Source: a virus
Virus record (IMG/VR): IMGVR_UViG_3300021389_000008
Span: 31,967-95,966 of that record
Length of the DNA stretch: 64,000 nucleotides
Direction: 5' to 3' (one strand)
Below are positions 1 to 64,000 of the stretch, in pieces. The notes beneath the pieces were generated by a model. The model searched no databases and was not told the DNA's origin. It saw only the letters and a program-made list of their open reading frames with translations. Each line of letters begins with the position of its first letter. Positions within the stretch are counted from its first letter, which is position 1. The position numbers were made by a program, and so were the translations under genes.

Positions 1-880
1 TGACTATTTGCTATATACGGATATGGTTGTTGAGCATTCGCAATGTAAGGTGTCTGTGCATTTACTGGGTTTCTATACGTACTAGGTTGTCTAGCATTCG
101 CAATGTATGGAGTCTGACTGTTAGCAATATATGGATACGGTTGCTGTGCATTCGCAATATAAGGCGTTTGACTATTAGCAATGTAAGGATACGGTTGCTG
201 TGCATTCGCAATATAAGGCGATTGAGCATTTACAGGGTTTCTATATGTAAATGGTTGTCTAGCGTTAGCGATATATGGTTGTTGTGCAGAAACAGGGTTT
301 CTATATCCAGCAGGTTGTCTTGCCTGAGCAATGTAAGGTGTCTGTGAACTTGATGGATTCTGATAAATAGCAGGTTGTCTAGCGTTAGCAATATAAGGCG
401 ATTGAGCATTAGCAATGTACGGATACGGTTGCTGTGCATTCGCAATATATGGTGTTTGACTATTAGCAATGTAAGGATACGGTTGTTGAGCATCCGCAAT
501 ATATGGGGTCTGACTATTAGCAATGTAAGGATACGGTTGCTGAGCGTTAGCGATATAAGGCGTTTGAGCGTTAACTGGGTTCCTATATGTAAATGGTGTC
601 CTGTTCTGATACGTAAATGGTGTCTGTGCATTTACAGGATTCCTATATGTAAATGGACTCCTATTCTGATACGTAAATGGGGTTTGACTATCCGCTATAT
701 AAGGATACGGTTGTTGTGCATTTGCAATGTAAGGTGTCTGATTATTGGCAATGTACGGATACGGTTGCTGAGCGTTAGCGATATAAGGCGTCTGTGCATT
801 AGCAATGTAAGGATACGGTTGCTGTGCATTCGCAATATATGGGGTCTGACTATTAGCAATGTATGGGTAAGGTTGTTGTA
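1..880 (-). repeat. In-frame tandem coding repeats (8-10 codon units)
   Basis: The DNA is built from degenerate copies of a 24-30 base unit encoding TPYIANAQ or QPYPYIANAQ, with a few 36-base SPFTYRNPVNAQ-type units between. Copies differ mostly at synonymous positions (gcaatgtaagg, gcaatatatgg, gcaatataagg). This shows selection on the peptide and leaves enough identity for slippage or recombination. Confidence 0.85.
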
Positions 881-1034
881 CAGACTGTTGACCCGATGCA
901 TTATTCCACCCTGTAGGTGTCTTAACATAAATTTGGTCTACCGCTTTCCATGTGGATGAACCTGTTTTAACCCAAGCACCTTGGGTAGAATTCCAGCCCT
1001 GCGGTGTTTTTACCTTCTGTGAACCTGATGCCAT
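1..1034 (-). CDS. Tyr/Gln/Asn-rich repeat virion protein (3' end outside window)
   Basis: The ATG is read leftward from 1034 and the frame stays open to base 1, so at least 344 residues are seen and the C-terminus is missing. Residues 1-50 are a non-repetitive head with two copies of a VKTP-GWN motif (residues 8-15 and 37-44). From about residue 52 the protein is almost only short tandem units such as TPYIANAQ and QPYPYIANAQ, mixed with SPFTYRNPVNAQ-type units. No family is recognised. It lies downstream of the fiber genes and shares its repeat vocabulary with the proteins at 8432-9550 and 9552-11162, so a tail fiber or adhesin-like virion role is inferred. No clear Shine-Dalgarno is seen before the ATG; the bases there read TATAATATAAATG. 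Confidence 0.85.
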   Translation of the reverse strand, partial: MASGSQKVKTPQGWNSTQGAWVKTGSSTWKAVDQIYVKTPTGWNNASGQQSVQQPYPYIANSQTPYIANAQQPYPYIANAQTPYIANAQQPYPYIANNQTPYIANAQQPYPYIADSQTPFTYQNRSPFTYRNPVNAQTPFTYQNRTPFTYRNPVNAQTPYIANAQQPYPYIANSQTPYIADAQQPYPYIANSQTPYIANAQQPYPYIANAQSPYIANARQPAIYQNPSSSQTPYIAQARQPAGYRNPVSAQQPYIANARQPFTYRNPVNAQSPYIANAQQPYPYIANSQTPYIANAQQPYPYIANSQTPYIANARQPSTYRNPVNAQTPYIANAQQPYPYIANS

Positions 1035-1071
1035 TTATATTATACCTTAAAAATTAAAAAAATATACTCTA

Positions 1072-3630
1072 TTAAGAGTATAAAATCCACATATCACCAA
1101 CTGCGCCATCAGAACTTTGGGGTGCTGATGTGTTTTGATATATGTTTCTCACATATCCACCTGAATTACTAGCGTTAGTTGTAGTAATTGTTCCTAGTGT
1201 TGCGTTTGAACCACTCTCGTATTTAGTGTTCAAAGCAGTCTGTAATCCGTCAACATTTGCAATCGTATGATTATGTGAATCATCTGCAACTGCAGCTGAA
1301 ATTGTAATATTACCAGTTCCATCAAATGATGCAGACCCTGATAAATCTCCACCCAATGCAATTGTTCTTGCAGTAGTTAACTTAGCAGCACTAGATGCAG
1401 TTGAAGCGTTTCCTGTTAATGAACCTTCAAAAGAAGATGCCTTAACATTATATGAACCAAATGTCCACTCGTCTTCCGACTCGTCCCATGTTAATGAAAC
1501 ATTAGCAGAAGTTCCTCTTTCAACTTCAATACCTGAATCCTGTGAAGGTGTCCCAGTAACATCATTGTTAAGTGTAATGATATTATCAGACACATTAAGC
1601 GTTGCAGTGTTAACAGTTGTTGTAGTTCCATTTACTGTCAAGTTGCCAGAAAGCGTAAGGTCTGCAAATGATACATCACTTGTAGTTGCAACTGCCTGAC
1701 CGATACTAAATGCACCGCCTGAATATGATACACCAGTTCCAGCACTTAAATGCGCCCTTACTTCTGAAGAACTTGGGCCTGTATATGTTATTACACCAGT
1801 ACCACTATTGTATGCAAGTGAACCATCTCCACCACCATCTGTGACTGAGATTTTACCTCTTACTTGTGAATCACTAATACCTGAGTATGTAATCGCACCA
1901 GTTGAAGAGTTGTATGATAATGAACCGTCTCCAGCATTATCAGTAACAGAAATTAATCCTCTTACTTCAGCATCTGTTCTCTCTGTGAATGAGAATGCAC
2001 CAGTTCCACTGTTGTATGATAAATCACCACCAGCAGATACTAATCCTCTGATATTTGCATCTGACAAACCAGCAAGTGTAAGTGTTCCAGCAGTATCGTC
2101 ATATGTTGATGTGATGTTTGTTCCACCAACTATCAAACCATTTACGATATCTTCGATTTCTTCTTCAGTTTTTCCTGAAGAGTTAATTGTAAGTGTTCCA
2201 GCAGAGTCATCGTATGCAAGTGTTATGTTTGTTCCAGCAGTCGCCATACCACCAACAACATCTTGAACTCTTTCTGTTGTATGATAAAGGTTTCCATTTT
2301 CTGATACATCACCAGTGTCTAGTGTGACTGCACTACCTAAGGCAGTTGCACTTCCGTTAACTGTGATTGAACTATTAGCAAGTTTTGCGTTTGATATAGA
2401 ACCCGCCAACATAGCGTCTGTAATACCAAGTGCTTTTACTTGTAATGTGTCTGAACTTGTTTCGATTGAACTATCGTCAACATTTACTGCAAGTGATAAT
2501 GCACCTGTAGTTCCACCACCTGATAAACCGTCTCCAGCAGTGACACTTTCGATATCACCAGCATCGTTTGTGAAACTAATTACACCAGTTGAGTTATCGT
2601 ATGATAAATCTCCACTTGCTGATATTAAACCCCTAACATGTGATGTTGATACTGCAAGGTCGATTGCACCGTCACCAGCATCATCGTAAGTTGCTGTAAG
2701 ACCAGTGTGTGAACCGTTGGTTGCAAACTGAGTACCAACTGTATCTTGTATATTCTCGTAAGGTACTCTAATTTCTAAATCGCCATTCGCATCATCATAA
2801 GTCAATGCGACATTGACACCTGCAGATAATAAACCGTTTACTCTATCGTCAACTCTTTCGTTTGTGAAGAATAGATTTCCGTTTTCTGCAAAATCACCAG
2901 TGTCTAAATTTAATGTCCCACCCAATGATAGTGCATTAGAATTTATTGTTACACTTGAATTGGATAGTTTATTATTATCAACAGAACCCGCCAACATGGC
3001 ATTAGTAATACCACCCGCTTTGACTCTTAGTGTGTCTGAATCTGTTTCAATTGAACTATCGTCTACTTGGACAGCAAGTGATACATCACCACTTGTACCG
3101 CCACCTGTAAGACCATCACCAGCAGTAACACCTGTAATATCACCAACTTGTCCGTTAAGTGTAAGTGTTCCAGCACTGTCATCATATGTAGATGTAAGTC
3201 CTGTTCCAGCAACGATTAAAGAATTAACTCTGTCGTCAACTCTTTCATTTGTAAAGTAAAGGTTTGACCCTTCTGATAAGTCACCCGTATCGAATGCAGA
3301 CATATTAACTGCGATATCATCTGCGTTTACAGTGATACCTGTACCAGCACCGATGTTTAATGTTGCATCACCCGAACTTGCAGTACCAGTTAAACCAGCA
3401 CCAGCATTAACTCCAGTGATATCACCTTGTTGTCCGTTAATTGTTAGTGTATTAGCAGCATCGTCATATGTCAATGACACACCTGTTCCTGCTGTTAGTA
3501 ACGAAGCGACTCTATCGTCAATTGTTTCAGTACCAATAGCAGCACCAGTAATTTGACCACTTGAGTCAATTACCTCAACACCATTGACGTTTAACCCATT
3601 CTTAATATTAAAATTCTTTTCACCAGCCAT
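1072..3630 (-). CDS. Tail fiber protein with long beta-repeats (852 aa)
   Basis: This large Gly/Ser/Thr/Asp-rich protein has at least three copies of a roughly 130-residue module. Each module runs from ERVDDRVN through AGTGLTSTYDDSAGTLTLNG, GDITGVTAGDGLTGGG and DDSSIETDSDTL to NAMLAGS. Such modules are common in phage fiber shafts. A later stretch (about 600-720) contains GNLTVNGTTTTVN and an EVERGTSANVSLTWDE segment, which the 544-aa fiber at 6047-7681 shares in part. The extreme C-terminus (NTSAPQSSDGAVGDMWILYS) resembles ends of other phage fibers. It follows the 76-aa gene through a TAATG overlap, so translation is probably coupled. It is a virion protein by context; the host receptor is unknown. 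Confidence 0.8.
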   Translation of the reverse strand: MAGEKNFNIKNGLNVNGVEVIDSSGQITGAAIGTETIDDRVASLLTAGTGVSLTYDDAANTLTINGQQGDITGVNAGAGLTGTASSGDATLNIGAGTGITVNADDIAVNMSAFDTGDLSEGSNLYFTNERVDDRVNSLIVAGTGLTSTYDDSAGTLTLNGQVGDITGVTAGDGLTGGGTSGDVSLAVQVDDSSIETDSDTLRVKAGGITNAMLAGSVDNNKLSNSSVTINSNALSLGGTLNLDTGDFAENGNLFFTNERVDDRVNGLLSAGVNVALTYDDANGDLEIRVPYENIQDTVGTQFATNGSHTGLTATYDDAGDGAIDLAVSTSHVRGLISASGDLSYDNSTGVISFTNDAGDIESVTAGDGLSGGGTTGALSLAVNVDDSSIETSSDTLQVKALGITDAMLAGSISNAKLANSSITVNGSATALGSAVTLDTGDVSENGNLYHTTERVQDVVGGMATAGTNITLAYDDSAGTLTINSSGKTEEEIEDIVNGLIVGGTNITSTYDDTAGTLTLAGLSDANIRGLVSAGGDLSYNSGTGAFSFTERTDAEVRGLISVTDNAGDGSLSYNSSTGAITYSGISDSQVRGKISVTDGGGDGSLAYNSGTGVITYTGPSSSEVRAHLSAGTGVSYSGGAFSIGQAVATTSDVSFADLTLSGNLTVNGTTTTVNTATLNVSDNIITLNNDVTGTPSQDSGIEVERGTSANVSLTWDESEDEWTFGSYNVKASSFEGSLTGNASTASSAAKLTTARTIALGGDLSGSASFDGTGNITISAAVADDSHNHTIANVDGLQTALNTKYESGSNATLGTITTTNASNSGGYVRNIYQNTSAPQSSDGAVGDMWILYS

Positions 3631-3860
3631 TAGATAGTTCCTCCGTCAATCTGAACATTATTCAGTGTCTTAGATGTCGATGCATCCGACATGTGTGTGT
3701 CTACTAAAGAGTTTGCGTAGTACTTAGCGGAACCTTCGGAAAGATTATCAGTTGTTAAATCTGAAATTGCAGCTGCAACGATTTTTCCTGATGAATTAAT
3801 TACTTCGGTGGTTCCAACACTGACTCCGTACTCTACTACAAATTTATTTTGTGTTGCCAT
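3630..3860 (-). CDS. Small fiber-associated protein ending DGGTI (76 aa)
   Basis: The short protein begins MATQNKFVVEYGVSV, the same style of N-terminus as the neighbouring fibers (compare the 247-aa MATKSKFYTDLGIAS). It then has a TTDNLSEGSAKYY segment like the DTGDLSEGSNLYF motif of the 852-aa fiber, and ends QIDGGTI. The same C-terminal tag (DGGT plus F or I) ends the proteins at 6047-7681 and 7830-8084. Its stop overlaps the next start (TAATG). It may be an adapter or a truncated fiber head that pairs with the 852-aa protein. No function is known to me. Confidence 0.7.
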   Translation of the reverse strand: MATQNKFVVEYGVSVGTTEVINSSGKIVAAAISDLTTDNLSEGSAKYYANSLVDTHMSDASTSKTLNNVQIDGGTI

Positions 3861-3943
3861 TTTTGCGTGTGTCCTGTACGTTAAATGTGATTTCTTACTA
3901 CTGTATTTAGAACATTGGAGTGTTCATAACAGGGGGAATCGGG

Positions 3944-4687
3944 TTAAACTTTTAAAATATTTCTACTAAATTTAAATACTGTTGAAGTCGCTGAAGCGGG
4001 GGTGACTCTAAGTCTAACACTACCCGATGAAGTGTCAACAGAAAGTGTGAAAAGGGAACTTCCTGTTGTTATATCACCATACTGTGAGAAGTAAGCATTG
4101 GTTCCATCATGGATTACCATCACTTCTGTAGCATGATAATTACTACCACTAGATGCTTGTACATGGTACTTACCACTTCTATATGCTAGTAGTGAAAACG
4201 TATCTAATGTAGCTTCAGTTGTTGAAGTTGTAGTGACTGAATCATTAGCATCTACTCTTAGATTGCCTAAACTCAGTGGCCCAACTGCTGTCAGCTGACC
4301 TGTCGCCTCTATATCACCAGCTTTAAAATCTGCAAATGCAAATCCTGAACCAGTAGCGTCAACAGTATTGCCTGGTTCTAATTCTAATCCGTCAAACAAC
4401 TTCCATGTTGAGTCGGAAGCATCTCTGAATAAACCAGTATATTCAGTTGCGCCATCTGACAATCCATCATCATAGTTTCCATAGAGACCAATATCGATTA
4501 AGTCACTTGAAGTGTTTCCACTTGCAAGTTCAAACATAGAATCTGTAACAGAAACTGTTGTTGAATCAATTGTAAAACTAGTACCCGAAACAGTTAGATT
4601 GCCAGTGACTGTTAAGTCACCATCTACTGTCGAGTTATCTTGGGATGCTATCCCTAGGTCTGTGTAGAACTTTGATTTCGTTGCCAT
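3944..4687 (-). CDS. Tail fiber/adhesin protein (247 aa)
   Basis: N-terminal MATKSKFYTDLGIAS is followed by a VTGNLTVSGTSFTIDSTTV module shared with the larger fibers. A C-terminal domain of about 95 residues starts near TEATLDTFSLLAYRSGKYHV, contains TEVMVIHDGTNAYFSQYGD, and ends in VRLRVTPASATSTVFKF. That C-terminal domain recurs in the next two genes upstream (4760-5170 and 5184-6008). The gene has its own late promoter with TATAAATA five bases before the ATG, directly after a terminator, so it should be a separate late transcript with little or no leader. No Shine-Dalgarno is visible. Confidence 0.75.
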   Translation of the reverse strand: MATKSKFYTDLGIASQDNSTVDGDLTVTGNLTVSGTSFTIDSTTVSVTDSMFELASGNTSSDLIDIGLYGNYDDGLSDGATEYTGLFRDASDSTWKLFDGLELEPGNTVDATGSGFAFADFKAGDIEATGQLTAVGPLSLGNLRVDANDSVTTTSTTEATLDTFSLLAYRSGKYHVQASSGSNYHATEVMVIHDGTNAYFSQYGDITTGSSLFTLSVDTSSGSVRLRVTPASATSTVFKFSRNILKV

Positions 4688-4692
4688 GATAC

Positions 4693-4700
4693 TATTTATA
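4693..4700 (-). promoter_or_regulatory. T4-type late promoter, 5 bases before ATG
   Basis: The octamer TATAAATA on the minus strand is followed by GTATC and then the ATG at 4687. In T4 the octamer sits at about -13 to -6, which puts the transcription start on the A of this ATG. Confidence 0.75.
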
Positions 4701-4713
4701 CATTATGAGAGTT

Positions 4714-4740
4714 AAAAAAAGGGGACTAAAAAGTCCCCTA
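4714..4740 (-). terminator. Rho-independent terminator
   Basis: On the minus strand, AGGGGACT-TTTT-AGTCCCCT forms a 7-8 bp GC-rich stem followed by seven T residues. It lies between the stop of the 136-aa gene (4760) and the late promoter of the 247-aa gene, so it should end upstream fiber transcripts before the new start. Confidence 0.85.
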
Positions 4741-4759
4741 AAAATAGTTTTTTTAATAA

Positions 4760-5170
4760 TTAAGCGTCTACCGTTGTCCTATCAAATTTGATAACTGTAG
4801 ATGAACCACTTGCTGGAGTTACTTTTAATCTTACATCTGAACCACTAATGTCAGCATCAAACGATGCAAGGTTAGATGATTTCAATGTTCCATATTGAGT
4901 TAGAGTCACTGCTGAACCGTCATGTACTACGACAATTTCAGTAGAGTGAAACTCTGACCCTTGGGACATAGCAACAACATATCTTGCAGCTCTATACGTT
5001 GCGTGAGCAAATGTATCGAGTGCAACCTCTGTTACTGCAGTAGTGGTAGAACCACCCTGTGTATGTCCATTAGAACGAATATCCTTTGTAGTAGTAATAA
5101 CATCATTACTGACATCAAACTGTATACCACGGATTAACTCGGCAAGTTCGAAACCTCTTGTTTTAGCCAT
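4760..5170 (-). CDS. Small fiber/adhesin protein (136 aa)
   Basis: N-terminal MAKTRGFELAELIRGIQFDV differs from the neighbours. The remainder (about residues 40-136) matches the C-terminal domain of the 247-aa protein: TEVALDTFAHATYRAARYVV, then STEIVVVHDGSAVTLTQYG, then SDVRLKVTPASGSSTVIKF. A good ribosome site (GGGAGG) precedes the ATG. It is followed by a terminator. It is probably a distal receptor-binding or capping domain on its own; that role is inferred from the shared domain and position. Confidence 0.7.
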   Translation of the reverse strand: MAKTRGFELAELIRGIQFDVSNDVITTTKDIRSNGHTQGGSTTTAVTEVALDTFAHATYRAARYVVAMSQGSEFHSTEIVVVHDGSAVTLTQYGTLKSSNLASFDADISGSDVRLKVTPASGSSTVIKFDRTTVDA

Positions 5171-5183
5171 TTCTTATGCCTCC

Positions 5184-6008
5184 CTATTGCATTCTAATTT
5201 GGAACGTTTTGAATGTAGTATTCGTATTAGCAGGTGTTACCAGCAATCTCATGTTGTTACTATTCATATCACTAGAAAGTGTGAATAGAGATGAACCTGA
5301 GTATGCATCACCATACTGAACGAAGTATACATTCGTACCGTCATTGATTAAAAGAACCTCAGCAGCGTGAGTACCACCAGTAGCATGTGTTGCAACAATT
5401 ACATGTTTAATTGCAATTACTGCTTTTGCGTTAGAAGTCAATACTTGGTCAGCAGTCGTTGCTGTTAAAGCAACTGTCGTGAAGAAACCTTGTACAAGGT
5501 TTGATATTGAAGTCTGTGCAACTACTTGTAATACATCTCCCGCCACAGCGTTCGCCTGTAATGTGATAACTGAAGTACTAGTTGTAGCATAGTCATCACC
5601 ACTCACTAATTTAACACCATTCAGATAGACTTGTTCTAGTCCAACAGTGTAAGCAAGTGTTACACCATTATCATCTGAACCTGAAATTACGGTTGTGTTA
5701 CCAGTTATATCATATTTGAAAGTTACAACACCAGTGCTTGGTGCATTTACGAAACCTAAAGTTCCACTTCCATTTGTTGATAATAACTGACCACTTGTAC
5801 CGTCTGCAGTTGGGAATGTTAAAGCATCATTGATAGTAAGAGAAGTCGGGTTAGACCCAACTTCTACAACAGCAGCAGAACCATCATTCTTCTCAGTGTA
5901 AAACCTACCGTGGTAAGTGTTTACCGCTAATTCACCAAGTGCAAGGTCACTTACGCCTGGTAATGCGTTCTGAGTAGAACTTCTTTTAAATTGGATTACT
6001 GTTGCCAT
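5184..6008 (-). CDS. Tail fiber protein with shared C-terminal domain (274 aa)
   Basis: Residues 1-60 (MATVIQFKRSSTQNALP, then DLALGELAVNTYHGRFY) form the N-terminal module common to phage fibers that attach to baseplates. It is shared with the 544-aa fiber just upstream. Residues 90-170 hold a VTFKYDITGNTTVISGSDDN and VGLEQVYLNGVKL segment typical of phage fiber linkers. The C-terminal ~95 residues are the third, most diverged copy of the AEVLLINDGTNVYFVQYGD / MRLLVTPAN domain. AGGAGAAG precedes the start. A virion role is inferred. Confidence 0.75.
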   Translation of the reverse strand: MATVIQFKRSSTQNALPGVSDLALGELAVNTYHGRFYTEKNDGSAAVVEVGSNPTSLTINDALTFPTADGTSGQLLSTNGSGTLGFVNAPSTGVVTFKYDITGNTTVISGSDDNGVTLAYTVGLEQVYLNGVKLVSGDDYATTSTSVITLQANAVAGDVLQVVAQTSISNLVQGFFTTVALTATTADQVLTSNAKAVIAIKHVIVATHATGGTHAAEVLLINDGTNVYFVQYGDAYSGSSLFTLSSDMNSNNMRLLVTPANTNTTFKTFQIRMQ

Positions 6009-6046
6009 TTTCTTCTCCTATTGAATCGGTTAATTTGGATTATTAA

Positions 6047-7681
6047 TTAAAATGTTCCGCCGTCAATAGCAGTAACTGTTACCGCACCACTTGATACTGT
6101 AAAGTTACTTGAAGCAAAAGAAGCAATACCTTTTACTGAAGCTGTTGCATCTTTAATAGATACAGCACCACTTGAAACATCAAAGATAGCAGAAGCAAAG
6201 CTTGCGATACCTTTATTAGATGTTGTAGCATCTTCAGCAGCGATTGTTATTGCACCGTCAGCATTAGTTACATCGATACCTTCACCAGCAGTTAGAGTTG
6301 CAAGTTCCATGTCTCCATTAGAACCATTACCAACCAATAACTCACCAGCAGCAGGAGCCGCACCGTCTACAGAAGTGATTGAACCACTTAATGCAAGACC
6401 AGCACCTGAAAGGTTACCACCTGTTGAAAGACTACCAACTGTTAATGCACCAAATTCTGCATCACCAACACTTCCTGAGAAGACTGAAGATGTATCTGTT
6501 GCATCTTGGATGAACTTAAACTTACCGTCTGAATCGTCCATACCAAAGAAACCAATCTTAGCAGCTGAACCATTGTGCCAGTTAAATTTAATACCTCTGT
6601 CTAAGTTATCGTCTGAAGTTCCTTCACCGATTTCAAATACAGGGTCATCAATTTCTACTGTTGTAGAGTTAACTGTTGTTGTAGTACCGTTTACTGTCAA
6701 GTTGCCTGAAACTGTTAGGTTACCTGAAGCAGCGATGTTTGTAGATGTGATGTCATCCGATGTAAGTGTTCCATCAACGTCTACGTTGTTGAAAGTTACG
6801 TTAGATGTTGTTGCAACTGCCTGACCAATAGCGAAAGTCGCTGCTTGACCTGAAACAGAAGTTGTTACACCAGTTCCACCAGTAAATGTGATTGACTGAG
6901 AGTCTAAGTCGACTGAACCACTTCCACTGTCACCAGCAAGGTCTAAGTCCTGTGCTGTGATGTTTGAATCTACATATGCTTTAACAGATTGCTGAGAAGG
7001 AACTTTGACTGCTGAATCAGATGACATGTCATCTTCGTCAACTAAGAAGTTAATCTTATCTACTGTTACATTAGCGTTTAGAATCTTAGCAGTTGTAACT
7101 TTATCGTTTCCGATTGTTACTGCACCACTAGATGCCATAGTTGCATCACCACTCATTGATACGTTATCGAATGAATTACTTCCATCATGAACAAGCATTT
7201 GTCCGCCTGTTGGAGATGAAATATCTGAATCCGTTGCACCTGCTAGTGTTGATGTTGTTGATAAGAATGATAAGTTTCCACTACCATCTGTACCAATTAC
7301 TTGGTTTGCAGAACCGTCTGCTGTAGGTAGAGTAAAGGTTGTCGAAGCACCCAATGTGTCAGCAGCTTTTAATGCAACGAAGTTCGTTCCATTATCACTG
7401 TCTTCCATTAACTGAACACTTGCACCAGCAGTTGCACCATTACCAACTTTAAAGTTAGCAGGCGTTGCAGCTGAACCACCTAGTATATCCGTATAATATT
7501 TACCACCAATTGCTTGAATAAGTGGAGTAGAGTTATCTGAGTCTACTGATTCGATATATAGTTTCGCACCAGCACCTGAATTCGCTCTATCTTGTACATA
7601 TGCCAACTCACCTACTGATAAATCACTCGTAGATGGAGCCGCAACACCTGTACTTCTTTTAATTTGAATTACTGTTGCCAT
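6047..7681 (-). CDS. Tail fiber protein (544 aa)
   Basis: It has the MATVIQIKRSTG / DLSVGELAYVQ N-terminal attachment module, then low-complexity beta-rich repeats (LKAADTLGASTTFTLPTADG, then GQAVATTSNVTFNNVDVDG), then the GNLTVNGTTTTVN module also seen in the 852-aa fiber. Near the C-terminus two related units run IASFASAIFDVSSGAVSI and IASFASSNFTVSSGAV. It ends AIDGGTF, the same C-terminal tag as the 76-aa and 84-aa proteins. CAGGAGAA precedes the ATG. It is a long fiber by architecture; the target is unknown. Confidence 0.78.
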   Translation of the reverse strand: MATVIQIKRSTGVAAPSTSDLSVGELAYVQDRANSGAGAKLYIESVDSDNSTPLIQAIGGKYYTDILGGSAATPANFKVGNGATAGASVQLMEDSDNGTNFVALKAADTLGASTTFTLPTADGSANQVIGTDGSGNLSFLSTTSTLAGATDSDISSPTGGQMLVHDGSNSFDNVSMSGDATMASSGAVTIGNDKVTTAKILNANVTVDKINFLVDEDDMSSDSAVKVPSQQSVKAYVDSNITAQDLDLAGDSGSGSVDLDSQSITFTGGTGVTTSVSGQAATFAIGQAVATTSNVTFNNVDVDGTLTSDDITSTNIAASGNLTVSGNLTVNGTTTTVNSTTVEIDDPVFEIGEGTSDDNLDRGIKFNWHNGSAAKIGFFGMDDSDGKFKFIQDATDTSSVFSGSVGDAEFGALTVGSLSTGGNLSGAGLALSGSITSVDGAAPAAGELLVGNGSNGDMELATLTAGEGIDVTNADGAITIAAEDATTSNKGIASFASAIFDVSSGAVSIKDATASVKGIASFASSNFTVSSGAVTVTAIDGGTF

Positions 7682-7727
7682 TTTTTTCTCCTGAAAAAAT
7701 TAGTTATTTTTTAATAAAATTATGTTA

Positions 7728-7745
7728 ATTCTAGTTGTCTAGAAT
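7728..7745 (-). terminator. Weak terminator-like hairpin
   Basis: ATTCTAG-ACAA-CTAGAAT is a perfect 7 bp stem in the 148-base gap between the 84-aa gene and the 544-aa fiber. The following T-rich tract is interrupted (TAACATAATTTTATT), so attenuation rather than full termination is likely. The rest of the gap holds nothing I recognise. Confidence 0.4.
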
Positions 7746-7829
7746 ATGAATCATTATGTAGTCTGTCCACTCACTATGTGGGTCGCTGTCTCACTGTCGA
7801 CAACCTTGATTTGTCTTTTATTTAGACAA

Positions 7830-8084
7830 TTAGAATGTTCCACCATCGAGGATGGTAGTTGTAGTCCACTTGTCTGAAGCTGCATCATATGATAACAATC
7901 CGTTATCAGTTTCTGTTGCATCTACGTCTGCAAGTTCATTGATAGATTTTGCAGTGATGTCTGAACCACCTGCTACAGAAGCTGCGTTACCTACTGCGAC
8001 TTGTTTCGCACGTAAGTTACTTCCACCTTGTACTCTGCCACCTATTGTTGCGACTCTGCTTAATGTTCCTTTAATATTGCTCAT
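7830..8084 (-). CDS. Small fiber-associated protein ending DGGTF (84 aa)
   Basis: It starts MSNIKGTLSRVATIGGRVQGG; residues 40-70 (ITAKSINELADVDATETDNG, then LLSYDAASDKW) are a segment often found in phage fiber linkers. It ends ILDGGTF, the tag shared with two other proteins in this cassette. GGGAG lies just before the ATG. It overlaps the 110-aa gene by four bases (ATGA), so the two are probably translated together. It may be an adapter protein. Confidence 0.7.
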   Translation of the reverse strand: MSNIKGTLSRVATIGGRVQGGSNLRAKQVAVGNAASVAGGSDITAKSINELADVDATETDNGLLSYDAASDKWTTTTILDGGTF

Positions 8085-8413
8085 CTTGTAACTCCCGGCG
8101 TAATTATAGCTTGTCCCTCAACAACACGTGTCTTGAGACCACTACCATCAGTTGTGACCAAGTCATAAACATACCTGCCTGGACTCATAGCTGCTGTTAC
8201 AGCGTCGGTGAGTGACATAGTGACCTGTCCTGAGGCCTCTGTTACAGTACAAGTAAATGTTGCTGCTACTGTACTAGATTCATAAGTTTTTCGAATTTGT
8301 CCTGTTGCAGTATACCCTGACATATTCAAAACTGCACCGTTAACATCTGTAACGTCAACAGTAATCTGAAAGTCAGCGCCTTGGTCTATGAATATATTTG
8401 CAATTATGGCCAT
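8081..8413 (-). CDS. Ig-like/BppU-type beta-sandwich tail protein (110 aa)
   Basis: It runs MAIIANIFIDQGADFQITVD, then VTDVNGAVLNMSGYTATGQI, then FTCTVTEASGQVTMSLTDAV, and closes YVYDLVTTDGSGLKTRVVEG. This pattern of alternating strands is typical of small phage baseplate/fiber beta-sandwich proteins related to the BppU N-terminal domain. The family call is by pattern only. A late promoter octamer lies five bases before the ATG and no Shine-Dalgarno is present, so the gene should start a leaderless late transcript. Confidence 0.65.
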   Translation of the reverse strand: MAIIANIFIDQGADFQITVDVTDVNGAVLNMSGYTATGQIRKTYESSTVAATFTCTVTEASGQVTMSLTDAVTAAMSPGRYVYDLVTTDGSGLKTRVVEGQAIITPGVTR

Positions 8414-8418
8414 TTAAC

Positions 8419-8426
8419 TATTTATA
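8419..8426 (-). promoter_or_regulatory. T4-type late promoter, 5 bases before ATG
   Basis: TATAAATA on the minus strand, then GTTAA, then the ATG at 8413. The geometry is the same as at 4687, 28616 and 33746, with the expected start on the A of ATG. Confidence 0.75.
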
Positions 8427-8431
8427 CCTTT

Positions 8432-9550
8432 TTATGTTTTACTAAACTGTGCAGTTGGAACAGATTGGTGAATCTTCTCTACAGTGCCACTATCATTGAC
8501 ATACACTTTATCTAGTTTCTTTATTTGGTTTCCATCATTTACATATATCCCTTTAACTTTAGCGATCGGCCCAATACTTCTAGTTGTACTATAATCTTGT
8601 TGGTATATGTAAGGTTGCTGTACTTGGTATGCAACTTGATATGTAACTTGGTATGTAGTGGGTTGTCTAGCATTAGCAATATAAGGTTGTTGTGCATTCG
8701 CAATATACGGATAAGGTTGTTGTGTTATCCTAATAACAGGGGTGTTATATGCCCTCTGTAAAATGTAAGGTGTCTGTGCATTAGCAATGTAAGGTGTCTG
8801 TGCATTTACAGGATTCCTATATGTAAATGGACTCCTATTCTGATACGTAAACGGTGTTTGTGCATTAGCAACTGCAGTACTAGGTTGTCTATGTTGATAG
8901 GTGAACGGTGTCTGTGCATCAGCAGTAAATGGATACGTTTGTATCGCTGGTTGTTGATGATTATAATTCCTATCTGATATTACAGGGTATGTAGTAGGTT
9001 GTCTAGCATTAGCAATATAAGGTTGTCTAGCTTCTCTAGTATATGTAAACGGGGTTTGTCCTTGTCGTGCATATGTGAATGGATGTCTATAAGACACCTG
9101 TGTTTGTGCAACACCTTGTCTAGAATACGTTGTCGGGTGTTGATATGCAACTTGATATATAGCAGGTTGTCTATGTTGATAAGTAGACGGTTGCTGTGAA
9201 GTAGTCGGACTCTGAAGCTGATACGTAGAAGGTTGTTGGTTTATATACGGAGCATTTTGTTGTATAGATACCTGTATTTCTTTTTGTGCAGTTCTAGAAT
9301 ATGTAAATGGACTCTGATAAGTCGTCTGTGCTTGAGCATTTGTAGTATATGGGTAAGTACCGATAACAGGTGTCCTATAACTAGCAGGGTGTTGATACGT
9401 AACCTGATAATCTTGCTGTCCGATAGCAGGATATGAATACGTAGCTGGTTGTTGTGCTATAGCAGGTACAGGTCTTTGCCCTTCAGTTTCCACATTCAAC
9501 GTTTGTTGGAATGTGAAAGGGTTATTTTGTTGTGTAAATCCTATAGCCAT
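8432..9550 (-). CDS. Tyr/Gln-rich repeat virion protein (372 aa)
   Basis: It begins MAIGFTQQNNPFTFQQTLNV. Residues about 25-330 consist of short units such as QPATYSYPAIGQ, TPFTYQHRQPS, QQPYIANARQPTTYQV and SPFTYRNPVNAQ. The C-terminal 40 residues carry two copies of a YVND motif (GIYVNDGNQIKKL, then KVYVNDSGTVEKI). That type of tail is common in phage fiber proteins and is the likely anchoring or trimer end. It follows the 536-aa protein closely (one base between stop and start). No known family is recognised. It shares its repeat vocabulary with the neighbours, so duplication and recombination are likely. Confidence 0.8.
   Translation of the reverse strand: MAIGFTQQNNPFTFQQTLNVETEGQRPVPAIAQQPATYSYPAIGQQDYQVTYQHPASYRTPVIGTYPYTTNAQAQTTYQSPFTYSRTAQKEIQVSIQQNAPYINQQPSTYQLQSPTTSQQPSTYQHRQPAIYQVAYQHPTTYSRQGVAQTQVSYRHPFTYARQGQTPFTYTREARQPYIANARQPTTYPVISDRNYNHQQPAIQTYPFTADAQTPFTYQHRQPSTAVANAQTPFTYQNRSPFTYRNPVNAQTPYIANAQTPYILQRAYNTPVIRITQQPYPYIANAQQPYIANARQPTTYQVTYQVAYQVQQPYIYQQDYSTTRSIGPIAKVKGIYVNDGNQIKKLDKVYVNDSGTVEKIHQSVPTAQFSKT
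8590..9470 (-). repeat. In-frame degenerate coding repeats, Tyr/Gln-rich
   Basis: Short units of 8-12 codons (xPFTY, QPSTY, QPYIANAR) recur across this stretch in the 372-aa protein. DNA copies are less regular than at 1-880, but the same motif words are used. Confidence 0.75.
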
Positions 9551-9551
9551 C

Positions 9552-11162
9552 TTAATAGAACCTCAATCGTTTAGGGGCATTCAATACTGTGTAACCTTGA
9601 ACAGATGATGGTAGTCCTCCACCAACAATCCAATTCACCCCTTGAATATCATATATTCCTTGAGTTGGGCCTTGGACATTGACTGCTTGCATATATATTA
9701 CTGGTATTCCACCGATATGATTCCATGTATTGGAGCTATAACTCCAGTAAGCATATTCTATCCTATTCCACTGACCAGTAGCATTTAATCTCATAGGTTG
9801 ACTTGGTTTTAATTGTATATGATTATTCACAGATGGGTCATGTGAGTACAATCCAGTCCAAGGCATTGTTCCACCCATTCTTTGAGTTGTCTTCCAAGTT
9901 GGTGATACGCCTGGTGTCGCTTGACCCGCTAGCGCCTGAGCGGGTACGCCAACGGTCGGCGGTAAGTAAGCACCTGTTGCGCCATTTTGAGGGGAACCAC
10001 TGTTAGTATTACCATCAACACCTGCTGGAGCATAGTATGTCCCAAGTGGGGCACCCATAGCGGCATATAGGTCTGTTCCGACTAGTCCCCCATACGAATA
10101 ACTTTGGAAATTTCCTGTACCATGGAAATATTCTCCAATTATAGGGTCGGGATAATTATATGAGACTGCTAATTGGTTTTGTCCTGAAGCAGGAACCTGA
10201 TTTGGTTGTTGATATATGTAAGGTTGTTGTAATTGGGTTTGATAACTTGCTTGGTAATTACCAGTCGCTGTATATATCACTGGTCTTTGAGCAATTGCTT
10301 GTGTAGTGAACTGATATGATGCTGGTTGTCTAAACCCATAATTAGCTTGCACCTGAGCAATATAAGGTGATTGAGCTTGCACACTCGCCTGGGCGTTTGC
10401 TTGATATGTGTATTCTTGTATTGCTGGTTGTTGTGCAATAACTTGATATGTAGCATTCACCGCTGTTTGTCTACTTGCAATTGAAGGATTAGCATTATCA
10501 ATCGTAGTTTGTCTATTTGCAATTACAGGATGTCTGTAAGACGCTGGTTGTTGAGCAGTGTTTTGTCTATTTGCAATGTACGGATATGTATAAGGTTGTT
10601 GTGTTTGTGCTACATATTGTCCATTAGCAATGTACGGATACGGTTGCTGGGCATTAGCAGTATACTGATACGTTGTTTGATTGGTATACGTAAACGGTAT
10701 CTGTTTATTAACTTGGTTTTGATAAGGTTGTTGTGCAATAACAGGATTCTGATACGGAATATTACCCTGTAGGTTATAGATACTAGGTTGCCTTGCATTA
10801 GCAATATAAGGTGTTTGAATCTGATTTTGATACGTACTCGGTTGTCTAGCGCTAGCGATATATGGTTGTTGACCATTCACTGGATTTCTATACGTACTAG
10901 GTTGTTGATTTACATAAGTAGAGGGTTGTCTACCTTGTCCAACATATGTAGCAGGAACTTGATGATTATATGGTGCTGGCGTTCGACCCTGTCTAGCATA
11001 GGTGAATGGACTTCTATTAGAATATGTAAAGGGTACTTGTTGATTGGCAGGCTGACGAGCTATACGTTGTCTTATGATTGGTGCTGTACCAGTTGCAATA
11101 GCTTGTCCTTGATACGGTTGTTGTATCGTAGAGCCAATGTTTATATAAATTTCATCTGCCAT
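9552..11162 (-). CDS. Tyr/Gln/Asn-rich repeat virion protein with unique C-terminal domain (536 aa)
   Basis: Residues 1-20 are MADEIYINIGSTIQQPYQGQ. Residues 20-335 are the same family of repeats (QPYIASARQPSTYQN, TPYIANARQPS, QQPYPYIANGQ, QANAQASVQAQSPYIAQ). From about residue 340 a non-repetitive, Gly/Trp/Tyr-rich domain follows (GEYFHGTGNFQSYSYGGLVG, then MGGTMPWTGLYSHDP, then WNRIEYAYWSYSSNTWN). This could be a carbohydrate-binding or enzymatic head, but I do not recognise it. The start lies in a sequence overlapping the upstream stop, with no clear ribosome site, so coupling to the 831-aa fiber is likely. Confidence 0.8.
   Translation of the reverse strand: MADEIYINIGSTIQQPYQGQAIATGTAPIIRQRIARQPANQQVPFTYSNRSPFTYARQGRTPAPYNHQVPATYVGQGRQPSTYVNQQPSTYRNPVNGQQPYIASARQPSTYQNQIQTPYIANARQPSIYNLQGNIPYQNPVIAQQPYQNQVNKQIPFTYTNQTTYQYTANAQQPYPYIANGQYVAQTQQPYTYPYIANRQNTAQQPASYRHPVIANRQTTIDNANPSIASRQTAVNATYQVIAQQPAIQEYTYQANAQASVQAQSPYIAQVQANYGFRQPASYQFTTQAIAQRPVIYTATGNYQASYQTQLQQPYIYQQPNQVPASGQNQLAVSYNYPDPIIGEYFHGTGNFQSYSYGGLVGTDLYAAMGAPLGTYYAPAGVDGNTNSGSPQNGATGAYLPPTVGVPAQALAGQATPGVSPTWKTTQRMGGTMPWTGLYSHDPSVNNHIQLKPSQPMRLNATGQWNRIEYAYWSYSSNTWNHIGGIPVIYMQAVNVQGPTQGIYDIQGVNWIVGGGLPSSVQGYTVLNAPKRLRFY
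10200..11060 (-). repeat. In-frame degenerate coding repeats, Tyr/Gln/Asn-rich
   Basis: This is the third block of the same repeat type, inside the 536-aa protein. Words such as QPYIANAR, QPSTYRN and SPFTYAR recur. At DNA level several units match the block at 1-880 closely, for example gcaatgtacggatacggttg. Confidence 0.75.
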
Positions 11163-11163
11163 A

Positions 11164-13659
11164 TCATATCACAAACCATAGATGACCACTACTAGTACTT
11201 CCGACTGCTGTAGGTGCGCTACTTGTTATTTCATAATCTAATGCCAAATCTATTCTCCCATCGGTAGTGGTATTGTCACCACCATCAGCGTTATCGTTAT
11301 ATGATAATTTAATACCATTATTATATGTAGGTGTTCCGTTTGAGACCTTTAATGTGTCTGCAACTCTATTGTCTGTGAAATATACAAAGTCGCTGGTCTC
11401 TTGTACAGAACTTGTAGTTGTACTTTGGTCGCCTGGCACCCAAGAAGAACCACTCCACACTAGTACCTGACCATTGCCTGCACCAGCAGAAACATTACTT
11501 AGGTCTTCTATACTAGCAGCACCAATTCTTCCGTCTGCTCTGGCATCTGCTCTTGCGTTTGTAAAGTACAGATTGGTTTCTTCTGTTATCCCTGAAGTTT
11601 TAAGTGTAATATTTGCACTACCATCGAATGATTGACCTGAAATACTTCTTGCAGTAGCAAGTGTAGTTGCTGTGGCTGCATTACCGCTTGTATCTTGATT
11701 ACCTGTAGTGTTTACGCCAGGAAGGTTAATAGCTTGTGTACCATCGAATGACACTCCACCAATATTTCTTGCAGTTTCCAATGCTGTAGCAGTAGCTGCG
11801 TTACCAGTAGTGTCTTGATTACCTTGAGCGTTTACGCCAGGCAAATTGATATTTGCACTACCATCAAAAGATACACCACCAAGAGTTCTTGCAGTTGCTA
11901 AAGTTGTCGCTGTTGAAGCGTTTCCGTTCAATTCACCATAGAAATTTGTTGAGTAGACTTTCGCCCACTTCTTAGTATCTGAACCTAAATCATATGTATT
12001 ATTATCATCTGGCATGATATCTGAATCAACATCAGCACCAAAAACAATATTGTCTGTGTCTGCATCACCTAGTGTTATGTCACCGTTTGCAGTAATACTT
12101 CCAGTAGCAGTAATGTTACCACCAACATTTAAATTCTTTGCGATTGCAACACCACCATCAACAATCAAAGCACCACTTGACAAAGATGAAGATTGTGTAG
12201 TGTTGTTTAAATTTGTTACACCAGTTACGTCTAGTATGTTTGATAATGTTGTAGCACCTGTAACACCAAGTGTACCGCTCAAGGATGCATTACTTAAAGA
12301 TGTATCTCCTGTAACTCCTAGAGTTCCACCTACAGTTGTGTTTCCTGTAACTCCTAGAGTTCCACCTACAGTTGTGTTTCCTGTAACACCCAATGTACTT
12401 GATAATGTTGCAGCGCCTGTAACTCCTAATGTACTTGATAATGTTGTAGCGCCTGTAACTCCTAAAGTTCCGCCTATTAATGCGTTAGTAGAGATGTTTG
12501 CACTACCGTTAAGGTCTAAATCACCATCGATTGTAGTACCGTCTAGTGTTGTAGCACCATCAACATCCAGCGTTCCTGTCATTGATGTATTACCAGCAAC
12601 ACTTAAATCTGCTCGTAATGTTGTGTTATTAAGAACGTCTAGTGTCGAATCGATATCTGTAGCACCATCAATGTTAACACTTCCACTTAATACTGAGTTA
12701 CCATCTACTTGTAGATTTGCAGCAAAGTCGGCATTCCCACCGACAAATAATTTCTTTTTGATTCCAACACCACCATCAACAATCAAAGCACCTGTTGAAA
12801 TACTTGAAGATTCTGTCGTGTTGTTTAAATTTGTTATACCAGTTACATCTAATGAACTAGATAATGTTGAAGCACCTTGAACACCAAATGTGCCTCCAAC
12901 TGTTGTATTACCTGTGACACCAAGTGTACCACCAAACGTACCAGCATCGCCGACACTCAAGTCTCCAGTAAGTGTTGCATCAATACCAGCGTAATCACCA
13001 CCAGTAATTGTAGCACCACTACCATCTGTAAGTGTTGGAGATGTTAATGTACCTCCAGTATGGACGGTTACATCACCATTGATTTTTGTCTTACCTTCTA
13101 ACTGAATTTTGATATCAGAACTTTCACGAGAGGTTACCCTAGGGTCAACCTCACCGTTAATGATAACACCTTTTGAGTTATTATTATAGATATCACCTGT
13201 AGCAGTGGTAGACCAAAAACCTGTTGTTGAACCAGCGGCATCTGTTCCTAAGTATGAACCTGTGAATGAGAAAACGGTTACTTCATCGCCGACTGAAGCA
13301 GCAGACTGTAACTGGATTGAATTGTAAGTAGTTGCGTTAAGTATACCAAATCCACCGATAGAATATTCACTAGAAAAGTTCTTTTGTATACCATTGACAT
13401 ACACTTGAACTCTATTAGCTTTAAATTCTAACTCGTGATTTGCAACATCATTACCACTAAACGTGGTTTGACCTGCTGTTGCAACGAAGCGATATTCTTG
13501 GAAAAAGAATGCTTTATCTTCAATACTATTAACTGCATCGACAAGAGTTTCTTGACTCTCTGTTCTCAGACCACTTGTGTCTCCCATATCCGAAGATACT
13601 TCATTGAAGACTTGTCTGAATGTTTCTATAGTACTGTATTGGTCTACTTGTTTAGCCAT
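11164..13659 (-). CDS. Long tail fiber protein (831 aa)
   Basis: The N-terminal 180 residues (MAKQVDQYSTIETFRQVFNE, then EYRFVATAGQTTFSGND, then VQVYVNGIQKNF) look like the baseplate-attachment part of marine T4-like fibers. Residues about 215-510 are a beta-helical-type shaft of repeated TLGVTGNTTVGG, ATTLSSTLGVTG and ALIVDGGVGI units. Residues 560-680 carry ITATG-SITANGDITLGDAD and three NAATATTLATARTIGG-like repeats. The C-terminus is RADARADGRIGAASIEDLSN plus an unrelated end. It overlaps the 70-aa gene by eight bases. It is the most proximal fiber to the baseplate genes and may be the first link of the fiber network. Confidence 0.8.
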   Translation of the reverse strand: MAKQVDQYSTIETFRQVFNEVSSDMGDTSGLRTESQETLVDAVNSIEDKAFFFQEYRFVATAGQTTFSGNDVANHELEFKANRVQVYVNGIQKNFSSEYSIGGFGILNATTYNSIQLQSAASVGDEVTVFSFTGSYLGTDAAGSTTGFWSTTATGDIYNNNSKGVIINGEVDPRVTSRESSDIKIQLEGKTKINGDVTVHTGGTLTSPTLTDGSGATITGGDYAGIDATLTGDLSVGDAGTFGGTLGVTGNTTVGGTFGVQGASTLSSSLDVTGITNLNNTTESSSISTGALIVDGGVGIKKKLFVGGNADFAANLQVDGNSVLSGSVNIDGATDIDSTLDVLNNTTLRADLSVAGNTSMTGTLDVDGATTLDGTTIDGDLDLNGSANISTNALIGGTLGVTGATTLSSTLGVTGAATLSSTLGVTGNTTVGGTLGVTGNTTVGGTLGVTGDTSLSNASLSGTLGVTGATTLSNILDVTGVTNLNNTTQSSSLSSGALIVDGGVAIAKNLNVGGNITATGSITANGDITLGDADTDNIVFGADVDSDIMPDDNNTYDLGSDTKKWAKVYSTNFYGELNGNASTATTLATARTLGGVSFDGSANINLPGVNAQGNQDTTGNAATATALETARNIGGVSFDGTQAINLPGVNTTGNQDTSGNAATATTLATARSISGQSFDGSANITLKTSGITEETNLYFTNARADARADGRIGAASIEDLSNVSAGAGNGQVLVWSGSSWVPGDQSTTTSSVQETSDFVYFTDNRVADTLKVSNGTPTYNNGIKLSYNDNADGGDNTTTDGRIDLALDYEITSSAPTAVGSTSSGHLWFVI

Positions 13660-13864
13660 GAATTTTATCTACCAGTTGTGTTAATAATGTTTTAATATCT
13701 GAAACATCTTTCTTTAAATTATTTATCTCTTCTACTTGTCTTTTGAAGCTTTCTTTCCTAAGTTTTTGCGCCCTATAAGCATTAATATCAGTATTCACCA
13801 CAGCAGTAGATTCTGAATCTCTTGCTAATGATGAATGACCATCTACTTTCCAATATTCAGACAT
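13652..13864 (-). CDS. Small coiled-coil protein between fiber and DUF4815 genes (70 aa)
   Basis: I start it at the MSEYWKVDGHSS methionine (13864), because that ATG overlaps the stop of the large upstream gene as TAATG; a longer frame begins six codons earlier. Residues 35-65 (RKESFKRQVEEINNLKKDVS) predict a coiled coil. It may link the 2257-aa baseplate protein to the 831-aa fiber. No family is recognised. Confidence 0.65.
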   Translation of the reverse strand: MSEYWKVDGHSSLARDSESTAVVNTDINAYRAQKLRKESFKRQVEEINNLKKDVSDIKTLLTQLVDKIHG

Positions 13865-16800
13865 TATGCAAGTCCTAAACATCTAAGAGCAGATACCATA
13901 GGAATTACTGAAGTGTTTGTTGCTTTACCTACAATCTTAACTGAGAAAGCACTAAACTCTGGCAAGTCTTCGACTGACCATTCGTTTTCTTTAAAGTTTC
14001 TAGCATCCGACTCTACTGCAGTGTCTGGCGAACCATCACCATTAAAGTATGACCACCCTAAATCATCAAACGGTGTTGAGTCATCATTCTTCAGCACTTT
14101 ATATAGTACTTCAACACCTGTAGTTTCGGGTTTAAATACATCTGCAACAACTCTTAGAGATGTAGCAGGAGTTTTTAGATTGACTTTTCTAGTGATATAA
14201 ACCATTGCATTGTTATCACCATCGGGGTCTGTTGACGGGATATAATTAGTAACAGGACTTCCTGGCTCTCCAGGCACGTCTGCAGAAGTATCAATGTTGT
14301 TAATTCTATTCAATATCGCAATAGCACCAACTGTACCCACGTCTATGACTGGTGATATATTAGGTGTTGCTGATTGTAGTTGCAACGTACACGTAAAGGA
14401 TTTCGTACTTGCCATTTCATTTTGTTCATTGATTGGCGATGCAACAACACTTGATGTTCCAAAGTATGCGTTGTCATTTAGTGTAATGAAATCTTGTGTT
14501 GAGTTCTTATCATATGCGTTCCCACCTTGGTTATAACCTTCAGGCGAATCCATAGGTGTTCTAGTTACTGCAGCCAAAACTCTTGTCAATGGCGGAATAA
14601 CATTCGGAATCATTGTGTGTATAGAATCGTAGTAGTAGTTTCTTGTTGCAAAAGAATTCGAACCACCACCTACTGTAGATTCCAAGGCACCATAACTTGA
14701 TTTTAAATCATATGATGATAGGTCGGGTACTATTGTGAATGCATCGATTTCTATATTACTAATAGTACTATATCCAAGAGTTCTATTCAACTCTTCGATT
14801 GGGAACCCACCTAGAGTATCACCAACCTTATCGATAACTATTGTACAATCCGCTGTTCCACCATCAAAGTCTGTGAATGTTAAAGTGTTACCAACAGCAT
14901 GTCCTTCGCCAGGGTTCGTAATAGTAGAACTAGTGATGTTATTGTTTACAACTACAATTTCTACAGAACAACCAGTACCACTACCAGTTGTACTTGTTTG
15001 TTGTACAGTATATGTACCAGCACTTGGTGTTCCCGATACACTAGGTGTTGCAATTCGTAATACACCATTTAATGCATTACCTGTTATGCCACTTAGAATA
15101 ACATTTGAATCTGACTTATACATACCATGTGAGTAGTTATATACCTTCACATAGTTTTTACCAATGTATGTTTCAATCGGGTTCGATTGCAGTTTTGTAG
15201 TTGGTAATGCATCATTTTCAAATACCAATTTTGGTGTTTTTGATTGGTTAAATACAGCCCTTTTGATTGTAAACTTGAGGTCATCTTCCTGTGTAGCAGT
15301 CCATGTTGATGCGTTCTGTGATAAGAACAATGAACCAGCATATGGTTGTCCAGCAATTGTCTGACCTGTTGCAATATCTTTTTCACCCATTCTAGATATG
15401 AAAGCCTCATACTCATTTGAGTTAGAGTAAACTACAAAACAATACTCAACATCTTGTTGAAGGTATACTGGTGATTCAAAAGTAAATGTTGTCGCCTTGC
15501 TTCCATCTTGTGATATGTTGACAGCAGATGGGTTCAATGTTACCACTGAGAAAGGCATTACTATTTGGCCAGGATATCCATTAACCATGTTTCTAATTTC
15601 AACAGAAACTGGGATATGTGTATCTTTAGACTGGAAGAATACATCAATTCCAGTTGCAAAGGTACCACCTGATTGTTCCACTAGGAATGATTGAGCAAGT
15701 GGGTCACCCCATCCTCTTTCCATCTCGGGGAATTGAGGTGATATATTTCGACCCGTGAAATCTCGCCAAGTGTCTATGGGTTCATTTATGACTACAGGTT
15801 CTGGCGGTGACACTGGAACGGGCGGAACAAAAACAGGTGGCGGAGTTGTATCATTTGGTATTGGAATGAAAACAGGCGGTGATTGAATTACTGATATAAC
15901 AGGAACTTCAACCTCCACGATTCTTTCAATAATAACTTCTTCTATTAAAATCTGTGGTGGAAGTTCAATGTAAACTTCTCTAATAGGTGGTATTTCGGGA
16001 ATAGGCACTGGTGGTGCAACAGTATCCCAAGGCAAGATATTCGTCCTTTCGCCAGGTTTTGTAATCTGTCTTTCGCCACTTGTTCTTTCACGAATAACTC
16101 TACCATTTCTTGTAGATGTAACTTCAGTTTGAGTTGATGTTAAATGACCCTGAGCCTGATACATACCACTACCATGTGAATTAGGTGATGATATATTACT
16201 GTAACTTGAAGTAACTCTTAATTCTCTTTGACCAGTAGGGAATTTTCCGCCTGGCAAAAAGAAGTTCGCCTTCAGTTCACCATTTTTGTCTGTCTTTGAA
16301 ATTGATAGGACGGTTGTTCCACCATTATGTGAGTATGTAGAACTAGTAGGTGCGATGAAATCATCTATTCTTTCGTTATCAAAGAAGAAATAATGGAATG
16401 TATTTGGTTTTAAGTTTGTACAATGTATCGCAATAGTTCTAGCACGCATGAATGGTATAAGTGTTACACTTACAACTCTGTCATTTCTTGTTTCTACAAA
16501 GTCTTCAACAACACTTGTTGATACACCAGTTCTTGTTTGTGTTTCTACAGTCTCTGTAATCTCTCTTGTTACCTGAAATCCTGAAGTCCATTGACCATGT
16601 TGTGTTGGGTCTCCATTCCAAGAACCATTTGAAGTTGCTTGTACTTCAGTAGCAACCATTTCGGGTTTACCCGCCCATGTAGTCTGCCATTCGTTCCAAA
16701 CGGTTCCCATAGCATTTTTATTTTCAGACACAAGTGCATCGAAGTTACCTTCTCTATTAATTCTTACTTCTGGCAATTGGTCTCTGTCTTGCCAAATATC

Positions 16801-19800
16801 TGTTTCGGGTGTTAACTTAACATTACCAAAGAAACTGAATACGTGATATGGGTTGACATTGATATGTCTAGAGGCCTTATCATTTTGTGCTAAATTAATA
16901 GTTGTATATGGTAAGGTAATTAAATCCCCTGTCTTCTGATAATCAGAAGAAAGAGCAGTGTTTAAAGATATATCAAAGAACTGTGAGAAGTTCTTAGGTC
17001 TCATAGCACCAAGTTCAGTGTCAATAGCAACGTTATAGTCGGGATGGTTAACATCTCCAACTCTGTGTCCTTTAAAGTTATCAACTAAGAAACCTGACTT
17101 GAATCTATCGAATCCATCTGCATCTAGTATTTGTTTTGTTTGTGTGTCTTTTTCTAATAGAGAAAGAGATGTAATTCTTTCTAAGTTAGTCACACGGTTA
17201 TTAATCCTACCGATATCTTTCATCGTAAATCTACGATGGTCATGTGACCTTACTTTAACATTTTTTATACTAGAAGTATAAGCAGGAACCTGTAGTTCAA
17301 ATAACTCAATAGCATCATCTATACCTTTTGGTTTAGTTGGTGATAGTGAAGGTATCCCTACTGCAGTTTGGAATGTACCTGATTTGTGTAGATATACTTT
17401 ATCGGTTCTACCTACATAGAATTTTATATCACCAGTTACACTTGAGCCTGGAACTGGGGAATCATTTGTGATTGCATGTGTTTGTGTAATGCCAACTCTT
17501 GAGTCACTAAAGTTTCTACCTGTATCATAACCAAACGGAGCAAATACAGCACCAGTTGTATTATTTGATAAATCAATTGCGTTGGTTGGAGTTTTTGAAT
17601 TGTCTATTTTAAAATTAGAAGTTCCAAGAATCTGTCCAGCAACTGGTCTAAAGTCAATACAATCTGAAAGTTCAAATGTTCCATCGGGTTCTAAACCACC
17701 CAAGTCTATTCTATTGGGGGAATATACTGGTATGTCATCATAGTCGATTGACTTATATGATTCAACATCAAAATATTCTCCAGCAGCAGCAGAAAAATAA
17801 TCGAAACAAATAAGTAGTGGGCCGTTAGGAGCAGGTTCTCCAGTTTTTCTTGTTAGTTTTCCAAGGTCATAGTAACCATCTCTTTGACCATTATCAAAGA
17901 AGTATCTACTCTTAATATCTTCTGAACCTTGATGTACGTTTGATATAGTAACAGATGCACTTGATGATGCGCCAACAATTACCTCATTCTCAACAAATGA
18001 ACCACTAACCATTCTATAATGAGATATAGCACCACTACCAGCATAGTATACCAATATTGCACGTGCATTTGATGTCTGACCAACCAAAGTTTCGTATTGT
18101 GTAAATGTTCCAGTAACTGTACCAAAACTTGCATTCGGCATAACTGGTGCAGTTCCACCTTCGTATATTGCATGAATCTTATGAACGTCAGCAACACCTA
18201 GTGTAATTTCTTTATCATCATATGCAGTTCCATAATAACCATTAGCACTTCTAGGTTGAGTGACTTTAAGCAATCTTGATTTGTTTAGTGTTTTAGAACG
18301 AGATGTTGGAGAAGTCAACAATACTGTAGATGTAACTTTAAGAACCGCACCACTATTGTTTGCTAGTGTACATGTTAATTGATTACCAGTCACATTGGGA
18401 CTTAGGTCTTCGATGTCTAGTAAATCCCCAGCATCGAATGCGCCACTATCTGTAGATGCTTTTACCACTGCGATTGAGAAGTTATCTGTATTTCTAGCTT
18501 CGAAGGTTGCTTGAGAACCAGCACTAATAGTGAATGCACCACTGTTTATTGTTACTATGTGTTGTCTTCTTACTTTAACATTCTTACCAGTATGTTCAGC
18601 AACCCAATCTCTAGGCCATGCGTAGATAGCTGCAGTTTGGTCTTGTTTATGAATTCTAACTCTACGTCTTGTTACATTACCATTTGAGATTGGAGATACG
18701 CCAGTGTTGTCGGTACACTGAGCATTACTAGAATCTGTAACAGTTTGAATAACTCTTTCGTTGCCAGTACCATCAATGATGATGTCACCTTCTTTAAGTT
18801 CGGATGCGAATCTTGAACCAAATCCTGTTAGTGCGCCTTGTGCCGTTAATGAAATAGAACCTGATAAAGTATTGTCGGCATCTGCAACAGCATCACCAAC
18901 GAATGTTTGTAAAGTAGTATCTTTTGAAGCTTGTGTAACCCCACGAGTACGGTCTACGTTATAGGTTCTTGTCTCTGTAATTGTTCCTGTTGCACTTGTC
19001 TTACCTTTAGTGGATATAGTATCACCAGTATAGAAACCACCAGTAACATCGTGAATATATACAGTTGTGTTACTTGTGTTGTATGCGACAATACCTGTAC
19101 CAACTATTTGACCTGCTGAGTTTGTAGATACTATTTGGTCGCCTTCAGTAAATGTACCAGTAAATGTATTTGCTTTAACTTCAGTATACATTTTGATATC
19201 AAATAGATATATGTTCCAAATAGAAGTAGTTTGGTTATATTCACCACTTGAATCCGAAGCACCACTATGTAAGTCTACATTTCTAATACGTGCTTTACCA
19301 ATATGCTTTCCAGCAAAACTTGGCGACCCAGCATTAACGTTTGTTGAATTCTGTACAGTATCATACAAGTCCATATCACCATATCTTTCTTGACTTGCAT
19401 TTGTGCCTTCATTACCAAATTCTGGCAATCCATGTGCATTTGTGACTCTTAAAATATTACCTAATCTGACTGGTGTATTAGAACCAGCGAGTGTGACTGT
19501 TGACCTCGCTTTTGCAAAGTTTAGAGATGTTGTACCAATTTTATCAATCTCAAAACCTTTAACATACGCTTTACCTGGCGATATTTGCATAACAAATCTG
19601 TCTGCATCACCACCATATTGTTCAGTATAAAAACCATTATTTGTTGTGTTGTTTAGATGTTCTCTAAGACTATGTGTAAATTGATTAACAACAAAATCAC
19701 CGTTAGCATCAAATGTTCTTCGTGCTAATGTTTGTTCAATCTGACCATACTGCGGTCTACTGATTTTACTTTCGATGATACCACCATTAACTCTTGCAAG

Positions 19801-20637
19801 TTCAATAAAGTCAGCGTCATCTGTTGTGTCTAATTTAAATTTAGAGAGGACAAGTTCCATCTTAAGTCTGTCTGCTCCAGCAGCATTCTCGTTTGATGTA
19901 CCTTGTGAGTTGTCCAATAGTGTAGTGTCTGTTGCACTATCTATAATTGTTTCTGTTACGTTTAGACCTATTCTATAACTTGGAGCAGCAGAATATTTCT
20001 CTAGAACAATTTGTTGTTTATCTACTAAACAGAAGAATCCTCTAATAAAAACAATACCTTCTGAAATACTAGCAAGAGATGCCCTACCTATCGGGTCGTC
20101 TGTAGTTGCTTTAATTGTAAACTCATTATTATTACCACCAACAACGTTAATCGTACCATCTTCAGAAATCGATACTTCTTGTAGTACCTCATTTTGATAG
20201 AATACTGGTGAGTTATAAACATCTGTACCCTGTGAATGGAAATGAAGGAATAGTGTTACAGGGTCGTCTGTAGTTTCTGCTGTAGAGTTTGTTACCTTTG
20301 CAACAACACCTGAACTTTTACCTTGAACATATTTACCATGAAATGCAGTTCTGTACGTTTCAACCGATGTTTGACCGCTAGCATTAGGATTAGCAGACTT
20401 GACCTTCACATAAAAGACATCCATGTCAATATCAGATTCCGCACCTGTTACTAATGAACCTTCTTCAAAGATATGAGAACCAAATCTCTCAATCTGTCCT
20501 TGAAGAATGGATTGGGATTGTGTTAGTTCTCTTGCTTGTAGAGGACGCCCAGCTCGATAAAGTATTTTACTATACTTTTTATCTTCTGAATAATCGTCAT
20601 AATACGGAGATATATTTAAATCTGTCTTTTCTGGCAT
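13864..20637 (-). CDS. Giant baseplate-periphery structural protein, DUF4815 type (2257 aa)
   Basis: The N-terminus (LNISPYYDDYSEDKKYSKIL, then YRAGRPLQARELTQSQSILQ) matches the DUF4815 pattern found in virion proteins of marine T4-like phages. Residues up to about 600 form that domain. Several ISKGKTSATGTITETRT-style beta units follow. A proline-rich, probably extended linker spans about residues 1540-1615. After it comes a GWGDPLAQSFLVEQSGG segment typical of the second structural part, then more beta domains. It occupies the position of T4 gp9/gp10 after gp8, so a role joining baseplate wedge to fibers is inferred. GAGTGG lies upstream; the start is preceded by a strong hairpin at 20660-20680. 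Confidence 0.8.
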   Translation of the reverse strand: MPEKTDLNISPYYDDYSEDKKYSKILYRAGRPLQARELTQSQSILQGQIERFGSHIFEEGSLVTGAESDIDMDVFYVKVKSANPNASGQTSVETYRTAFHGKYVQGKSSGVVAKVTNSTAETTDDPVTLFLHFHSQGTDVYNSPVFYQNEVLQEVSISEDGTINVVGGNNNEFTIKATTDDPIGRASLASISEGIVFIRGFFCLVDKQQIVLEKYSAAPSYRIGLNVTETIIDSATDTTLLDNSQGTSNENAAGADRLKMELVLSKFKLDTTDDADFIELARVNGGIIESKISRPQYGQIEQTLARRTFDANGDFVVNQFTHSLREHLNNTTNNGFYTEQYGGDADRFVMQISPGKAYVKGFEIDKIGTTSLNFAKARSTVTLAGSNTPVRLGNILRVTNAHGLPEFGNEGTNASQERYGDMDLYDTVQNSTNVNAGSPSFAGKHIGKARIRNVDLHSGASDSSGEYNQTTSIWNIYLFDIKMYTEVKANTFTGTFTEGDQIVSTNSAGQIVGTGIVAYNTSNTTVYIHDVTGGFYTGDTISTKGKTSATGTITETRTYNVDRTRGVTQASKDTTLQTFVGDAVADADNTLSGSISLTAQGALTGFGSRFASELKEGDIIIDGTGNERVIQTVTDSSNAQCTDNTGVSPISNGNVTRRRVRIHKQDQTAAIYAWPRDWVAEHTGKNVKVRRQHIVTINSGAFTISAGSQATFEARNTDNFSIAVVKASTDSGAFDAGDLLDIEDLSPNVTGNQLTCTLANNSGAVLKVTSTVLLTSPTSRSKTLNKSRLLKVTQPRSANGYYGTAYDDKEITLGVADVHKIHAIYEGGTAPVMPNASFGTVTGTFTQYETLVGQTSNARAILVYYAGSGAISHYRMVSGSFVENEVIVGASSSASVTISNVHQGSEDIKSRYFFDNGQRDGYYDLGKLTRKTGEPAPNGPLLICFDYFSAAAGEYFDVESYKSIDYDDIPVYSPNRIDLGGLEPDGTFELSDCIDFRPVAGQILGTSNFKIDNSKTPTNAIDLSNNTTGAVFAPFGYDTGRNFSDSRVGITQTHAITNDSPVPGSSVTGDIKFYVGRTDKVYLHKSGTFQTAVGIPSLSPTKPKGIDDAIELFELQVPAYTSSIKNVKVRSHDHRRFTMKDIGRINNRVTNLERITSLSLLEKDTQTKQILDADGFDRFKSGFLVDNFKGHRVGDVNHPDYNVAIDTELGAMRPKNFSQFFDISLNTALSSDYQKTGDLITLPYTTINLAQNDKASRHINVNPYHVFSFFGNVKLTPETDIWQDRDQLPEVRINREGNFDALVSENKNAMGTVWNEWQTTWAGKPEMVATEVQATSNGSWNGDPTQHGQWTSGFQVTREITETVETQTRTGVSTSVVEDFVETRNDRVVSVTLIPFMRARTIAIHCTNLKPNTFHYFFFDNERIDDFIAPTSSTYSHNGGTTVLSISKTDKNGELKANFFLPGGKFPTGQRELRVTSSYSNISSPNSHGSGMYQAQGHLTSTQTEVTSTRNGRVIRERTSGERQITKPGERTNILPWDTVAPPVPIPEIPPIREVYIELPPQILIEEVIIERIVEVEVPVISVIQSPPVFIPIPNDTTPPPVFVPPVPVSPPEPVVINEPIDTWRDFTGRNISPQFPEMERGWGDPLAQSFLVEQSGGTFATGIDVFFQSKDTHIPVSVEIRNMVNGYPGQIVMPFSVVTLNPSAVNISQDGSKATTFTFESPVYLQQDVEYCFVVYSNSNEYEAFISRMGEKDIATGQTIAGQPYAGSLFLSQNASTWTATQEDDLKFTIKRAVFNQSKTPKLVFENDALPTTKLQSNPIETYIGKNYVKVYNYSHGMYKSDSNVILSGITGNALNGVLRIATPSVSGTPSAGTYTVQQTSTTGSGTGCSVEIVVVNNNITSSTITNPGEGHAVGNTLTFTDFDGGTADCTIVIDKVGDTLGGFPIEELNRTLGYSTISNIEIDAFTIVPDLSSYDLKSSYGALESTVGGGSNSFATRNYYYDSIHTMIPNVIPPLTRVLAAVTRTPMDSPEGYNQGGNAYDKNSTQDFITLNDNAYFGTSSVVASPINEQNEMASTKSFTCTLQLQSATPNISPVIDVGTVGAIAILNRINNIDTSADVPGEPGSPVTNYIPSTDPDGDNNAMVYITRKVNLKTPATSLRVVADVFKPETTGVEVLYKVLKNDDSTPFDDLGWSYFNGDGSPDTAVESDARNFKENEWSVEDLPEFSAFSVKIVGKATNTSVIPMVSALRCLGLA

Positions 20638-20659
20638 AATTCCACTCTTTTATTTTAAT

Positions 20660-20680
20660 GTGGGGAACAAGTCCCCACGA
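20660..20680. other. GC-rich hairpin between gp8 and DUF4815 genes
   Basis: GTGGGGA-ACAAG-TCCCCAC forms a 7 bp stem in the 44-base gap. On neither strand is it followed by a T run, so it is not a classic terminator. It could be an RNA processing or stability element between the two genes. Confidence 0.4.
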
Positions 20681-20681
20681 A

Positions 20682-22163
20682 TTACATTTCGATGATAAGT
20701 TTAATATCTTCGATTTGGTCAGCAGCACGTGTTACCGCACCTCTGTTTTCAACATATAATAAATTACCACTGAATCTTTCTACTTCGGGGAATGCAGCAT
20801 CTACTGAAGAAACATCACTAATACTACTTGAACCTCTGAATACTGTATCAGAAGCTGTAAAGGCGACATATTGACCTTTAGCATTGGCAATCGGTTGGTG
20901 AGTAACAACGTTACCACTAACTGAAATCACTCTTGATTTTGCAGTTCCAGCCACTTCTGTACCAGCAGAAGCAATTAAGTCATCAACCTCTAAAGAACTA
21001 GCGTTTGCAAGTGTCATTTTTGAACATACATTTGCAGTTGTATCTGTAAACACAGATGTAGTACCCTTAGCAAATGGGTCTTGTAGAAGACCGATTCTTC
21101 TAAAGTCATTATCTGTTGGGAAGTCCCCTGAACCTTCAGCAAACTCAAATCTTGAGTTTACAATGATATGGTTACCACCAAGTTCTTCAACTGGGTCTGC
21201 ACCATGTCCGTTCATAGGTGAAATTATTGGTGTTAATACCGCACCCGAACCAGCAACAAGTCCTGATTGACCTGATTCAGCAAGTTCGATTGAAGCACGT
21301 TTGTAACCCGAACCATATGCGGTTGTGGTTAAGTTAACTGCATCGATAGCGCCATCACTACCAACAACAATTGAACATGTAGCACCTGTACCGTCACCAG
21401 CAATTGGAACTCCAGTATATGTTCCAGCAGTGTAACTTGCACCACCGTTATCAACTCTTACGTGATATATAGCACCATTAACTGCACTATTCTCAACATC
21501 CCACAATGATGAAGAATCGTCTGTTGCAGTAGAACCCAATGTACCATTAGTACCAGTACCAGCAACAGCTGCTACAGCACCAAGAGTTTTAACTGGGATG
21601 AAATCTGAAGTAACATATTTGATTGTATCAGCGGCAGTAACTGTATACATATATTTCCAAATATATCCTTGTGGATAAGCGTTGTTTGAACCATCAACAT
21701 CTGAAGTGTAAATTAAAGATGTTGCGGATGTTCCTGTAGGTTTAACGTTTGAACCAACTACAGCGCCTGCACTGTTTCTTGCAGTTCTAATACATTTGTA
21801 TACATTGTAGTCATCTGTCATTACATAGAATTTACCACCCCATAGATTACTACCATTATTTGGTGTAGTGTTTGCTGTACTGTAATCGTGTGCGTACTCA
21901 TCGTAAATTGTGTTTAGAGTCCAATCGTATCTTGGTAAACAATGTGATACATCACCACTACCCACTTTCTTCATTGAAAGCATGTCATCAAATGAATCCA
22001 TCTCTTCGCTGGTTCCGTTTACTGGAACAGGGGGTGAAGTATCAGTTGGCCATGCGTGTGACCTTCCTATGAAAATATACGTTGATGAAGCTGATTCACC
22101 AAAGTCCTCTTTGAACTGTTTCGCATTATGGGTACGAAACTTTTCTGTTATAATTGCTGCCAT
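20682..22163 (-). CDS. gp8: Baseplate wedge subunit gp8
   Basis: The start FRTHNAKQFKEDFGESASST, then YIFIGRSHAWPTD, and the stretch WGGKFYVMTDDYNVYKCI plus YPQGYIWKYMYTVTAADTIK are characteristic of T4 gp8. At 493 aa it is longer than T4 gp8 (about 334 aa), mainly by Gly/Thr-rich insertions after residue 200. It acts in the wedge with gp6 and gp7. GGAGAT is a clear ribosome site. A late promoter (22196-22203) lies just before it, so gp8 can be transcribed apart from gp7. Confidence 0.88.
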   Translation of the reverse strand: MAAIITEKFRTHNAKQFKEDFGESASSTYIFIGRSHAWPTDTSPPVPVNGTSEEMDSFDDMLSMKKVGSGDVSHCLPRYDWTLNTIYDEYAHDYSTANTTPNNGSNLWGGKFYVMTDDYNVYKCIRTARNSAGAVVGSNVKPTGTSATSLIYTSDVDGSNNAYPQGYIWKYMYTVTAADTIKYVTSDFIPVKTLGAVAAVAGTGTNGTLGSTATDDSSSLWDVENSAVNGAIYHVRVDNGGASYTAGTYTGVPIAGDGTGATCSIVVGSDGAIDAVNLTTTAYGSGYKRASIELAESGQSGLVAGSGAVLTPIISPMNGHGADPVEELGGNHIIVNSRFEFAEGSGDFPTDNDFRRIGLLQDPFAKGTTSVFTDTTANVCSKMTLANASSLEVDDLIASAGTEVAGTAKSRVISVSGNVVTHQPIANAKGQYVAFTASDTVFRGSSSISDVSSVDAAFPEVERFSGNLLYVENRGAVTRAADQIEDIKLIIEM

Positions 22164-22195
22164 TTTTAGTTATCTCCTACAGATATTTATTATAC

Positions 22196-22203
22196 TATTT
22201 ATA
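22196..22203 (-). promoter_or_regulatory. T4-type late promoter before gp8
   Basis: TATAAATA on the minus strand, 33 bases before the gp8 ATG; a second AATAAATA copy sits at 22183-22190. The resulting leader of about 27 bases contains the GGAGAT ribosome site, in contrast to the leaderless arrangement at other late genes. Confidence 0.7.
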
Positions 22204-22206
22204 CAG

Positions 22207-25200
22207 TTATGCCGACTTTACGTAGGCAGAATATGATAAATCTATGCGTTTTCTTTCGTTAGTCTTAAACTTAGGCATAAACATCTTCGGATAAACAAAA
22301 TCCAAATCTGAAATTCTAAGTCCTTCGGGTATGGAATCTTCATTTAACATGGTTCCATATCCGTCCTCCATCAATATACCATCATCTTCTTCATCTTTAA
22401 TATAATAGGAGATGCGATATGTCTGCTGACCGCTCATTGTATTTATGGTTTTAAATGTTGGGCCAAATGGGATATATGTTGTAATACTATTTTCAGAAGC
22501 TTCTTCGTCTGTTATCGGTGAACCATCTTCCATCACCAATCTTAAACCGTCTTCTGTCAATGTATATTTATCATCATAATCAATTGTAGCTTCTGAGACA
22601 AAGAATGTTTTTTCTTCGTCTGTTGTAGCACTTTCTAATCTTATATTGAACTCACCATCCTCTGATATGAAGGTGGAACCAAACTCACCTTTAACGATAG
22701 CACCCAGTTGTTCTTCTGCTCTCATTAAACATGCATCTTCTTCGAATTCTATATAACAACCGTCTTCCATAATGAGTTTTTCTTCACTATGTACATGTAA
22801 ACTTTGTATCTTACCTTGGTCAGCTGCAACGAACTTTCTATTATGATAATCAAGTGTTATTTGATTGTCCATTAAATTGACTGAACCTACAGACCTAACA
22901 ACACCTCTTACATTATCTACTCTAACTGAAGGAACTGATTTATTAACAATCTTAAGGATGTTCATATGTCGACTTCTATGTGAAGAATCACCATATTCTG
23001 TTCTTGGTTCTGTTATTCCACCACCAGTTCTAGGGTCTGTATTAGATACAGGTTGTCCTGCTTCGTCAAGCGTTAATAGTCCAACACCACCTTCGGGGCC
23101 TGTTGAAGACATGTCTGCATGGAGTAAATATGTTCTCAATGAGTTTGAGAATGCATCGGGTACATACAAAACAGGTTTCATAACCAAGATAATTGTTGGT
23201 ACAAATTTAGATGTAGGTGAAATACCTGTTACTGACTTTTCTAGTCCAACCTCACCAAAGAATATATGTCCAGCAGGATGTAACAAGTCCTTTACTACTG
23301 ACCTGTATTTGTTAATAGACTCTGCAACTTTAATTACATATGAGTGTGTTTGATAATACAAACTATCTTGTAAGTGGTTAGCGGAAGTATTGAGTTGTCC
23401 TTTGTCTGTGACAAACTGTTCTTGCATGTTACCTTCACCAGCAAACTTACCAATACCATTATATGGATTTGTTTTTAAAATCTTAAATGTGTCGACATTG
23501 TTAAATGCAACAGTCTCATTATCAGCGAAACAGCCACTTAAGTTTTTATACACTAGTATGTGTCTTGTTGCATCATACTTAACAATGGTTGCAGTACTTC
23601 CTGAAACTTGTCCTTCAATGACTACATTTTGTTGTGGTACTGCTGATGGACTACTAATTAACATTGGGAAGAAACTAGTATCTGATAAAATACCATCTGA
23701 ATAGAAATGACTACCCTGTTCGATGAGATTTATAGATGTGATACCACCGATATCATCTGAGTATGCAAATAATCTAGCACCCTCACCTCTAGTAACCTGT
23801 GTTTCGACATTCACTCTACTAGTGGATGTTGTACCACCAATAATTGTTTCCCCATTTTGGTATCCACCAGTGTCTGTCGGCAATCGTTTGACCACTAGTC
23901 GGTTTCTATCTTCTTCTATACGCAAGATAGTAGATGTTGCACCAGTTGTGCCACCTGTAACTGTTTCACCAACTTCAAATCCACTAAGGTCATTAAAGTA
24001 AATGTAACCACCAGGCCAACAAGCAGGGACTTGTTCGTATCCACTACCACCTGATTTAATTCGTACACTTCTAACATTTCCTATGGTAGTTTCTAGTACA
24101 ATGGTATCTCCATTGTTTGTATTATCTTCATATGTTAGTCTGTTAAATTCGGTATATAAGTCGACTCTATCGCCAGCATTCAAACCTGCAGTGAATACAA
24201 CTCTATCGTTTCTATGTGTATAATCGTGTGTAGTGTAAGTAGTGTTTGGTGTTTGTCTTATATCATTTTTAAAAACTACAAGGTCTGCATCATTGAAGAA
24301 TATTGCCATACCATTGTCATCTGTAACTCCAGCACCACCAAATAGTGTTTGCCCTTGAGTTGCAGTAATAGTAAAGTGACCATATGCTGTACCACCTTCG
24401 AGCATGACTTCGTCACCTACAGAACCAATTACTGCTTCTGCACCACCACCTGAAGTTCCAACATTATCAAATACAATTAAGTCCTCACCCTCATAACCAG
24501 TACCTTCTGCATCGATGTAGATTTTAGTGATACCACCTCTAGTCAAACCATCAACAGCACCTCTAGCGTTTAGTGCTGTGTGATTACTTTTACTTCCAGT
24601 GAATTCTATAATATCATTCTTAGTGTATAATGAACCTAAACCTTGTTGTTCGAATAATAGTCCACCTTCATCTTCACCTTCTAGTAAGATGACACCGTTA
24701 TCGTCATGCGATACATAAGTTGAAGAGGATTCTCTACTAACTTGATTGATGATACCTAATACAGTACCAGTATATTCTGTTATACCATCTCTGTCAATGA
24801 AAGTTACTACACTACCTTGAGTGAATGTGCCTGAGTGATTTATAGTAATCTCTAAGGCATACTCTTTTGCATCGAAGTTATCTACGAACACATTTTCGAT
24901 AATAGCTTCTGCTTCTACAAATTTGCTGTTGGGGGTGTATTGAATAATTCTATCTGTTGCAGATGGTAGTCCTGTATCTACTACAACACGTAATCTTCTA
25001 ATTTCGTTATAACCCGATTCAGATATATACTGTGTTTCATTATCGGGATATCTAATTGTTGCATCCTCACCGTACAACAATCTCATAAGGAACTTGACTG
25101 ATTCAGCAGTACCTTTTGATTGATATAAATCTTTTATGTTTTTAATCGTAAGTCTACGATTAACAGTATTACCAATATCTAAAGATGGGATTAAATCATT

Positions 25201-25746
25201 TTGGAAATACTGAAGGAATTCTTCTGTTGTTCTGTCTACATCTGAATAGTCTAACAACTTATTTGTTGCAAGAACTGTATTCTGTTTGAAACTTTCTACA
25301 ACTGCTGTTTGTAAAGACTCTCTACCAGTAATAGTTTCTTCTTTTTGAAAACCATGTCCTTCAATTGTCTGTACATATAGTTTATCAGTTGTAACTAATG
25401 TTATCTTACCAACTGACTTACTTTTACTACCAACAACATACTCACCCTTAATAAACGGGGAAGCAGTCTTTTCTGTGTTAGTAATACTTTGTTCTGTGAC
25501 TATGTTTCTTGACTCATCACTAAACCTGTTAGAGACGGTGCCGTCTTCTAATATTAAGTCCCCGACACCGTCTTCTAAACTCAAGTTATCTAAAGTAGAT
25601 TGTGAAGAGAGAGTAATAATCTCTGCTTCTAAAAATTCAAAGTACGCCTTTAGAAAGCTTTCAAGCGCTGGAGATTCTTCCTTCAAATACTCGGGAAGTA
25701 AAGAAGGAAGTCTCGAACTCAAACTATCTGTTTGGTACTCTTGCAT
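22207..25746 (-). CDS. Baseplate wedge protein, gp7-like (1179 aa)
   Basis: Its place between gp6 and gp8 and its length (T4 gp7 is about 1030 aa) support gp7. The N-terminus (LPSLLPEYLKEESPALESFL, then KAYFEFLE) and TTEEFLQYFQNDLIPSLD are found in marine T4-like gp7-type proteins. Many acidic LxxEDG motifs recur (GDLILEDGTVS, LRLVMEDGSPI, GILMEDGYGT), especially in the last 300 residues. In T4, gp7 links the gp6 ring to gp10 and gp8. I see no direct sequence match to T4 gp7 itself, so the call rests on synteny and the marine-phage pattern. Confidence 0.65.
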   Translation of the reverse strand: MQEYQTDSLSSRLPSLLPEYLKEESPALESFLKAYFEFLEAEIITLSSQSTLDNLSLEDGVGDLILEDGTVSNRFSDESRNIVTEQSITNTEKTASPFIKGEYVVGSKSKSVGKITLVTTDKLYVQTIEGHGFQKEETITGRESLQTAVVESFKQNTVLATNKLLDYSDVDRTTEEFLQYFQNDLIPSLDIGNTVNRRLTIKNIKDLYQSKGTAESVKFLMRLLYGEDATIRYPDNETQYISESGYNEIRRLRVVVDTGLPSATDRIIQYTPNSKFVEAEAIIENVFVDNFDAKEYALEITINHSGTFTQGSVVTFIDRDGITEYTGTVLGIINQVSRESSSTYVSHDDNGVILLEGEDEGGLLFEQQGLGSLYTKNDIIEFTGSKSNHTALNARGAVDGLTRGGITKIYIDAEGTGYEGEDLIVFDNVGTSGGGAEAVIGSVGDEVMLEGGTAYGHFTITATQGQTLFGGAGVTDDNGMAIFFNDADLVVFKNDIRQTPNTTYTTHDYTHRNDRVVFTAGLNAGDRVDLYTEFNRLTYEDNTNNGDTIVLETTIGNVRSVRIKSGGSGYEQVPACWPGGYIYFNDLSGFEVGETVTGGTTGATSTILRIEEDRNRLVVKRLPTDTGGYQNGETIIGGTTSTSRVNVETQVTRGEGARLFAYSDDIGGITSINLIEQGSHFYSDGILSDTSFFPMLISSPSAVPQQNVVIEGQVSGSTATIVKYDATRHILVYKNLSGCFADNETVAFNNVDTFKILKTNPYNGIGKFAGEGNMQEQFVTDKGQLNTSANHLQDSLYYQTHSYVIKVAESINKYRSVVKDLLHPAGHIFFGEVGLEKSVTGISPTSKFVPTIILVMKPVLYVPDAFSNSLRTYLLHADMSSTGPEGGVGLLTLDEAGQPVSNTDPRTGGGITEPRTEYGDSSHRSRHMNILKIVNKSVPSVRVDNVRGVVRSVGSVNLMDNQITLDYHNRKFVAADQGKIQSLHVHSEEKLIMEDGCYIEFEEDACLMRAEEQLGAIVKGEFGSTFISEDGEFNIRLESATTDEEKTFFVSEATIDYDDKYTLTEDGLRLVMEDGSPITDEEASENSITTYIPFGPTFKTINTMSGQQTYRISYYIKDEEDDGILMEDGYGTMLNEDSIPEGLRISDLDFVYPKMFMPKFKTNERKRIDLSYSAYVKSA

Positions 25747-25756
25747 ATATATCTAC

Positions 25757-26236
25757 TTAAGCAAAACTTACTGTTGCGCCAGTGTTTGCGACTAGGTTCC
25801 ATGCAGTACCAGTCCAAATCAATACAACAGCTTCACCTTGTGAATCCAATACGATTTGTGGAGCAGCTGTAGTTGACTTCTGCCAATTAGTAACTGTAAC
25901 TCTACCTTCGTATGAAGATGCTGGTTCTGTGCCTGCGATAATAATTTTTAACTGACCAACTGCAGTACCATCATCCAACGTAAAGTTGGTATGAGCACCC
26001 CAACCATTACCATTAATAATAGTAACGAATGAAGATGCAAGGTCTGTTGCACTTGCTGTTAAAGTTGTGATATCGTCACTCGCCAAGAATGTAGGGATGT
26101 TTTTAAAAAGTTGAGCAATAGTCATCTTTTTATTAACAGGTGTACCGCCTGGGTTGTCTACGATATGTAGTAAATCATCTCCACCAATTGCTGCGTCAGC
26201 AACCGCTGTTAATGCGCTAATTTTTTTATCTGCCAT
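25757..26236 (-). CDS. Small structural protein between gp6 and gp7 (159 aa)
   Basis: It begins MADKKISALTAVADAAIGGD, then DLLHIVDNPGGTPVNKKMTI, a start commonly seen in phage tail/baseplate-associated proteins. The C-terminal 100 residues (FTLDDGTAVGQLKIIIAGTE, then LIWTGTAWNLVANTG) resemble fiber tip domains of marine phages. A GGAGAA ribosome site precedes it. An 81-base gap before gp6 holds a CTAGGcACAC/GTGTCCTAG hairpin. The exact role is unknown. Confidence 0.65.
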   Translation of the reverse strand: MADKKISALTAVADAAIGGDDLLHIVDNPGGTPVNKKMTIAQLFKNIPTFLASDDITTLTASATDLASSFVTIINGNGWGAHTNFTLDDGTAVGQLKIIIAGTEPASSYEGRVTVTNWQKSTTAAPQIVLDSQGEAVVLIWTGTAWNLVANTGATVSFA

Positions 26237-26279
26237 TTTGTTTTTCTCCTATAAAAACCAAGTTAATGGAATGCTACTC

Positions 26280-26304
26280 TAGGCACACACCATGTGTCCT
26301 AGAC
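26280..26304. other. Hairpin in gap between gp6 and the 159-aa gene
   Basis: CTAGG-c-ACAC / GTGT-CCTAG gives nine paired bases with one bulge. There is no T run after it on the minus strand, so it is more likely a processing site than a terminator. Confidence 0.35.
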
Positions 26305-26317
26305 CACTTTATGCATA

Positions 26318-28192
26318 CTAATATGATGTACTAGATGTTGAGTTATACCCAACACCAGCACTACTTTCACCACTTGCGATGGTGTCTATCTCACCTTTAA
26401 CCGAAATCATTTGTTGGTCGATGTCAACTAGATTACCTCTAGAAGCAACAACATCAAATGATGCTGGTATAATGGTGAAGTCAATCGTACTATCTGTCTT
26501 CTCTGTTGAAGTGAAGAAGATATTATTAATTGAAATTTTACCAGTAGAATACTCAACTGTTCCAGCTGAATTATCTAGATAAATTCTTGTTGCGCCTGAT
26601 AGATAGAATCTTCTTAGATTTCCTTTTCCATCATCGTCAAAATATTGTGTGTTTACTGTGTCCCCTGACACTTTGAAACCAGTGGTAACTATGATACCAC
26701 CTATTTCTGTTGCATAACCTGCTACAGGGTTGTAGAACCCATTACCAAAGTCTACTGTAACACCTTTGGATTGGTCTGTACTCACTTTCTGTGATTTACG
26801 TAATCTTAGGTTTGTGATGTTAGAAAGTATAGAATCATTTGCTTCGTCTATAGATTTCACTAAATTAGAATGTCTGAATATAGAATCGAAGTTACTTAAA
26901 TTAGATGCATCAAATGTGTTAATAGCATTGGTTATAATACTCTCAAGTTCACCTTTACTTAGTGTGGTTCCAGCAGGGTTATATTTGAATGTAGTAGAAA
27001 TTAATATCTTAATAATCTCGGGGTTGACAATAGTTGGTCTAACTGTTAACATGTTTAATGCATTCAGTTTTTGGACAACTTGTTTCTGTTCTACTTCTGA
27101 TAGGTAGTCTGCGTTCTTAGGTTTAAGTGCAATAAACACTTTACCATATTCGGGTGGATTGTTGTCTTCACCACCCCATACTGCAACTGCATCTGCGTTT
27201 GGATAATACTCACTGACCTTTGCTTTATAGTCATTCAACGTTACCAGTCTGTTTTGTGAAGTGTAAAACTTTGTTGCTTTAAATTTGATTGAGTCGATAG
27301 ATTCTTTTTCAGAACCACCAGCGGCCTTGCTACTAGTCAATACAGAAATATTACTGAAACCATTAATACCATTTACAGGTGTGAATGTCTGAGCACCATT
27401 TGCATGATAGTCATCGACTACGATATAAGTTACTGTAATGATGTCACCATCTTTAAGAGCTGCACCTAGTACACCATCCCCAAAATATATTTCTCTATAC
27501 CCATCTTCGTTTTCTTGTTCATAGAATACTTTAGATGTAGTTGTGATATTTGAGATACCAGTTGACAGTGTGTAAGTAGAAGAAGTCCCACCTGAATTCA
27601 CACTTATTTGGATGTGTTGTTTATCTACTCTGGCATTACTAAGGACAAACTTTGGATTTGACATTTGTGTATCAAATACAAAGGTATCATTTGCATAAGT
27701 GCCTTGTGTGAGTCCTACGTTTGAATATCTAAATTCATTTCCGTTCTGAGATGGTTTCACACTCTCTGTAACAACAAAATCATAAGTACTTCCATCATAT
27801 ACAGTTTGATAGATTGAACCCCTGTTGAGTGTCATGTCGCCAGAAGTTGGTATACTACCATCGCCATTTCTAACACTTGAAACAGTCAAATCAACAAGTG
27901 CTGTTGCACCAGTTTCTGAAGAGGGAACAAATCCTAAATCTTTAGCACGAGATACTACATTCTTTCTTATCTGTGCGGAATCAAGAAACAATTCACTACC
28001 AGCAATGTTAGTGTTAACTGCACTGATATGAGAAGAGTATGCAAGAAGGTCAATCAATACTGACATAGTTGACCCTTCGAAGTTATAATCTTTTAGTTGG
28101 TCTTGTCCCTTTAAAAAGTCTTTTAGATTCAGAGCAATATTATCAAAGTCTAATTCCGTAATGTTTAATTGTGAACTGTTTACTTTTGCCAT
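26318..28192 (-). CDS. gp6: Baseplate wedge subunit gp6
   Basis: At 624 aa it is close to T4 gp6 (660 aa) and belongs to the gpJ-like baseplate family. Supporting segments are SQLNITELDFDNIALNLKDF near the N-terminus, LKDYNFEGSTMSVLIDLLAY (the conserved FEGS-LIDLLAY block), FYEQENEDGYREIYFGDGVL, and VTLNDYKAKVSEYYPNADAV. It forms the inner ring of the wedge with gp25 and gp53. It lies one base after gp25, so the two should be co-translated. Confidence 0.9.
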   Translation of the reverse strand: MAKVNSSQLNITELDFDNIALNLKDFLKGQDQLKDYNFEGSTMSVLIDLLAYSSHISAVNTNIAGSELFLDSAQIRKNVVSRAKDLGFVPSSETGATALVDLTVSSVRNGDGSIPTSGDMTLNRGSIYQTVYDGSTYDFVVTESVKPSQNGNEFRYSNVGLTQGTYANDTFVFDTQMSNPKFVLSNARVDKQHIQISVNSGGTSSTYTLSTGISNITTTSKVFYEQENEDGYREIYFGDGVLGAALKDGDIITVTYIVVDDYHANGAQTFTPVNGINGFSNISVLTSSKAAGGSEKESIDSIKFKATKFYTSQNRLVTLNDYKAKVSEYYPNADAVAVWGGEDNNPPEYGKVFIALKPKNADYLSEVEQKQVVQKLNALNMLTVRPTIVNPEIIKILISTTFKYNPAGTTLSKGELESIITNAINTFDASNLSNFDSIFRHSNLVKSIDEANDSILSNITNLRLRKSQKVSTDQSKGVTVDFGNGFYNPVAGYATEIGGIIVTTGFKVSGDTVNTQYFDDDGKGNLRRFYLSGATRIYLDNSAGTVEYSTGKISINNIFFTSTEKTDSTIDFTIIPASFDVVASRGNLVDIDQQMISVKGEIDTIASGESSAGVGYNSTSSTSY

Positions 28193-28193
28193 T

Positions 28194-28616
28194 TTATCTT
28201 ACCCTCGTTACTGCGATTTTTACGGATTGGTCTTTTACTCCATTTTTAATACTATATGATACTGATACATCTAGTGTGTTGGTATCGAATTTATCTTCAT
28301 CTATACGAATTGTTACATTCTCAACTCTTGGTTCAAAGGTTGTTATAGTTTTAGATAACGATTCCCCAACTCTTCGGATTCCTCTATCTGTATTTAATTC
28401 AAATAGTTTACTTGTTAGATTGCCACCAAAGCCTGGTTTGAATGGTCTTTCATATGCATTTGTTAGAACAATATTTCTTACTGCCCTTTTAATAGATGCA
28501 ACATCTGTTTTCCTAGTCACATCGCCAGTAACTGGATGTGGTTGAAACAATAAATCCAAATCAGAATATAAATTTGAAGTTGCTACGGTTGAAGCATTGT
28601 TTTTTACATCTTTCAT
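28194..28616 (-). CDS. gp25: Baseplate wedge subunit gp25
   Basis: The family motif NAYERPFKPGFGGNLTSKLF is plain at residues 54-73, the signature of T4 gp25 and type VI TssE proteins. Length (140 aa) is close to T4 gp25 (132). It sits in the wedge core with gp6 and gp53. A late promoter lies five bases before its ATG and no ribosome site is visible, so a leaderless late transcript starting at this gene is predicted. Confidence 0.92.
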   Translation of the reverse strand: MKDVKNNASTVATSNLYSDLDLLFQPHPVTGDVTRKTDVASIKRAVRNIVLTNAYERPFKPGFGGNLTSKLFELNTDRGIRRVGESLSKTITTFEPRVENVTIRIDEDKFDTNTLDVSVSYSIKNGVKDQSVKIAVTRVR

Positions 28617-28621
28617 AGTTC

Positions 28622-28629
28622 TATTTATA
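28622..28629 (-). promoter_or_regulatory. T4-type late promoter, 5 bases before gp25 ATG
   Basis: TATAAATA on the minus strand, then GAACT, then the gp25 ATG at 28616. It is the third case of the exact N5 spacing. Confidence 0.75.
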
Positions 28630-28643
28630 CGTTCTTACAGCGC

Positions 28644-29963
28644 TTATGCATCGGGAACACTTGTATTTTTCTTCTTACCAGCATTTGAACCTGAACCAGT
28701 ATCTTGTGAAGTTGCTTTGTGTTTATGGGTTGCAAGTGTTGGGCCATTTCCAGCATCAGTTGATATATCACCAACTGCATCAATTGTGGAGTCATTTGTC
28801 TGAGCACCAGTGATATGAACCGTACCGTCAACTGTTAAATTTGTAGTCATTTTTGTAGTTGGTGAAGTGAATGTTGTGTTACCCACTACATCTGCATTTA
28901 ATGTTCCACCTATCTGTGCATCTACATTACCATCAATGACCTCGGATACATTACCCTTAACATATAAGTCAACGTTTCCTTCCATAACCTTAGTGTCAAC
29001 ATTACCCTTGAGTACTGTTGTAGATACATTACCTGTATTCACATTGATAGTGACATTACCTTTTTCTACAGTTATATCAGCATTACCTGCTATATAAAGT
29101 TTGTCGTCCTTTGCAATTACTTGATAGTTATCATTTACTATACGTTGCACCACACTACCATCGGGATGGATTTCCTGAAACGTTCCTGAACGATGTTCAA
29201 TCGCTAGTCTTTCTAGTGTAGGAGTGTCATCAATTTCTATCAAGTGACCCGATTCAGTTTCTATTGTTTTGTTAAAAGGATATATTGGTGCCGCTACTGA
29301 AGGTATCATACCCATCGGTGTATCGGGTTTGGAGTTAACTGCACTTATATCTCTACTAGTGTAATCTTTATCTCCTGTTGCGGATTGAGATACATCTGTC
29401 TTATCATAATACAAAGGATAGTAAGGCAAATCCGTCTCTGTAAGTTCTAATTCTGTTATTGTAGACCCTGTACCATCTACGAGATTTATCTCAATCTCTT
29501 TAGGTTTCTTGGGGAACTCATCTAAACCTTTCTCTAAACCAAATGTACGATTTGGAGATTGTGCAGGCGAAGCGCCATCGGGGGTGTCAGCATAGTCTGC
29601 TGATGTTAATCTACGTGGGTCATTAAATCCTTTGATGACCTCTCTCTTTATTAACTCATCGGTTATAGATTCTTTATATCCTTGAGCAGGAATCCCAGCA
29701 ACAGACCCTGTTACTACAAAATCTTGTTGGACATTTTCATCTCTAAAGTAACCAATAACAGTAGACCCCTCAACGAGTCCGTGTTGTGTTCCGAATCCCG
29801 ATAGTCCAGCAGAAGTTGTTGGTAGAATAACTTGAGACCATGACAAATCGGGGGTTGCAATCATCTGTTTATCATCTGTATGTAAACCATGTACACGAAC
29901 TCTAACACGACCAATCTTCAATGGGTCGTTACGGTCTTCTACTATACCATAAAACATTTTCAT
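28644..29963 (-). CDS. gp5: Baseplate hub/spike protein gp5, without lysozyme domain (439 aa)
   Basis: Residues 1-100 form the OB-fold (MKMFYGIVEDRNDPLKIGRV, RVRVHGLHTDDK), as in gp5/VgrG spikes. Residues 290-390 are a triple-helix-like needle of short repeats (GNVTINVNTGNVSTTVLKGN, then VDTKVMEGNVDLYV). The tip has THKHKAT, an HxH motif like the metal-binding apex of the P2 gpV spike. T4 gp5 is 575 aa with an internal lysozyme. Here the middle (100-230) contains a linker and the family block GHLIEIDDTP, but no lysozyme pattern. It starts inside the ATG-overlapping end of gp27. Confidence 0.85.
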   Translation of the reverse strand: MKMFYGIVEDRNDPLKIGRVRVRVHGLHTDDKQMIATPDLSWSQVILPTTSAGLSGFGTQHGLVEGSTVIGYFRDENVQQDFVVTGSVAGIPAQGYKESITDELIKREVIKGFNDPRRLTSADYADTPDGASPAQSPNRTFGLEKGLDEFPKKPKEIEINLVDGTGSTITELELTETDLPYYPLYYDKTDVSQSATGDKDYTSRDISAVNSKPDTPMGMIPSVAAPIYPFNKTIETESGHLIEIDDTPTLERLAIEHRSGTFQEIHPDGSVVQRIVNDNYQVIAKDDKLYIAGNADITVEKGNVTINVNTGNVSTTVLKGNVDTKVMEGNVDLYVKGNVSEVIDGNVDAQIGGTLNADVVGNTTFTSPTTKMTTNLTVDGTVHITGAQTNDSTIDAVGDISTDAGNGPTLATHKHKATSQDTGSGSNAGKKKNTSVPDA

Positions 29964-31426
29964 TAATCGTCCTCGGGTGCTTCCATAGTGTCTTGTGGGT
30001 TGATGGATGTTATTGATTTAGCAAAACTCTCCTTAACACACTCTATATTACATAGACCACCATTCTCTAATACATTTCCTTGGAAACATATATCAGTAAT
30101 TAAATATCTACCGTCATTCAGTTTATCTTTACTTTCTGCATTAGATGCTAGTTGCGGTTCGGGCAATTCTAACTTGATAATAGTTCCGCAACTAATATCT
30201 GTTCTAAATGGAATAGACACTACCATAGTATGTTGTTGTAGTATCTCCATCATCGATTGTCTTTCTAATTTTGCGTTGTCTTTATTCTTCTGACCTTGAA
30301 ACACCTCATTTTCAGTAAGAGATGTTGATTGGTCAAATACATGTGTAGTAGTGTAATCATAGACCACAACACTATCAAATGCTTTGTTGGGTGCTAAATT
30401 TGCATCCACCTCAGTTACATTGGGAGATACAAATTTGTCAACAATATCTTCTGTAGTAAGTGTCATCTCAGTAAAAGATTCACCACCATCTGTTAATATT
30501 ATTGGATTTTTGCCAGAAACATGATTGCCCTTTTTAAAACTTTCTTCCAAGTCAAATACAATATCCTCTTCAATTTTCCTGACGGGGTCATACACTTTCA
30601 TGGAACTAGCATACGCTCCAGCGATAGTACCTCTAAGCGTATCGAATGCTTGTGGTTTAGTGTAACTTATAATTTGTGTGTTCAAACCACTTGGGGCATT
30701 GATGTCGGTTTCTCCAGTATCTAAGTTTTCTGTTCTTGGTCTGAAAGAAAATGACAGTGGGTATTCTTGTTCCATCATAGTGTCAATGGATTTGAACTTA
30801 TACTTACCATTTAATGTTTGGAAAAAGAACATACCATTTTTAAATGATGTCTTGTTTCCTATAGATGAGTTTTGTGTTATCCAGTCTATTATTTTAGAGA
30901 CTTTCCAGTTGGGCCATATCATCTGATTGTTGTCGGGCATGGTCGTTTCCCATGAGTCGAACTCTTCGGGTTTCATCTTAACGTCTTCTACTAAGATATT
31001 TTGTAACATCTTATCATACGAACCACGCATCGCCTTACTTACACGTACACGTTCACACGCAAACATTCGTGGGTCACATAGTCTCAATACATACGTCTGT
31101 GTAGTATCATTGACACGGTTTATATTTGATGCCTTATATACACGAAAGTCTCTATCGATACTATCTTCTTTAGCCGCCTTTTCTCCAGTTCCCTGTTTCA
31201 TAGATATAGAAACACGTATGAACTCCTGACCAGTAAACCTGAAATTTTTAATTAGATTAAGACCATCAATGAAGTGTACTTCTCCAGTAGTGTACTTTTT
31301 ATAGATAGATTCGTACAAGCGAAATCCAGTTATGAGTTTGGTTATCTCAACGGATTCTTTAAATTGATTGGAGAGTGTTATTGAGTTTATAAAAAACTCA
31401 CCACCCTTACGGTTATCTGTTGTCAT
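29963..31426 (-). CDS. gp27: Baseplate hub subunit gp27-like (487 aa)
   Basis: It lies directly before gp5 and overlaps it by one base, as expected for the hub pair. The N-terminal FFINSITLSNQFKESVEITK, ITGFRLYESIYKKYTTGEVH and TYVLRLCDPRMFACERVRVS fit the gp27/hub family, the adaptor between the trimeric spike and the hexameric tube. It is longer than T4 gp27 (391 aa). It ends with an acidic tail (DTMEAPEDD). Identification is by synteny plus these patterns. Confidence 0.75.
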   Translation of the reverse strand: MTTDNRKGGEFFINSITLSNQFKESVEITKLITGFRLYESIYKKYTTGEVHFIDGLNLIKNFRFTGQEFIRVSISMKQGTGEKAAKEDSIDRDFRVYKASNINRVNDTTQTYVLRLCDPRMFACERVRVSKAMRGSYDKMLQNILVEDVKMKPEEFDSWETTMPDNNQMIWPNWKVSKIIDWITQNSSIGNKTSFKNGMFFFQTLNGKYKFKSIDTMMEQEYPLSFSFRPRTENLDTGETDINAPSGLNTQIISYTKPQAFDTLRGTIAGAYASSMKVYDPVRKIEEDIVFDLEESFKKGNHVSGKNPIILTDGGESFTEMTLTTEDIVDKFVSPNVTEVDANLAPNKAFDSVVVYDYTTTHVFDQSTSLTENEVFQGQKNKDNAKLERQSMMEILQQHTMVVSIPFRTDISCGTIIKLELPEPQLASNAESKDKLNDGRYLITDICFQGNVLENGGLCNIECVKESFAKSITSINPQDTMEAPEDD

Positions 31427-31429
31427 ATA

Positions 31430-32167
31430 TTAAACTTGCAAAAGTGATTCGTATTGGGTTACCACAGTTTTTATATACTGTGGTTTGATTACTTTAATTT
31501 TTCTCTTATCTTCATTAAGTGCATTTTCCATTTCCCATATACTTACACTTTGAAATCCAGCCTGAGGTGTTGTGGATTTTATACCCTTACTATTAATGTA
31601 GTGTGATATGGAATCTCTTGGTTGCACTACACCTTGTACTGTAGAACTCTTGAGAGAGCCTGTTATAGTTTGGTCTGCAACCCAATCTCCAGCAGTAACT
31701 CTAAGTCGATTGTTTGATGGGTCGACCTGTAATACGTGTCCTGTTGTTGTACCTTGTGTGACTAGTTCACCCAATAAAAATTTATTATCGGATGTGATAT
31801 TGCCCTGACCATCTGTGTTGTGTGGGCCAACAATATCTGTTGAAGATGATGCGGTTAGATATACACCTTCATATTTTCTATCTAGATAATTATTAAAAGT
31901 GGAGTTGTCCATATACCAATCATAGTAATTATCTATCTCATTCACTAGGAATAGTACCCAGTGTAAATCACTATCTCCGTATAGTTTGGAAGCAACTATA
32001 TCGGGTCTTTCACCTTCATCTAATTGATAAAATTCATAATCAATCAGTGTATTAACTTTTTGTAATTCAATCTTACCCTTACGGAAGAAATCTTTGATGT
32101 GGATAATTCTGCCATCATTAAGTTTATACTGTATCGTTGGAAAGTTTTTAAATAATTGTGATGCCAT
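31430..32167 (-). CDS. gp53: Baseplate wedge subunit gp53
   Basis: The N-terminal 110 residues carry the gp53 signature: NTLIDYEFYQLDEGERPDIV, then ASKLYGDSDLHWVLFLVNEI, then DNYYDWYMDNSTFNNYL. T4 gp53 is 196 aa; here a LysM-free but Gly/Thr-rich extension of about 80 residues (TTGHVLQVDPSNNRLRVTAG) precedes the C-terminus. It packs with gp6 and gp25 in the wedge core. It lies between gp48 and gp27, close to the T4 53-5 order. Confidence 0.85.
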   Translation of the reverse strand: MASQLFKNFPTIQYKLNDGRIIHIKDFFRKGKIELQKVNTLIDYEFYQLDEGERPDIVASKLYGDSDLHWVLFLVNEIDNYYDWYMDNSTFNNYLDRKYEGVYLTASSSTDIVGPHNTDGQGNITSDNKFLLGELVTQGTTTGHVLQVDPSNNRLRVTAGDWVADQTITGSLKSSTVQGVVQPRDSISHYINSKGIKSTTPQAGFQSVSIWEMENALNEDKRKIKVIKPQYIKTVVTQYESLLQV

Positions 32168-32172
32168 AATTG

Positions 32173-33261
32173 TTATCCGTTGGTTGTATCTCTAGTGTCG
32201 AGTATACTTCGTGTACCACCACCTATACTAGTGTCTGCTTTTGGGTGTGGTGATATCATCTGATACGTTTCCTGTGTAAGAACTTTAATCTCAGTAAATG
32301 ATAAATTCAACTTCATCTCTAGTGGTGTGCCATCGGAAAAAGTCTCTAGTGTACTACCACCACCATATGTTACAGATGCATCTGTAATTACTGCTGGTAA
32401 GAATCCGTCCATAGTATATTGAATAGGCCCTTCCCATCTTAAATCGATAATGTTCGGATAGTTAAAATAATTCTCAATCTGATTTGTCTCATCCGAACCA
32501 AAAGTGTCGGGCAACATGGCAGTTCTTAAAGTGTATATAATTTCTTTACATACATCTGCTTCTTCTTGTGATACTGGTCTCATTGTAAATTCCATATTGA
32601 ATGAACGGAACCCAACACCCTCTAACATCTGTTCTTTCATTGGGTTGACTGCTTGTCCCTGTGCAAAGTTAACAACATCACCTGTTGCCATATTAGCCAT
32701 CTTATTTAGACCTGATGATATAGCAGCATTCAATGCATCACCAATTGCCACACTTGTATCAACGAAACCTTCTGCCCCCATGATATCCATAACACCCCTT
32801 GCAGCTACACCGACCTCACCTTCTTTATATGAAACCTTTGCCTCACTTACTTGACCAGTAGGAACGTACATATAAATGTATGTGTCTGTGTCGTTCATTA
32901 AGTTTTTAGCATTAGCACCACTGTTCTGTTGTTTTCTTGGTCTAATTTTTATTTCTAGATAGTTGTTGAGTTGTTCTAAAGGATACTGTAGTTCTTTTGT
33001 TTGTCCAGCGGGTGGTCTCTTAGCAGCCTTAATGGATTTCATTTTGTTAGCAGCATCCTCATCTTGATTGAGTCGACTTCTTCGTCCTTCTAATATCTCT
33101 CTTTCTTTATCTGCTAGTTCTTTAAGAGCATCATAGTTTGATAGGTCTGCGATTGTTTTCTTGTAGTCTGTATTTGAGATTTTAGACTTCAGTCCTTTTA
33201 CTGATTTCAATGCTGATGAAGCAGAGTTGACTTTCGATAGAATTTTGTTTAGTGATGCCAT
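32173..33261 (-). CDS. gp48: Baseplate tail-tube cap gp48-like (362 aa)
   Basis: The length matches T4 gp48 (364 aa). MLEGVGFRSFNMEFTMRPVS followed by CKEIIYTLRTAMLPD is a typical gp48/tube-cap block. The later IIDLRWEGPIQYTMDGFLPA and AVITDASVTYGGGSTLETF fit a tube-like beta barrel. It starts the leftward structural operon. Its late promoter (CATAAATA at 33296-33303) overlaps the region controlling the rightward operon. Confidence 0.8.
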   Translation of the reverse strand: MASLNKILSKVNSASSALKSVKGLKSKISNTDYKKTIADLSNYDALKELADKEREILEGRRSRLNQDEDAANKMKSIKAAKRPPAGQTKELQYPLEQLNNYLEIKIRPRKQQNSGANAKNLMNDTDTYIYMYVPTGQVSEAKVSYKEGEVGVAARGVMDIMGAEGFVDTSVAIGDALNAAISSGLNKMANMATGDVVNFAQGQAVNPMKEQMLEGVGFRSFNMEFTMRPVSQEEADVCKEIIYTLRTAMLPDTFGSDETNQIENYFNYPNIIDLRWEGPIQYTMDGFLPAVITDASVTYGGGSTLETFSDGTPLEMKLNLSFTEIKVLTQETYQMISPHPKADTSIGGGTRSILDTRDTTNG

Positions 33262-33262
33262 G

Positions 33263-33270
33263 TATAAATA
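33263..33270 (+). promoter_or_regulatory. Late promoter for the rightward gp4 operon
   Basis: TATAAATA lies two bases from the gp48 start codon, on the plus strand, and 30 bases before the gp4 ATG at 33301. Confidence 0.7.
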
Positions 33271-33295
33271 CCTAGAGTTTCATTATTGTTACATC

Positions 33296-33303
33296 TATTT
33301 ATG
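33296..33303 (-). promoter_or_regulatory. Late promoter for the leftward gp48 operon
   Basis: CATAAATA on the minus strand, 34 bases before the gp48 ATG; it overlaps the gp4 start codon on the other strand. With the octamer at 33263-33270 it makes a divergent, face-to-face pair. Confidence 0.6.
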
Positions 33304-33732
33304 TCATATAGCGGACGGTTTAAACCGAAGAATTACAAAAAATATACAGGCGACCCCACAAAGATTGTCTATCGTTCGCTGTGGGAGCGAAGATTCATGC
33401 AATATTGTGATGATAACACTAACATACTGGAATGGGGTAGTGAAGAAATCATTATACCATACATTTCTCCTGTGGACAACAAGGTTCATAGATACTTCCC
33501 CGATTTCTACATAAAATATCGTAACACTAAGGGTGAAGTGTTATATGAAATCATCGAAGTTAAACCCAAGAAGCAAACCAAACCACCCAAAGAACCCAAA
33601 CGAAAAACCAAAAGGTATATCAACGAGGTTGCAACATACCTTGTCAATCAAGCAAAGTTCAAAGCAGCTAACGAATACTGCAAAGACCGTAAATATAAAT
33701 TTAGAATATTAACTGAAGACCATCTAACTTAG
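33301..33732 (+). CDS. gp4: Head completion protein gp4 (143 aa)
   Basis: The ATG at 33301 is preferred (MSYSGRFKPKNYKKYTGDP); a TTG five codons earlier is possible. SLWERRFMQYCD, EEIIIPYISPVDNKVHRYFP, DFYI and IIEVKPKKQT are the conserved blocks of T4 gp4. The DFY - IEVK pattern is PD-(D/E)XK-like, which suggests a nuclease fold. T4 gp4 is 150 aa and is needed to finish DNA-filled heads for tail joining. It is the first gene of the rightward late operon. Confidence 0.87.
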   Translation: MSYSGRFKPKNYKKYTGDPTKIVYRSLWERRFMQYCDDNTNILEWGSEEIIIPYISPVDNKVHRYFPDFYIKYRNTKGEVLYEIIEVKPKKQTKPPKEPKRKTKRYINEVATYLVNQAKFKAANEYCKDRKYKFRILTEDHLT

Positions 33733-33740
33733 TATAAATA
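33733..33740 (+). promoter_or_regulatory. T4-type late promoter, 5 bases before ATG
   Basis: TATAAATA on the plus strand, then GATGT, then the ATG at 33746. This is the fourth case of exact N5 spacing, and the only one on the plus strand. Confidence 0.75.
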
Positions 33741-33745
33741 GATGT

Positions 33746-34342
33746 ATGGCATCTATTCTTAAGAACTATGACAATTTACTTCCGTCTGAGATTGAAGAAA
33801 AGTCCTTAGAAGCTAGAGAATGGTTTAAGGACAATCTTAGAACTATAAAGGTCAATCGTAATAAGTTACTAGTAGAAGGAACACCAATAAGAAAACCATT
33901 TTTAGGTACTCTAGTGTTGTTTAATTATGGTGCAAAGGGGTATGCTACATTGCCTTATTGGGATAAATACCCTGTAGTGATACCAATAGAACCTAGAAGT
34001 AAAGGATTCTTAGGTTTAAATTTACACTATCTCCCACCAAGAAAGAGATTAGAATTGTTGGAAGTGTTTGACCAGTTAGCAGTAGACCCCGATATGGGGG
34101 ATGATGAGAACACTAGACTAAAACTTACATACGATATGGTTAAGTCCATATCAAAGTTAAAATGGGCAAGACCGTGTGTGAAAGAGTATCTCACAACACA
34201 TATTAAAGGTCAAATAAGAGAGATACCATATGATTACTGGGACGTGGTTGCAATGTTACCATCTCAGAAATTTGTAGACAACCAAGGTTCAGCATTCAAT
34301 GCAAACACAGTATACGCTGAATCACTCAAGAGGGTAGTGTAA
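33746..34342 (+). CDS. Conserved T4-like virion-module protein, possibly gp2-type DNA end protector (198 aa)
   Basis: KPFLGTLVLFNYGAKGYATL, then PYWDKYPVVIPIEP, then GFLGLNLHYLPPRKRLELLE is a strongly conserved block in many T4-like phages. I have seen such proteins placed with head-completion genes and labelled gp2-like, but I cannot confirm this from sequence. The place next to gp4 fits that idea, since T4 has genes 2 and 4 side by side. It starts behind its own late promoter with no leader. Its stop overlaps the next small gene (TAATG). Confidence 0.65.
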   Translation: MASILKNYDNLLPSEIEEKSLEAREWFKDNLRTIKVNRNKLLVEGTPIRKPFLGTLVLFNYGAKGYATLPYWDKYPVVIPIEPRSKGFLGLNLHYLPPRKRLELLEVFDQLAVDPDMGDDENTRLKLTYDMVKSISKLKWARPCVKEYLTTHIKGQIREIPYDYWDVVAMLPSQKFVDNQGSAFNANTVYAESLKRVV

Positions 34343-34446
34343 TGAAAACTTACTATGCAGTAAATACATCATTTAGAAAAGATTTCATTCTAGTATGCTC
34401 ACTAGGGTTTAATGTTGGATTTGTATTGGCATTGTTATTTATTTAA
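34342..34446 (+). CDS. 34-residue membrane peptide
   Basis: The small frame begins at the TAATG overlap with the 198-aa gene and reads MKTYYAVNTSFRKDFILVCS, then a hydrophobic stretch ending LALLFI. A basic head followed by about 18 hydrophobic residues predicts one membrane span. It fills the gap before the gp54-like gene exactly. The coupled start supports translation, but the function is unknown. Confidence 0.55.
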   Translation: MKTYYAVNTSFRKDFILVCSLGFNVGFVLALLFI

Positions 34447-34455
34447 GGAAGTATA

Positions 34456-35292
34456 ATGGAAGATAAACCAAGAAATAGACACGACTCGATAGACACTATC
34501 ATCGGTGCAATTAAAGCTCCAGCAATGGCAAACCAATTTGAGGTTGCGTTTTTTGGCCCTCAAGGGTTAACACTTAATGCAGTTAGATGTAAGACTGCAA
34601 CTATTCCAAGTAGAAAAATAGAAGTTACTGAAAAGAACACACAAGGTAAATCTAAGTTTCTTCCAACAGGTAAAATTGATGACGGTGGAACTGCAACATT
34701 CACATTCTATTGTGACATTGATTTCTTAGATAGAAGAATCATGCAATTATGGTTAGACTCAATCTATGGTGGTGACACTGCAGCTCCTGAACAAGGAGAA
34801 GGTTCAGACCCAAACACACAACCTATCTTTGCATTCTATAAAGACTATATTGGTGAAGTAGAAATTAAACACCTTAGAAAGGATGGGTATAATCCTACCT
34901 TTGCTTCTGATGGGCAACAAGGTGCAAGTCTAATAACAAGATTACATGATGCATATCCAACATCAATCGATGAACTGGTATTGGATATGGCACAAGGTGA
35001 AATGTTAAGTGTAAGTGTACAATTTGCATACAGATATTTTACTACAGAATATGTGGAGAGTAAAAATCCACAGAAAACTCCTCACCCTGTTTATAATGGT
35101 GAAGGGACGACTCCGAACGGACTAAATAGTGGTAGGAGTCAAATCGATAACTTGCAAGAGGCCTTAGCGGTCGGTTCTAGATTTTCTAGTGCTGCTGGAA
35201 GGTTACAGAATAAAGTCTCAGGACTTACTACTGCAAAATCGAGGATTGATAACAGTTACAAGAATGTGAGAGACCTTTTTGGAACTCAATAA
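34456..35292 (+). CDS. Tail-tube-fold protein, gp54-like baseplate-tube junction (278 aa)
   Basis: PAMANQFEVAFFGPQGLTLN, then CKTATIPSRKIEVTEKNTQG, then TATFTFYCDIDFLDRRIMQL and MLSVSVQFAYRYFTTEYVES fit the tube-protein fold of T4 gp19/gp54. The length is closer to gp54 (320 aa) than gp19 (163 aa), and it sits among baseplate assembly genes. In T4, gp54 on the gp48 cap starts tube polymerisation. A C-terminal 60-residue helical tail (LQEALAVGSRFSSAAGRLQN) is extra. Ribosome site AAGGAAG. Confidence 0.65.
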   Translation: MEDKPRNRHDSIDTIIGAIKAPAMANQFEVAFFGPQGLTLNAVRCKTATIPSRKIEVTEKNTQGKSKFLPTGKIDDGGTATFTFYCDIDFLDRRIMQLWLDSIYGGDTAAPEQGEGSDPNTQPIFAFYKDYIGEVEIKHLRKDGYNPTFASDGQQGASLITRLHDAYPTSIDELVLDMAQGEMLSVSVQFAYRYFTTEYVESKNPQKTPHPVYNGEGTTPNGLNSGRSQIDNLQEALAVGSRFSSAAGRLQNKVSGLTTAKSRIDNSYKNVRDLFGTQ

Positions 35293-35311
35293 AATATAAT
35301 ATGGAGTAATT

Positions 35312-36016
35312 ATGGCATTACCGATTCAGTCGGCACCGACTTATAAAACAGTGCTACCTAGTAATGGTCAAGAAGTAGAATATAGACCATTCCTAGTAAA
35401 GGAACAAAAAGTTCTAGTCATGGCAAAAGAAAGCAATGACCAAGAACAAGTTATGCAATCAATCATTAAGATGCTTGATGCATGTACATTTGGTAAGTTA
35501 AAGATACCAAATATTGCTATGATGGATATGGAATGGTTGTTTATTAAAGTCCGTTCTGTTTCAGTTGGTGAAACATCTAAGTTAGTACTTGGTTGTACAG
35601 ACGAAGGATGTAGAGGAAATGCAAAAGTAGATTTAAATTTGGAAGACATTGAACCCACAAGTGAAATGCCTGAAGACGACACAGTCATGTTAACAGATGA
35701 CTTGGGTGTTAAATTGAAAGTTCCTAGTGTTAGAGACATCGATGGATTGACAAAGATGGACGAAACACAACAGAGTATGGAGATTGTGAAGAGATGTATC
35801 ACTTCTGTATTTGATGCCGATGAAGTGTATCCTATGGAAGATGTATCTCAAAAAGAGTTGGATGAGTTTTTTGATAGTTTGACGTTTACTCAACTAGACA
35901 AACTCGGGCAGTTCTTTGATAGTTTACCAAAACTAAGACATGAAGTAAGTTACTCGTGCGAAATATGTTCCAAAGAGAACACTAGAGTACTGGAAGGCAT
36001 CCAAAGTTTTTTTTAA
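35312..36016 (+). CDS. gp26: Baseplate hub assembly protein gp26 (T4_baseplate family)
   Basis: LPSNGQEVEYRPFLVKEQKV plus LVMAKESNDQEQVMQSIIKM is the hallmark of the gp26/T4_baseplate family. At 234 aa it is close to T4 gp26 (208). Two cysteine pairs (GCTDEGC near residue 90; SCEIC near 219) could form a zinc site. The frame ends in a run of eight T bases with TAA directly after, and the -1 frame continues into gp51. It is therefore probably the short form of a frameshifted pair, as with tail assembly chaperones of other phages. Ribosome site GGAG. Confidence 0.87.
   Translation: MALPIQSAPTYKTVLPSNGQEVEYRPFLVKEQKVLVMAKESNDQEQVMQSIIKMLDACTFGKLKIPNIAMMDMEWLFIKVRSVSVGETSKLVLGCTDEGCRGNAKVDLNLEDIEPTSEMPEDDTVMLTDDLGVKLKVPSVRDIDGLTKMDETQQSMEIVKRCITSVFDADEVYPMEDVSQKELDEFFDSLTFTQLDKLGQFFDSLPKLRHEVSYSCEICSKENTRVLEGIQSFF
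36007..36014 (+). promoter_or_regulatory. Candidate -1 ribosomal frameshift site (T8)
   Basis: In frame the bases read AGT TTT TTT TAA. Slipping back one base re-pairs both phenylalanine codons perfectly and avoids the stop. A GGTGTT/AACACC stem (36036-36041 with 36052-36057) lies 22 bases downstream, farther than usual. Confidence 0.65.
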
Positions 36017-36201
36017 TAGGCCTTTCCCACGAGTCGGTGTTGAATTTTTATAACACCAACTTTCAGTTAATGCAACACCACAAGTATTCATTAACTGAAC
36101 TAGATGAGATGATACCATGGGAACGAGAGGTATACATCAACCTATTACTTCAACACTTAGAAGAGGAAAGGCTAAAGAACGAACAACGAAAAAATAATTA
36201 A
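36016..36201 (+). CDS. gp51: gp51-like hub assembly region, probably made as gp26-gp51 frameshift fusion
   Basis: The -1 frame beyond the gp26 stop reads IGLSHESVLNFYNTNFQLMQ, then HHKYSLTELDEMIPWEREVY, then INLLLQHLEEERL, and stops at 36201. The EMIPWEREVYI-LL block is typical of gp51-type proteins. The first in-frame ATG is at 36070 and would drop the well-conserved LSHESVLNFYNTNF part. It also has no ribosome site. Translation by frameshifting from gp26 is thus more likely than an independent start. In T4, gp51 is a catalyst of hub assembly. Confidence 0.7.
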   Translation: MGLSHESVLNFYNTNFQLMQHHKYSLTELDEMIPWEREVYINLLLQHLEEERLKNEQRKNN

Positions 36202-36246
36202 TATTCGTTATGTGTAAGTGATTCATAATAATAGAGGACACAAATT

Positions 36247-36633
36247 ATGAGTGACGACAAAAAAATTAGTCAAGGTAATGTCGAGATAGATGTTGCTAAG
36301 TATACAGAGATGGTCTTGAAGTTAGACGAAGCACAGGACAAAATCAAAGAGATGGAGAAGTTATCTAAGGAATTGCAAGTTGCAACAGCAGCAGCAAAAC
36401 CAAAAGAAAGGTTCTCTATTGGTGCATTGTTCAGAGATGAAAATGACATCAATGAAAAAGCAATCATAGGATTTGCCTCATTCTTTTTAATGGTCGTATT
36501 CGGAATGGCAGATTTAATTACTGCATTTTGGGATATGGACTTAAAAGTATCTGACACTATCTACACTTCATTTGTTGTAGTAACGTTAGGTGCGTTTGGA
36601 ATATCAGAAGCAGGAAAAGCATTCGGAAAATAA
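36247..36633 (+). CDS. Two-span membrane protein with coiled coil (128 aa)
   Basis: Residues 15-55 are charged and helical (KYTEMVLKLDEAQDKIKEME). Two hydrophobic segments follow, at about 76-97 (IIGFASFFLMVVFGMADLIT) and about 105-122 (TIYTSFVVVTLGAFGI). Size and topology would suit a holin, but the place between gp51 and the tape measure also suits a tail-associated membrane factor. A GAGG ribosome site precedes it. Similar proteins occur in marine T4-like phages, though no function is known to me. Confidence 0.6.
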   Translation: MSDDKKISQGNVEIDVAKYTEMVLKLDEAQDKIKEMEKLSKELQVATAAAKPKERFSIGALFRDENDINEKAIIGFASFFLMVVFGMADLITAFWDMDLKVSDTIYTSFVVVTLGAFGISEAGKAFGK

Positions 36634-36637
36634 TTAA

Positions 36638-39121
36638 ATGGCAGATGACAAGGACATAAAGAAGATTAACGATAGAATCACCAGTGTAACGACTGACATA
36701 GAAAAGACGTTACAACAAGGTGGTAGAGATATCGATAAGGGCATGAAGAGCGTTAACAAACGGTTTGGTGCTTCTATCGAAAAACTTAAAACTACTAACC
36801 AAGCACTATCTAAGATATCACTCGATTCTATCAATACTCAAAAGTCCACCTACTCAGGCGCTTTACAGGGAAACAAACTTTTAGGTTTGCAATCATCCCT
36901 TGCTGGTGTTATGGAAGGAACTCTCGATAAGTCATCTGAAGAATTTAAAAAGTTAGAGGACTCCTTTCCTGAAGTGGATTTGACGAAGTACGTCAACTCA
37001 CATAAAAAATTCATGGAAGCAGCGGAAGAGAATGAGAACCTTGCATTCCGTGAACAGATGTTGAATGGTAAGAAACAAGCACTTCAAGATAGACAAGAAC
37101 AACAAACAGAAACAATCCTTGGTAAGACAGAACAATATCAAACACTTCTTAACGAAACTGAAACAGCAAGACAAGATGCTGAAAAACTTGCTAAAGAGTA
37201 TGCACTAACAGGTGCAGCTCAAACTGCCAAAGAATTAGGTGAAGCAAACAAAAGAAGAGATGAACTCGATAAGAAAGCAGAAGAAGTTAAGAAAAGAACT
37301 ATGGAGTCTTTGGATTTAAGATTTGCTAAAGAGAAAGAAACTCTAGAGTTACAAGGCACTAAATTAGATGAGTTGAAACAAAAGAACCAAAAGATACTTG
37401 ATAAACAACAAGCAGTTAAAGATGTAGAAGAAACTTTAATTGGCGACAAGATGGCAGAAATTTCAACGGATTCGGGTCGTCTTGGTCAATTCTCTGATGG
37501 TCTCAAAACACTCACAGGGTTTGACCTTGTCGGACTTGCGGATGATGTAGTTAAAAACATTGATGCTGTTGGTAAGATATTCGCTACAGAAGACCTATTC
37601 CAAAACTTGGTAATGAGTACTACGGGATTCTTTACCAGTATCGGTGATGGGTTGAAGAACGGATTGAAAGGACTTGATTCGTTACTAGGTTCGCCCTCTG
37701 CAATAATTTCAAAAGGTGTTAGTTCTATATCATCTACTCTTTCCGCTGGGTTTGATACTGCAAAAGGCGTAATTGCTAAAGGTCTTTCTGGCATATTGGG
37801 CGGCGTTAAACAAATGGGGATGTCATTAATACTTGCTGGTAAGTCGATGGTTACAGCTGCAGCTGCATCAATCAAATCAGGCATGGTATTCCTAATGGCT
37901 GGTGCAAGTGCAATGGGAATGGCAATACTAAATGCGGGCAGAGCAATGGCCACAGCAGCTGCTGGAATGCTTGCCTCTGTCATACCATTTATTGCAGCTG
38001 GTCTTGCATTTATTGGTGGTTTACTTTTGACTGCTGGTAGTATGTTATTGACTGCACTACCGTTCATTGCAATCGGTGTTGCTATACTTGCAGCTGGTGT
38101 GATACTCTACAATGCGTTTATGGCAATGTATGAGAATGTTGGATGGTTTAAAGGTATCATAGACACTGGAATATCATACCTCATGAACATAGGTCAAGCA
38201 ATCTTTGATATCTTTGCTGGTATGTTTGATTTGGTTGTGGGACTATTTACAGGTGACTTTGATAGAGTCATGGAAGGTCTTACTGGTATGTTTGGTGGTC
38301 TATGGGATTTACTCATGGCACCGTTTAAAGCAATCGGTGACTTCTTTAAGAATGTATTCGACATAGACATCGGTAAGATGTTAAGAGATTTTGCTTCAAA
38401 GATATTACCCAATTGGTTGGTCAAAAAGATTTTCGGAAACGAGGCTGAGGCACCAATTACAGATGAACAGGCTGAATCTGTTGACTCTACTGGTGAAATG
38501 TCACCAGCGGCAACAGCGATGGCGACTGGATTGGAAGATACTAATACCCAAGAACTCATCAATGAAAGAAAGGCCCAAGAAGACCAAGCATACAATGCTG
38601 ATATGCAGTTGAGACGAAGAGAAAGAAATATTGCTCAAGGTATGAAAGGTAATGTTACCGTAAATGGAGAAACTCTCGAAGGTGATGAGAAAAGAGAATA
38701 CCTAGAAAATAAGGCTGATTCCGGCGGACTAGACTATATGGATACAAGCAGTGTCAAGACTGGTTTTGAAGGTATGACATCTGCAGAGATTGAAAAGACT
38801 AAGTTCAGTGCTGAACAAGAAGTAACAGACATTCAAGGTACCCTAGACCAAAGAAAAGACTATGCTAAGAGTAATATGGTAGCGACTGGTGAAGAAGACT
38901 TCTTTGGTGATATGGAATATGAAGAGACTGGTGACAGAGTTAAGACTGCTCGAGAAATGGAATTAGAATCAAAGACTGAATCGGAAAAGGCACCAATCAA
39001 TACTGCAGTAACACAACAGAATAACAATCAAACTAATGTTACTAATAATGCAATATCTAGTATGCCTGTTGTTAATGATAATGATTCGTCTGCGAAATTA
39101 GGATACGCTGTTGCGTTCTAA
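36638..39121 (+). CDS. gp29: Tail tape measure/hub protein, gp29-like (827 aa)
   Basis: Residues 1-280 are highly helical and charged (DKDIKKINDRITSVTTDIEK; AEKLAKEYALTGAAQTAKEL). Residues 380-510 are a long hydrophobic, Ala/Gly-rich region (AAASIKSGMVFLMAGASAMG, then AAGLAFIGGLLLTAGSMLLT). This layout is typical of tape measure proteins, with the hydrophobic part crossing the inner membrane during DNA entry. The C-terminus is polar and ends with an Asn-rich stretch. T4 gp29 is 590 aa, so a somewhat longer tail is expected if this sets length. It is the last gene of the rightward operon. Confidence 0.75.
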   Translation: MADDKDIKKINDRITSVTTDIEKTLQQGGRDIDKGMKSVNKRFGASIEKLKTTNQALSKISLDSINTQKSTYSGALQGNKLLGLQSSLAGVMEGTLDKSSEEFKKLEDSFPEVDLTKYVNSHKKFMEAAEENENLAFREQMLNGKKQALQDRQEQQTETILGKTEQYQTLLNETETARQDAEKLAKEYALTGAAQTAKELGEANKRRDELDKKAEEVKKRTMESLDLRFAKEKETLELQGTKLDELKQKNQKILDKQQAVKDVEETLIGDKMAEISTDSGRLGQFSDGLKTLTGFDLVGLADDVVKNIDAVGKIFATEDLFQNLVMSTTGFFTSIGDGLKNGLKGLDSLLGSPSAIISKGVSSISSTLSAGFDTAKGVIAKGLSGILGGVKQMGMSLILAGKSMVTAAAASIKSGMVFLMAGASAMGMAILNAGRAMATAAAGMLASVIPFIAAGLAFIGGLLLTAGSMLLTALPFIAIGVAILAAGVILYNAFMAMYENVGWFKGIIDTGISYLMNIGQAIFDIFAGMFDLVVGLFTGDFDRVMEGLTGMFGGLWDLLMAPFKAIGDFFKNVFDIDIGKMLRDFASKILPNWLVKKIFGNEAEAPITDEQAESVDSTGEMSPAATAMATGLEDTNTQELINERKAQEDQAYNADMQLRRRERNIAQGMKGNVTVNGETLEGDEKREYLENKADSGGLDYMDTSSVKTGFEGMTSAEIEKTKFSAEQEVTDIQGTLDQRKDYAKSNMVATGEEDFFGDMEYEETGDRVKTAREMELESKTESEKAPINTAVTQQNNNQTNVTNNAISSMPVVNDNDSSAKLGYAVAF

Positions 39122-39197
39122 TCTAGGATATTTTGATTTACGTGGAATACGTTTTTTCTTATTAGGAATGGTTTGAGCTCGGAAGGGTGAATCCTTC

Positions 39198-39425
39198 TCA
39201 AACAGAACTTTGTGGTACCTCGTCTTTGGACGTTGTGGTCTCCTCAATTGTTTCATCTTTCTTCTCTACTTTCTTCTCTACTTTCTTTTTAGTAAAAATT
39301 GCGTCCCAACCAGCAGCATAAGCATCGTATGATTTCTTATCCTTCCCTCTAGTGTGGGAACCTTTACCACCTTCCCATGAACCATTATGAAGGTTGTAAG
39401 TTGTTTCTCCTTTCGGCCCTACCAT
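39198..39425 (-). CDS. Small basic/acidic protein after bS21 (75 aa)
   Basis: It reads MVGPKGETTYNLHNGSWEGG, then KGSHTRGKDKKSYDAYAAGW, with KKVEKKVEKKDETIEETT at the end. The first half is Gly/Lys-rich and has one DAYAAGWDAIF block. The tail is a charged repeat. It is two bases from the bS21 stop and has a strong GGGAG site, so it should be co-expressed with bS21. A ribosome or RNA link is possible only by position. Confidence 0.6.
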   Translation of the reverse strand: MVGPKGETTYNLHNGSWEGGKGSHTRGKDKKSYDAYAAGWDAIFTKKKVEKKVEKKDETIEETTTSKDEVPQSSV

Positions 39426-39427
39426 AT

Positions 39428-39664
39428 CTATCTCCCTAATCGAAAACCTTTTTGAGCAGCCCTCTTTGCGTTGATTTTTTTCCTACGCTTGATTGCCTGT
39501 TTTTGCTCATTCTTAATAGAACTAGGTTTTTCAAAGTGTTGCCTGTCTCTAACCTCTTGAACGATACCAGCACGTTCGCATGATTTCTTCCAACGTCTCA
39601 ACATCTTATCAAATGGTTCTTCGTTAGACTTTCGTTTATCTGTTCTTGGTGTTACACTTGGCAT
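39428..39664 (-). CDS. rpsU: Ribosomal protein bS21 (phage-encoded)
   Basis: EPFDKMLRRWKKSCERAGIV, then QEVRDRQHFEKPS, then a Lys/Arg-rich tail is plain bS21. At 78 aa it is slightly longer than E. coli S21 (71), with a six-residue DKRKSN insertion before EPFD and a longer tail. bS21 sits near the anti-Shine-Dalgarno on the 30S subunit, and viral copies are known in marine phages, including pelagiphages. The core is of the gamma/beta-proteobacterial type, not the alphaproteobacterial ALK-LKKKLQREG type. A structured leader and a late-like promoter precede it, so late expression is likely. Confidence 0.92.
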   Translation of the reverse strand: MPSVTPRTDKRKSNEEPFDKMLRRWKKSCERAGIVQEVRDRQHFEKPSSIKNEQKQAIKRRKKINAKRAAQKGFRLGR

Positions 39665-39689
39665 AAAATTTCCGTTCGTTATTTAAAAA

Positions 39690-39843
39690 GATGTACAGTC
39701 GCCCCAATCAACTTTACAGCATCCCGCTCTGTACCGATAGTCCCGCTTTGACCCCGACTACCTTTCCCTTACTGAGTACCCCCATTCCTACGGTCTCAGT
39801 TAGTCTACACTTCGCATGGACACATGATATAGATGTGTAGACT
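39690..39843 (-). ncRNA. Structured RNA leader upstream of bS21
   Basis: Four consecutive stems are seen on the minus strand: AGTCTACAC with GTGTAGACT (39835-39843 with 39802-39810); CTGAG with CTCAG (39795-39799 with 39772-39776); GGTAGTC with GACTATC (39756-39762 with 39736-39742); GTACAG with CTGTAC (39729-39734 with 39693-39698). The first stem has an alternative inner pairing (ACACAT with ATGTGT). The tract is more GC-rich than its surroundings and has no open frame. It could be a cis-regulator of bS21, perhaps feeling bS21 itself, or a separate small RNA. It matches no class I know. Confidence 0.6.
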
Positions 39844-39845
39844 CC

Positions 39846-39853
39846 CATTTATA
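39846..39853 (-). promoter_or_regulatory. Late-like promoter before the bS21 leader
   Basis: TATAAATG on the minus strand differs from the T4 late octamer at the last base only. Transcription would start at about 39840, at the base of the first leader stem. Confidence 0.5.
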
Positions 39854-39870
39854 AGTAGTTAACTAACTAA

Positions 39871-40767
39871 TTAATCGTTAGCCAACTTCTTAAAGTAATC
39901 CATCGCATCATTCTCTTCTGAACTACTAGAAGACATTTCCGCTGATGAGATTACAGGTTCATCTGCAACCGTCTCTTTGTTAACGTTAGACCATGGCACT
40001 TCGTCCATATCTTCCGCAACTGACTCTGCAGTTGAATTACTCACTGAACCAGTTAGACCGAGAACTCTATCGAGTTTCTCTTTGAGTTCATCGTAAGACT
40101 TGAACTCTTCTGGCGCAATTATGCCTGATAATGAATGAGCAGATGAATATATAGTATTCAACTGTGCTTCATCTTCGAACAAAGCGGCAGGTGTATCAAA
40201 CTCTGATTTGTCATAGTTCCAGTAACCGTCTACTTTTCTAATCTTAATCTTAAAGTTCGCACCTTCTCTTAGGTCGAAAGGATTAATTGCTTGTTCGTCT
40301 TCAAATGCTGGTGAGATAGCCTCTTTGAGTTGTTCAAAGATTTTCTTACCATATCTGTATTTGTATACTTTACCTTCGTTAGATGGATTTTTTGGGTCTG
40401 AAACAACATAAACATTTGACACATAGTGTAAACGTCTCTTCTGCTTTCTAGCAGTTTCTTTGTTTGCTTCAATCCCAGTATTCCATAACTGAGTATTGTA
40501 TTCTGACACAGGGTCTTGTTTATTAAGTGTAGTCAAAGACTTCTCAATATACCAACCGCCTGGGCCTTGGAAACCGTGGTCAAAGTATGATACCCATGGC
40601 ATCTCTTCTCCCTCGGGTGTGGGTAGAAAACGAACTACCGCAAAACCGTTACCTGTTTTATCAAGTTCGGGTTTCCACATCGTGTCGTCTGTGTAGGATT
40701 TTTTTGCACCTTCTGTAGGTGAAGCAGTTTCCATAGCTGCTCTTAGTTTATCTAATGATGCTGACAT
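39871..40767 (-). CDS. gp32: Single-stranded DNA-binding protein gp32
   Basis: NTGIEANKETARKQKRRLHY, then VSNVYVVSDPKNPSNEGKVY, then KYRYGKKIFEQLK aligns well with T4 gp32 (the DP..P-NEGKV-KYR-GKKI block). It ends with the acidic Ser-rich tail that contacts partner proteins (AEMSSSSSEENDAMDYFKKL). Length 298 aa, T4 301. There is no cysteine at all: the T4 zinc ligands in CPVC are replaced by DPVS. A strong sigma70-type promoter and four AATACAATG repeats precede it. GGAG sits among those repeats. Confidence 0.95.
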   Translation of the reverse strand: MSASLDKLRAAMETASPTEGAKKSYTDDTMWKPELDKTGNGFAVVRFLPTPEGEEMPWVSYFDHGFQGPGGWYIEKSLTTLNKQDPVSEYNTQLWNTGIEANKETARKQKRRLHYVSNVYVVSDPKNPSNEGKVYKYRYGKKIFEQLKEAISPAFEDEQAINPFDLREGANFKIKIRKVDGYWNYDKSEFDTPAALFEDEAQLNTIYSSAHSLSGIIAPEEFKSYDELKEKLDRVLGLTGSVSNSTAESVAEDMDEVPWSNVNKETVADEPVISSAEMSSSSSEENDAMDYFKKLAND

Positions 40768-40808
40768 TGTATTCTCCTATTGTATTAACATTGTATTTGC
40801 ATTGTATT
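40765..40808 (-). promoter_or_regulatory. Four AATACAATG repeats in the gp32 leader (candidate autogenous operator)
   Basis: Copies lie at 40765-40773 (including the start codon), 40779-40786 (partial), 40789-40797 and 40800-40808, with the GGAG site between the first two. The predicted mRNA leader is almost only these units. It has no G/C-rich structure, as needed for cooperative binding by gp32. In T4, gp32 represses its own mRNA by binding such an unstructured leader. Confidence 0.6.
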
Positions 40809-40813
40809 AATCT

Positions 40814-40842
40814 ATTATACGTCATCACTTGCAATAATACAA
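40814..40842 (-). promoter_or_regulatory. Sigma70-type promoter for gp32
   Basis: -35 TTGTAT and -10 TATAAT (perfect), with a 17-base spacer, on the minus strand. The start is predicted at about 40807, at the first AATACAATG repeat. Confidence 0.75.
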
Positions 40843-40877
40843 GAGGGTTTTTATAATAGACGATTTTATTTAGGCGT

Positions 40878-41468
40878 TTATGAACATACATCCAAAAGAA
40901 TCTTTTTAAATTTCTTATGGTCTACACTTATAAACGTCTTGTACTTTCGTATCTTAGTATGGACATCGGGGTACACTACCTTCTCAGAGATTAGTCTCTC
41001 CCAATCTGTAGTGAACCCGATTATCTCATCCATGATACAAAGAGTTTCGAGTGAGACATTCTTTGCTAGATAGTCTCGTAATAACCAAGGATGCTGACCG
41101 TTCTTTACTTCTAGAACTTTTTGTATTGTTCTTTTACGTAACACATCTGACACTTCTGATTGAAACATATACGACAACTTCTGTTGACGTTTTCTCCAAT
41201 CGGCGTAGACACGTTCTGCTTCTTCGTTTAACAAGTCTCCCGCCCAACTATCTTTCTGAGATAGATTGGCGATATAGAAGTCTTGTAGGTTATCTTTATA
41301 AATTTTGTGAAGTTTTCCAAAGTGAAACTTATCTTTCCGCTTTAGGAAAGAGTTGATATCACTTCGTACTTTTCCGTTGTATTTAATGAAGTCATAATCC
41401 TTAGAATTGAAGTGTAACTTAATTCCAAGGTACAACGTATATGCATCATATCCATCCCTAGATGTCAT
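40878..41468 (-). CDS. gp59: Replicative helicase loader gp59
   Basis: YDAYTLYLGIKLHFNSKDYD, then FIKYNGKVRSD, then KRKDKFHFGKLHKIY, AGDLLNEEAERVYADWRKRQ and KLSYMFQSEVSDVL match T4 gp59 along its whole length (196 aa vs 217). It loads gp41 helicase onto gp32-coated DNA. The gene neighbours gp32 and gp33, just as in T4. It overlaps the next gene by one base. Confidence 0.92.
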   Translation of the reverse strand: MTSRDGYDAYTLYLGIKLHFNSKDYDFIKYNGKVRSDINSFLKRKDKFHFGKLHKIYKDNLQDFYIANLSQKDSWAGDLLNEEAERVYADWRKRQQKLSYMFQSEVSDVLRKRTIQKVLEVKNGQHPWLLRDYLAKNVSLETLCIMDEIIGFTTDWERLISEKVVYPDVHTKIRKYKTFISVDHKKFKKILLDVCS

Positions 41469-41770
41469 TAAGTAATAATCTTTTTCTCGGGGATATGGAT
41501 TTCACCAGTAGCAGTGTTATATGCTTCTGTGACTTTGTCATTGGTTGCACACATAAAGATGTAGTCTTTCACAACCATTGTCTTAGGGTTCTCTTCACCT
41601 GTTACAGCAACTCCCCTAGCGAATCCCATTTGACCTTCTTGGTTTTGGATAATCATCCTAGGGTTAGATAGTACAACTGAAGTGTCGTCTTGCTGGAGTG
41701 TATCCAGTTTACCAACGTACTCACCTGTGGCAGTAACAATTGTTATTACCTCATTAATTAATTCTTTCAT
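41468..41770 (-). CDS. Conserved T4-like protein with Sm-like pattern (100 aa)
   Basis: I start at MKELINEVITIVT (41770), because GAGGACTAAA lies before that ATG; a longer frame adds four residues. ATGEYVGKLDTLQQDDTSVV, then LSNPRMII, has the G-xxxGxL-xxD-xxVxLxNPR shape of Sm-like domains, and marine T4-like phages often carry such a protein. QMGFARGVAVTGEENPKTMV is another typical block. A role in RNA binding is possible but not shown. It lies between gp59 and gp33. Confidence 0.6.
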   Translation of the reverse strand: MKELINEVITIVTATGEYVGKLDTLQQDDTSVVLSNPRMIIQNQEGQMGFARGVAVTGEENPKTMVVKDYIFMCATNDKVTEAYNTATGEIHIPEKKIIT

Positions 41771-41771
41771 T

Positions 41772-42011
41772 TTAGTCCTCATAAAATTTCGTGATATTTG
41801 CCTGACTCACTTGGCCACGATTGATTAGGTTTAATTTTTGAGCCTCTGCTTCAAGTTTTTCTTTTAGCGGATTTGATAATAGTCTCTTAGCACTTTCGGG
41901 TTCAAGACTGTTTGTTTCGCACACTTTAATGATTGCTGACATTACATCACAACCTCTTCCACGTACAATTAGTTTTTCAACTTGTTCTGTAAAATTTTTC
42001 TTAGTAATCAT
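41772..42011 (-). CDS. gp33: Late transcription co-activator gp33-like (79 aa)
   Basis: VMSAIIKVCETNSLEPESAK, then RLLSNPLKEKLEAEAQKLNL matches the gp33-type proteins of marine T4-like phages, which are shorter than T4 gp33 (112 aa). gp33 bridges the RNA polymerase flap and the sliding clamp at late promoters. This agrees with the TATAAATA sites across the structural genes. The gene order gp32-gp59-(Sm-like)-gp33 follows T4. It starts in a TGATG overlap with the upstream gene. Confidence 0.75.
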   Translation of the reverse strand: MITKKNFTEQVEKLIVRGRGCDVMSAIIKVCETNSLEPESAKRLLSNPLKEKLEAEAQKLNLINRGQVSQANITKFYED

Positions 42012-42466
42012 CAGAACCTCAAGTTATATCTGTTATCGGGGTCAACCTCATCTACCTGTAATGGTAAACCAAAGAAGTGTTCTGCATCCCATGAATCATA
42101 GTTATTATCCCAAAACCAATCATGTCCTTCTTCTTCGACTGCTTCTAGAATTGAATCTTCATCTGCTTTACTACCTTCTGCAAGGTGAACATAAACATCA
42201 CGTCCACACTCATCAAAAGACTCCACAAATTCATTCTCTTCGAATTCACATGGTTCCATATCACCAGTTGCACCTTCTGACATATATGCTTCTAAGGTTT
42301 CCTTCTCTTCTTCGTTAGTTACCTTGATGATATATGCACCACTTCTCCAAAGTGCTTCAATGACAACTCTATCTTCACTATCATTGTCCTTGAACACTTC
42401 ACGTTCTGTATACGATTTTTTATACTTGGGATAAATCGTATATTCTTTTCCTACTTCAATTTGCAT
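42011..42466 (-). CDS. Acidic protein of unknown function (151 aa)
   Basis: I use the MQIEVGKEYTIYPKYKK start at 42466, because GGAGACTAAA precedes it at good spacing; the frame opens four codons earlier. The middle and C-terminus are very acidic (PCEFEENEFVESFDECGRDV, then EEEGHDWFWDNNYDSWDAEH). DNA mimicry is conceivable from charge alone. I do not recognise a family. It is coupled to the genes on both sides. Confidence 0.6.
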   Translation of the reverse strand: MQIEVGKEYTIYPKYKKSYTEREVFKDNDSEDRVVIEALWRSGAYIIKVTNEEEKETLEAYMSEGATGDMEPCEFEENEFVESFDECGRDVYVHLAEGSKADEDSILEAVEEEGHDWFWDNNYDSWDAEHFFGLPLQVDEVDPDNRYNLRF

Positions 42467-42467
42467 T

Positions 42468-42773
42468 TTAGTCTCCATACTCTAAGTTGTCTCTCCAATC
42501 TCTAACTATACTATAGTAAGCATAGTAAGTTGGACTAGTGTCATGAACACCAAGACCACCTTCTGCATAAGGTGTTGTTAGGTAATCTATGAGGTGGTCT
42601 GCAGTGTCTAACAGTTCTTCTGTTATGTCTTCCTCACTGTCAATTCCAAGATACTCTAATAGTGTATCATATGCACTATCGTATGCTTGAGACTCAACCC
42701 ACTCATCACCTTTAGAGATTATCTTATTCCAATTGAAATCTCCTTCTAAATTAAATTCTTTCACTTCACTCAT
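42468..42773 (-). CDS. Acidic protein of unknown function (101 aa)
   Basis: It is strongly acidic (DSEEDITEELLDTADHLIDY) with aromatic residues near the end (HDTSPTYYAYYSIVRDWRDN). There are no cysteines and no motif I know. It has tight, probably coupled spacing with the nuclease gene upstream and the 151-aa acidic gene downstream. Confidence 0.6.
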   Translation of the reverse strand: MSEVKEFNLEGDFNWNKIISKGDEWVESQAYDSAYDTLLEYLGIDSEEDITEELLDTADHLIDYLTTPYAEGGLGVHDTSPTYYAYYSIVRDWRDNLEYGD

Positions 42774-42774
42774 A

Positions 42775-43434
42775 TTATACTCCGTATAAGTTAGTGTACT
42801 GTTTTCGTAAACTAACTAATTCATCAACGTGTTCATTTGGAAAACTCCCAAATGCCTGAACACCACCTGTTTGACCCTCTACTACAACAATAGCAAGAAT
42901 CTCCTCAACTTCATAACCAGTCATCTCTTCAACCATCATAGCGTAAGCAGTCATCTGAATAAACCATGGTTTTGCCATGTATTCTTCTTTCCACTTACTT
43001 GATGTTTTGAAATCAATGATTGTAAGTTTATCTTCGAATAGACCAACACAATCCACTCTTCCCGCCATCTTAAGTGTATCGGAATACAGAGGCGCTTCTA
43101 GAGCGATCGGCTGGATTTCATCTAATAAGGGTAAAGCGGAATTGAACATCTGTTCTTGAAGAATGTTATCAAAGATAATTTCTTCTTCTTGTCTAAGATA
43201 CTTTTCAAAGATGTCATGCATCTTAGTACCACGTTTTGTCGCCTGTGCGGTAATCTTATTCGCTTCTTGTTCACCAACTCTAGCTCTCCACAACTTTATA
43301 TGTTCTTTGTTAAGAAGACCTGTTACAGTTGTGACACTTGGATACTTATTACCTTCGGGTGTTTCGTAAAGTCGCTTTCCGTCCACCGATTCGGCTTTCA
43401 TATCGAGTAGTTCTAGTTCATGTAAATCTATCAT
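42775..43434 (-). CDS. PD-(D/E)XK nuclease, RecB/MGME1-like (219 aa)
   Basis: TPEGNKYPSVTTVTGLL at the start, ATKRGTKMHDIFEKYL (RGT-H block), and MAGRVDCVGLFEDKLTIIDF followed by KTSSK give the GR-D...IDFK active-site pattern of RecB-type nucleases. Marine T4-like phages carry similar exonucleases near replication genes. Trimming DNA ends during replication or recombination is the likely task. QMTAYAMMVEEMTG is the conserved Q-Y helix. Confidence 0.82.
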   Translation of the reverse strand: MIDLHELELLDMKAESVDGKRLYETPEGNKYPSVTTVTGLLNKEHIKLWRARVGEQEANKITAQATKRGTKMHDIFEKYLRQEEEIIFDNILQEQMFNSALPLLDEIQPIALEAPLYSDTLKMAGRVDCVGLFEDKLTIIDFKTSSKWKEEYMAKPWFIQMTAYAMMVEEMTGYEVEEILAIVVVEGQTGGVQAFGSFPNEHVDELVSLRKQYTNLYGV

Positions 43435-43448
43435 AATATATACCTATT

Positions 43449-43757
43449 TTACTTCTTTCTGCTTTGAATGTCAATATGCTTTTTTATTGTTTCTCTTGTC
43501 TTAACTTCTTTAGCATCTTTTCTGTGATATCTTTCCCCAAGTGGAGTGTCGATATTTTTGGAGGCGATATTCTTAAGTACATCATTAAACCCATCGGGCG
43601 CTTTAACTCTGTCACCATGACCACCTACAATTCTAGGGGCGCATATTTGTTGTTTTAAGTGGGGGTTATCTTCTTTGAACTGGTCTAACTTAGTGTAAGA
43701 CATGAAGTGTTCTGTCACTTCACCAGTTTCGGTATTTAAGAAATCGTATGTTGGCAT
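43449..43757 (-). CDS. Conserved small phage protein, FmdB-like N-terminus without Cys pair (102 aa)
   Basis: MPTYDFLNTETGEVTEHFMS is like the start of regulatory zinc-ribbon (FmdB-like) proteins seen in T4-like phages, but there is only one cysteine later (QICAPRIVGGHGDRVKAPDG), so no zinc ribbon can form. The rest (FNDVLKNIASKN, then GERYHRKD) is typical of the marine phage version. Function unknown. Confidence 0.6.
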   Translation of the reverse strand: MPTYDFLNTETGEVTEHFMSYTKLDQFKEDNPHLKQQICAPRIVGGHGDRVKAPDGFNDVLKNIASKNIDTPLGERYHRKDAKEVKTRETIKKHIDIQSRKK

Positions 43758-43758
43758 A

Positions 43759-44295
43759 TTATAAACTCATAAAAGTTGGTACGTCACGTTCTGTCCACTT
43801 TGCGAATTCCTTCTTGTAGACTGCATAGTATTTATGGTATGCATCGAGAGTCGATTCCATCTTCACATCGTCTGGCATACACTGAGGCGGTTCTGACCAT
43901 TCACCTAGTGCAATCTTGTTTGGTAACTGATTAAGTAATACTCTAAGTTTAAAATCAGTTGCATGAATCTTTTTATATCTGTGAGTGTATTCGTCACACA
44001 GTGCAGTAAACATATCATATGCATACTGATACTGAATTGCATTCTCACGAACCCACCTAGTAGAGGGGTGATTGATATGGGATGCTTTATATAACACATC
44101 TTCCATGTTTGTATCATTCAGCGCCCATCTTTGGATTCTACGTCCACTAGATGCATCGGTATACTGAGTACCGTCTAGCATTCTATGTGCGGTAGACAGC
44201 ATCTGAGCGTACTCGATAATCATCTTTACTACATGTTTATCACAATGTAGTGTTGCAGAGATTTCGGGGTCTTTGTCTAAGTAAAATAAATTCAT
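43759..44295 (-). CDS. Conserved phage protein with CDKHVVKM motif (178 aa)
   Basis: MNLFYLDKDPEISATLHCDK, then HVVKMIIEYAQMLSTAHRML, is a strongly conserved N-terminus in many tailed phages. Later NHPSTRWVRENAIQYQYAYD fits the same family. Conserved Cys/His/Asp residues suggest an enzyme or metal site, but no function is known to me. It lies between the small FmdB-like gene and the wall hydrolase. Confidence 0.65.
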   Translation of the reverse strand: MNLFYLDKDPEISATLHCDKHVVKMIIEYAQMLSTAHRMLDGTQYTDASSGRRIQRWALNDTNMEDVLYKASHINHPSTRWVRENAIQYQYAYDMFTALCDEYTHRYKKIHATDFKLRVLLNQLPNKIALGEWSEPPQCMPDDVKMESTLDAYHKYYAVYKKEFAKWTERDVPTFMSL

Positions 44296-44297
44296 AA

Positions 44298-44801
44298 TTA
44301 TTTGTAAAATATGTGTTCGTTAATAACCACAGTCTCGTTCAATGAGTCTGCCCAATATGGTAATGTCCAAGTTGCATGATAATGTGTTGCACCTTCTGTA
44401 ATGTCACCATACTTAGATTGTATCACATCTCTTGCAATGTGCATAGAGGATAACCAAGTTACACTGTCTACTGGGTTGTCTGACTTACCATCACAATACC
44501 AACTGAATTGACAAGCGTTGATTTTAGGAACCATTTCACCTTTCCAATTTGTTCTCAACTTTGCTTGGTATACCACACCACAAACAGTATCGGGATAAGC
44601 ATAATGTTCAACCCTGTTTAACACTACTTGCGATACAGCAATCTTACCAGCGAGTGGTTGATTACCTGCCTCAAAATAAATGTTCTGTGCCATGCAATAG
44701 ATTTCTCCGTTGGGGTCTGACGCCTCAACCTTCATTGTCATAACACCACACAGGAAACCTAACAAGGCGCCTGATAAAAAACTTAAGTGTCTCATTTTCA
44801 T
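44298..44801 (-). CDS. Cell wall hydrolase, SleB-type, with N-terminal membrane anchor (167 aa)
   Basis: I start at MKMRHLSFLSG (44801), with GGAG nine bases before. Residues 5-27 are hydrophobic (FLSGALLGFLCGVMTM), giving a signal or signal-anchor. Then IYCMAQNIYFEAGNQPLAGK, then IAVSQVVLNRV, CQFSWYCDGKSD and GATHYHATWTLPYWA form the SleB/Hydrolase_2 domain. SleB enzymes cut the peptidoglycan glycan strand. It is the likely endolysin, with sec- or SAR-type export. Its start overlaps the lipoprotein stop (ATGA). Confidence 0.87.
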   Translation of the reverse strand: MKMRHLSFLSGALLGFLCGVMTMKVEASDPNGEIYCMAQNIYFEAGNQPLAGKIAVSQVVLNRVEHYAYPDTVCGVVYQAKLRTNWKGEMVPKINACQFSWYCDGKSDNPVDSVTWLSSMHIARDVIQSKYGDITEGATHYHATWTLPYWADSLNETVVINEHIFYK

Positions 44802-46426
44802 TGTATTAACTCCGAACACTGTACATAAGGATTAGTTCTATTGAATGATTCTGATTGTGTACTAGTGTCATATGTCAAACAGAATTCGTCACCACCAACG
44901 GTGTATGAATATGTGTATTCTATTCCGTCAATTGTTTTTGCATACTGCAATTCATCACCAGCGTACAAATATGAGATGGTATTCTGAGCATCTTCTATAT
45001 AATGTGATACACTATTGATGGAATTTAAAATATCTTGAGCGGTATTCAAGTCACCATTGTTAACTACAGAATTCGTATTGAAGTTGGCCATAGGGTTGCC
45101 AGGCCCAAAGGCAATAGAAAATCTATAGTCATGTGTGACCCAAAAAAGTTTACCTCTTTGATTGGTTTGCATTGACCTATAATAGTTTGGTTTGGAGAAT
45201 TGCACTCTAGTAAAACTAGTATCTGATAGGATACCATTATCATAACCACTTGCAACTGTAGAATAAAGATGTACGTCATCCATTCCCATAATATTTGTTG
45301 CTTGATGGACTGTGGATGTTTCTACACTAGAAGCAGATACAGAGATATTACCAAATGACATGGGGATGATGTCTCCCTCATATGAATATAGGTTACCATC
45401 TTTGTCTGTTGTAATGCCACTATACAAACTTTCTGAGTAAGTCACTAAATCGTTGAACACTTGTGACTCTTCTATTTTATGATTTATATCAAAATCTAGT
45501 GTGGTGAAATTGCCACTCATAACATCTGACATGACTCCTTCACTAAAGACATACCTATAAGGTAAGTTAACAGTATCCTCTAAAATATCCTTAGCAGTTG
45601 TTACTGTTGATATGATGTCAACAATGTCCATCGCTAATTGTTGTTTTGCAACGTCCTCGGATTTAAAGAAGTCCTCATAGAAGAAATCTAAACTGATATT
45701 GTACATTTCTAAAAATGTATTGATGTACTGTTCTATTGATTGGACGATGTTCTCGCCTTGAGATATAGCACCTGTGCTACATGATTCATCAATTGGATAA
45801 TCTGTTACCATCAAAGATGAAAAGAGGGGATTGATTAATGTTGTGAATGGAGTGATGTTAGTTCCGTTAGTAATGTCCCTCTCCAATACACTTGGCATCG
45901 CCATCATTTCGTATGCAGTGTCTACATATCCCCTATCAGAATCATAAGCACCTTCGGGTACCACAGACATCACTGGTCTTAATGATTTACAGTAGGATGA
46001 ATAATCTGATATATTGTCATCTAGAAACTGTCCATTGAAATCACTTGGTGCATATTCTTCAGACTCCCTTGTTAGAAAGTAGTAATAATTATCTGGCGGG
46101 TCATATGTTCCAGTCTCAATACATCCTTGGGAATCGTAACTGGTGCAAATAGTAACAACAGGGTCTACACCCATCCAACTTGCTGATGCCTCACCTGTAT
46201 CTTGAATACCATTGTAATTCCAATCAAGGAACACATTAGCACCTTCGATGTATCCATCAATAACCACAAACTGGTTAGTGACATCATCTAAAGTGGTTGT
46301 GGTAAAACCTGTGTAATAGGTTATGCCAGAAGGAGCGACTACAGGGGTTAAGACCCCAGCAGCTCCACCACCGCCTCCGCAACCAACTAATATGGTTAGG
46401 GATATTAAACTTAACAAATATTTCAT
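44798..46426 (-). CDS. Large secreted lipoprotein (542 aa)
   Basis: Start MKYLLSLISLTILVGCGGGG at 46426 has GGAG eight bases before it; a longer frame is possible. The signal peptide ends in a clear lipobox (LVGC) and then glycines, so it should be acylated and placed in the periplasm or outer membrane. Residues 60-80 (GANVFLDWNYNGIQDTGEAS) resemble a calcium-binding DxNxNG--D--E loop, common in gammaproteobacterial surface lipoproteins. The rest is unknown. It is translationally coupled to the SleB hydrolase. Roles in exclusion of other phages or in envelope remodelling are guesses. Confidence 0.75.
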   Translation of the reverse strand: MKYLLSLISLTILVGCGGGGGAAGVLTPVVAPSGITYYTGFTTTTLDDVTNQFVVIDGYIEGANVFLDWNYNGIQDTGEASASWMGVDPVVTICTSYDSQGCIETGTYDPPDNYYYFLTRESEEYAPSDFNGQFLDDNISDYSSYCKSLRPVMSVVPEGAYDSDRGYVDTAYEMMAMPSVLERDITNGTNITPFTTLINPLFSSLMVTDYPIDESCSTGAISQGENIVQSIEQYINTFLEMYNISLDFFYEDFFKSEDVAKQQLAMDIVDIISTVTTAKDILEDTVNLPYRYVFSEGVMSDVMSGNFTTLDFDINHKIEESQVFNDLVTYSESLYSGITTDKDGNLYSYEGDIIPMSFGNISVSASSVETSTVHQATNIMGMDDVHLYSTVASGYDNGILSDTSFTRVQFSKPNYYRSMQTNQRGKLFWVTHDYRFSIAFGPGNPMANFNTNSVVNNGDLNTAQDILNSINSVSHYIEDAQNTISYLYAGDELQYAKTIDGIEYTYSYTVGGDEFCLTYDTSTQSESFNRTNPYVQCSELIQ

Positions 46427-46427
46427 G

Positions 46428-46625
46428 CTATACTCCATGTGTGACATGGTCGTATTCATCGGGGCAATTTTTCACCCCACAAGGACAACCTTCGCCCACC
46501 TCTTCGGGTGCCATGTCCATAGCATTGGTTGTTCCATAAGTTGCAAGATTCATCACATCATCTGCACTGAGCTTTCCACCAGTACTGGATGCAATAAGTT
46601 TTGCTTGTTCAAAAGTAAATGTCAT
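46428..46625 (-). CDS. Small protein with cysteine cluster (65 aa)
   Basis: MTFTFEQAKLIASSTGGKLS starts it; the end GEGCPCGVKNCPDEYDHVTH has three cysteines that might bind metal or form disulphides. It lies directly before the lipoprotein and overlaps the 85-aa gene by four bases (ATGA). No family is recognised. Confidence 0.55.
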   Translation of the reverse strand: MTFTFEQAKLIASSTGGKLSADDVMNLATYGTTNAMDMAPEEVGEGCPCGVKNCPDEYDHVTHGV

Positions 46626-46879
46626 AATGATTGTATCTCCTCACAAATTTTTTCGACTTGTTTCCACGTCTGATAACCAATAACATCTTGTGTTATAGGT
46701 GTATGGTAACATATCTGTAAATCTTCGTCAAGTACTGCGACTTCCCAAAGACCATCTTGACCACCGTAACTGAAATCATGTTTCACTACACTGGCACCGT
46801 ACCCATTCTCAAACTTGAATTGAAGTGTAATGCCTCCAGCATACTCCGCTTCCATAGTTTTGTATTCCTTAAGCTGCAT
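46622..46879 (-). CDS. Small protein of unknown function (85 aa)
   Basis: I place the start at MQLKEYKTMEAEY (46879), since GGAGG lies nine bases upstream; the frame itself opens ten codons earlier. It has GGITLQFKFENGYGASVVKH, then DFSYGGQDGLWEVAVLD, a compact beta-rich pattern. Such proteins are common in phages as uncharacterised acidic proteins. It overlaps the upstream gene's end by 11 bases. Confidence 0.55.
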   Translation of the reverse strand: MQLKEYKTMEAEYAGGITLQFKFENGYGASVVKHDFSYGGQDGLWEVAVLDEDLQICYHTPITQDVIGYQTWKQVEKICEEIQSL

Positions 46880-47222
46880 TAGCAATGTCCTCCGCCAAAA
46901 TCGTTTCAATCAAATCAGTAGCTTCCCAAGAGTTACCGCCAACATTCCATATGCATTCTTCAACTGGAATGTAACCATACTTCCATGCATACACTGTAAC
47001 ATCAGCGTATTCCCAGTCATCCACATCAGCACCTTCTTCCCAGTACTTAACTTTGAGACACCACTCACAAGATACTTTCTCATTTGGGTCAGCATCTGTA
47101 AAGGTTGGTTTACCAAGTGCATTACACAAAGTGTTGTAATCGGTTATGATGCTTCCCTTTAGTGATGTACCACCTACACTCTCTTCAAGTGTAAGGACTT
47201 CAAATTCTTTAATACTATACAT
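46869..47222 (-). CDS. Acidic protein of unknown function (117 aa)
   Basis: MYSIKEFEVLTLEESVGGTS, then SIITDYNTLCNALGKPTFTD, then CEWCLKVKYWEEGADVDDWE and CIWNVGGNSWEATDLIETIL. The pattern is seen in phage proteins that share an N-terminal DYN-L---GKP block, but I do not know a function. It is acidic, with several Trp and Cys. It overlaps its neighbour by one base. Confidence 0.6.
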   Translation of the reverse strand: MYSIKEFEVLTLEESVGGTSLKGSIITDYNTLCNALGKPTFTDADPNEKVSCEWCLKVKYWEEGADVDDWEYADVTVYAWKYGYIPVEECIWNVGGNSWEATDLIETILAEDIANAA

Positions 47223-47671
47223 TATACAGCCTCCGAATAAATTTCTTCCATAAACGGAGCATCAAGTTCTCCGTTAGCAACCTTACTATCGTGAATTGCA
47301 TCTAACTCTTCAATGAGAGTTTCCGCATCACCACCCCACGTTGGGTGGTCGGGTGTGTTGAAAGGCGAATCAATCACTTCAATGTTAGTGATGTAATCAA
47401 ACGAACCGTTCAATCCGTTGTACCTGTTCACGTGTTTCATCACGAGAGCAGCAACTGACGCCTCAGTAAGAGACGGCGCCTCATAATATGAGTGTTCGCC
47501 CTCACCATATGCGTTCTCCTCGAAGATACACTTCTCAACATGGAAACCAATCACGTACTCGGAACCGCCCTTGAACTTGTGAAAGTTCACACCGTACTCC
47601 TCAACATTTTGAGTAGTAACTACGTACCATCTTGCAGTACCGTCTAAAATTTGTTTATGTTTGATTCCCAT
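47222..47671 (-). CDS. Protein of unknown function (149 aa)
   Basis: Start MGIKHKQILDGTARWYVV at 47671 is backed by AGGAGAAAATATT before the ATG. Further on are SEYVIGFHVEKCIFEENAYG and TPDHPTWGGDAETLIEELDA. Acidic. The gene is the first behind promoter 47704-47733, so it should be expressed early. No family is recognised. Confidence 0.6.
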   Translation of the reverse strand: MGIKHKQILDGTARWYVVTTQNVEEYGVNFHKFKGGSEYVIGFHVEKCIFEENAYGEGEHSYYEAPSLTEASVAALVMKHVNRYNGLNGSFDYITNIEVIDSPFNTPDHPTWGGDAETLIEELDAIHDSKVANGELDAPFMEEIYSEAV

Positions 47672-47703
47672 AATATTTTCTCCTAAATTTATATTATACA
47701 CAT

Positions 47704-47733
47704 AGTGTAACAAAAAGTGAGGGGCTTTGTCAA
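47704..47733 (-). promoter_or_regulatory. Early-type promoter, TTGACA-18-TACACT
   Basis: On the minus strand TTGACA is followed by AAGCCCCTCACTTTTTGT and TACACT. It shares the element GCCCCTC-CTTTT with the two promoters at 48131-48160 and 49285-49314. The -35 lies in the end of the upstream gene. Confidence 0.7.
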
Positions 47734-48101
47734 ATTAAGTAATCTGGCCCAAATATTCTGTGAGTAGAATATCCTTTTGCTATTTCATACCCATCGTACA
47801 AGTTACCTCTGGCAGAATTAAGAGCGGGTTGATTCCAACCCGATGCTTTTAACACATCACCAACTTGGAACTTATCGTTGCCCACATTGATGAACCCCCA
47901 TACTGAACGAGGTTGACCATCCTCTACTGAATAAACACGAATGTATTTCTTTCCAATTGAAAAGTCGTGGGTTTTTACACCACGAGTGTGTTCCCACTTC
48001 TCGTGTATTGCAGTAGTAATATCTGCACATAAAGTCTCAACTAGTTCTACTAGTTCAATAGCTTTGGTTTCCGCAACATTTCTTTTTTCTAACTCGTTCA
48101 T
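47730..48101 (-). CDS. Protein of unknown function (123 aa)
   Basis: Start MNELEKRNVAETKAIELV at 48101 has AAAGGAGATACAA before it. The middle (KYIRVYSVEDGQPRSVWGFI, then NVGNDKFQVGDVLKASGWNQ, then PALNSARGNLYDGY) is a pattern found in phage proteins of unknown role. The first gene behind promoter 48131-48160. Confidence 0.6.
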   Translation of the reverse strand: MNELEKRNVAETKAIELVELVETLCADITTAIHEKWEHTRGVKTHDFSIGKKYIRVYSVEDGQPRSVWGFINVGNDKFQVGDVLKASGWNQPALNSARGNLYDGYEIAKGYSTHRIFGPDYLI

Positions 48102-48130
48102 TTGTATCTCCTTTTTCAATCTATGTGTAT

Positions 48131-48160
48131 AGTATATAAAAAAGTGAGGGGCTTTGTCAA
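48131..48160 (-). promoter_or_regulatory. Early-type promoter, TTGACA-18-TATACT
   Basis: On the minus strand TTGACA, an 18-base spacer starting AAGCCCCTCACTTTT, then TATACT. The first part of spacer is identical to that at 47710-47727. Confidence 0.8.
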
Positions 48161-48162
48161 AT

Positions 48163-48378
48163 TTATTTTTTGTCCTGTAAGGACTGAGCATACTGGTGAC
48201 GTGCCAGAGCTTGAAGTTGACCCTTAGTCATATCGGGATATTTACGTTTCAAATCTTTTCGCAAATTGAACATCTTAGATGAATCATCTACGAGCAACCA
48301 AGCGCCCACCAGTACGAATCCAAAGGCAAATAGTGCCAAGATTGAGAACATAAAATTAATTAAGTTTAAATTTTCCAT
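48163..48378 (-). CDS. Small single-span membrane protein (71 aa)
   Basis: NLINFMFSILALFAFGFVLV is one membrane span near the N-terminus. The rest (KMFNLRKDLKRKYPDMTKGQ, then LQALARHQYAQSLQDKK) is a basic cytoplasmic helix. No family is recognised. It could be an early host-takeover or lysis-timing factor, but nothing in the sequence decides this. Confidence 0.6.
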   Translation of the reverse strand: MENLNLINFMFSILALFAFGFVLVGAWLLVDDSSKMFNLRKDLKRKYPDMTKGQLQALARHQYAQSLQDKK

Positions 48379-48381
48379 AGT

Positions 48382-48687
48382 TTATTTTCCTATATGTTTA
48401 ACGTCATCACGTGGGATGACTTGATAAGCACCTTTATTATAAGCGGGTGCGATTGTGAAGTTTTTAGACTCTTCTACCTTCCATGAATCGTCTACGTTTG
48501 TTTTCGGAAGACCAAGTGGAGCGGAAGGATATTCCTTAGTCTCTCGAACTGGTTTGGGTTCCACGAGTGGGGTATCCCAATTAAAATCTGACATCCTCTT
48601 TGTGCGAGTTCGCATAGATTTTGTCTTTCGTTTTTTGCCGTTCATACTGTATCGAAGTGAACCAGCGTAATGGCTTGTCATGCCCAT
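48382..48687 (-). CDS. Small basic protein of unknown function (101 aa)
   Basis: The N-terminal 32 residues are very basic (MNGKKRKTKSMRTRTKRMSD). The rest contains PLVEPKPVRETKEYPSAPLG and AYNKGAYQVIPRDDVKHIGK. The basic arm suggests nucleic acid contact. AGGAG lies before the ATG. Similar short proteins occur in marine phages, without known function. Confidence 0.6.
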   Translation of the reverse strand: MGMTSHYAGSLRYSMNGKKRKTKSMRTRTKRMSDFNWDTPLVEPKPVRETKEYPSAPLGLPKTNVDDSWKVEESKNFTIAPAYNKGAYQVIPRDDVKHIGK

Positions 48688-48803
48688 AATATACTCCTAA
48701 TAAAAAAATTCTGGCGGGATGGGTCTCAAACAAACATCGTATAATAAGTTGTAGATTTTGTTTTTATTGACCCTGTCCCTACCCGAGTGTCAAGCACCCC
48801 TAT

Positions 48804-48983
48804 TTAAATCGGTAAAGAAGATATCCTCTTCTCTGTTCTTTCCTTAACATCATCTAATGTGTAATATAACCCACTAAACAATTGTTTACTACCGTTCTGC
48901 CAGTCAACAATGTATCGCTTGTAACCATTTAGACGGTCTTGGGTGATTACAACATCACCATAACTTGCAACTACTAATCGCAT
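48804..48983 (-). CDS. Short protein of unknown function (59 aa)
   Basis: A 59-residue frame MRLVVASYGDVVITQDRLNG, then YKRYIVDWQNGSKQLFSGLY, and ends KRISSLPI. It overlaps the 87-aa gene by ten bases and fills a gap that would otherwise be empty. Composition is normal for the phage, so I think it is real. No family is recognised. Confidence 0.55.
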   Translation of the reverse strand: MRLVVASYGDVVITQDRLNGYKRYIVDWQNGSKQLFSGLYYTLDDVKERTEKRISSLPI

Positions 48984-49237
48984 GCTGTTCCATTAAGATA
49001 TTTCTTGACTGCAAGTCTTTCATTTTTACTTAAGTCATCAATTCCATTAAATTTTGACCATGTTGTACCAAAAGACATGAATTTGTTTGCAGCTGTCACA
49101 GCAGAGTTCCACAATGTTAGGGACTCTTCATCATCCTTTGGGAAAATAGTATTATTTTCACACTCTTGAATAATTTTGCGACCTAAATCGGTGTACGCTC
49201 GTTCATGTGGGGATAGTTCGTGTTGACTTTGTATCAT
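48974..49237 (-). CDS. Small helical protein of unknown function (87 aa)
   Basis: MIQSQHELSPHERAYTDLGR starts it, then ESLTLWNSAVTAANKFMSFG and KNERLAVKKYLNG. Mostly helical, with a C-terminal ACD. AAGGAG lies before the ATG. It is the first gene behind promoter 49285-49314. No family is recognised. Confidence 0.6.
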   Translation of the reverse strand: MIQSQHELSPHERAYTDLGRKIIQECENNTIFPKDDEESLTLWNSAVTAANKFMSFGTTWSKFNGIDDLSKNERLAVKKYLNGTACD

Positions 49238-49284
49238 TTTTTTCTCCTTTTGGTAAATACACAGTTAATTTATCTAACTAGTGT

Positions 49285-49314
49285 ATTCTACTTAAAAGCG
49301 AGGGGCAATGTAAA
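49285..49314 (-). promoter_or_regulatory. Early-type promoter, TTTACA-18-TAGAAT
   Basis: On the minus strand TTTACA, an 18-base spacer TTGCCCCTCGCTTTTAAG, then TAGAAT. It is the third member of the family with the GCCCCTC-CTTTT spacer element. Confidence 0.65.
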
Positions 49315-49321
49315 GGGGTTT

Positions 49322-49570
49322 TTAAGAACTTTTTTGAATTTCATCGAGTTCGTCTAACTTCTTACGAAGAATTTCAACTCGATTGGGCCAGTAGATGTAG
49401 TCTTTATCGGAATCTTTCATAAGATTCTCCAAAAGAGGACGAATGAAATCGTCCATCTTAGCAATGGCGGTTGCGGATGCGACTGTTTTCTCAACAATCT
49501 TTGTATCGATGGATGCGAGTTCATCTGCATCAATAGCAGTGAACCCAAAATCGTTATATTCTATACTCAT
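49322..49570 (-). CDS. Small helical protein of T4-like phages (82 aa)
   Basis: Start MSIEYNDFGFTAIDADELAS at 49570 lies four bases after the SDR stop; the open frame extends 24 codons further up but would overlap the SDR gene. VEKTVASATAIAKMDDFIRP, then LLENLMKD, then YWPNRVEILRKKLDELDEI. Similar small proteins occur in marine T4-like phages. Function unknown. Confidence 0.6.
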   Translation of the reverse strand: MSIEYNDFGFTAIDADELASIDTKIVEKTVASATAIAKMDDFIRPLLENLMKDSDKDYIYWPNRVEILRKKLDELDEIQKSS

Positions 49571-49574
49571 AGTA

Positions 49575-50147
49575 CTATTTAGTGAATCTTTCCATGTCTC
49601 TGAGAGTTTCTTTATCACTTTGCACTTCGTTATAGTTTGCATGTGCTTGCATAGTCACTTCGGGAATCTCAATATCGGGATATGACGTTGCAAGGTACCA
49701 AATAGCATTGGAGATTGACTGATATGATAATGAAGGCAATTCATGATTGATTAAACCTAAATTCATAGTAGTAATCTTACACTTCTTATCTGAATTGTAT
49801 GTGTAATTGTTAGACATGTGGTTGAGTGCCGCTTTTGCAGCTGCATACTTGTAACCTTTGGATATGTTTGGTTGTGAGGCACGTGAAGATATGTTGATGA
49901 TAATCTTTTTCATATCATGTCGATATGCATTGAAAGATTTTTCCAGCAAGTCACACTGGTCAAATGGAGCGCCGAAAGCATTGTTGATAAACACATCGTA
50001 TTCCTGCCATTCCCAATCTTCCCAAAGCATCAAATCTTCAATACGTGCTTCGTTAACGATATTCATCCCACCAGCAAATGGTGTAGAAGTAAAAGTGTCA
50101 CTAATGTTTCTTGCTAAACCTGTACTACCTGTTATTAGGATTTTCAT
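49575..50147 (-). CDS. Short-chain dehydrogenase/reductase-like (SDR) protein (190 aa)
   Basis: MKILITGSTGLARNISDTF is a Rossmann start. NISSRASQPNISKGYKYAAA plus K gives the Ser...Tyr-x3-Lys active site (YAAAK), followed by ALNHMSNN. It is shorter than classic SDRs (about 250). It overlaps the radical SAM gene by 23 bases, so the two products are very likely made together and act on one pathway. The substrate is unknown; sugar or nucleotide modification is possible. Confidence 0.8.
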   Translation of the reverse strand: MKILITGSTGLARNISDTFTSTPFAGGMNIVNEARIEDLMLWEDWEWQEYDVFINNAFGAPFDQCDLLEKSFNAYRHDMKKIIINISSRASQPNISKGYKYAAAKAALNHMSNNYTYNSDKKCKITTMNLGLINHELPSLSYQSISNAIWYLATSYPDIEIPEVTMQAHANYNEVQSDKETLRDMERFTK

Positions 50148-51057
50148 AATATTCCTTTACTAGGTCAAATGATTGTTTACCAAATAAACTCCCATCGACA
50201 CTACACTTGTTACAAGGGGACATCTCTCTGTTCCCTTTCATTAATCTCTTACGAATCTTTGTCATCGGTTTACTAAACCACACTTCATGTAAGGACATGG
50301 TCAATAGATTACCTACGACATGTTCTCTACCCCAATCGTTAGAGCAGAACAACACATCACCATTCCAGTCTACAAACATTTTATAGAAAGGGTAGTGACA
50401 TGGTTTACCTTTTAGATTCTCTACACTATCATCTTCGATACCAACCCAATCAACTACACCACTACGGTTGTTTAGTATCAGTCCGTGTTTCTCAAAGTCA
50501 CCCCAATGCATTCTGTATCTGTATTGGTCTTCATGCACTCTTGCTTCTGCCATCATGTAATCAAAACCTTCCATTTGATGAATACCATCATACAGATTGA
50601 TGTAGAGCAAATCCAATCCACTCTTGTACAAACCTGTGACATAATCTGAATCTAGTTTGTCGCCGTTAGTGTTACACTCTAGTGTTGCATAAGGTAAGTT
50701 AAACCTAAACACTCTTACGATTTCTATGAAGTCGGGGTTAAGTAAGTTCTCACCAAATCCACTAAAGGATATCTTACCGTTAAATCCATTGTCGGCAAGT
50801 TCTTCTGCAATCGTGGTTGCACCTTTAATGGTTAAGTGTAAGTTTCTATTGGGGAATACTTTAGGGTCATGTCTTGGGCAAAACACACATGTTCTGTTAC
50901 AGAGTTCTGTGGTGTTAATCTCTACAGTAAGAATAGAGTCAAGTTCTGTTAGAGTGCCTTTCTTTCTCTGCCAGTGTTTCTGTTCTTGTCCTCTACGATG
51001 TTCGAGAAAATCATATTGGTCAACTGCTGTAATTGGGATGTTTCTATTTTCGGACAC
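50125..51057 (-). CDS. Radical SAM protein with SPASM-like C-terminus (310 aa)
   Basis: INTTELCNRTCVFCPRHDPK holds the CX3CX2C cluster (Cys53, 57, 60) that binds the SAM [4Fe-4S]. FSGFGENLLNP is the conserved GGE-like segment. The C-terminal part has further cysteines (KPCHYPF, LFCSNDW, SPCNKC), as in SPASM auxiliary clusters. SPASM enzymes modify peptides or sugars. Together with the overlapping SDR it is likely a two-step modifying enzyme pair. The target is unknown. GAAAAT lies before the ATG; no clear ribosome site is visible. Confidence 0.88.
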   Translation of the reverse strand: MSENRNIPITAVDQYDFLEHRRGQEQKHWQRKKGTLTELDSILTVEINTTELCNRTCVFCPRHDPKVFPNRNLHLTIKGATTIAEELADNGFNGKISFSGFGENLLNPDFIEIVRVFRFNLPYATLECNTNGDKLDSDYVTGLYKSGLDLLYINLYDGIHQMEGFDYMMAEARVHEDQYRYRMHWGDFEKHGLILNNRSGVVDWVGIEDDSVENLKGKPCHYPFYKMFVDWNGDVLFCSNDWGREHVVGNLLTMSLHEVWFSKPMTKIRKRLMKGNREMSPCNKCSVDGSLFGKQSFDLVKEYYENPNNR

Positions 51058-51060
51058 TTA

Positions 51061-51522
51061 TTATTTCCTTGTGATTCTAAGGTGTCGTTCCACCCATTCA
51101 CCATCTTCTTCATATTGTTCAATGTACTCATAATTTATTTCCTCTCCTTCTTGGAATGGACTAAAGTGTTTAGGAACTGCTAACCACTGGTCGTCCTCAT
51201 GTATTGAAAGTATACAAGATGTCGGATTACCTTTTGACTTTGCTAAGAAGGTGCCGAGTCTTATATTATCTGTTCCTTGTCCTAGACCTAAGTCTAGTGA
51301 TGAGATAAGCATAACATCGTCCTTAGTGTATAAGTACAGACCATCTATATCGTATCTCGTTCCTAGTTTAACTGTGTATTCTGTGGGTAAATTAAAACGT
51401 AAAACATCATCTTTGATATTCTCAAAGTGTTCTACATATTGATTACTTATTTGGCCGATCGCTACAGGTAAGACTACTGAGTCTCTAGAAGTAGCCACCG
51501 TCTCTGACATCTGTGGAATCAT
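51061..51522 (-). CDS. Protein of unknown function, adjacent to radical SAM gene (153 aa)
   Basis: I choose MIPQMSETVATSRDS (51522), since GAGGGTG precedes it; other starts at 51543 and 51510 are possible. It contains VVLPVAIGQISNQYVEHFEN, TEYTVKLGTRYDIDGLYLYT, LISSLDLGLGQGTDNIRLGT and a C-terminal EQYEEDGEWVERHLRITRK. No family is recognised. It overlaps the 431-aa gene end and precedes the radical SAM gene by three bases. Confidence 0.6.
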   Translation of the reverse strand: MIPQMSETVATSRDSVVLPVAIGQISNQYVEHFENIKDDVLRFNLPTEYTVKLGTRYDIDGLYLYTKDDVMLISSLDLGLGQGTDNIRLGTFLAKSKGNPTSCILSIHEDDQWLAVPKHFSPFQEGEEINYEYIEQYEEDGEWVERHLRITRK

Positions 51523-52780
51523 TTTCACCCTCATTGTCTGCACTTACGAACTCGCCAGTATCTTGCAATTTTGCAATTAAGGCATCAGTCTGTTCTTGGA
51601 AATCAAGAATCATCTTTGCCTTAGTGTCTTCTGTAGTCACATTAAATCCAGCATTAAATTTATCATTCAATACATCAGCAACTTCGACAATCTTTGCCTT
51701 TGTCATTCTGTTCAGTTCGTCTGAACTAGGAATAACAATTTCATCGTACTCTTCTTCTGCTTCTTCAGTTGCCTCGTCAATACGTTCTTGCATATCTGCG
51801 AGTAACTCTTCTTCGGTGTCAAACTGTTTTGCATCTAATGGTGCAGTCACTTGTTGTGTATCGGGCATTTGTGCTTTTATGTTTGGAGCATTTCCAGCAG
51901 TCACTGGGTCAACAAATGAATTGTTAAACTCTTCTTCGTCAATATCATCTTGAATTGCGAAGTCTATCTCTAGTTGTTCTTCTTCAGTAAAGTCTTCTTC
52001 AGTTACTGTTTCCTCTGTCCACTCTGCAAAGGACTTCTTAGTCTCTTCAACTTTTTCTACAAACTCTTTATCTTCTGAGATTGGTTCGTCTGTGAGTAGT
52101 TCCTCTGCGATAGCAACTTCATTAACTCTTTCAACTTCCTCAATAAATTCTTCTGTAGTTGTACCACTTGGTCTGAACTCATCAATCTGTGATTGTGTTG
52201 CAGTTACAGGATTCAATGCACGAGCAGCTGCAAATGCTGGTGAAGTTTTACCCGTTGGTTTTGGTGGTTCTACTGGTTGACGTTCTGCAAGTGGTTCACC
52301 TGTTACACTAGGTGCATTGCCTTTTACTTCAACTGGAGCAGGTGCGGTGTTCTTAACACGACTCTCGTAAATGTCTTTGAGAACTCTGAGTTCCTCTTCT
52401 GCCTTCTTCCTTGCAACTCTCTCATCTGCAAGTGCTTGCTGATGCAGAAGATTAATTTCATTTTCTTTGTTAGCACTCTGCAAGTATTCTTCTTGTTGAA
52501 TTTCTTTAAGTCTTGCCTCAGCAATCTGAACAGTTGTATTAAAATCAATAATACCTTTTGTAAGTTCTTCACGAATTACAACTAACATGTCTAAGTCTTG
52601 TAAAGTGTATTGTCCTTTCGCTAGACCAGTTTCTAGAATACCACTAACTGCTTGTGCTGACTTCGGAGCGAGTTGTACCTTAAAGTCTTGGACTCTTTTT
52701 TGTATTTGTTGAGTTTCAGTTAAAACTTCGGGGGCCTGCTCTTGAGCAAACTGTGATGGGGGTTGATTTTGTTCTGCCAT
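51485..52780 (-). CDS. Acidic coiled-coil protein of T4-like phages (431 aa)
   Basis: Residues 60-145 are a coiled coil (EARLKEIQQEEYLQSANKEN, ARKKAEEELRVLKDIYESRV). The middle is acidic and low complexity (FAEWTEETVTEEDFTEEEQL). Residues 355-400 (NRMTKAKIVEVADVLNDKFN, then AKMILDFQEQTDALIAKL) resemble a SAP/HeH-type helix pair that often binds nucleic acid. Similar acidic proteins occur in marine T4-like phages. Function unknown. AAGGATAT lies before the ATG. Confidence 0.65.
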   Translation of the reverse strand: MAEQNQPPSQFAQEQAPEVLTETQQIQKRVQDFKVQLAPKSAQAVSGILETGLAKGQYTLQDLDMLVVIREELTKGIIDFNTTVQIAEARLKEIQQEEYLQSANKENEINLLHQQALADERVARKKAEEELRVLKDIYESRVKNTAPAPVEVKGNAPSVTGEPLAERQPVEPPKPTGKTSPAFAAARALNPVTATQSQIDEFRPSGTTTEEFIEEVERVNEVAIAEELLTDEPISEDKEFVEKVEETKKSFAEWTEETVTEEDFTEEEQLEIDFAIQDDIDEEEFNNSFVDPVTAGNAPNIKAQMPDTQQVTAPLDAKQFDTEEELLADMQERIDEATEEAEEEYDEIVIPSSDELNRMTKAKIVEVADVLNDKFNAGFNVTTEDTKAKMILDFQEQTDALIAKLQDTGEFVSADNEGENDSTDVRDGGYF

Positions 52781-52819
52781 AATATATCCTTTTTGTGGGG
52801 GTTAACCCATGGGGCGGTG

Positions 52820-52890
52820 TGCGACTAGAAGTTTACATATTGAAGTTTGTCTTATAAACTTCTCTAGTTCTTTATGTATAGTCTCGAACC
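52820..52890. other. Inverted repeat between the 431-aa and 172-aa genes
   Basis: AGAAGTTTA and TAAACTTCT form a 9 bp stem with a 17-base loop in a 124-base gap. It could end or process upstream transcripts. No T run follows on the minus strand. Confidence 0.35.
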
Positions 52891-52904
52891 ACATTAATAT
52901 TTAG

Positions 52905-53423
52905 TTATCTTATGTCCTCGGGAAACGCATTTTTAGCGATTTCCTTCGTCACATTTTTGAAAGGCCAAGTACCGTCTTTGACTAAGTCAATCATTTTTGC
53001 TTCCATAGTTGGAATACCTTCTAACAGTTCAATCCACATTGTCTCTCTACGAGCAGGTGGCACTTGTTCTGTTACGAAATACTGAAACTTCTTGTGTTCA
53101 AACTTAAGTGCAGTTTCAGTGAGGTCGGATGCTGGAGCGCCATTTTCATTGTAAGGTGTTGTTCCTTCTGGCAACTTACTTTGAATGTCGTCTCTATACA
53201 CCCACATAAGAATTGGTTTAATTGATGCATTCCTCTCGTTGAATACTTTTAAACCCTGTACTGCAAGTTCGGGTTCTTTCTTTGCAACTATATCTGCTTG
53301 ACAAAAGATTTCATATGCATCCGCACTTGGAAGCAAGTCTTGTCTTTTTGTAATCAGTTTTAGTTTTGGTTTGTTGGGAGCGCCTGCTGGTCTTCCTCTT
53401 CCTCTTTTCTTTTCTTCTGTCAT
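52905..53423 (-). CDS. AT-hook-like conserved phage protein, DUF6433 pattern (172 aa)
   Basis: The N-terminus EEKKRGRGRPAGAPNKPKL contains a GRGRP AT-hook-like motif for minor-groove contact. The rest (IKPILMWVYRDDIQSKLPEG, then TTPYNENGAPASDLTETALK, then MWIELLEGIPTMEAKMIDLV) matches a family in T4-like phages I associate with DUF6433. The mix suggests a DNA-associated virion or replication factor. It overlaps RNase H by four bases (ATGA). Confidence 0.65.
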   Translation of the reverse strand: MTEEKKRGRGRPAGAPNKPKLKLITKRQDLLPSADAYEIFCQADIVAKKEPELAVQGLKVFNERNASIKPILMWVYRDDIQSKLPEGTTPYNENGAPASDLTETALKFEHKKFQYFVTEQVPPARRETMWIELLEGIPTMEAKMIDLVKDGTWPFKNVTKEIAKNAFPEDIR

Positions 53424-54253
53424 AATGTAAAATCCTCTACATGGTTAAGTAACTCATTTAATCTATGAGATACGAGATAGTTAAAAACTTTGCCCTTAAC
53501 TATCGTGGTTTTGTCAAATTCGCTTAAGATAGATTCTTCAATGTGGTCGGGTATTAAATCCAAGTCAATTAAAGTTTGGTTTCTTAAGTAGTTACGATAG
53601 TATTTATCGTCCTTTTCAATGCTAATTCTGAGGTACTTTTCAAGTACTGGTTTTCTCAGTGGTGTTTGTCTGATACCCAAATCAAAGCAATCATCGTTAG
53701 ATAGTATATTAGGAATACCATCTGACTTGTCGCCTCTTAGAATATGTTCCTTCAAGAACATACTAGGGTCTTCACAACGAATCATTTTGTTTAGATTAGG
53801 TGACCACTGTTTCACATCGTAATGGTGTAACTGTTGAAAGTCTTTATCGCCTGATACAATGAGTACAGGTTCTGTTGCATGTTTAACTAATATTGCAATG
53901 ATGTCATCCGCTTCACACTTCTCTACGTACATATATCTGTAAGGAAAGTTATCTCTAATCTCTTCCTTTACTTTCTGTAGTGTTTCAAACAACATACCCC
54001 AATCCATATCAGATGCTTCACGTGTCTTCTTACGATTCGCTTTGTATAGTGGATAGAAGTCCTTTCTCCATGTATGGGAAGCATCCGTACAAAGAACAAT
54101 CTCTCCGTACTCACGTGCATATTTCTTTTGATAGTTTCGTACTGAGTTTAGAATCATATGTCTTAACATATCTTCTGAAACTTCTCCACCATTCATTTTG
54201 AGTTGTGCCATTAGACCAGCAATGATGGTCTGTGTAAAGTCTATAAGTATCAT
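53420..54253 (-). CDS. rnh: RNase H, T4-type (FEN-1 family 5' nuclease)
   Basis: MILIDFTQTIIAGLM gives the first Asp. TDASHTWRKDFYPLYKANRK, VEKCEADDIIAILV (E-ADD), SGDKDFQQLHHY (DKD) and RGDKSDGIPNIL are the further conserved blocks. T4 RNase H (305 aa) removes RNA primers from lagging-strand fragments. All metal-binding acidic residues seem kept. It overlaps the genes on both sides, so this is a coupled operon. Confidence 0.92.
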   Translation of the reverse strand: MILIDFTQTIIAGLMAQLKMNGGEVSEDMLRHMILNSVRNYQKKYAREYGEIVLCTDASHTWRKDFYPLYKANRKKTREASDMDWGMLFETLQKVKEEIRDNFPYRYMYVEKCEADDIIAILVKHATEPVLIVSGDKDFQQLHHYDVKQWSPNLNKMIRCEDPSMFLKEHILRGDKSDGIPNILSNDDCFDLGIRQTPLRKPVLEKYLRISIEKDDKYYRNYLRNQTLIDLDLIPDHIEESILSEFDKTTIVKGKVFNYLVSHRLNELLNHVEDFTL

Positions 54254-54960
54254 TTAATCACTTTTAATAATAATGTATTTTTGGTAATGAGCGGGTTTCC
54301 GTCTTTCAACTTAGACCTAGGGATTTCATCAATGAAACCTTTCGCAATTATATTACCACCTTTAACTAGCCTATCAAGTAACTTGCTATCTGTCAAGGTC
54401 TTTTCTGAACATTTATCAAAATCAATAATCTTAGAACCTTTGACTTTGAGACCATACCCTTCGAAGGCAGTAAACTTTTTACTTGAAGTGTTATAAGTGT
54501 ATAATCCTTTTGCTCTTATAATCTCTACTGGTTCGATGCTCTTGTAACTCTCCCACTGTTTTAAGTAAGGTAGTTTCTTAACCATCTGTTCGGGTGTTTG
54601 TGGTTTTCTTGGTTTACGAACTGGTTTGTATTCATCACAAAACTTTTGAATGTCTTCTTCAATTTTATCTAACCACTTAATAAACTTTTTCTTTTGAGCG
54701 GCGGTGAAGAAATCATACCCTTCATCTAATTGGTCATCACCTTCTTCATTCTTTAACTCTAAGGTCAACTCATTTGTAAGACCTTTCATGTAGGCGACAA
54801 CCTTTCCACTATACTCTAGTTGTTGCAAGTACTTGTACATACTGAATGAGTTCTTACCATTCTCTAGGTATTTGTCGATTTGAAATTCTACTTCATCAAA
54901 AGCATCTAGTGCTTTCATTCGCATTCTTTCTTGTACAGATATTTTATTTGTTTGTGTCAT
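54250..54960 (-). CDS. Conserved T4-like phage protein (236 aa)
   Basis: SVQERMRMKALDAFDEVEFQ, FTAAQKKKFIKWLDKIEEDI, VRKPRKPQTPEQMVKKLPYL and LKVKGSKIIDFDKCSEKTLT. This layout is common in marine T4-like phages, without a known function. The C-terminal half is a beta-rich domain. Its promoter -10 (TATACT) is only seven bases from the ATG, so a leaderless transcript is predicted. Confidence 0.65.
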   Translation of the reverse strand: MTQTNKISVQERMRMKALDAFDEVEFQIDKYLENGKNSFSMYKYLQQLEYSGKVVAYMKGLTNELTLELKNEEGDDQLDEGYDFFTAAQKKKFIKWLDKIEEDIQKFCDEYKPVRKPRKPQTPEQMVKKLPYLKQWESYKSIEPVEIIRAKGLYTYNTSSKKFTAFEGYGLKVKGSKIIDFDKCSEKTLTDSKLLDRLVKGGNIIAKGFIDEIPRSKLKDGNPLITKNTLLLKVIK

Positions 54961-54966
54961 AATAAA

Positions 54967-54996
54967 AAGTATACTATTAAGTAATATGCATTGTCA
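54967..54996 (-). promoter_or_regulatory. Sigma70-type promoter, TTGACA-18-TATACT, next to the ATG
   Basis: On the minus strand TTGACA, an 18-base spacer, then TATACT, then TTTTATT and the ATG at 54960. The start point would fall on or within a few bases of the start codon. Confidence 0.7.
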
Positions 54997-55001
54997 AGTG
55001 A

Positions 55002-56384
55002 TTAATCTGAAATATCTTTGCCTTTGTTTGTTAACATGAATTTTCTTGAACAATTAATCATAACATTTGCACGAGCCATAAAGTCTCGGTTTATGAGAAG
55101 GGGGATACTACCTCTTGAATCCAATGACACTTCAGTGTCTTTGTATACAGTGTTTAGAAACTCTATGTCCATTAACACTACTGGTCTTGTCTCAGCAGGT
55201 TTTTGTAATGTAACACTTCTATGTAATGGTTTAGTGTGTGTCTCACCATTTAGTTTCCATGTGACTTTCTTGTTTTTGATTTCCACATCTTCTGCATGTA
55301 AAGAACATACTGAAGTAGAGTTTCCTGTATCTAACTTACCAGTCATTTCTTGACCGTCAACTATAAAGGACTCTAACACTCCACACTGTTTAGGTTCCTT
55401 CCTCCACATGTCTCTGTCAAAGTAAAGTTTAAGAACCATTTTAGTAATGTCTTCTTCGATTGCTTCAGAGATTGCTTTACTACCAGCACTATGATTGACT
55501 TCAAGAATGTACGGTGTGTCCTTCTCTCTGTTCTTAGCAGGAATGTAATCCACTCCAACCCATTGACCGTTCACACCTTTTGCAGCCTTAAGACATTCTT
55601 GTTTTTCCAATTCAGTCATTTTAATCAACTCAACTGTTGCACCTTGTGATGCATTACTTCTGAAGTCGTCTGTAATCTTATTACGTTTCATTGCACCAAC
55701 AATTTCTTGGTTCACTATCACGCACCTTACGTCATAGTCGGACTCAATGTATTCTTGTAATAGGATATCAGTGTAAGGGTCAATCTTATAAATCAAACTA
55801 ATCTGCGATTGTAAACTTCTTTCAGTTTCAATTAACAGAACACCAACACCCTTAGAACCACTAAGTGTTTTAAGTACCATTGGAAATTTATTGTCTAGTG
55901 CTTCATGGGCAGCATCAACTGCCTCGGGTGTATCATTTGGAATCAGTACAGTCTTAGGTTGGTTCATACCAATCTCTTGTAGTCTTAGATAAGTTCTAAA
56001 CTTATCACAACACACTTCGATACACTCACGTGTGTTATTACATGGGATACCGTATCTCTCAATCTGCGATATCAAATCCATGTAGGAATCTTTCTTAGTC
56101 ACGTCTCCACGTATGAAAACGATTGTATCCTCGTCTAATTCAAAACCCTTGTCGTCACCTTCGTTATGAATTGTAATCTTACCATCGTCTTCTCTGATAA
56201 TGTAAGCACCATTGATTCTACAGTTGTAGCATTCTATTCCTAACTTCTCTGCCTTGGATACTAGTTTTGCAGAAGTGCCATCCCGAGCAATTTTCTTAGG
56301 ACGCTCAACAAGGACTACCAAACGATATGGTTTCTTATTATTATCCTCATCTCTTGCTTCTGTTATTTCGTTAAATGATTTCAT
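55002..56384 (-). CDS. RimK-like ATP-grasp ligase fused to RimB-like (retropepsin-fold) protease domain
   Basis: Start MKSFNEITEARDEDN at 56384 overlaps the upstream gene; a longer frame is possible. Residues about 120-340 are a RimK-type ATP-grasp: VLKTLSGSKGVGVLLIETE, RCVIVNQEIVGAMKR, DDFRSNASQGA and ILEVNHSAG. RimK adds glutamates to the C-terminus of ribosomal protein bS6. From about 345 comes a domain like RimB / putative ATP-dependent zinc protease: ESFIVDGQEMTGKLDTGNST (DTG active site), then ETRPVVLMDIEFL and DSRGSIPLLINRDFM. In bacteria rimK and rimB are usually separate genes. The fusion joins writer and possible trimmer in one chain. The true target in phage infection is unknown. 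Confidence 0.85.
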   Translation of the reverse strand: MKSFNEITEARDEDNNKKPYRLVVLVERPKKIARDGTSAKLVSKAEKLGIECYNCRINGAYIIREDDGKITIHNEGDDKGFELDEDTIVFIRGDVTKKDSYMDLISQIERYGIPCNNTRECIEVCCDKFRTYLRLQEIGMNQPKTVLIPNDTPEAVDAAHEALDNKFPMVLKTLSGSKGVGVLLIETERSLQSQISLIYKIDPYTDILLQEYIESDYDVRCVIVNQEIVGAMKRNKITDDFRSNASQGATVELIKMTELEKQECLKAAKGVNGQWVGVDYIPAKNREKDTPYILEVNHSAGSKAISEAIEEDITKMVLKLYFDRDMWRKEPKQCGVLESFIVDGQEMTGKLDTGNSTSVCSLHAEDVEIKNKKVTWKLNGETHTKPLHRSVTLQKPAETRPVVLMDIEFLNTVYKDTEVSLDSRGSIPLLINRDFMARANVMINCSRKFMLTNKGKDISD

Positions 56385-56718
56385 CTTTTTCTCTATGTAA
56401 ATCCACAAAGTGTTCTGCATCAATCACTACTAATGGTTTACTTCTATTTCTTTTTATGACCACTAGTGGTTCATACCCTTTACAATTTTCTGAAGCTTGT
56501 TCATATGCTTTCCATACGTTTACTGCTTCTTGGTTCTTACACTCAATACTGTATGGGAACTTCTCTCGTGACTCACGTCCCATTATAATATCTTCCCCTT
56601 GTGAACCCATAGGTCTAGACTCTATATCTTCTTCATGAAGGTCTAGTGTATCCACCATTAACTTTGCAAACCACTGTTGTAGTTTTCTTCCTTTAGCTTT
56701 TGCTGATGATGTCTTCAT
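56371..56718 (-). CDS. Small PD-(D/E)XK nuclease (115 aa)
   Basis: SSAKAKGRKLQQWFAKLMVD at the start, IESRPMGSQGEDIIMGRESR, then FPYSIECKNQEAVNVWKAYE is the G-x-D...ECK active-site pattern of resolvase-like or VRR-type phage nucleases. PLVVIKRNRSKPLVVIDAEH completes the core. Likely task: DNA repair or branched-DNA processing. Overlaps IscA-like gene by 26 bases and RimK-like gene by 14. Confidence 0.78.
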   Translation of the reverse strand: MKTSSAKAKGRKLQQWFAKLMVDTLDLHEEDIESRPMGSQGEDIIMGRESREKFPYSIECKNQEAVNVWKAYEQASENCKGYEPLVVIKRNRSKPLVVIDAEHFVDLHREKDEII

Positions 56719-57019
56719 TAAATGTAATACTCACTCCACAACCACAACTGGCTTGTTCATTTGGATTCTGAAACGTAAACGTTTCATTCAATCCTTGCTT
56801 TTCATAATCTAATGTCATTCCATTTAAAAATGGTTGACTCATTGTATCTATCAAAAATTTAAACTTACCGTAATCTATTTCTAGGTCACCGTCTTTATAT
56901 TCGTCTCTGATAAAGACATATTCGTATCCGCTACATCCACCGCCAGTAACTCCAAGTCTAACTTTGTCAACTTGTTTCTCGATAAGTTTTTGTATGGCAA
57001 TATCCGTTACTTCAATCAT
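56693..57019 (-). CDS. iscA-like: A-type iron-sulfur carrier, HesB/IscA family (108 aa)
   Basis: VRLGVTGGGCSGYEYVF and CGCGVSITFNED hold the three conserved cysteines of A-type carriers. Length is standard (107-ish aa). Such genes are known in marine T4-like phages. It would help fill Fe-S enzymes, for example the phage's own radical SAM protein at 50125-51057, or the host's machinery. It overlaps the small nuclease gene. Confidence 0.92.
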   Translation of the reverse strand: MIEVTDIAIQKLIEKQVDKVRLGVTGGGCSGYEYVFIRDEYKDGDLEIDYGKFKFLIDTMSQPFLNGMTLDYEKQGLNETFTFQNPNEQASCGCGVSITFNEDIISKS

Positions 57020-57027
57020 TAAAATAT

Positions 57028-57651
57028 TTAGGCTATCTCGCTCTTATTCGCCTTAATAATTTCACTCATGTTTTTATGATGTAATGATTCATAAGGAATA
57101 TGAATGTCTTGGTCTTCGGGAACGTATAAGAAATTAATCTCTGACTTGTTACAAGTATTGATTGCATCCTCAATAGTTTCAACTAATGGTTCACCACCTA
57201 AGTTAAATGAAGTGTTAAAGATAATTGGTACACCAGTCGCTTCATACATCTTCTCAATAAGGTCATAGTAGTTCTTGTTCTGTTCACGTGTAACAGTTTG
57301 AATTCTACATGTACCATCTGCATGTACTAGTGTTGGAATGTCTTTGTATGCTTTGTCTTTTGCTTTGATAGCGAATGACATCCATGGGGATTCCTGTAAT
57401 TGCAACATCTCAAAATACTCTTCAGCATGTTCTAACATGATGCTTCCAGCGAAAGGTCGATAGTACTCACGCCTCTTGACGTTGTTGACGATTTGTTTTG
57501 CTTCGGGATGTCTAGGGTCAAATAGAATAGACCTGTTGCCTAGAGCACGTGGGCCCCATTCTGATTCACCTTGGAAGATGGCGACAATTTGTGCCTTGCC
57601 GACTATAAGGTCGATGACCTCATCTAAATCTCTAATAATTGCTGTCTTCAT
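57028..57651 (-). CDS. Carbamoyltransferase, C-terminal part (NodU/CmcH family, 207 aa)
   Basis: IFQGESEWGPRALGNRSILF, then DPRHPEAKQIVNN, then KRREYYRPFAGSIMLE and VPIIFNTSFNLGGEPLVETI are the hallmark blocks of the carbamoyltransferase C-terminal domain. The N-terminal domain is in a separate gene directly upstream. It begins at ATG 57651 with a GAGGAT ribosome site, three bases past the N-part stop, and lies in a different frame. This therefore looks like a real two-gene enzyme rather than a nonsense change. Confidence 0.9.
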   Translation of the reverse strand: MKTAIIRDLDEVIDLIVGKAQIVAIFQGESEWGPRALGNRSILFDPRHPEAKQIVNNVKRREYYRPFAGSIMLEHAEEYFEMLQLQESPWMSFAIKAKDKAYKDIPTLVHADGTCRIQTVTREQNKNYYDLIEKMYEATGVPIIFNTSFNLGGEPLVETIEDAINTCNKSEINFLYVPEDQDIHIPYESLHHKNMSEIIKANKSEIA

Positions 57652-57653
57652 AA

Positions 57654-58937
57654 TTAATCCTCTATTACTGTTTCTAATTCGGCAGTAGCATCGCCCAATC
57701 CGTCATTTGTTACTAATCCTAACTTCTCGTGTCTCAAGTGTTCTTCTAACCACAGAGCAGCACCTGTTGCTGTACCACCATCATGTGGGATAGGGTCGAC
57801 AAAGATTTGATAGTCGGGATACTTTTCTAAGTACTTGTAATTGTTTGTACAGTTTAAAGAATACCCACCACTTAACACTATGTTCTTACACTTTGGGAAC
57901 ATCTCTATTGCTTTGTCAATTAGTTTACATGACTCCGTAAACGAAGTCTGTTCAACTAGTTGTGCAACTGAATATTTGTTGTGTACGTTAAACGTAGCAT
58001 CTGTTGGTGAGTATGATGCCATACCCATAACTTTACCAGCAGCACGTCCTTCTTCATCTGTTCCAAGAGCGGCACTGATATTACTAAAGTTCATACCACT
58101 AGATGGTTTAGATGTGAGAACATACTCTACTGCAGATGAATTTAAATTATCATCCTTCTTATTGATTGTCTTATCTTCTATAGTCCAAGTAGACTGTGAC
58201 ATCTCGTTTGGGAAATAGTGTGTTTGCAAATCATCCATCATTCTAATGTTAGATAATTTCTGCCATTTAAGTTCACCCATTCTTGATGGGTCACTATAAT
58301 AAATTGATTCGATTTCTTGATAGCCTGGATATTCAGAATACAATGGTTGACCACCACCGCCATCCCAAACTATAGTGATAGCACCTTTACCTTTGTCAAA
58401 GAAAGGTGAAAGAGCATATCCATTATATGCATGATATAGATGATGATGTTCTCTTACAAAGTAACAAGCACGATTATCAAGTTGATGTCCACGAATTTGG
58501 TCTATGACATCATCATCTGCATTTTCGTTTTCATGTCTAAAGTCAATTGCTTTTTTACCCCACTTCTCTTGCAACTCTTCTAGACGTGATGTACCCAATG
58601 GGGAATTTTGTAAGTCTTGCAAAAATTCTCTTGTCTTCAATCTATCTAATTGAATAGAGTGTTTGCCGGAAGGGTGTTTTTTATCGGGGGTGATTGTAAC
58701 AGTACACTGTCGTCTATCAAAAGAGGCGAATATAATTTCATCCCAGTCATGGACATCTCCAGCACGAACATCTATACTATCGTACAGACACGTCTCATCA
58801 TTGTCGGGGTCGAAATCGGGACACCAGTACTTATCTCTGCGGTATCTTGCCTCATCAAACGAACCAGTTACCTTAGGCCCTTCCACGGTACCAACAGCGG
58901 CATCGTGTGAAATATTAATTCCAAGTATTTTTTTCAT
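57654..58937 (-). CDS. Carbamoyltransferase, N-terminal part (NodU/CmcH family, 427 aa)
   Basis: MKKILGINISHDAAVGTVEG is the classic start with the conserved HDA. HHLYHAYNGYALSPF gives the metal-binding HHL-HA. ITIVWDGGGGQPLYSEYP, NISAALGTDEEGRAAGKVMG and IVLSGGYSLNCTNN follow, ending in DPIPHDGGTATGAALWL. These enzymes use carbamoyl phosphate to carbamoylate a hydroxyl, often on a sugar or antibiotic. Phage ones may modify surface sugars or nucleotides. The C-terminal domain is the next gene. Together they give 634 aa, about the normal full length. Confidence 0.9.
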   Translation of the reverse strand: MKKILGINISHDAAVGTVEGPKVTGSFDEARYRRDKYWCPDFDPDNDETCLYDSIDVRAGDVHDWDEIIFASFDRRQCTVTITPDKKHPSGKHSIQLDRLKTREFLQDLQNSPLGTSRLEELQEKWGKKAIDFRHENENADDDVIDQIRGHQLDNRACYFVREHHHLYHAYNGYALSPFFDKGKGAITIVWDGGGGQPLYSEYPGYQEIESIYYSDPSRMGELKWQKLSNIRMMDDLQTHYFPNEMSQSTWTIEDKTINKKDDNLNSSAVEYVLTSKPSSGMNFSNISAALGTDEEGRAAGKVMGMASYSPTDATFNVHNKYSVAQLVEQTSFTESCKLIDKAIEMFPKCKNIVLSGGYSLNCTNNYKYLEKYPDYQIFVDPIPHDGGTATGAALWLEEHLRHEKLGLVTNDGLGDATAELETVIED

Positions 58938-58951
58938 TATTAATCCTGTTG

Positions 58952-59125
58952 TTATTTGTCTAGTTCACTTCCGTATAGTGCTTCTAAACTTTCAATTGTT
59001 AAAACTTCCGAGTCTAGTAAGTCTTGTAACATTTTTTGTCTACCACTGTGTTCGCCACTTTTGTAACTGAAAAACACACATGATGCAATAAACACTATGT
59101 GTACAAGTATTAATTCTGTTCCCAT
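58952..59125 (-). CDS. Small single-span membrane protein (57 aa)
   Basis: The short frame MGTELILVHIVFIASCVFFS, then YKSGEHSGRQKMLQDLLDSE, and ends YGSELDK. One membrane span at residues 4-20, followed by a charged cytoplasmic helix. AAGGAGAAATAAA precedes the ATG. Its SD lies within the end of the 42-aa gene. Function unknown. Confidence 0.6.
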   Translation of the reverse strand: MGTELILVHIVFIASCVFFSYKSGEHSGRQKMLQDLLDSEVLTIESLEALYGSELDK

Positions 59126-59126
59126 T

Positions 59127-59255
59127 TTATTTCTCCTTAAAGAATTCTTCGATATGTCTACCAGCGAGTATTACGATGGATGACCATACAAAGAGATTAA
59201 CTAACACAGACATGATTGTCCATGGTAGTGTAAAGATAGTTGTCAATAGTTCCAT
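59127..59255 (-). CDS. Small membrane peptide (42 aa)
   Basis: The short frame MELLTTIFTLPWTIMSVLVN, then LFVWSSIVILAGRHIEEFFK, EK is nearly all hydrophobic up to residue 33. It lies directly after the 98-aa membrane protein, with a late-type octamer at 59287-59294. Three small membrane proteins in a row suggest an envelope task such as lysis timing or exclusion. Confidence 0.55.
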   Translation of the reverse strand: MELLTTIFTLPWTIMSVLVNLFVWSSIVILAGRHIEEFFKEK

Positions 59256-59257
59256 AA

Positions 59258-59554
59258 TTAAAGTCCTAGCATTGCTCTTGTTAGATTATTTATAAGGAAC
59301 AAAAGGCCCACTCCATTTAATAAAATCAATGCCCTATCTTTCCAAAGCACTGACACTATTAACCATAGAAAAATACCAACAATGGAAAGACTCAAATCAT
59401 ACATTTGTAATTCGGGTATTCCACGGATTGACATTGCAACTAATACAAAAGCAGATGCAACCCACTTCACATACCAATCAATGGTATACTTAGGGGTTGC
59501 ACTTTTAAATATTCGTTTTGAATTCTGAAGTTCTTCTTCGTTGAATTCAACCAT
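59258..59554 (-). CDS. Membrane protein, DUF6552-like pattern (98 aa)
   Basis: Start MVEFNEEELQNSKRIFKSAT at 59554 has GGAGATAAGATA before it; a longer frame exists. Three hydrophobic stretches follow: WVASAFVLVAMSIRG, LSLSIVGIFLWLIVSVLW and LILLNGVGLLFLINN. The W-IVS--W-D-AL-L-N pattern is seen in small membrane proteins of marine T4-like phages (DUF6552, by memory). Function unknown. Confidence 0.6.
   Translation of the reverse strand: MVEFNEEELQNSKRIFKSATPKYTIDWYVKWVASAFVLVAMSIRGIPELQMYDLSLSIVGIFLWLIVSVLWKDRALILLNGVGLLFLINNLTRAMLGL
59287..59294 (-). promoter_or_regulatory. Possible late promoter inside the 98-aa gene
   Basis: TATAAATA on the minus strand, 31 bases before the ATG of the 42-aa membrane peptide. 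The site is coding, so chance occurrence is possible. Confidence 0.4.
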
Positions 59555-59558
59555 TATC

Positions 59559-60326
59559 TTATCTCCAGTCTGGGCCAACACCCCATACTACTAGGGAACT
59601 ACGTGAACCTCTAGTAACAGGTGTAACACAATGTCTAAGGAATGATGGGAAGAATATTACTGTTCCCTTTTGTCTCATTGCCTCTGCCATGTGTGGGTCT
59701 TCTACCATACGAGCATCATCACCAACTAACAAGTCCCCACCTTCATATTCACTAGGGTCTGTTAACTGAATACTTGCACTCAGTTTGCGGTCATGACGTG
59801 TACCCATACCACCTAGGTATGAATCAATGTGCCAGTTATAGTGTTGGTCAGCACCACCTTCGACATAATCGTAACGAGTGTACTGTGGTATTTCAATGTT
59901 TTCCAAATCAAATCCAAAGGTATACATGTTTGTCATTTTCATTTGGTGTAACACTTCATTAAACATTTGATTAGAATAATCACATGATACATCCAACCAA
60001 CCAGTTGTACAGTTTCTTATTTCTTCGTTGATACGTCCTCGTTCTTCTTCTCCTTGTTGGTATCCGACACTTCCTTGTCCGATTGATGGATGCTTCTCCA
60101 TGTACGAAACAAGTTCATCACACCACTCTGGCGAAAAAACATTATTAATGATTTCGATATCTCTAACTCTGGCGGGTGGTTGATTTGGTCTTTCTTCTTC
60201 TGCCACTTGTCTAGTTGACTCAACTTCATTAACAATCTTGGGTTCTTGATATTGTGTCGATTGCGGTTCTTCATTTTGTGAACCTCCAATAGATACAACG
60301 TTAGGGTTTGGTATATTAAATCTCAT
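59559..60326 (-). CDS. 2-oxoglutarate/Fe(II) oxygenase, prolyl hydroxylase-like (255 aa)
   Basis: YDYVEGGADQHYNWHIDSYL gives the H-x-D metal pair (HID). Later GTVIFFPSFLRHCVTPVTRG, then SRSSLVVWGVGP gives the third His and the Arg that binds 2-oxoglutarate. LTDPSEYEGGDLLVG is the usual core strand. A 75-residue Pro/Gln/Glu-rich N-terminal extension is present. Common in marine T4-like phages. The substrate (protein, nucleotide or sugar) is unknown; some family members hydroxylate ribosomal proteins. Confidence 0.88.
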   Translation of the reverse strand: MRFNIPNPNVVSIGGSQNEEPQSTQYQEPKIVNEVESTRQVAEEERPNQPPARVRDIEIINNVFSPEWCDELVSYMEKHPSIGQGSVGYQQGEEERGRINEEIRNCTTGWLDVSCDYSNQMFNEVLHQMKMTNMYTFGFDLENIEIPQYTRYDYVEGGADQHYNWHIDSYLGGMGTRHDRKLSASIQLTDPSEYEGGDLLVGDDARMVEDPHMAEAMRQKGTVIFFPSFLRHCVTPVTRGSRSSLVVWGVGPDWR

Positions 60327-60339
60327 AATATTCTCCTAG

Positions 60340-60879
60340 TTATATTTTAATAAGAAAAGAACCGTCACTAAATTTCTGCTTCGTCTTTTCGGGAAACGTC
60401 TCGTCAACAGCGGAGACAACGCCAGGCCATTCATTTGTATAATCATGACCACCAATAAAAGATGTAGTATCTTTTTTAAGTTTGTTAAAGTAATTATTTA
60501 TATCTGCTTTAACACCTTCGTAAGAATGGTCACCATCAATATAAATAAAATCTATTGAATTATTATAAAAAATACTATGTACGGTTTTACTGTCACCCGT
60601 TAAGTATTTAATATTATTAAAAATATTTGTATCGTATGCACGTTGTTTAAATGCAATATCGATTGTTGTTATCTGTTTAAATAAACCACTCATGGCAAAG
60701 AGTGCTGTACTCTCACCACGGTTAGTTCCTATCTCAATCATAGATGCATTCTGTACACCTTGATGTTTAAGTGAAATAATTAAATCAATTAAACCAAACC
60801 AGTGGGTATTAAAACCCGCCTCACTAATCCAATCAGCAGGCGGATTCCAACGTTGACTTGTTAAATTACTATTCTGCAT
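60340..60879 (-). CDS. Class I SAM methyltransferase (179 aa)
   Basis: ASMIEIGTNRGESTALFAMS is motif I. ITTIDIAFKQRAYDTNIFNN gives the acidic residue of motif II. SIDFIYIDGDHSYEGVKADI is the IDGDHSYEG block typical of the Methyltransf_24 type, which often acts on sugars or small molecules. Overlaps MazG by 11 bases, and sits by the 2OG oxygenase and carbamoyltransferase, so a shared glycan or nucleotide modification is possible. Confidence 0.85.
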   Translation of the reverse strand: MQNSNLTSQRWNPPADWISEAGFNTHWFGLIDLIISLKHQGVQNASMIEIGTNRGESTALFAMSGLFKQITTIDIAFKQRAYDTNIFNNIKYLTGDSKTVHSIFYNNSIDFIYIDGDHSYEGVKADINNYFNKLKKDTTSFIGGHDYTNEWPGVVSAVDETFPEKTKQKFSDGSFLIKI

Positions 60880-61237
60880 CTGACTCTTTTACAAAAATAC
60901 CATCAATCATTTTACCTTTACGGTCTTTAATATCAGAGTATGCAACTTCAAGACAATGACGTAAAGATAACCCATTACGTTCGGCAATATTAATTAACAC
61001 TACCATGATGTCACCAATGTCATCTGCAACGTCACGTTCTTTACAAACGTTATCAGATAGTTCACCCACCTCTTGAATGAGTTTACACACTTGGTCTTTA
61101 TCCGTAGCACCATCAATAAGGTTTCTATCGTAGTGCCAGTTTTTAATTTTATTGACAAGTTTTTCAATTGTCTCTCCAGCGGATTGTCGTTCAAGACGTT
61201 CGAGTGTTGCTTTCTTGGTGTAGGTCATAACTTCCAT
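60869..61237 (-). CDS. mazG-like: MazG-like nucleotide pyrophosphohydrolase (122 aa)
   Basis: KLIQEVGELSDNVCKERDVA, then DDIGDIMVVLINIAERNGLS fits the MazG motif (E-x3-E ... D-x2-D). Length is that of single-domain phage MazG. It may hydrolyse (d)NTPs or lower alarmone levels, as proposed for marine phage MazG. GGAGAAG lies before the ATG. Confidence 0.87.
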   Translation of the reverse strand: MEVMTYTKKATLERLERQSAGETIEKLVNKIKNWHYDRNLIDGATDKDQVCKLIQEVGELSDNVCKERDVADDIGDIMVVLINIAERNGLSLRHCLEVAYSDIKDRKGKMIDGIFVKESDAE

Positions 61238-61239
61238 AA

Positions 61240-62724
61240 TTACTTCTCCAGTTTAAATTGTTCGCAATATTCGAGGAATGCTTTTGCACTCATGTTTGAT
61301 TTTTGTCTGTTAACACTTCGGGAACACACTACAAGGTTAGAGTATTCAGTCTTACCACCTTGCGACTTTGCAACATAGTGGTCACCCTCTGCATTATCTA
61401 TGTCAAGAGGCAGACCCGTGTAATAATCAACACCACCCTGTTCCTCTAGTTTCTTGATTATCCACTCCTTTGGAAAAGAAGCATCATCGGTAAAGGTCAC
61501 CCCATACTCAACAGGGTCGGACTTATCAAGAATAGATTTAATCGTCATGATTGCATTCTTGTTGTAACCACCAAAGAGTTCCAGTGCCGGTGGCATAGGA
61601 TTGCCGTTGTAGGTCGTTTCGTCTCTGAAGAGTGCTTTGTCTTTGTCACTCCATTCTTCCATGACACTAATAAACTTATTTGCAAAGACGGACTTGGTGA
61701 CACTTGCCTTTGAATTTAATCTCCCAGTAATGTCCATGTAATACAACGCCATCATGTGAGTAAACATTGCAGTCAAACGATTTTTCTTTGCACTGGGTAC
61801 ACTCTGTACCAGTTCCTTGGTAACAGACAATAACTTGTCCATGAACTTCTTATCCGTAAACTTCTCCGCATAAGCACCCGTACCCGTAGTCACTTCTTTG
61901 ACCCACTTAGAGTGTGCTTGTTGCGAGATGCCATCCGTCCAGTCATGTGACGAATAAGATAGGTATGCAAGTTGCGAGACCCACTGGTCTACTTCCATTC
62001 TTGCATTGAGTTTAAAGTTCTTGGAGAAATGAGATAACGTCTCCTTACCTTTAGAGTCGATTGCACGTGTGAACAAGGGATTAAACTTGAACGTCTGTGG
62101 CAACCCCTTAGGCGTAGTCCTAGAGGTATCCCTTACGTACTCGGGGAACTCACCTAGGTATGCATTACGCTTCTCTTGTGGTTTCATATCGTTTGTATTG
62201 TTCAATACATCAACAAACATCTCTGAGATTTGCTCTTTCTTGAGATTCATATACCACACAGCGTCAACTGAGTGGTTTAATATGAACTGTTGCATGTCAA
62301 CGTCTAACTGATTAAAGTATAGACCACCCAACTTCACACCATTGATTGTTAAATTCGGTGCAAGTGGGAATTCGTTATTGGAAAAGTCTAGTAGACTGGA
62401 GAAACGCTGTTGGCCATCCATCAATTCAAGTGCGATGACCTTACCATCCTCATCAAACTTGACAAGAATGTGTATTTGAGGAATCCTCTTAAAGGAATCC
62501 TCTAAAACAGTTTGGAGTATACCCTGCTTGAAGGGTATTGTTGCAACCCTTTCCCTCTGATAGGAACGGTTACCTAAAACAAACAGAGAACTGACGTAGG
62601 TAAAACCAAACGAAACCTCTATTTCGCCTTTTGCAGAAAAGGCACTCCCCTCTTTTTGTTGGTTTAGGGATTCCAAGGTCGATTTTAAAGTATCGAGACC
62701 ATCACTTGTACTAATATAAGACAT
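61240..62724 (-). CDS. DUF262 protein with C-terminal HNH nuclease (GmrSD-like, 494 aa)
   Basis: NRSYQRERVATIPFKQGILQ near residue 52, then IALELMDGQQRFSSLLDFSN, gives the DGQQR motif of DUF262/GmrS. The middle is helical. The C-terminal 70 residues (YYTGLPLDIDNAEGDHYVAK, then SQGGKTEYSNLVVCSRSVNR, then QKSNMS) are an HNH domain with the DH...GG...N...N--K pattern. GmrSD-type enzymes cut modified phage DNA. Here a phage carries one, so it may attack rival phages, host DNA, or act in homing. A sigma70-type promoter precedes it. Confidence 0.85.
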   Translation of the reverse strand: MSYISTSDGLDTLKSTLESLNQQKEGSAFSAKGEIEVSFGFTYVSSLFVLGNRSYQRERVATIPFKQGILQTVLEDSFKRIPQIHILVKFDEDGKVIALELMDGQQRFSSLLDFSNNEFPLAPNLTINGVKLGGLYFNQLDVDMQQFILNHSVDAVWYMNLKKEQISEMFVDVLNNTNDMKPQEKRNAYLGEFPEYVRDTSRTTPKGLPQTFKFNPLFTRAIDSKGKETLSHFSKNFKLNARMEVDQWVSQLAYLSYSSHDWTDGISQQAHSKWVKEVTTGTGAYAEKFTDKKFMDKLLSVTKELVQSVPSAKKNRLTAMFTHMMALYYMDITGRLNSKASVTKSVFANKFISVMEEWSDKDKALFRDETTYNGNPMPPALELFGGYNKNAIMTIKSILDKSDPVEYGVTFTDDASFPKEWIIKKLEEQGGVDYYTGLPLDIDNAEGDHYVAKSQGGKTEYSNLVVCSRSVNRQKSNMSAKAFLEYCEQFKLEK

Positions 62725-62814
62725 ATTCGTCTCCTTAAATGTGAATCTGATTTATTGTGAAGGTGCCTTATGAGTCACCAGTGTAATAAAACCAGTTTCG
62801 GTTAATATAATACC

Positions 62815-62843
62815 ATTATACATGGTATACCCTACTACGTCTA
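62815..62843 (-). promoter_or_regulatory. Sigma70-type promoter for the DUF262-HNH gene
   Basis: -35 TAGACG, 17-base spacer, -10 TATAAT on the minus strand. About 85 bases of leader follow, with AAGGAG before the ATG. Confidence 0.6.
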
Positions 62844-63335
62844 GGGGTTTTTTTTCAATACACGTAGATTATTTCGAGTGCCGACAAGATAAACTGTATC
62901 ACCACTACTAAAATTAAATGCAGATGTCTTCTGCTGTATAATAGACTTAACACCGATGCCTGGCACGTCAACAATTAACTGTACACCATCCACGGTATTG
63001 CGAGATTTATTCACCTCACGTCCAATCTTAGACCCTACGAGTCCGCCTGCGAGTGTACCAAGGACTTCCTCTGACTCACCCTTACCTTTCATACTCTCAC
63101 GTGCTAGATAACCGCCTATGAGACCACCATAGAGAGAATATCCCTCTTCATCTTTCTTAATCACAACAGAATATACAGAGACAACAGTCCCTTGATAGAC
63201 ATTCTCCTGTATTCTCACGTCTCCGAATCTATTATCATCGGGTCGGAGTTGGTCTTTTGCTTCTACTAGTGTAGATTGCAATACAAAATAGGTAATAAGG
63301 ATAGCAAGTCCTAAGTGTGTTCCAGTAATTTTCAT
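62841..63335 (-). CDS. SlyB/glycine-zipper-like envelope protein (164 aa)
   Basis: Residues 1-26 are a signal peptide (THLGLAILITYFVLQSTLVE, then AKD). VSVYSVVIKKDEEGYSLYGG, then LIGGYLARE and EEVLGTLAGGLVGSKIGREV is the glycine-zipper of the SlyB/PcpY family, then VDGVQLIVDVPGIG. SlyB-type proteins are outer-membrane stress lipoproteins in Gammaproteobacteria; here no lipobox is seen. The host-like type supports a gammaproteobacterial host. A long structured tract precedes it. Confidence 0.75.
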   Translation of the reverse strand: MKITGTHLGLAILITYFVLQSTLVEAKDQLRPDDNRFGDVRIQENVYQGTVVSVYSVVIKKDEEGYSLYGGLIGGYLARESMKGKGESEEVLGTLAGGLVGSKIGREVNKSRNTVDGVQLIVDVPGIGVKSIIQQKTSAFNFSSGDTVYLVGTRNNLRVLKKNP

Positions 63336-63480
63336 AAAATCCTCTCAATCTTTATTTTTGGCCAGAGAATTTTTTTCTCTGAAGTGTTTTAAAACCCTTA
63401 AAGTAAATCTAGTGGGGCGCATGACCCGACTTCGAATCTCTCTAGGAGTCCCACAGCACTGTTTTGCGTTAGCCTGTGAG

Positions 63481-63533
63481 CGCCACTAAGGCGTTTCATA
63501 GTCCCCTACACACGCAATCGCTTAGAGAGCAGC
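63481..63533. repeat. Diverged tandem repeat, copy B
   Basis: Shares CGCCa-TAAGGCG, CCCTACA and AGAGCAGC, in the same order and spacing, with copy A at 63572-63622. Confidence 0.55.
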
Positions 63534-63571
63534 TCAGACGCTCAGAGACACACAGAATGTACTTCTCCTAT

Positions 63572-63622
63572 CGCCATTTAAGGCGCTCTGAGAGCCCTAC
63601 AGCTATTGCGTTGTAGAGCAGC
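63572..63622. repeat. Diverged tandem repeat, copy A
   Basis: A 51-base copy of the element also at 63481-63533. Conserved ends and middle with variable parts between suggest an old duplication of one RNA domain. Confidence 0.55.
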
Positions 63623-63733
63623 GGGCTTCTCATCCCGCTATGCATGTTCGGACATGACCCTCTGAGACTTCACATAGGTACATAATAAAAGAATAACTCT
63701 CAGATTAACTTCTTTTTTCCCTGTTACACAGTA

Positions 63734-63762
63734 ATTATACCATTAATGGAAGGTCTTGGCAA
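63734..63762 (-). promoter_or_regulatory. Sigma70-type promoter, TTGCCA-17-TATAAT
   Basis: On the minus strand TTGCCA, a 17-base spacer, then a perfect TATAAT. The start would be near 63727, at the head of the structured tract. The -35 and part of the spacer lie within the end of the 76-aa gene. Confidence 0.75.
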
Positions 63763-63973
63763 CCCCATTTATGACAATTTGTTCGATTTCTATCTGACCG
63801 ATGACCTCAATACCGAGACGTGCTTTGACCATCTCCATGGCTTTCTCCCACGACTCATTGATATTCTTAGGAGCAGATGCAAGAAGCATCTCCTGTTTGG
63901 TTAGATTAATCTCCACTCCCATACCTGTTGCGATGTGAGTACCGATGAGTCCGTGACCATCTTTCTTTATCAT
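63743..63973 (-). CDS. Protein of unknown function (76 aa)
   Basis: MIKKDGHGLIGTHIATGMGV starts it, then LTKQEMLLASAPKNINESWE and KARLGIEVIGQIEIEQIVIN. AGGAGAAG lies before the ATG. It appears small, mixed helix/strand. No family is recognised. The promoter for the structured RNA is set in its 3' end. Confidence 0.6.
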   Translation of the reverse strand: MIKKDGHGLIGTHIATGMGVEINLTKQEMLLASAPKNINESWEKAMEMVKARLGIEVIGQIEIEQIVINGVAKTFH

Positions 63974-64000
63974 AACACTTCTCCTAGGATGATTAATACC

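Follow-up and report, generated by a model that had tools for sequence, protein, structure and literature searches.

Probable -1 programmed frameshifting joins gp26 and gp51 of a marine T4-like phage into one tail assembly chaperone gene

Tail assembly chaperones are usually produced in two lengths by a -1 frameshift, and the adjoining gp26 and gp51 reading frames in the 64,000-nucleotide stretch of viral DNA analyzed here (the window) raise the question of whether they encode two proteins or the short and long forms of one such chaperone. The annotations of hundreds of cyanophage and pelagiphage genomes treat gp26 and gp51 as two separate baseplate proteins, and gp51 is frequently cut short or absent in them. 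The T4 gp26 and gp51 proteins have been listed as hub assembly chaperones (PMC3004832), and the G-T frameshift has been reviewed together with the lambda G/GT chaperone mechanism, with T4 still named as an exception in 2016 (PMC5009743). Comparison of the window with related loci makes it very probable that gp26 and gp51 constitute one tail assembly chaperone gene, from which a -1 programmed frameshift would yield a short product (TAC-N) and an extended one (TAC-NC).

The gp26-gp51 junction and its genomic context

In a Pfam profile search, gp26 of the window matched T4_baseplate with 187.5 bits against a curated cut-off of 24.5, and the 3' end of the gene reads CAA AGT TTT TTT TAA (Table 1). 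The sequence-only reading had described this ending, a -1 frame that runs through the eight Ts without a stop, and about 62 conserved codons beyond them, all of which was confirmed. The translated part of this frame would start at 36007 after slippage, 62 codons extend from 36013 to the stop, and the peptide from the slip site onward would be FFLIGLSHESVLNFYNTNFQLMQHHKYSLTELDEMIPWEREVYINLLLQHLEEERLKNEQRKNN. The -1 product (FFLIGLSHESVLNFYNTNFQ...EMIPWEREVY...) was matched over its residues 3-60 by phrog_634, annotated as "baseplate hub assembly catalyst," and also by the C-terminus of phrog_150 (positions 236-279 of 282), a part that gp26 of the window stops short of. A scan of the 99 open frames of at least 100 codons in the window for a canonical heptamer near the end (in the last nine codons) combined with a -1 extension of at least 50 codons returned gp26 alone.

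Table 1. Features at and around the gp26-gp51 junction (positions in the window).
Feature	Position	Strand	Evidence
Tail tube protein gene, upstream of gp26	34456..35292	+	phrog_45 tail tube, E 3e-27
gp26 / TAC-N, frame 0, 234 aa	35312..36016	+	Pfam T4_baseplate PF12322, E 3.5e-55; phrog_150 baseplate hub, E 3e-58
-1 open frame with gp51 / TAC-C domain; stop 36199-36201	35986..36201	+	phrog_634, E 1.8e-24
GGAAGG, Shine-Dalgarno (SD)-like (anti-16S) stretch, about 10 nt 5' of the heptamer	35992..35997	+	sequence; putative function
Slip heptamer T TTT TTT, within T8 36007-36014	36007..36013	+	T TTT TT[TCA] in 143/143 distinct junctions
gp26 stop TAA, frame 0, adjoining the heptamer	36014..36016	+	sequence
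Candidate stimulatory hairpin, stem of 11 bp and loop of 8 nt, 17 nt 3' of the heptamer	36031..36062	+	compensatory changes
Candidate tape measure gene, 827 aa, downstream	36638..39121	+	position and size

The candidate tape measure gene occupies the place at which a tape measure is annotated in HTVC008M and phiM12; in a pairwise comparison its product was weakly similar to that tape measure of HTVC008M (E 0.004), and it had no match in a PHROG profile search. A 128-aa ORF with a coiled-coil-like start and hydrophobic segments lies between gp51 and this candidate (36247-36633) and had no informative family match. Further upstream, a gp4-like head completion protein is encoded at 33334-33732, and Pfam matched it to the N-terminal domain of the TnsA endonuclease (E 5.6e-24).

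Conservation of the slip site and reading frame

Loci were gathered by searching viral contigs with gp26 and gp51 as queries and were joined by named phages, which gave 175 loci with gp26 and gp51 on the same strand and, among these, 143 distinct junctions. In this junction alignment, which the sequence-only reading had proposed as a check, the T run was kept and gp51 lay in the -1 frame relative to gp26 in all 143, whether they came from marine viral contigs or from named phages, the heptamers being TTTTTTC (74), TTTTTTT (54), and TTTTTTA (15). The codon before the Phe-Phe pair ended in T in all 143 against 89.3 expected from codon use, and the T TTT TTN form was present at only 7 of 118 other Phe-Phe pairs of the same genes. 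This rarity elsewhere, set against an invariant heptamer and T-ending codon at the junction, argues for selection on the bases and not on the amino acids alone. The frame-0 stop adjoined the heptamer in 34 junctions and stood 3 nt (one codon) further in 100. The same arrangement was found in phiM12, HTVC008M, Vibrio D491s, Aeromonas CC2, ACP17, MA01, Pseudoalteromonas XG4, Stenotrophomonas YB07, and a Desulfovibrio phage, and the slip site was also found in Sinorhizobium and Acidovorax phages. On the strength of these sequence comparisons chance can be regarded as excluded, given that the ORF is the only one of its kind in the window, is homologous to phrog_634, and retains heptamer and frame in every junction.

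Homopolymer runs are prone to sequencing and assembly error, and the frame change could on that account be an artifact, with the true gene an in-frame fusion. One apparent case of such an error is Stenotrophomonas phage IME-SM1 (KR560069), which has five Ts at the slip site where its relatives have six. As a true exception it was rejected, the other 14 matching records being one base longer across this stretch and YB07 reading six Ts; its five Ts are probably a one-base indel or sequencing error that would garble the annotated C-terminus of gp26. For the junction at large, the artifact has a negligible probability and is refuted by the conservation of the frame offset in 143 of 143, the same offset being present in finished isolate genomes and at sites of six Ts.

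A second possibility is independent production of gp51 by translational coupling or by reinitiation past the gp26 stop, from GTG 36037, TTG 36040, ATG 36070, or a non-AUG codon, the T run then being incidental. The tight packing of the genes would suit such a scheme, as would the own start given to gp51 by annotators in several phages. Possible starts were scanned in the 143 junctions as ATG, GTG, or TTG codons in the -1 frame, between the preceding -1 stop and a point 24 nt beyond the first base of the slip site; none occurred within this range in 91 junctions, and a start codon with an SD sequence for gp51 was found in 0 of 143. An ATG without an SD sequence did occur 15 nt after the start of the heptamer, just past the gp26 stop, in 28 of the 143, so that a certain amount of free gp51 could arise by reinitiation in the subclade concerned. 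Within the window, the sequence-only reading was right that ATG 36070 would remove conserved residues, but it had taken this codon for the only later start and had overlooked GTG 36037 and TTG 36040; both of these lack a good SD sequence and either would remove a conserved LSH block, so any possible start would cost gp51 conserved residues. In annotated genomes, gp51 was left out in S-WAM1 and ACG-2014e and begins within the conserved block in P-HM2 and Mosig. Together with the heptamer, which is invariant here and rare at the other Phe-Phe pairs, and with the joined protein encoded as a single gene in T4 (see below), these observations make separate initiation of gp51 very improbable. The earlier claim that gp26 and gp51 are joined by a -1 frameshift was thus supported by the invariant offset and heptamer, the codon constraint at nucleotide level, and the lack of an SD start across the junctions.

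Candidate stimulators and proposed mechanism

Sequence signals that could promote slippage were identified on both sides of the heptamer. An SD-like position was enriched beyond codon expectation across the 143 homologues, about 9-14 nt before the heptamer. Pairing with the 16S tail at -20 to -6 averaged -6.7 kcal/mol, compared with -5.26 kcal/mol for synonymous shuffles (Wilcoxon p 3e-13), p-values here being optimistic because the junction sequences are related to one another. Within the SD-like stretch, GAG accounted for 57 of 86 Glu codons against a background of 25%, and GGG for 20% against 6%. The GGAAGG of the window is a weaker 16S match than those of many relatives.

Downstream of the heptamer, RNA from +12 to +72 was more stable than coding-preserving shuffles (mean z -1.78, with 43% below -2), compared with z of about -0.2 to -0.35 in control windows within gp26. 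The window hairpin (Table 1) showed compensatory double changes in two pairs among five close relatives, and its single-sequence z reached only -1.45. Downstream frameshift hairpins usually stand behind a spacer of 5-9 nt, which the 17 nt of the window exceeds, and as a stimulator this hairpin is suggestive only. In some junctions, such as that of P-SSM2, an 11-bp hairpin stands 5 nt after the heptamer. A search for one RNA structure common to the 143 junctions found none, the place and register of the hairpin varying by lineage, and no Rfam family matched at the junction.

These signals also bear on slippage of RNA polymerase on T8, by which one added U would give some mRNAs that encode the fusion with no ribosomal slip. 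The run of the window is long enough to permit some of it, and one extra U would yield an identical fusion. However, just six Ts are present in 89 of the 143 homologues, usually as TTTTTTC, which is short for polymerase slippage, and the conserved elements are an in-register heptamer, an SD-like stretch, and RNA structure, all of which act on the ribosome; polymerase slippage is on this evidence very improbable.

For programmed ribosomal frameshifting, the preferred reading, we infer the following course of translation. The majority of ribosomes would terminate at the frame-0 stop and release the short chaperone, and a smaller share, whose P and A sites hold Phe-tRNAs on the heptamer, would slip back one base and read the -1 frame to 36198, giving as TAC-NC a fusion of gp26 with gp51, about 296 aa long, via ...QSFFLIGLSHES.... 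The rate of slippage would be raised by the upstream GGAAGG and perhaps by the downstream hairpin. If the lambda G/GT scheme applies, the tape measure protein would be coated by many chaperone copies of the short form with few of the long one, whose extra domain may recruit tail tube subunits.

The resemblance to lambda gpG/gpGT lies in a short product, a -1 slip near the gene end, and a C-terminal extension without its own start, as well as, if the 827-aa candidate is the tape measure, in the order tail tube, chaperone, and tape measure. Lambda slips on G GGA AAG, in contrast to T TTT TTT in the window, and no homology to lambda gpG/gpGT was detected by Pfam, in which T4_baseplate was the sole match at this locus. 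With dnaX of Escherichia coli the locus shares a slippery run behind an SD-like stimulator and, in some lineages, a downstream hairpin; it differs in having a T-run where dnaX has an A-run and in stimulators that are predicted only. The G/GT-type design claimed by the sequence-only reading gained support also from the T4 group, which has the joined form as a true full-length gene.

Gene duplication in the T4 group and relation to other T4-like phages

T4 gp26 is homologous along its full length to gp26 of the window (hhalign E 5e-16) but lacks the heptamer and has a direct overlap with gene 25, which follows; a remnant -1 extension of gp51 type was looked for in T4 gp26 and was not found. The long form of T4 comes from a separate, divergently placed gene with its own gp26-like domain. 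T4 gp26 and T4 gp51 matched each other (BLASTP E 2e-6) and both matched phrog_150, of whose 282 positions gp26 covers up to 235 and gp51 up to 280, and the marine gp51 profile matched residues 204-244 of T4 gp51 (hhalign E 1.8e-5). Judged by these alignments, T4 gp26 and gp51 are paralogues, and T4 gp51, as a gp26 paralogue with a C-terminal domain homologous to the marine -1 product, represents the joined form as a gene of its own. T4 looks derived, with frameshifting replaced by gene duplication. In gp26 of the T4 group the site is encoded mostly as TTC TTT and the heptamer is absent; its loss where frameshifting is not needed supplies a natural negative control. The sequence-only reading had counted relatives with a clear gp51 start and no slippery run as evidence against its idea. 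T4 is such a relative, yet the idea stands because its gp51 carries its own gp26 domain. T4 gp26 also has a weak match (E 9e-4) to phrog_1140, the gp28-like hub distal subunit, which hints at gp28 as another, distant paralogue.

Frameshifting in several T4-like groups, with genes 26 and 51 in T4, was reportedly described by Vladimirov, Gautam, and Davidson in Virology in 2022. Later papers cite Vladimirov et al. (2022; Virology 566:9-15, doi 10.1016/j.virol.2021.11.003) for T4-like phages with one short and one fusion gene (PMC10885494) and for poly-T signals for slippage in the TAC-N genes of T4-like phages (PMC12846349). As far as these citations convey it, the TAC-N/TAC-NC system of that work likewise consists of a short chaperone and a C-terminally extended form, appears to involve the same genes, and probably does not differ in kind, so that the window is a further marine member. 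The present finding is therefore correct without being new in kind, frameshifted chaperones having already been proposed for T4-like phages in the work so cited. The earlier suggestion that gp26/gp51 belongs unrecognized to this class is supported for the marine junctions, but it had been published already and T4 itself does not frameshift here. What this analysis adds is the case of the window, conservation without exception in the marine lineages, two putative stimulators, and the Ackermannviridae-type relatives. A single-gene annotation with a -1 frameshift is called for in the case of gp26 and gp51, and very abundant ocean phages would then fit the general tail assembly scheme. The aligned natural signals also offer a test bed for the trade-off among slip site, SD-like element, and hairpin.

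The Ackermannviridae-type phages retain a gp51-like ORF in the -1 frame, with the canonical heptamer absent and the site reading NTT TTY. It is conceivable, if rather doubtful as a complete scheme, that the long chaperone is reached by at least three routes: -1 slippage at T TTT TTN together with an SD-like element and an RNA stimulator in the marine and most other lineages, a separate duplicated gene in the T4 group, and, in the Ackermannviridae-type phages, either non-canonical slippage at NTT TTY or termination-reinitiation at an AUG, AUU, or AUC overlapping the gp26 stop. In these last phages the site was ATT TTC in those of Salmonella, Klebsiella, and Dickeya, GTT TTC in Serratia KNP4, CTT TTC in Aeromonas TSW001 and Vibrio D506, and CTT TTT in Vibrio 1.255.O, and the codon overlapping the gp26 stop was ATG, ATT, or ATC.

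Follow-up and report, generated by a model that had tools for sequence, protein, structure and literature searches.

The 64,000-nucleotide stretch of DNA analyzed here, called the window, is part of a 95,966-base IMG/VR virus record whose source is an uncultivated, T4-like marine bacteriophage. On its minus strand, a gp59-like gene is followed by the gene for a gp32-like single-stranded DNA-binding protein, a 206-base gap (39665-39870), and the gene for ribosomal protein bS21. The gap holds the single match of covariance model R1 in the window, which is also its single match in the whole record.

40878-41468, minus strand: gp59-like gene, upstream of gp32
39871-40767, minus strand: gene for the gp32-like single-stranded DNA-binding protein (Pfam PF08804), always immediately 5′ of the RNA
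39687-39850, minus strand: structured RNA element (model R1, 145 bits)
39428-39664, minus strand: bS21 gene (Pfam PF01165), the 3′ neighbor of the RNA in the window lineage

Among isolates, Pelagibacter phage Mosig has the closest gp32 DNA (73.2% across 35% of the 1400 bases queried), which makes a SAR11-type or other marine bacterium a plausible host.

The minimum-energy fold of the minus-strand gap consists of four consecutive stems. An earlier note on this DNA had described four stems in the 206-base gap, and they are confirmed both by this fold and by covariation among relatives.

39802-39843, minus strand: stem P1, pairing 39843-39835 with 39810-39802, with a AUGUGUCC motif at its apex
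39771-39800, minus strand: stem P2, pairing 39800-39792 with 39780-39771, with A39777 bulged and a G-rich loop
39763-39770, minus strand: conserved unpaired purine linker, AAGGGAAA
39736-39762, minus strand: stem P3, pairing 39762-39756 with 39742-39736, with a conserved GCGG in the loop (39746-39743)
39693-39734, minus strand: stem P4, pairing 39734-39729 with 39698-39693 and 39727-39726 with 39702-39701, with GGG facing GGG inside

Folding energy is ruled out as proof of this structure, as the gap differs little from its shuffles (z-scores of -1.12 and -1.26; 26 of 200 shuffles at least as stable). The case is carried instead by comparison with relatives, which were fetched by gp32 and bS21 and show gp32 followed by bS21 in 120 loci, with 73 distinct gaps. 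In the window's own clade (clade A), these RNAs have a median pairwise identity of 0.66 and a minimum of 0.52. A first alignment (A1), made with MAFFT and no use of structure, retains 52 of the 73 distinct RNAs after removal of near-identical ones and leaves out L018, L048, and L049, which are odd in stem 1, length, or cut point; a second (A2) contains 68 of 76 cores. In A1, 26 of the 32 pairs change on both sides: all eight modeled pairs of P1, six of nine in P2 (the remaining three being invariant), six of seven in P3, and six of eight in P4. The 322 two-sided cells compare with 98.6 in shuffles, none of 500 shuffles matched any of five measures, and shifting the partners by 1-3 columns lowers the covariation score from 0.537 in register to at most 0.133.

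The same pairs stand out when shared ancestry is taken into account. In an R-scape-like, tree-aware test, which uses an APC-corrected G statistic and a null of 40 alignments with substitutions re-placed along a FastTree tree and an exponential tail fit, eight column pairs of the structure-blind alignment exceed all 541,200 null values. All eight are proposed pairs, seven of them at E<0.05. An alignment to the covariance model (79 matches, 73 distinct) likewise places all 16 above-null pairs within the proposed structure and none outside it, although this alignment is fitted to the model and hence biased toward that structure. Covarying pairs in homologous gaps, the test on which the claim of a structured RNA had been staked beforehand, are thus present in both structure-blind and tree-aware analyses. 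These comparisons strongly support the view that the clade-A gap holds a conserved secondary structure under selection at the RNA level.

The non-Watson-Crick cells within the helices also indicate a strand. G-U cells outnumber A-C cells in every count (85:30, 103:6, and 51:8), which assigns the function to RNA read in the direction of gp32 and bS21. This asymmetry bears on the idea that the selected object is the DNA itself, either a replication origin or a single-strand DNA structure. The element does adjoin the gp59-gp32 replication genes, but tolerance of G-U and avoidance of A-C on one strand, together with a P3 pair for which G-U is the commonest state (39 of 73), make a DNA element extremely improbable.

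Much of the conservation lies outside the helices. In the clade-A RNAs, a single base makes up at least 95% of each of 37 unpaired columns, and that base is G in 23 of them. Together, the invariant G tracts in the loops of P2 and P3, in the linker, and on either side of P4 may form a quadruplex or other tertiary core. Stem 1 is less constant. In two clade-A RNAs (L018, 4877-5030, and L049, 4904-5052), it is missing or greatly shortened, with P2-P4 intact, which suggests that stem 1 may be dispensable. The alternative pairing of ACACAT with ATGTGT noticed earlier in stem 1 is present in the window, but it occurs in only four of 129 distinct related loci, all from the window lineage; it is therefore not a conserved feature, and its use as a switch is ruled out.

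A related RNA is found at the same place in a sister clade (clade B), which comprises loci whose gp32 is ~58-63% identical to that of the window, along with their relatives. The RNAs of the two clades have a common 3′ core comprising an invariant GGNAA linker, P3 with GCGG, and P4 with CGGG opposite GGG (invariant or nearly so in both), followed by CA. Model R1 scores the clade-B RNAs weakly (14-19 bits). A second covariance model (R2), constructed from 17 clade-B RNAs, reaches the most divergent members of that clade at 25.6-58 bits, among them forms that apparently lack the 5′ stems (L292, L293, L295, and L296). Support for the putative homology of the RNAs between clades comes from synteny, the common 3′ core, and the weak cross-model scores. 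The clade-B alignment (A3) includes 17 of 24 RNAs, with the divergent L052, L053, L055, L291, L292, L294, and L295 left out. Two-sided changes affect 22 of the 40 pairs in it, and the 90 two-sided cells compare with 31.9 in shuffles, none of 500 of which is as high; no pair in these 17 sequences is individually significant under the tree-aware null.

The family is recurrent in uncultivated marine T4-like phages. A single exact pattern for stem 2 and the linker, applied independently of flanking genes, matched at least 119 IMG/VR stretches, and gp32 lies just upstream of the RNA in 112 of 113 pattern loci, the exception (L241) starting at a contig edge. R1 matches nine clade-A records and R2 three clade-B records, once each; neither matches the genomes of HTVC008M, Mosig, Melnitz, S-BM3, or P-TIM68. 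HTVC008M, Mosig, and Melnitz encode bS21 elsewhere, without a detectable RNA, and bS21 therefore exists without the RNA. In blastn searches against 50,697 phage records, the window RNA matches nothing at E<=1, and the clade-B RNA has one weak unrelated match in two records of one coliphage. Among cellular genomes covering 84,980 species, the exact pattern has 31 matches, only one of which (L353) scores as the RNA, at 147 bits; the others reach at most 15.2 bits. L353 (JAAXIF010000105.1, 121,087 bases) is a contig binned in a Sphingobacteriales metagenome-assembled genome, carries gp59, gp32, the RNA, a methyltransferase gene, and bS21 in that order, and looks like a mis-binned phage contig.

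The position of the RNA next to bS21 had led to the proposal that it is a leader to which free bS21, or a state of the 30S subunit, binds to limit bS21 translation. Gene order was compared across the 129 distinct loci that extend 600 nt or more past the gp32 stop and in which the RNA was called by a regular expression (110 in clade A, 19 in clade B). In clade A, bS21 is the next gene in 85 of the 110 loci, with 10-179 nt (median 22) separating the last conserved pair from its ATG, an arrangement compatible with a leader. In the other 25, a methyltransferase-like gene, named from a motif, intervenes, so that bS21 is not directly downstream in all members, as it would be for an autoregulatory leader. 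L353 is a further case beyond these 25; its methyltransferase gene (5608-6495) stops one base short of the bS21 start, too close for a leader specific to bS21 to fit. Of the 85 clade-A loci with bS21 next, 6 also have a promoter-like sequence separating it from the RNA. The RNA does not extend to the bS21 start region, which no conserved pairing covers, masks, or overlaps.

Clade B departs further from a leader arrangement. There, bS21 lies ~1.7 kb upstream of the gp32 start wherever the flank reaches that far. A convergent frame 401-610 codons long ends 0-18 nt past the RNA in 12 of the 19 loci, and the RNA thus often has no gene after it on the same strand. Elsewhere in clade B, the 3′ neighbor is the gene for a GKGSKRR protein (three loci) or a CXXCH protein (three), and one locus (L291) has nothing close. 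In L292, L295, and L296, a 426-427-codon frame with a signal-like start and a CXXCH (haem-type) motif lies ~35 nt past the RNA. Across both clades, the genes 3′ of the RNA vary among bS21, the methyltransferase, the GKGSKRR protein, the CXXCH protein, and none. The RNA is always tied to gp32, not to bS21, and as a general account the leader proposal is not supported.

Among the 65 of 151 gp32-fetched loci with enough flank (RNA again called by regular expression), 34 have both the RNA and bS21, 31 have neither, and none has only one; all 34 adequately flanked RNA-bearing loci thus carry bS21, in keeping with a leader, and all 12 RNA-bearing records searched whole also encode it. One locus of a wider set (L214) seemingly carries only bS21, yet R1 finds its RNA at 120.6 bits, a miss of the regular expression. 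Co-occurrence is ruled out as proof of a partnership. The gp32 proteins of RNA-bearing loci group together in one split of the gp32 tree (support 0.988), after four regular-expression misses were relabeled as RNA-bearing, L028 and L033 by R1 scores and L040 and L043 by reading of the gap, and common descent therefore suffices to explain the linkage.

A precedent for binding of bS21 to a structured noncoding RNA exists in the OLE RNA particle, which includes bS21 and binds it at a duplex resembling the Shine-Dalgarno-anti-Shine-Dalgarno pairing (available text of PMC12054373), and this too speaks for a bS21-binding leader. The two RNAs are alike in being conserved, structured, and noncoding, and here a phage bS21 gene accompanies every adequately flanked RNA locus. 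OLE differs in that it is ~600 nt long, belongs to Bacillota, and has CCUCC in its bS21 site, according to the same portion of that paper. CCUCC is found in none of 73 clade-A and none of 17 clade-B RNAs, and an OLE-type bS21 site is therefore absent; Rfam scans detected no homology to OLE. On balance, a leader limiting bS21 translation is improbable.

The location of promoters distinguishes the two clades. The earlier note had also pointed to a late-like promoter at the foot of stem 1.

39853-39846, minus strand: late-promoter-like octamer TATAAATG, at the foot of stem 1 and peculiar to the window lineage

The string is indeed there, but a search for TATAAAT[A/G] from -60 to +70 of the gp32 stop finds an octamer in only 6 of 110 clade-A loci, three of which represent the window lineage and three of which have it at +33, inside stem 1. 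Late promoters of T4 place the octamer at -13 to -6. By that spacing, the window octamer would start the RNA near 39840, within stem 1, and remove three bases of its 5′ strand (39843-39835). Because of this predicted start and the rarity of the octamer in clade A, TATAAATG is doubtful as a promoter of the RNA and is best seen as a marginal or accidental match. In clade B, an octamer lies after gp32 and upstream of the RNA in 19 of 19 loci, every one of the 24 distinct RNAs has its own, and it makes a convincing candidate for the RNA's late promoter.

The lack, for the most part, of a visible promoter after gp32 means that the clade-A RNA could simply be a 3′ UTR. An element of the gp32 mRNA acting only in cis, through protection or processing of the 3′ end or through feedback by gp32 binding, is the main rival to a stand-alone late RNA. 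The invariable position just past the gp32 stop fits such an element, as does the presence at that spot, judged by eye in many RNA-less relatives (L299-L348), of a hairpin and T run resembling an intrinsic terminator. T4 offers a parallel, in that gp32 autoregulates on RNA and its mRNA, the most stable in T4, carries an RNase E site close to the stop codon (PMC3014915, available text). The octamer between gp32 and the RNA in all clade-B loci would, however, yield the RNA without gp32, and the invariant unpaired G segments exceed what a protective hairpin needs. We consider a gp32 3′-UTR element unlikely, if still worth serious attention.

That the RNA sits where relatives have a terminator, with ACAC and often U after P4, also raises the prospect of a transcription terminator or attenuator between gp32 and the genes beyond. 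The GC-rich hairpin and U run of an intrinsic terminator are not found, and a terminator scan of the window lists none at the RNA. P4 is a short, A-U-rich stem with a long loop, TTTT is missing from 36 of 110 loci in clade A and 15 of 19 in clade B, and neither P1-P3 nor the invariant loops would be needed for termination. This function is very improbable.

The favored explanation, held with moderate confidence, is a new structured RNA that would be made late, stand alone, and act in trans, rather than serve as a bS21 leader. In its favor, clade B has its own octamer and often no downstream gene; both features coincide, with no same-strand gene following, in 12 of 19 clade-B loci. Clade A lacks a clear promoter. 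The gap would encode a noncoding RNA of ~165 nt, read on the gp32/bS21 strand, whose four helices would hold the invariant, mostly G-rich unpaired segments in place. Synthesis would be late, probably from the RNA's own promoter in clade B and, in clade A, by processing of read-through transcripts from gp32. The RNA may then act in trans, probably as a protein-RNA particle.

Comparison with known RNAs supports the genuine novelty of this family of structured RNAs, carried by marine T4-like phages with gp32 and bS21. The comparison with Rfam called for in the earlier note matched no family: scans with release 15 gave none above the gathering threshold, the best score being 16.5 bits for L13-Bacteroidia on the other strand of L289, against a gathering threshold of 38. 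No description of such an RNA was found in the literature. S21 is a core protein of pelagimyophages, for which the available text of PMC7029224 reports no riboswitches; in the accessible part of a paper on phage bS21 (PMC9723584), the words leader, noncoding, intergenic, and promoter are absent. Ribosomal-protein leaders of Rfam resemble the RNA in lying upstream of a ribosomal-protein gene, as it does in the window lineage, but the RNA has no Rfam match and is not tied to bS21. The manA, wcaG, and PhotoRC-II motifs are likewise structured RNAs of T4-like marine phages; they occur in cyanophages and marine metagenomes and are linked to metabolic or photosynthesis genes (PMC2864571, in the portion available), whereas the RNA described here has neither a fixed downstream gene nor an Rfam match. 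The autoregulatory pseudoknot of T4 shares the linkage to gene 32, but it is small, lies 5′ of the gene, and acts on its translation (PMC3014915, same portion); the present RNA is 3′ of gp32 and far larger. Melnitz has a two-piece tmRNA, a structured RNA near gp33-gp59-gp32 in a related phage (PMC9004378, available part). ARAGORN finds no tmRNA gene in the window, and neither R1 nor R2 matches the Melnitz genome.

By analogy with OLE, the RNA and phage bS21 might constitute a late ribonucleoprotein or ribosome device, in which bS21, free or on the 30S subunit, would bind the G-rich core and bias host ribosomes toward late phage mRNAs. The idea is speculative and rather improbable; if true, the RNA-bS21 pair would represent a phage equivalent of the OLE-bS21 particle.

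Small basic proteins with a GGKGS or GKGSKRR start form a further feature of these loci, encoded near bS21 or, in clade B, straight after the RNA. The window ORF at 39198-39425 (minus strand), near bS21 and without a Pfam or PHROG match, shares this N-terminus, as judged by eye, with frames in L353 (6765-7061, plus strand) and L052 (from ~3403, plus strand).

What the first reader, a model, noticed from the sequence alone, without database searches (positions are those of the whole stretch)
55002..56384. RimK ATP-grasp fused to a RimB-like protease domain in a phage that also carries bS21
The N-terminal two-thirds has RimK blocks (GAMKR, FRSN, LEVN-S-G). The rest has the DTG-TS and TRPV..SLDSRGSIPLLI pattern of the RimB / ATP-dependent zinc protease family. 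In bacteria, RimK adds glutamates to ribosomal protein bS6 and RimB acts on that tail, as separate genes. A single-chain writer/trimmer in a phage that also supplies its own bS21, and perhaps a prolyl-hydroxylase-like 2OG oxygenase (59559-60326), suggests a system to reset the host ribosome. Domain calls rest on sequence patterns; the ribosomal target is inference.
Basis: partly seen in the sequence, partly recalled or inferred. Interest (0 to 1): 0.82.

Follow-up and report, generated by a model that had tools for sequence, protein, structure and literature searches.

The report
Phage RimK–RimB glutamate-tail enzyme fusion
A widespread marine phage gene fuses, in one protein, an enzyme that looks able to add glutamates to a protein tail and a protease that looks able to cut them off; bacteria have a similar hybrid in the opposite order, and what the phage enzyme acts on (perhaps the host ribosome) is not yet known.

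Summary
Residues 65-318 are a RimK-family ligase (TIGR00768 above its cut-off). Residues 330-450 are a RimB/Rlo retropepsin-type protease domain (PF05618; profile match to solved Rlo proteases; hhalign 98.6% to bacterial RimB). AlphaFold2 on 61 relatives gives pLDDT 84.6. 133 distinct full-length phage proteins were recovered, all with the catalytic DTG. Both domains are under the same purifying selection (dN/dS 0.27 and 0.28).

Two parts of the reading need changing. RimB and RimK are not always separate in bacteria: a RimB-RimK hybrid was published in 2025. The phage order is the reverse, RimK then RimB, in one clade apart from bacterial RimK and RimBK. The bS21 link is lineage background: pelagic T4-like phages without the fusion carry bS21 too.

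Best explanation: a self-contained glutamate-tail writer/trimmer, probably aimed at a host protein, with bS6 the leading but untested candidate. Differences at the protease site (DTGN, shortened flap) leave room for another substrate or a regulatory C-domain. New variant of a known kind.

The parts
55002..56384 (-). RimK-RimB fusion gene ('RimKB' order), 460 aa
   Evidence: ORF and translation; 133 distinct full-length phage homologues; AlphaFold2 pLDDT 84.6
55431..56192 (-). RimK-family ATP-grasp ligase region (residues 65-318), with Lys128, Lys172, Arg234, Arg242, Asp279, Glu295 and Asn297 invariant in 61 of 61
   Evidence: TIGR00768 153.5 bits; PF08443; Foldseek P. syringae RimK 7qys TM 0.86; conservation
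55032..55397 (-). RimB/Rlo-type retropepsin domain (residues 330-451), DTGN at residues 352-355
   Evidence: PF05618 E 9e-6; PDB 9g59/9g58/2pma; hhalign 98.6%; DTGN invariant 61 of 61
39428..39664 (-). bS21, 15 kb away; lineage trait, not shown to be linked to the fusion
   Evidence: PF01165 50.8 bits; survey
56371..56718 (-). RusA-like/PDDEXK gene just upstream, overlapping the fusion's start; conserved neighbour in the window-type clade
   Evidence: phrog_244; neighbourhood
54250..54960 (-). Conserved downstream neighbour of unknown function (phrog_11903)
   Evidence: present at +1 in 45 loci

Best explanation
The gene makes one polypeptide that can both write and trim a glutamate tail. The N-terminal ATP-grasp domain ligates L-glutamate to the C-terminus of an acceptor. 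The C-terminal domain pairs with that of a second molecule to form a retropepsin dimer that cuts the poly-glutamate again and, as RimB does, may stimulate the ligase. Fusion keeps writer and trimmer in 1:1 ratio without host RimA or RimB. The most likely acceptor is a host protein, first of all ribosomal protein bS6 beside bS18 and bS21 on the 30S platform, so that the phage sets the tail state of the ribosome during infection. Shown here: both domains, their intact catalytic residues, joint conservation and their order. Inferred from families: glutamate chemistry and dimeric protease. Speculative: bS6 as the target.
For: RimK subfamily model above its cut-off. The best fold matches are RimK of Pseudomonas and E. 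coli, including RimK solved with RpsF (5zk6). ATP/Mg-site and FRSN residues are invariant in 61 of 61. The retropepsin DTG is invariant in 133 of 133. The basic residues that contact poly-Glu in RloA and are shared with RimB (K46, R114, R137 in PMC12239564) map by position onto K350 (over 90% conserved), R400 and R424 (both invariant). Purifying selection is equal on the two domains, dN/dS 0.27 and 0.28 over 501 pairs. In DTGN-lineage loci found with the C-domain alone, the domain was always joined to RimK or cut by a contig end, 30 of 30 of the most distant loci. RimB of Pseudomonas removes poly-Glu from RpsF and stimulates RimK (PMC11957791). No phage protein read in this 96 kb record ends in Glu-Glu or carries 5 or more consecutive Glu, and only 4 of 45 orthologues of one neighbour carry a run of 5; the phages encode no bS6. 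This points mildly to a host acceptor. In one clade the gene sits directly downstream of the translational repressor RegA.
Against: No biochemical test exists for a phage member. The bacterial RimBK hybrid cleaved poly-Glu but showed no glutamylation of RpsF (PMC11957791). The phage protein is far below the E. coli RimK equivalog cut-off (87 against 331 bits). The residue after DTG is Asn, not Ala, and the flap segment carrying the RimB 'KSSNG' is shortened or missing, so the protease substrate may differ. bS21 co-occurrence is explained by lineage. The hosts' bS6 tails could not be examined.
Confidence: 0.42

Rival explanations
1. The enzyme modifies a phage protein or virion component rather than a host protein.
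For: The YerA41 homologue (YerA41_066) is annotated as a structural protein, and 63 proteins were found in purified YerA41 particles (PMC7354516), so it may travel in the virion. The gene lies in a replication-gene cluster in one clade.
Against: No conserved neighbour ends in a Glu tail, and no phage protein read in this record carries 5 or more Glu in a row. Many YerA41 particle proteins are enzymes thought to be injected (PMC7354516). The gene context differs between clades.
Confidence: 0.18
2. It makes and turns over free poly-alpha-glutamate or a small-molecule glutamate conjugate rather than modifying a protein.
For: RimK makes free poly-alpha-Glu in vitro (title of Kino 2011 as cited in PMC12239564; PMC11957791). 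The NCBIfam equivalogs matched include tetrahydromethanopterin and F420 glutamate ligases.
Against: None of these equivalog cut-offs is met. The fused RimB-type protease argues for a peptide product.
Confidence: 0.2
3. The C-terminal domain is mainly a dimerisation or regulatory domain that stimulates the ligase, with little protease activity.
For: DTGN instead of DTGA and a shortened flap. Melnitz phages have the RimK part without the C-domain and nest inside the fusion clade, so the domain can be lost.
Against: Asp, Thr and Gly of the active site are invariant in 133 of 133, and selection equals that on the ligase.
Confidence: 0.13
4. An ATP-grasp amidoligase for hypermodified phage DNA or another non-protein target.
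For: YerA41 DNA resists sequencing and is thought to be modified (PMC7354516).
Against: The marine relatives belong to different T4-like clades with no shared DNA-modification cassette next to the gene, and a poly-Glu protease domain has no role there.
Confidence: 0.03

Closest known systems
Bacterial RimBK hybrid (Desulfotalea psychrophila DP2392; Flavobacteriales, Rhodobacterales; PMC11957791)
   Same: One chain with a RimB-type retropepsin and a RimK-type ligase, about 460 aa.
   Different: Order RimB then RimK, opposite to the phage; DSGA in the Bacteroidota ones against DTGN; separate RimK clade. Not reported from phages in the papers I could search.
RimK and RimB of Pseudomonas (RimABK system)
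   Same: RimK fold and catalytic residues; RimB fold, DTG and the basic poly-Glu contacts.
   Different: Separate genes with RimA and cyclic-di-GMP control; the phage has no RimA next to it, a shorter flap and DTGN.
RloA retropepsins (PDB 9g58, 9g59)
   Same: Closest solved relatives of the C-domain by profile; they cleave Glu-rich sequence (PMC12239564).
   Different: Secreted stand-alone proteins with long flaps; the phage domain has no signal peptide of its own because it is fused behind RimK.
RimK-only phage genes (S-CAM8, Melnitz)
   Same: Phage-borne RimK-type ligases; Melnitz belongs to the same clade.
   Different: No retropepsin domain; S-CAM8 lies outside the clade on a long branch of unsure place.

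Membership tests
RimK family alpha-L-glutamate ligases (TIGR00768) | Score above the subfamily cut-off | tested here: met
   153.5 bits against 143.4
RimK family alpha-L-glutamate ligases (TIGR00768) | ATP-grasp catalytic residues (Lys128, Lys172, Arg234, Arg242, Asp279, Glu295, Asn297) | tested here: met
   invariant in 61 of 61; roles assigned from general knowledge of the ATP-grasp fold
30S protein S6 glutamate ligase (E. coli RimK equivalog, NF007764) | Score above the equivalog cut-off | tested here: not met
   87.2 against 331 bits
30S protein S6 glutamate ligase (E. coli RimK equivalog, NF007764) | Adds glutamate to bS6 | not testable with these tools
   needs an enzyme assay
RimB/Rlo retropepsins (PF05618) | Homology over the whole domain | tested here: met
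   hhalign 98.6%, E 5e-16; PDB 9g59 E 2.6e-9; 47 of 61 members match PF05618; the window copy itself is just under the gathering score, 26.0 against 27
RimB/Rlo retropepsins (PF05618) | DTG catalytic motif | tested here: met
   133 of 133 distinct phage proteins
RimB/Rlo retropepsins (PF05618) | Ala after DTG, and the KSSNG flap segment | tested here: not met
   Asn instead, and the segment shortened or missing
RimB/Rlo retropepsins (PF05618) | Basic residues contacting poly-Glu (K46, R114, R137 of RloA) | tested here: met
   K350, R400, R424 by alignment position; the mapping is inferred from sequence spacing
Bacterial RimBK hybrid | RimB N-terminal, RimK C-terminal | tested here: not met
   reversed in all 133 phage proteins; 14 of 14 Bacteroidota hybrids keep the B-K order

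The most novel reading that the evidence does not exclude
Marine T4-like phages evolved, independently of bacteria, a one-chain writer and trimmer of ribosomal glutamate tails. It re-marks host ribosomes (bS6) during infection, in a lineage that also replaces the neighbouring platform protein bS21, and so acts as a phage-specific ribosome reprogramming system.
Probability: 0.25. Interest if true: 0.88.

Novelty: new variant of a known kind. Interest (0 to 1): 0.62.

Why it matters
If the enzyme works on ribosomes, some of the most abundant marine phages carry their own system to re-mark host ribosomes, in a lineage that also supplies its own bS21. Viral bS21 made E. coli ribosomes nearly inactive and its authors suggested that further viral or host factors may be needed (PMC6375957); this gene is one candidate for such a factor. 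Even if the target is something else, a phage-only, reversed RimK-retropepsin fusion with both active sites under selection is a ready test of what such hybrids do, which was left open for the bacterial RimBK. It is testable in a cultured pair: Pelagibacter HTCC1062 and phage Mosig.

Tried and rejected
Specific bS21 link: rejected as evidence. In the regA-adjacent clade 10 of 10 fusion loci with enough upstream sequence have bS21 3.7-6 kb upstream, but 4 fusion-less sister loci with enough upstream sequence also have it, and HTVC008M has bS21 without the fusion.

Phage-encoded substrate: searched C-termini of conserved neighbours and poly-Glu runs in the ORFs of the record; none convincing.

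Phage bS6: none in 8 records.

Bacterial K-B order fusions: none in 148 Bacteroidota genomes apart from one misbinned phage contig; the two genome-collection hits are both phage contigs by gene content. Other phyla were not surveyed this way.

First AlphaFold2 run on 11 close relatives was poor (pLDDT 50.7) and was discarded for the 61-sequence run. YerA41 protein as a query found no IMG/VR relatives. Host bS6 tails could not be looked up: no handle to Pelagibacter genomes.

Full report
What is there. The gene lies on the minus strand, 56384 to 55002, and encodes 460 residues; an in-frame TTG allows a longer ORF from 56423, but the closest relatives share the MKSF start. The record is a 95,966-base virus contig of which the window is positions 31,967-95,966. 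Window genes include a gp32-type ssDNA-binding protein and a T4 RNase H, so this is a T4-like phage.

RimK part. PF08443 E 7e-32; TIGR00768 153.5 bits, above its cut-off of 143.4. The E. coli S6-ligase equivalog is matched far below cut-off (87 against 331). AlphaFold2 on 61 relatives gave mean pLDDT 84.6, and Foldseek's best hits are RimK of P. syringae, P. aeruginosa and E. coli, TM 0.81-0.87 by target length.

RimB part. The C-terminal piece of the window protein alone matches PF05618 at E 9e-6, one bit under the gathering score; 11 of 12 C-domains match at E<=0.01, and 47 of 61 full-length relatives at E<=0.001. The C-domain profile finds the solved Rlo proteases 9g59 and 9g58, and 2pma, and hhalign against bacterial RimB gives 98.6% probability. 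Sequence differences from RimB: Asn instead of Ala after DTG, and the flap segment with KSSNG shortened or missing. The basic residues that contact poly-Glu in RloA and are shared with RimB (PMC12239564) correspond by position to K350, R400 and R424; the mapping is mine, by alignment and spacing.

How widespread and how conserved. Among fetched loci there are 133 distinct full-length phage proteins, all with DTGN, falling into 9 groups at 60% identity. Cultured phages with the full fusion: Pelagibacter phage Mosig (42% identity), Yersinia phages YerA41 and GN1 (33%). When the scan is made with the C-domain alone, the 30 most distant loci are all RimK fusions or are cut by a contig end. Median dN/dS is 0.27 for the RimK part and 0.28 for the RimB part over 501 unsaturated pairs.

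Relation to bacteria. [quoted passage not shown] Its RimB part cleaves poly-Glu; glutamylation of RpsF by the hybrid was not seen. In 248 Bacteroidota genomes 72 carry PF05618; the 14 hybrids I read are all RimB(DSGA)-RimK, and many of the others have rimB followed by a separate rimK. The phage order is the reverse. In the RimK tree the phage fusions plus Melnitz RimK form one clade (100/100), apart from bacterial RimK and RimBK (98/100). Melnitz, which lacks the protease domain, sits inside, between YerA41 and the rest, so loss of the domain there is the simplest reading; long branches make its exact place less sure.

Genomic context. Two settings recur. In Mosig-type phages: clamp, clamp loader, RegA, fusion, small protein, ferredoxin, DNA polymerase. 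In window-type phages: split carbamoyltransferase, IscA-like protein, RusA-like protein, fusion, unknown protein, RNase H. In sister phages without the fusion RegA is usually followed directly by the small protein and DNA polymerase, so the fusion is an optional insert in a core replication cluster.

bS21. Found in all five IMG/VR records over 60 kb carrying the fusion, and in Mosig and Melnitz, not in YerA41. In Mosig-type loci with at least 6.5 kb upstream, 10 of 10 have it 3.7-6 kb upstream. But four fusion-less sister loci with enough upstream sequence also have it, HTVC008M has bS21 without the fusion, and a survey calls bS21, peptide deformylase and Asp/Asn hydroxylase core to all pelagimyophages (PMC7029224). 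So co-occurrence is background and says nothing specific about function. bS6 and bS21 do lie together with bS18 on the 30S platform (PMC9976891 abstract), which keeps the idea physically sensible.

Acceptor. No bS6 in the phages. No neighbour has a conserved Glu tail, and no protein read in this record carries 5 or more consecutive Glu or ends in Glu-Glu. This argues mildly for a host acceptor.

Verdict. Real, conserved and widespread; a reversed, phage-specific form of a hybrid known from bacteria; both active sites kept. The writer-and-trimmer reading follows from family knowledge; the ribosomal target is inference.

Noticed in passing
window 57028-57651 and 57654-58937, minus: NodU/CmcH-type carbamoyltransferase split into two adjacent genes (N and C domains); the split is conserved in about 40 related loci.
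   Followed up: partly
window 61240-62724, minus: Protein with an HNH_4 domain and a weak GmrSD_N (DUF262-like) match, resembling a type IV restriction-like protein in a phage.
   Followed up: no
L155 978-1589 minus (record G000:C1, outside the window): ORF that looks like a peptide deformylase by its GLSANQ motif; read by eye only.
   Followed up: no
L038 13351-13665 and relatives: Small protein of about 104 aa (STGED-IAKV...) between RegA or the fusion and DNA polymerase in pelagic T4-like phages; no Pfam match. Looks LSm-like by eye.
   Followed up: no
L040 (Melnitz MZ577097.1, 82-1131): RimK gene of the same clade without the protease domain, directly after RegA: apparent domain loss.
   Followed up: partly
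L039 11953-13374 (YerA41_066): Fusion homologue annotated 'structural protein' in a phage whose particle proteome was measured (PMC7354516); possibly packaged.
   Followed up: partly
L121 (JAAXIF010000075.1) and L122 (PBQF01000074.1): Contigs filed under Sphingobacteriales and Parcubacteria MAGs are phage contigs by gene content: misbinning.
   Followed up: yes
window 50125-51057 and 49575-50147, minus: Radical SAM/SPASM protein followed by an SDR-like protein, conserved downstream of the fusion in about 40 loci.
   Followed up: no
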